Made by a program: the position numbers and the translations under genes
NCBI GenBank assembly: GCA_022563625.1
Contig: JADFNA010000078.1
Coordinates: forward strand, 1-7,155
Direction of reading: 5' to 3'
From: Candidatus Zixiibacteriota bacterium
GTDB taxonomy: Bacteria > Zixibacteria > MSB-5A5 > GN15 > JACZUZ01
Length of the DNA: 7,155 bases
In this document: positions 1 through 7,155 of the stretch, piece by piece
How the letters are laid out: the number at the start of each line of letters is the position of its first letter
How positions within the stretch are numbered: the stretch's first letter is position 1
The notes under the pieces: model-generated
The model's input: only the letters and a program-made list of their open reading frames with translations
What the model was told of the DNA's origin: nothing
The model's database searches: none

Positions 1-404
1 TAGAGTATGGCATGATGCAGGCTTACGCCGAGGGCTTCGAAATCATGGAGGCCAAGAAAGAATTCGGTCTGGACCTGGGCCAGATCGCCGAGGGCTGGCG
101 CTACGGCAGTGTGGTCCGCTCTTGGCTGCTGGACCTGGCCACCGCCGCACTGGAAGAAGACCCACACCTCGACAGCCTGGAAGCTTACGTCGACGATTCA
201 GGCGAGGGCCGCTGGACGGTCCAGGAGTCGATAGACTTGGCGGTGCCCGCGCCGGTCATCACCCTGGCGTTGCAGCAGCGCTTCCGCTCCCGTCAGGACG
301 GGCCTTTTGGAGCCAAAATGCTGGCCGCCTTGCGCAACCAGTTCGGCGGCCATGCGGTAAAGCAAGCTCCGACCTTCCTGCGAAGCCCAAGGGGGGACAG
401 AGTG
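1..404 (+). CDS. gnd: 6-phosphogluconate dehydrogenase (decarboxylating), C-terminal part, running into zwf
   Basis: Partial at the left edge; the reading frame has codons beginning at base 3. The enzyme converts 6-phosphogluconate to ribulose 5-phosphate and CO2 with reduction of NAD(P)+, in the cytosol. The visible part is the all-helical C-terminal domain: it opens with EYGMMQAYAEGFEIM, a conserved stretch of the family, and ends with LRNQFGGHAV (about bases 330-359), which is the usual C-terminus of the short (~300 aa) form of the enzyme. Family similarity ends near base 362. From there the frame stays open through about 14 unfamiliar residues into zwf with no stop codon, so as written the two enzymes form one polypeptide. 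Whether the fusion is real is uncertain: see the G-run at 391-396. Family assignment is firm; the end coordinate is only the base before the zwf ATG. Confidence 0.85.
391..396 (+). promoter_or_regulatory. G-rich Shine-Dalgarno-like run before zwf
   Basis: An AAGGGGGG stretch (389-396) lies 8 nt before ATG 405 and 5 nt before GTG 402, a good position for a ribosome binding site for zwf. This favours independent initiation of zwf even though the gnd frame is open across it. The homopolymer is also the likeliest place for a one-base sequencing or replication slip: with five G instead of six, the gnd frame would stop at TGA 403-405, overlapping the zwf ATG. Confidence 0.5.
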
Positions 405-1898
405 ATGGCCAGCGAGACCACCACCGTCGTTATCTTCGGTGCTACCGGAGACCTCACTCGGCGAAAGCTGCTGCCAGCCTTGTTTCAACTGTGGTGCAAG
501 GGTCGCTTGCCCCAGAGTTTTCGAATAGTCGGCTTCGCCAGGCGAGAATTCTCCGATGATAAGTTTCGGGATCTAATGAGGGATGGCGTCGGTGAGTTCG
601 GAGACTTGGCAGTCCGTACCGACGAGTGGGCCGCCTTCGCCCGGAACGTCTTCTACGTGCGAGGCGAACTTGACGACCCGGACGCCTACATTGCTCTGAA
701 AACTCGCCTAGAGATCCTGGAAGGTGGAAATAGCGGAGCCAACCGATTATTTTACCTGTCCGTAGCTCCCAGCTTCTTTGGCCCGACTATAGACAATCTG
801 GGCGCCTCCGGCTTGGCCAGGGAAGAGGGAGGATGGCGCAGGGCGGTAATCGAAAAACCCTTTGGCCGCGACCTAGAATCCTCCTTGTTATTGAACAGCG
901 CCATTCACCAGGTCTTCGAGGAGTCTCAGATATACCGCATTGACCATTACCTGGGCAAAGAAACTGTGCAGAATCTGCTTGTCTTCCGTTTTTCTAACAC
1001 AATATTTGAGCCGTTGTGGAACCGCAACTACGTGGACAACGTGCAGATTACCGCCGCTGAAACTGTCTCGGTCGGTAGCCGGGCTGGCTATTACGACCAA
1101 TCCGGGGTTATCCGGGATATGGTGCAGAACCACTTGCTGCAATTGCTGACCATGGTGGCCATGGAGCCTCCCAACGCCATGGACGCCAACTCACTGCGTA
1201 ATCATAAGATTGAAGTGCTCCGGTCAATAAGGCGGTGGAGCTCCGAAGAAACGGCGCAGAACGTTGCCCTGGGCCAGTATCGCGGTTACCTGGACGAAAA
1301 CGGAGTGGCTGCGGATTCGGCCACACCTACTTTTGCCGCACTGCGTCTGTATGTGGACAATTGGCGCTGGCAAGGAGTGCCTTTTTACCTCCGCACCGGA
1401 AAGGCCATGGCGGACAAGGTAACCGAGATTGTGATTCAGTTCAGGCGTCCGCCCCACATGATGTTTCAGGCAAGCCCCAATAAAACCCTTGATTCGAACC
1501 TGCTGTCACTGTGTCTTCAGCCGGACGAGGGGGTGCACCTTAGGATTGGTGTCAAGGTGCCCGACCAGGGCATGACCATAGGTACACAAGACATGGTGTT
1601 CCATTATGAATCAGCTTTCCAAAACCAGGCCATTCCAGAAGCCTACGAGCGACTGCTTCAGGATTCCCTAGAGGGTGATGCCTCTCTGTTCATCCGCAGC
1701 GACCACATCGAGGAGGCCTGGCGCATAGTTGGTCCCCTGCTGGAAGGTCAGGAAAATCCCAATATGCCACCGTCTCAGGAATACGAGCCTGGTTCTTGGG
1801 GACCGTCGGCGGCCGATAAATTATTATCCCAAGAGGGCCACATCTGGCACCGGGTTTGCGGTGTCCACGGAGATGACAATCGAGGTGACGATGGCTGA
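405..1898 (+). CDS. zwf: Glucose-6-phosphate 1-dehydrogenase
   Basis: Catalyses the first step of the oxidative pentose phosphate pathway, glucose 6-phosphate to 6-phosphogluconolactone, producing NAD(P)H in the cytosol. The protein is 497 aa, the normal length. The N-terminal Rossmann fold carries the nucleotide-binding GATGDL at residues 12-17. EKPFG at 150-154 is the conserved substrate/coenzyme lysine motif. RIDHYLGKE at 178-186 is the family signature, with Lys185 in the substrate-binding position. The C-terminal domain continues with the expected PFYLRTGK block and ends in EEAWRIVGPLLE followed by a short tail. ATG 405 was chosen because the protein begins MASETTTVVIFGATGDL, as homologues do, and sits 8 nt after a G-rich ribosome binding site; GTG 402 is the alternative. 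The upstream frame is open from gnd. The stop overlaps the next start (ATG 1891) by 8 nt, a native-looking operon border. Confidence 0.96.
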   Translation: MASETTTVVIFGATGDLTRRKLLPALFQLWCKGRLPQSFRIVGFARREFSDDKFRDLMRDGVGEFGDLAVRTDEWAAFARNVFYVRGELDDPDAYIALKTRLEILEGGNSGANRLFYLSVAPSFFGPTIDNLGASGLAREEGGWRRAVIEKPFGRDLESSLLLNSAIHQVFEESQIYRIDHYLGKETVQNLLVFRFSNTIFEPLWNRNYVDNVQITAAETVSVGSRAGYYDQSGVIRDMVQNHLLQLLTMVAMEPPNAMDANSLRNHKIEVLRSIRRWSSEETAQNVALGQYRGYLDENGVAADSATPTFAALRLYVDNWRWQGVPFYLRTGKAMADKVTEIVIQFRRPPHMMFQASPNKTLDSNLLSLCLQPDEGVHLRIGVKVPDQGMTIGTQDMVFHYESAFQNQAIPEAYERLLQDSLEGDASLFIRSDHIEEAWRIVGPLLEGQENPNMPPSQEYEPGSWGPSAADKLLSQEGHIWHRVCGVHGDDNRGDDG

Positions 1899-2088
1899 GC
1901 TACCCGTGCAGCCCACAGGTGTCGACGGAGGCGCAGGCAAAGGCCCGGTTCGTGGCTACTCTCGAAAAAAACGCTCAACCAGCCAAGGCCGATTTGCCAT
2001 TGCCCTTTCTGTAGGCGTCCCACTTTCGATCACCATTAGTGCGCGAGGGCTGCCCTGGAATTTGGAGGTAAATTGGGATGGATTATAG
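1891..2088 (+). pseudogene. pgl: Probable frameshifted N-terminal remnant of 6-phosphogluconolactonase
   Basis: pgl commonly follows zwf and hydrolyses 6-phosphogluconolactone. ATG 1891 overlaps the zwf stop and opens a 65-codon frame beginning MAELPVQP. Two pgl-like pieces are seen in different frames. The +1 frame (1919-1990) gives STEAQAKARFVATLEKNAQ, like the family's first helix. The ATG 1891 frame then gives QGRFAIALSVGVP (1984-2022), like the phosphate-binding GRFxxALSGGSTP segment, and LPWNLEVNW further on, like the strand leading into WGDER. No single frame joins them, and the remaining ~170 residues, including the GDER region and the C-terminus, are absent. The call is inference from short matches and gene order; an unrelated small ORF or spacer is the alternative. 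Confidence 0.42.
2064..2069 (+). promoter_or_regulatory. Strong ribosome binding site (GGAGGT) before a 17-codon frame
   Basis: GGAGGT ends 8 nt before ATG 2078 and is the best Shine-Dalgarno match in the left part of the window. The ATG opens a frame of only 17 codons (2078-2131, TAG at 2129-2131) reading MDYSFGGERSSSGRKWG. That frame is the same as the downstream nnrE frame, separated from its ATG 2135 by the TAG and one serine codon. It could be the original nnrE start broken by a nonsense change, the stub of a deleted gene, or a leader peptide. Confidence 0.55.
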
Positions 2089-2134
2089 CTTTGGCGGAGA
2101 GCGCAGCTCCAGCGGACGAAAGTGGGGCTAGTCT

Positions 2135-2707
2135 ATGCCTGGAGTAGTGAACGATGTAAATGTCCCATTCATTACTACCGATCAGATGCGCGAAGTAGAC
2201 CGGGCAATGATCGAAGATTACGGCATATCTCTCGTCCAGATGATGGAAAATGCCGGCCGTAACCTGGCCCAACTGGCCCGGCAGCGATTTCTGGACGGTG
2301 ATCCTACGGGGCGTCGCGTTCTGGTGCTGGCCGGCACAGGAGGCAACGGTGGAGGTGGGCTGGTATGCGCCCGACGTCTACGCAACTGGGGGGCAGAGGT
2401 GCAGGTGTGGATGACAGCCCCGAGTACAGATCTCGCAGATGTGCCGCTCCATCAACTCGGTATTCTTCAGCCTATGGGCATCCCCATTGTCGTGGGTGGT
2501 GAATTATTGGTGCTGCCTCCCGCTGACCTCTTGGTGGATGCCATGATCGGCTACAGCTTAACGGCACCACCCACAGGACTCGCGGCATTCCTCAATGCCC
2601 GGCCTGCCGGCGAAGAATGGCATCGCCGCCGGCTTAACAAAATAGAGGCCATCGAGAAGCGTGCGTCACAGGGCCGATCAGGCCCCTCCAGAGGAGAAAC
2701 GGCATGA
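2135..2707 (+). CDS. Chimeric ORF: NAD(P)HX epimerase (YjeF_N) N-terminal part joined to an RpiB C-terminal tail
   Basis: 190 aa. Residues ~10-149 match the YjeF_N domain of NnrE, which epimerises damaged R-NAD(P)HX: the leading helix [18 protein letters not shown], the [10 protein letters not shown] block, the glycine loop [17 protein letters not shown] (residues ~66-82, the GGGG variant of the NNGGDG loop), and the DAMIGYSL strand (~136-143). The domain should continue for another ~60 residues (toward the DLPSG region), but it stops after PPTGLA. The tail from ~151, [23 protein letters not shown], instead resembles the C-terminus of ribose-5-phosphate isomerase B (FLNxxFSGEERHxRRVxKI). Neither protein would be complete, so function is doubtful. 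ATG 2135 has only a weak G-rich site before it. The stop overlaps the next ATG as ATGA. Confidence 0.8.
2585..2707 (+). pseudogene. rpiB: Ribose-5-phosphate isomerase B, C-terminal fragment
   Basis: This is the last ~40 codons of the chimeric ORF. RpiB interconverts ribose 5-phosphate and ribulose 5-phosphate. The residues [20 protein letters not shown] match its C-terminal helix pattern, in which a conserved GEExHxRR(V/L)xKI follows the last core helix. The N-terminal ~130 residues, with the SDHAG motif and the catalytic cysteine and histidine, are absent. An rpiB gene directly before tal fits a pentose phosphate operon, so the 3' border is probably native while the 5' border is a deletion or join point. 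The identification rests on one motif. Confidence 0.6.
2691..2696 (+). promoter_or_regulatory. Ribosome binding site GAGGAG for ATG 2704
   Basis: GAGGAG ends 7 nt before ATG 2704, ideal spacing. Together with the ATGA overlap with the preceding stop it fixes the start of the transaldolase-type N-terminus and supports a native rpiB-tal border. Confidence 0.75.
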
Positions 2708-2808
2708 CGAACACCATTCGAGAAGTCAAAGCCCTGGGGCAATCGATCTGGTACGACAATATTCGGCGCGGGCTGATCGAATCCGGCGAGCTTGCGTCGT
2801 TGATTGAT
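2704..2808 (+). pseudogene. tal: Transaldolase, N-terminal fragment (first ~35 codons)
   Basis: Residues 1-35 of the downstream ORF read like the transaldolase N-terminus of the TAL/bifunctional TAL-PGI type: a short lead, then [20 protein letters not shown], corresponding to the family's LGQSxWLDxIRRxLxxSGEL. The sequence that should follow, DGLxGVTSNPTIFEKAI, and the rest of the barrel with the Schiff-base lysine are absent; at residue 36 the protein becomes an acyltransferase. Transaldolase (sedoheptulose 7-phosphate and glyceraldehyde 3-phosphate to erythrose 4-phosphate and fructose 6-phosphate) fits the operon. The start has a strong ribosome binding site and ATGA coupling. Confidence 0.75.
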
Positions 2809-3453
2809 GTCGAAGGACTTGAACACTTCGAACGGGCCTATCAAAACGGACGGGGTGTTATCACGGCAACCGGTCATATCGGAAATTTTGAACTTATGGC
2901 CGCGTTCTGCGCCCGGAGCGGATTCAAAGGGGCAGTAGTAGGGCGTGAATTATATGACAGGCGTGTCGATGAAATACTGCTCGCAATACGCCGGGCCAAC
3001 AATGTCGTCAATATCAGCACAACCGAGCCGAGAAAATTCATCAGGGCGCTGAAAGACGGCTGCGCAGTTGGCGTATTGATAGACACGGACTCACAGCGGG
3101 TGCGCAGCGGCTTTGTGGAATCATATGGTCGGCTGGCATACACTCCGCTGGGACAGACTATAATTGGCCTGAAAGTAGGCGCGTCATTCGCCCCGCTAAT
3201 CTGCGTGCGCAGGGGCCGGCGCTATACTCTCAAGTTCTTTGAAGAAATGCGCGCGGGAAGGTTCCCGAACAGCGCCGCAGGCCGTCTGCAGGCGGCGCTG
3301 GATTTGACCTGGCGGATTCGCAAATTACTGGACGCCGAAGTGGACCGGGACCCGGCACAATGGACTTGGACTCATAATCGATGGAACACCCGGCCAGACC
3401 CGAAAGCTGGACCCCCGCCCGGGCTGGGTTTGTTTAAACATGGGATTGTATAA
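2704..3453 (+). CDS. Chimeric ORF: transaldolase N-terminus joined to LpxL/HtrB-type lipid A acyltransferase
   Basis: 249 aa. From residue 36 ([10 protein letters not shown]) it is a lysophospholipid/lipid A acyltransferase, which transfers acyl chains from acyl-ACP to the lipid A precursor at the inner membrane. The HxxxxE catalytic motif is H58-E63 in [28 protein letters not shown] and the TPLG block follow, and the typical C-terminal [12 protein letters not shown] is near residues 223-234. The family usually has ~290-310 aa with a membrane helix and about 70-80 residues before VEGLEH; these are replaced by transaldolase residues 1-35, and no hydrophobic anchor is present. The join (2803-2812) falls where the two families share a similar (I)(D/E)xxGL stretch. 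The acyltransferase core looks intact; its expression from a transaldolase start is inference. It is followed by an LptC-like gene, in keeping with LPS biogenesis. Confidence 0.85.
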
Positions 3454-3459
3454 ACAATC
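3444..3459 (+). other. Small inverted repeat across the acyltransferase stop codon
   Basis: GATTGT at 3444-3449 pairs perfectly with ACAATC at 3454-3459 around a 4-nt loop, overlapping the TAA at 3451-3453. A second weak stem follows (AGCGCC 3477-3482 with GGCGCT 3494-3499, 11-nt loop). Neither is followed by a T-run, so neither looks like an intrinsic terminator. Either could be an mRNA processing or coupling structure, or chance. Confidence 0.2.
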
Positions 3460-3508
3460 GTATCACAGCGGCTAAGAGCGCCAAAATCCGCCAGGCGCTT
3501 GCGTTGCC

Positions 3509-3514
3509 GGGGAG
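3509..3514 (+). promoter_or_regulatory. Ribosome binding site GGGGAG deciding the lptC start
   Basis: This purine run lies 11 nt before GTG 3526 and 20 nt before ATG 3535, so it supports GTG as the start codon. No comparable site precedes the ATGs. Confidence 0.4.
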
Positions 3515-3525
3515 ATTCAACGATA

Positions 3526-4182
3526 GTGCTCTCAATGATGAACCAGACCCGAAATATATTTTATCGCATTGAAAGAAGCGGTTTGGCCGGGGTCAGGAGG
3601 ATTCTCATCCTTCTCGTCACCCTCGCGGCCCTCGTGGCCTTCGCGGCTCTGGCAGCCTGTACCGAACAAAACTCGCCGGCGCCTGAACTGACCGCCACAC
3701 TGGCTGACAGTATCAAGTCCTCCGCCCGTCCGGATCAGGAAAGCGAAAACGCCCGGATTTTCCTGTATGTCGGCGGGCGCCTGTCATCTGAAATTACCGC
3801 AGAAAAGTTCTGGAAGTTCAGCTACATAGATTCGGCGATTGCGCGCGGATTGAAAGTTGATTTTTATGATTCCGAGGGTGTCATAGCCAATCACCTGACA
3901 TCTGATTCAGGGATTATTCTGGAATCTCGCAAAATAATGATCGCGATTGGAAATGTTGTGGCGGTGGCCGCCGACTCAACGACACTTTATACCGAAGAGC
4001 TGCGCTGGAACGGCCTGACCGAAAGTATCACTTCGGACAAATATGTAACAATCATCAGCGGAACCGATACGCTGCGCGGAATCGGCTTCGAAACTGACCG
4101 GAATATGCGCAGTATCAAAATACTGAAAAAGGTCGAAGGATCGCTTTCGGACGGCGGGCCGAAGACCGGCGGCGATAAGTAA
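3526..4182 (+). CDS. lptC: LptC-like LPS export lipoprotein
   Basis: About 218 aa. LptC links the LptB2FG transporter to the periplasmic LptA bridge that carries LPS to the outer membrane. Counting from GTG 3526, RR at 24-25 precedes a hydrophobic segment (26-44) ending in the lipobox LAAC with Cys45, so this looks like a lipoprotein as in many non-proteobacterial LptC proteins. The rest is beta-rich and contains the LptC/OstA-type repeats: GLKVDFYDSEGVIANHLTSD, then TLYTEELRWNGLTESITSDK followed by a VTIISGTDTLRGIGFETD segment, which is the most diagnostic part. GTG 3526 is preferred because GGGGAG (3509-3514) lies 11 nt upstream; ATG 3535 or 3538 is possible, and TTG 3499 less so. Spacing to the acyltransferase is 72 nt. 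The C-terminal tail is Gly/Lys-rich. A close LptA/OstA relative is the alternative. Confidence 0.8.
   Translation: MLSMMNQTRNIFYRIERSGLAGVRRILILLVTLAALVAFAALAACTEQNSPAPELTATLADSIKSSARPDQESENARIFLYVGGRLSSEITAEKFWKFSYIDSAIARGLKVDFYDSEGVIANHLTSDSGIILESRKIMIAIGNVVAVAADSTTLYTEELRWNGLTESITSDKYVTIISGTDTLRGIGFETDRNMRSIKILKKVEGSLSDGGPKTGGDK
3621..3647 (+). repeat. Three 9-bp near-repeats inside the lptC signal sequence
   Basis: CCTCGCGGC, CCTCGTGGC and CTTCGCGGC lie head to tail and encode the hydrophobic core LAALVAFAA. In-frame slippage here would lengthen or shorten the signal segment by three residues. Confidence 0.5.
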
Positions 4183-4222
4183 GCGGCCCACTCAGATGCG
4201 ATGCGCCTGTGCAGGGCGGCAA

Positions 4223-4603
4223 ATGGCGAACCTCAATCAATATTTCGGCTTCTCAGCCAGGCAGTTGTGGGCGCTATGGTGGACACTTGCGCTGGGAGTT
4301 ATCTCAACAATCTATCTGGTTGTGCGTGAATTCAGCTCCGACGTATCAAGCGCCGATGGAATCACGATTTATGTGGGCGGAAAAGACCGCACCTTCAGCC
4401 CGATGGTCATTGTGGACCTGAACAATTCACCCAGAGATTCACTGGAACTGGTACCGGGTATTGGACCGGTATTTGCCGACAGAATTGTCGCATATCGAGA
4501 TTCCAGCGCAGGGTTCTTAACCAAAGAGGACTTGATGAAAATTCGCGGCATTGGCGGGAAGTCATTCCTGCGAATCGAACCGTATATTACCGTAGGAAAA
4601 TAA
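4223..4603 (+). CDS. ComEA-type helix-hairpin-helix protein with N-terminal membrane anchor
   Basis: 126 aa from ATG 4223. Residues 15-34 form one membrane helix (WALWWTLALGVISTIYLVV). After a ~30-residue periplasmic linker come two helix-hairpin-helix motifs typical of ComEA: VDLNNSPRDSLELVPGIGP (65-82) and FLTKEDLMKIRGIGGKSF (98-115), ending in IEPYITVGK, the usual C-terminus of the domain. The family binds double-stranded DNA non-specifically at the cell surface; in competent bacteria it feeds DNA to ComEC, and short ComEA-like proteins of unknown role are widespread. ATG 4223 is preferred over ATG 4196 because an AGGGCGG stretch lies just upstream and the protein then starts close to the membrane helix. 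The gene lies 40 nt after lptC. No comEC is visible. Confidence 0.88.
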   Translation: MANLNQYFGFSARQLWALWWTLALGVISTIYLVVREFSSDVSSADGITIYVGGKDRTFSPMVIVDLNNSPRDSLELVPGIGPVFADRIVAYRDSSAGFLTKEDLMKIRGIGGKSFLRIEPYITVGK

Positions 4604-4653
4604 GGCGCGGGCAAGACGCAGTAACAGAATTACAGAGCAACGAATAACAAATC

Positions 4654-5304
4654 ATGCCATCCATACTTGCAGAAATAGATGTTGCATCTAGCGCCATAAC
4701 AATTTCCGCCTGCGGAGATCAAGACAGCATTGTCTCACTCGTGCGCGGAAAGAATCTGAGTGTCGAATCCGCCCGAACAGAACTGGCGCTGTGCTCGCTT
4801 GACAGATTCAAACGCGAATTTGTCGTCGCGCTGCCAACGCCGACGAAAGAATACTGGTGGACAGCGCGCCTGCGAAATGAGAATCAATCCAGCACACTTG
4901 CCGTTCCTGAATCAATCGCACTGGCAGCCGGACTTATCGCCGATAATCACGCTCCCGACGGATGGACCTGCGGTGTCTTAACTGCCGGGGATTCGGCTTA
5001 CTATCTGTCGCTGTTTTCTGCCGATGGAATCTTCGGACGAATTGCAATTCAGTCACCCTCACTTGCGCGATTGGGCATAGACCTGCGCCAGGCGCTAATT
5101 TCTTCTTTGCCACTTTCGATAAGTTCGCCGTCAGCGGCAGGCTGTGACGCCTTATATGTCCCCGAAGATTTCCCCGGGCGAGACGCGGCCGCGCTGGCAG
5201 AGACATTGCAAATCCTGGTCGAGCGCTGTCCGACTGACAGGAGCGCGCTGGCAAATGCCGGACGGGAGTATCTTGGCTCCGAGATTTCGCGGCTATGCGC
5301 GTGA
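4654..5304 (+). CDS. Unrecognised 216-aa protein upstream of rsmD
   Basis: I do not recognise this family. The frame is convincing: it fills the space between comEA-like and rsmD, and its TGA (5302-5304) overlaps the rsmD ATG 5295 by 10 nt, so the two are probably translationally coupled. No signal peptide or membrane helix is seen, so it should be cytosolic. The composition is rich in Ser, Ala and Leu. The opening EIDVASSAITISACGDQDSI and a second strand set, CGVLTAGDSAYYLSLFSADG (~107-126), have the rhythm of two actin-like (PilM/GspL-type) half-domains, each with a strand-turn-strand beginning and then ...R(I)AIQSPSLARLGIDLRQALISSL. No nucleotide-binding DxGxxxT motif is intact, so if it is actin-like it is degenerate. 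No clear ribosome binding site precedes ATG 4654; the leader is A-rich. Confidence 0.75.
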   Translation: MPSILAEIDVASSAITISACGDQDSIVSLVRGKNLSVESARTELALCSLDRFKREFVVALPTPTKEYWWTARLRNENQSSTLAVPESIALAAGLIADNHAPDGWTCGVLTAGDSAYYLSLFSADGIFGRIAIQSPSLARLGIDLRQALISSLPLSISSPSAAGCDALYVPEDFPGRDAAALAETLQILVERCPTDRSALANAGREYLGSEISRLCA

Positions 5305-5873
5305 CAGGCGGGATCCTCAAAGGCCGCCAACTTACTGCCCCGGCCGGACAACATGTCCGCCCAACCATAGACAAAGTCCGCGAAGCGGTGTTCAACATCT
5401 TGGCGCATGAAGTTCCCGGCGCCGCGGTTCTGGACCTTTTTGCCGGGGCCGGAACTCTGGGAATCGAGGCCCTTTCACGCGGGGCCGAATCAGCCGTATT
5501 TGTGGAGAACGCCTCTGCCGCGACGCGAGTCTTGCAGAAAAATCTGGATCAATTGCATCTGGAGGCGCTCACGTTGCAGATGGACTGGAGCGCGGCGCTC
5601 AAGCGCCTGGCCCAAAACCGCCAGAGGTTCGATTTGATCTTCGCCGACCCACCCTATCAAAAGTTCACCCCGGCCCAGATCGCCGATGCGGTTGCCGAAA
5701 GCCGCTTGCTGGCGCCCAATGGAATTCTTATCATAGAAACGGATGCCAAAGCCGACGCGGACCTGTCGCTGCCTGTTCTCAAGCGACGCAGCTTTGGACA
5801 AACGCAGTTGATCTTTTGCAGCGCAGGCGCCGATTGCGCCGATTGCGCCGAGGAAGTCGAGCCTGGAGAATGA
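5295..5873 (+). CDS. rsmD: 16S rRNA (guanine966-N2)-methyltransferase
   Basis: 192 aa, normal for the family. RsmD uses SAM to methylate N2 of G966 in 16S rRNA on the assembling 30S subunit. The start MRVTGGILKGRQLTAP and RPTIDKVREAVFNIL (22-36) are family hallmarks. DLFAGAGTLGIEAL (47-60) is the SAM-binding motif I and DPPY (118-121) is the catalytic N-methyltransferase motif IV. After the core, the C-terminus ends in an acidic cysteine-containing tail made by a short tandem repeat. The start overlaps the upstream gene by 10 nt with no clear ribosome binding site, which suggests coupling. The next gene, coaD, is a classic neighbour in many phyla. Confidence 0.96.
   Translation: MRVTGGILKGRQLTAPAGQHVRPTIDKVREAVFNILAHEVPGAAVLDLFAGAGTLGIEALSRGAESAVFVENASAATRVLQKNLDQLHLEALTLQMDWSAALKRLAQNRQRFDLIFADPPYQKFTPAQIADAVAESRLLAPNGILIIETDAKADADLSLPVLKRRSFGQTQLIFCSAGADCADCAEEVEPGE
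5827..5850 (+). repeat. 9-bp tandem repeat at the 3' end of rsmD
   Basis: GCGCCGATT occurs twice in tandem followed by GCGCCG (2.7 units). In the rsmD frame it gives the tail ADCADCAEE, beyond the conserved domain. A unit change is in frame and would not harm the fold. Confidence 0.6.
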
Positions 5874-6379
5874 TGGCCAACACGAGAAAGAAAAGCCCGA
5901 GGATTGGCGTGTATCCGGGCGCTTTTGATCCGATCACGAATGGACACCTGTCACTGGTGGTGCGGGCCGAATCTTTATTCGACAGGCTAATTGTCGCTGT
6001 CGCCGAAAACCATGAAAAGCAGACCCTGTTCACGCTCGAAGAGCGGCTGGATCTGGCGCGCAAAGTTTTGAGCAAGTATTCCTGGGTAAGCGTTGAAAAA
6101 ATTGACGGCCTGACTGCGGAATTCGCTAAGAAGAAAAAGGCAGTCGCCCTGGTGCGCGGGGTGCGGGCTGTGTCGGATTTTGAAAATGAATTCCAGATGG
6201 CGCTGATGAACCGCAAACTCGCCCGCGATGTCGAAACAGTTTTTCTGATGCCCTCGCTTTCCTGGGTCTTTTTATCCTCCACCCTGGTCAAAGATGTGGC
6301 CAAAAACGGCGGAGACGTTTCTACCCTGGTTCCGCCTCCGGTCAACCGGGCGCTCAAGAAAAAATTCGCATCCGCCTGA
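5873..6379 (+). CDS. coaD: Phosphopantetheine adenylyltransferase
   Basis: 168 aa. Transfers AMP from ATP to 4'-phosphopantetheine to give dephospho-CoA, the penultimate step of coenzyme A synthesis; usually a cytosolic hexamer. The nucleotidyltransferase motif is GVYPGAFDPITNGHL with T22-G24-H25 as the TxGH signature. LVRGVRAVSDFENEFQMALMNR (93-114) is the highly conserved pantetheine/ATP-binding block, and LSSTLVKDVA (134-143) is the C-terminal SSTxVR-type motif, with Lys140 as in several homologues. ATG 5873 is preferred (GGAG 4 nt upstream at 5865-5868); the adjacent ATG 5870 would give one more residue. Either start overlaps the rsmD stop (TGATG or ATGA), implying coupled translation. 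Confidence 0.96.
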   Translation: MANTRKKSPRIGVYPGAFDPITNGHLSLVVRAESLFDRLIVAVAENHEKQTLFTLEERLDLARKVLSKYSWVSVEKIDGLTAEFAKKKKAVALVRGVRAVSDFENEFQMALMNRKLARDVETVFLMPSLSWVFLSSTLVKDVAKNGGDVSTLVPPPVNRALKKKFASA

Positions 6380-6462
6380 CATCAGTCGTATACTCCCCCC
6401 GGTGGAGATCAATTTTAGAAATATGAATCTTCGCCGCTAAGAAACTCTTCTGACAAAAACTA
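6380..6462 (+). promoter_or_regulatory. coaD-lysS spacer with a possible weak promoter
   Basis: This is the widest clean spacer in the right part. TATACT at 6389-6394 matches a -10 box at five of six positions, and TTCGCA at 6365-6370, 18 nt upstream and still inside coaD, is a weak -35 (four of six). No hairpin with a T-run marks the end of coaD. Without a better -35 the promoter is only a suggestion; lysS may simply be co-transcribed. Confidence 0.25.
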
Positions 6463-7155
6463 ATGAACGCTGATAAAAACATACACACTGAAGAACATCC
6501 GGCGCCGGAAAGCGCCGGGGAAACTTCACGCCTGATTGAAACGCGCCGGGCAAAAGCGGCCGAGCTTCGCAAATGCGGAATCAATCCGTATCCATATCGC
6601 TTTGAACGAACACACACGGCTGCCGAGGCGCTGGCCGATTTTGAAAAACTTTCTGAAAACGAAACAGAAATCCGTGTCGCGGGAAGAATCATGCTCAACC
6701 GCGATATGGGAAAATCAATTTTTGCCGACCTGCATGACCAATCCGGCAAACTGCAGTTGTATGTCAAAATCGATAACGTAGGCGAAGGGCCGTTCGGCAT
6801 ATTTGGCAAACTGGACATCGGTGACATCATCGGCGCCACCGGAACAGTCTTTGTCACGCGCAAAGGAGAAAAATCGCTAAGAGTTACCGGCTTTGAAGTC
6901 CTTTGCAAAGCGCTTCATCCCCTGCCGGACAAACACGCCGGGCTGACAAATGTTGAAACGCGCTACCGCCAGAGATATGTGGATTTGATTATGTCACCTA
7001 ATGTGCGCGATGTGTTCACCATGCGCAGCAAAATTGTCCAGGCGGCGCGCGATTTTCTGAATGGAAAAGGGTTTCTGGAAGTCGAAACGCCGATTCTCCA
7101 GCCGATTTATGGCGGCGCATCGGCCCGGCCGTTTAAGACACATCACAACACGCTT
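6463..7155 (+). CDS. lysS: Lysyl-tRNA synthetase, class II, N-terminal part
   Basis: Runs off the right edge; 231 codons are present of about 500. Charges tRNA-Lys with lysine using ATP, in the cytosol. A short variable lead is followed by RLIETRRAKAAELRKCGINPYPYRF (23-47), typical of the family's first helix. The anticodon-binding OB fold spans about 70-160 (VAGRIMLNRDMGKSIFADL and LQLYVK are clear). The linker TRYRQRYVDLI is conserved, and the catalytic domain begins with class II motif 1, FTMRSKIVQAARDFLNGKGFLEVETP (185-210), then the lysine-pocket signature GGASARPFKTHHN. Motifs 2 and 3 lie beyond the window. ATG 6463 is the only reasonable start; the upstream region is A-rich without a clear Shine-Dalgarno. 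The spacer to coaD is 83 nt. Confidence 0.96.
   Translation, partial: MNADKNIHTEEHPAPESAGETSRLIETRRAKAAELRKCGINPYPYRFERTHTAAEALADFEKLSENETEIRVAGRIMLNRDMGKSIFADLHDQSGKLQLYVKIDNVGEGPFGIFGKLDIGDIIGATGTVFVTRKGEKSLRVTGFEVLCKALHPLPDKHAGLTNVETRYRQRYVDLIMSPNVRDVFTMRSKIVQAARDFLNGKGFLEVETPILQPIYGGASARPFKTHHNTL

Follow-up and report, generated by a model that had tools for sequence, protein, structure and literature searches.

The window, by which we mean the whole stretch of 7155 bases that was analyzed, is one complete contig (C103) of a 2.46 Mb draft genome binned under Candidatus Zixiibacteriota, which comprises 522 contigs and is an estimated 68.4% complete. All the features described here lie on its forward (+) strand. 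The subject of this study is an open reading frame (ORF) at 2704-3453, which begins with ATG and encodes 249 amino acids. Transaldolase models matched the start of its product: NF002881 at residues 1-38 (E 6.1e-7, and 5.1e-8 when residues 1-38 were scanned alone), as well as NF007080. PF00923 (TAL_FSA) gave no match in the ORF at E 0.001; only the first 35 transaldolase residues are present. The acyltransferase family PF03279 was found on residues 21-229 (E 2.1e-24), the alignment starting at position 92 of the 295 in the profile. A transaldolase start and an acyltransferase end within a single ORF, as had been proposed in a sequence-only reading of this DNA, were therefore borne out by the domain matches.

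The acyltransferase part (2788-3453) is of the lpxL/htrB type and most closely resembles P0001, a database acyltransferase of 287 amino acids from a 4156-base contig, to which 216 of 221 residues are identical from E29 to the end, compared with only 3 of the 28 before that point. It was also 54-57% identical to the orthologs G001-G003 from the host family. The motif HIGNFE at residues 58-63 (H58-E63), which we take to be the HX4D/E motif of LpxL/HtrB acyltransferases, is retained. By contrast, the N-terminal part of the acyltransferase is incomplete and the native start seen in P0001 has been replaced: the native N-terminus absent from the ORF measures 66 residues in P0001 and 92 in P0004 and P0005. 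These 66 residues, together with the start of the PF03279 alignment at 92/295, agree with the earlier proposal that the acyltransferase lacks its own N-terminus. The ORF missed the cut-off of the curated NCBIfam acyltransferase models (best score 72.3 bits vs. 273), a shortfall that is uninformative because the full-length relative at locus L043 also remained below the cut-off.

The genes downstream of the ORF are of the host type. They comprise lptC (3499-4182; TIGR04409, 82.4 bits, cut-off 38), a comEA-like gene for a helix-hairpin-helix protein (4196-4603; PF12836, with TIGR01259 below its cut-off), a conserved ORF without Pfam match at E 0.001 (4654-5304; about 34% identical to its counterpart in L043 and L045), rsmD (5295-5873; TIGR00095, 160.7 bits, cut-off 117.5), coaD (5816-6379; TIGR01510, 190.2 bits, cut-off 103.3; 62-67% identical to L043, L045 and L048) and the N-terminal part of what is presumably lysS (6463-7155; PF00152 and PF01336; 61-68% identical to the host family), which is cut by the contig end. 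The true start of coaD is probably the ATG of MMANTRKK, inside the ORF at 5816-6379. The order lpxL-lptC-comEA-orf-rsmD-coaD-lysS was the same at the loci of G001 (L043) and G003 (L045), and the right-side genes were 34-68% identical across loci of the same family (Candidatus Zixiibacteriota). The L043 acyltransferase itself is a protein of 306 amino acids whose gene is preceded by one for a KpsF/GutQ-family (KdsD-like) isomerase. As a side observation, L043 (5409-6521) and L045 (6242-7372) carry an extra protein of 370-376 amino acids between lptC and comEA, the L043 copy of which ends in a PEP-CTERM-type tail and weakly matches von Willebrand-factor-A-type models. In the window, the comEA ORF starts 13 bases from the stop of lptC (4182-4196).

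The genes upstream, up to about position 2808, are of the Chloroflexota type. The contig starts within gnd, of which the part coding for the C-terminus of 6-phosphogluconate dehydrogenase is present (3-371); this fragment matched NF007161 and TIGR00872 below their cut-offs, and was 88.5% identical to L223, whereas identity did not exceed 66% in the host family or 68% in the other members of its order that were compared. It is followed by zwf, encoding glucose-6-phosphate dehydrogenase (396-1898; TIGR00871, 606.6 bits, cut-off 400.6). The two best zwf relatives were those of L055 (Dehalococcoidia UBA1141, 73%) and L056 (SAR202 Io17-Chloro-G4, 71%), whereas the zwf of three genomes from the host's own family were only 44-45% identical to that of the window. 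No other zwf was found in the draft genome. Among the best 80 of 329 confirmed zwf relatives, which were the ones analyzed (51-73% identity), 72 belong, by record title, to groups that we assign to Chloroflexota and 8 carry the label of another phylum, including one Proteobacteria MAG (71%) and one Alphaproteobacteria MAG (61%). These eight records (L057, L061, L107, L110, L112, L122, L126 and L130; zwf 52-71% identical to that of the window) are labelled Proteobacteria, Alphaproteobacteria, Bacteroidetes, Phycisphaerae, Armatimonadetes, Blastopirellula, Thermogutta and Planctomycetota, and may represent mislabelled bins or transfers. It was also observed that gnd and zwf (3-1898) form a single open frame of 631 codons with no stop in between, while gnd ends with its own stop in all four relatives examined (L055, L056, L219 and L223); an indel, natural readthrough or another assembly fault may account for it.

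The remaining left-side genes pointed in the same direction. In comparisons that included five loci (L219-L223) from genomes drawn from the order of the L056 genome, yjeF was 69% identical to L221. The closest database YjeF was P0242 (93%), and its relatives P0320, P0331 and P0353 are named Chloroflexi. The first 35 codons of tal (2704-2808; NF002881 and NF007080) were 72% identical to L056 and were also recovered by a DNA match. The draft does hold another transaldolase, on contig C171, which is nearly full-length (domain positions 2-284 of 285), has a different start and is adjoined by an ORF of the phosphoglucose-isomerase type.

The point of the switch could be placed by comparing the two parent families. 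Four transaldolases from Chloroflexota kin (L056, L060, L061 and L224) read GELxxLI-(E/D)-x-G-(V/I)-T-G at this site, two of the four with GELAxLI. Since transaldolases have G(V/I)TG where the ORF has VEGL (residues 36-39), the latter already belongs to the acyltransferase. As identity to P0001 starts at E29, and V36 onward is acyltransferase only, the switch falls within ELASLID (residues 29-35), the codons of which, at 2788-2808, fit both tal and lpxL. In line with this, a DNA match to the L056 tal, the longest gapless tal match, spanned 2688-2807 (77%) and ended at 2807. The sharp in-frame switch described in the sequence-only reading was thus recovered, although not at 2803-2812 in a common xxGL stretch but slightly upstream. 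An identical DNA word of about 21 bases may underlie this main join, a length that we infer from the protein.

On the left side, some 200 bases before the main join, we detected another in-frame join, which the earlier finding does not mention. The yjeF gene, coding for NAD(P)H-hydrate epimerase, is represented by its N-terminal ~150 residues only (2135-2590; YjeF_N positions 3-117 of 169), while the intact relative P0242 has 246 amino acids and was matched at its 93% identity over 81% of the yjeF ORF. That ORF (2135-2707) parts from P0242 after PPTGLAA, and 20 of the 27 residues that follow are identical to the C-terminus of the ribose-5-phosphate isomerase B encoded by rpiB of L224. At the DNA level, a yjeF match to L219 ended at 2594 and an rpiB match to L224 started at 2583 in one alignment and at 2575 in another, so that the overlapping matches and the divergence of the protein place the passage of yjeF in frame into rpiB at ~2579-2596. 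The rpiB end (2583-2707) formed part of a blastn match (65% over 2583-2792) that runs without a break through rpiB and tal of L224. Because the stop codon of rpiB and the start codon of tal overlap (ATGA) both in the window and in L224, the segment of ~2583-2808 looks like one native piece. The window's own yjeF-rpiB ORF is present in the database as P0241 (186 amino acids), identified by its contig of 7155 bases.

The left side also proved to be out of order. At the locus of G064 (L224), one strand carries in succession tkt, rpiB, tal/pgi, gnd, zwf and pgl, followed at some distance by yjeF. The window instead begins with gnd and zwf, after which come fragments of pgl and yjeF, then the rpiB end and finally the tal start. 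A tal start was found in 12 of the best 80 zwf loci, upstream of zwf in all 12, and yjeF was found in three of these 80, downstream of zwf. Likewise, a tal/pgi end precedes gnd in L219. It is this position of rpiB-tal, or of tal, upstream of gnd-zwf in the relatives that marks the left side as disordered in itself. The pgl fragment, coding for the N-terminus of 6-phosphogluconolactonase (1891-2016), was recognized by a DNA match to L220 (83% over 1354-2016) that ends at 2016, and by the PF01182 gene that follows zwf in L224. Some 90-120 bases of unassigned sequence separate it from yjeF (within 1891-2135). A third join may lie between pgl and yjeF, at ~2016-2135; alternatively, the donor may have lost pgl naturally and kept only a remnant, since yjeF closely follows zwf in L219.

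The nearest relatives therefore differ by side, being Chloroflexota (SAR202/Dehalococcoidia type) on the left and Candidatus Zixiibacteriota, the host family, on the right. In genomes from the order of L056, PF03279 passed its cut-off in 2 of 244 and was detected at E <= 0.001 in 5 of 244; with only two of 244 above the cut-off, the acyltransferase family is rare among the kin of the left side. The right-half genes were absent from the Chloroflexota loci, which is uninformative given that these loci had been chosen around zwf, gnd or yjeF. The native neighbours of both halves can be seen elsewhere: the acyltransferase gene stands after the KdsD-like gene in L043, and in L224 rpiB leads into a full-length tal/pgi upstream of gnd-zwf. 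In order to compare composition, a tetranucleotide classifier was trained with 29 host pieces (from 12 of 21 own loci; nine were left out as N) and 21 pieces from five loci of Chloroflexota kin, and it assigned 50 of 50 training pieces correctly when their own locus was left out. The probability of Chloroflexota was 0.85 and 0.74 for the two (overlapping) left pieces and 0.10 and 0.14 for the right pieces, a result helped by training loci that include relatives of the left genes. Thus, the two sides of the window differ in tetranucleotide composition, in gene order and in their nearest relatives, a discontinuity beyond what chance would produce and in line with a chimera of two genomes.

We also searched for other examples of the fusion. 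With residues 1-40 as the query, 130 proteins were found and 120 were listed, candidates being restricted to 0.55-1.75 times the length of the ORF; 119 of the 120 matches listed carry PF00923 and one carries no domain, and PF03279 was present in none of them. The whole-ORF query found 346 proteins, and the 120 matches listed all carry PF03279 and cover at most 93% of the query. In a search of 59 relatives (60 genomes with the host's own), none of the 50 matches at E < 1e-40 starts before query residue 18, and five weak matches (21-28% identity) begin at query residues 4-17. An acyltransferase family with a transaldolase N-terminus, the case that according to the sequence-only reading would speak against an artefact, was accordingly not seen among the matches listed. 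Another assembly might show the same join, the database clusters of P0001 and P0241 counting 8 and 5 members, respectively.

Taken together, the comparisons argue strongly that the ORF at 2704-3453 is a metagenome assembly chimera formed at short shared words, and very probably not a gene of any organism. This reading is favoured because the two sides come from two phyla, the right side keeps its native order, the left side is disordered and contains a second join, and the architecture is unique among the proteins listed. A chimera of two genomes, one of the alternatives raised earlier, is hence supported by the two phyla, by the lack of a second example among the matches listed, by more than one join and by a join sequence that fits both genes. 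The simplest account of its origin would be that an assembler using short words on thinly covered genomes crossed at 2788-2808 between the two genomes, by way of words of about 20 bases, the join word presumably being short enough for the assembler used. Within the Chloroflexota sequence, it would similarly have passed from yjeF into rpiB at ~2579-2596. The contig would subsequently have entered the Zixiibacteriota bin on account of its longer part, which is of that origin. On this view no organism would make the fused protein, and the real acyltransferase of the host would carry an N-terminus like that of P0001.

Several observations count against an assembly chimera. The estimated contamination of the draft is only 0.2%. 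Both joins keep the frame, which a random join does one third of the time; a kept frame is nevertheless expected if the common stretch is translated into identical residues in the two genes. Further, neither the missing halves nor a second copy of the join word was found in the draft: the 21-base word occurs once, with up to two mismatches allowed, and a search for the P0001 N-terminus returned only C103 itself and a 26%-identical paralogue on C219, with no matching contig end. A passage through the assembly graph is accordingly argued from the comparison with relatives.

Amplification chimeras can look like short pieces joined at short matching stretches, with their order rearranged. Some 800 bases on the left side of the window have this appearance, with pieces of ~450 and ~220 bases that meet at short matches in a rearranged order. 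The chimera could thus have been formed at the bench, through template switching or ligation while the library was prepared or the whole genome amplified, and then been sequenced. We consider this very unlikely, since such molecules would have to be abundant enough to prevail in the assembly at two or more successive places, and a short assembly word accounts at least equally well for the ~21-base stretch common to both genes at the main join.

Real recombination, in which pentose phosphate genes from Chloroflexota were inserted before a decapitated lpxL in a Zixiibacteriota bacterium and a fusion driven from upstream is translated, appears extremely unlikely. The frame is open across the join, the sequence stands on an assembled contig and the HX4E motif (H58-E63) is retained. 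The transferred block, however, would itself have to be broken, with yjeF and rpiB cut and the order reversed with respect to L056, L219 and L224, and the host would also have lost the N-terminus of its acyltransferase. Moreover, the architecture occurs in none of 50 orthologs and in none of the 120 listed matches per search, and the composition has not drifted towards that of the host. It is equally improbable, as this reading would imply, that an anchor-free soluble acyltransferase is made from the in-frame tal translation start and co-expressed with NADPH-producing pentose phosphate enzymes. For the earlier suggestion that recombination had put the acyltransferase under a carbon-metabolism promoter, nothing beyond the open frame was found in favour. 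Finally, a genuine, previously unknown acyltransferase subfamily with a transaldolase-like N-terminus is scarcely credible: no supporting point was found for it, the 120 listed matches (130 found) to residues 1-40 include no acyltransferase domain, and the close relatives that do have their N-terminus have a different one.

An assembly chimera of this kind would mean that protein databases can acquire a false domain fusion even from a draft with a contamination estimate as low as 0.2%, and that such a fusion may be recognized by a change of taxonomy within a single ORF, at a sequence common to both genes. Left uncorrected, the contig would wrongly credit a Zixiibacteriota bacterium with a gnd and a zwf of the Chloroflexota type, the latter being the only zwf found in the draft, and would point to a fusion enzyme that is unlikely to exist. 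In view of the high probability of an artefact, we advise against annotating the ORF at 2704-3453 as a fusion protein, and bases 1 to ~2800 are best regarded as foreign to the draft unless reads show the contrary.

With regard to known proteins, the ORF resembles the bifunctional transaldolase/phosphoglucose isomerase (NF007080) of L056 and L224 in its first 35 residues (72% to L056), and the rpiB end precedes the tal start in the window just as it does at the L224 enzyme; however, the L056 protein has 912 residues, of which the other ~880 are missing from the ORF. Residues 29-249 of the ORF represent the same protein as the Zixiibacteriota LpxL/HtrB acyltransferase (P0001 and G001-G003), from which the ORF differs in lacking the native N-terminus.

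Metagenome assembly chimeras of two organisms have been described (PMC7111523), as have chimeric contigs from low-coverage species (PMC7881036). Such chimeras resemble the window in their different phylogenetic profiles across a sharp join, on a short contig of a fragmented draft. PMC7111523 names read-pair and coverage evidence as signs of a chimera; the evidence for the window comes from sequence comparison. In another study, chimeric genes were flagged when two of their regions aligned to different taxa, with a small overlap fitting both (PMC12108083), and the ORF at 2704-3453 fits the description of chimeric contaminant genes in pangenomes given in that article. The example presented there involves genes of Lachnospiraceae vs. 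taxa such as Veillonella; in the window, the two partners are Chloroflexota and Zixiibacteriota.
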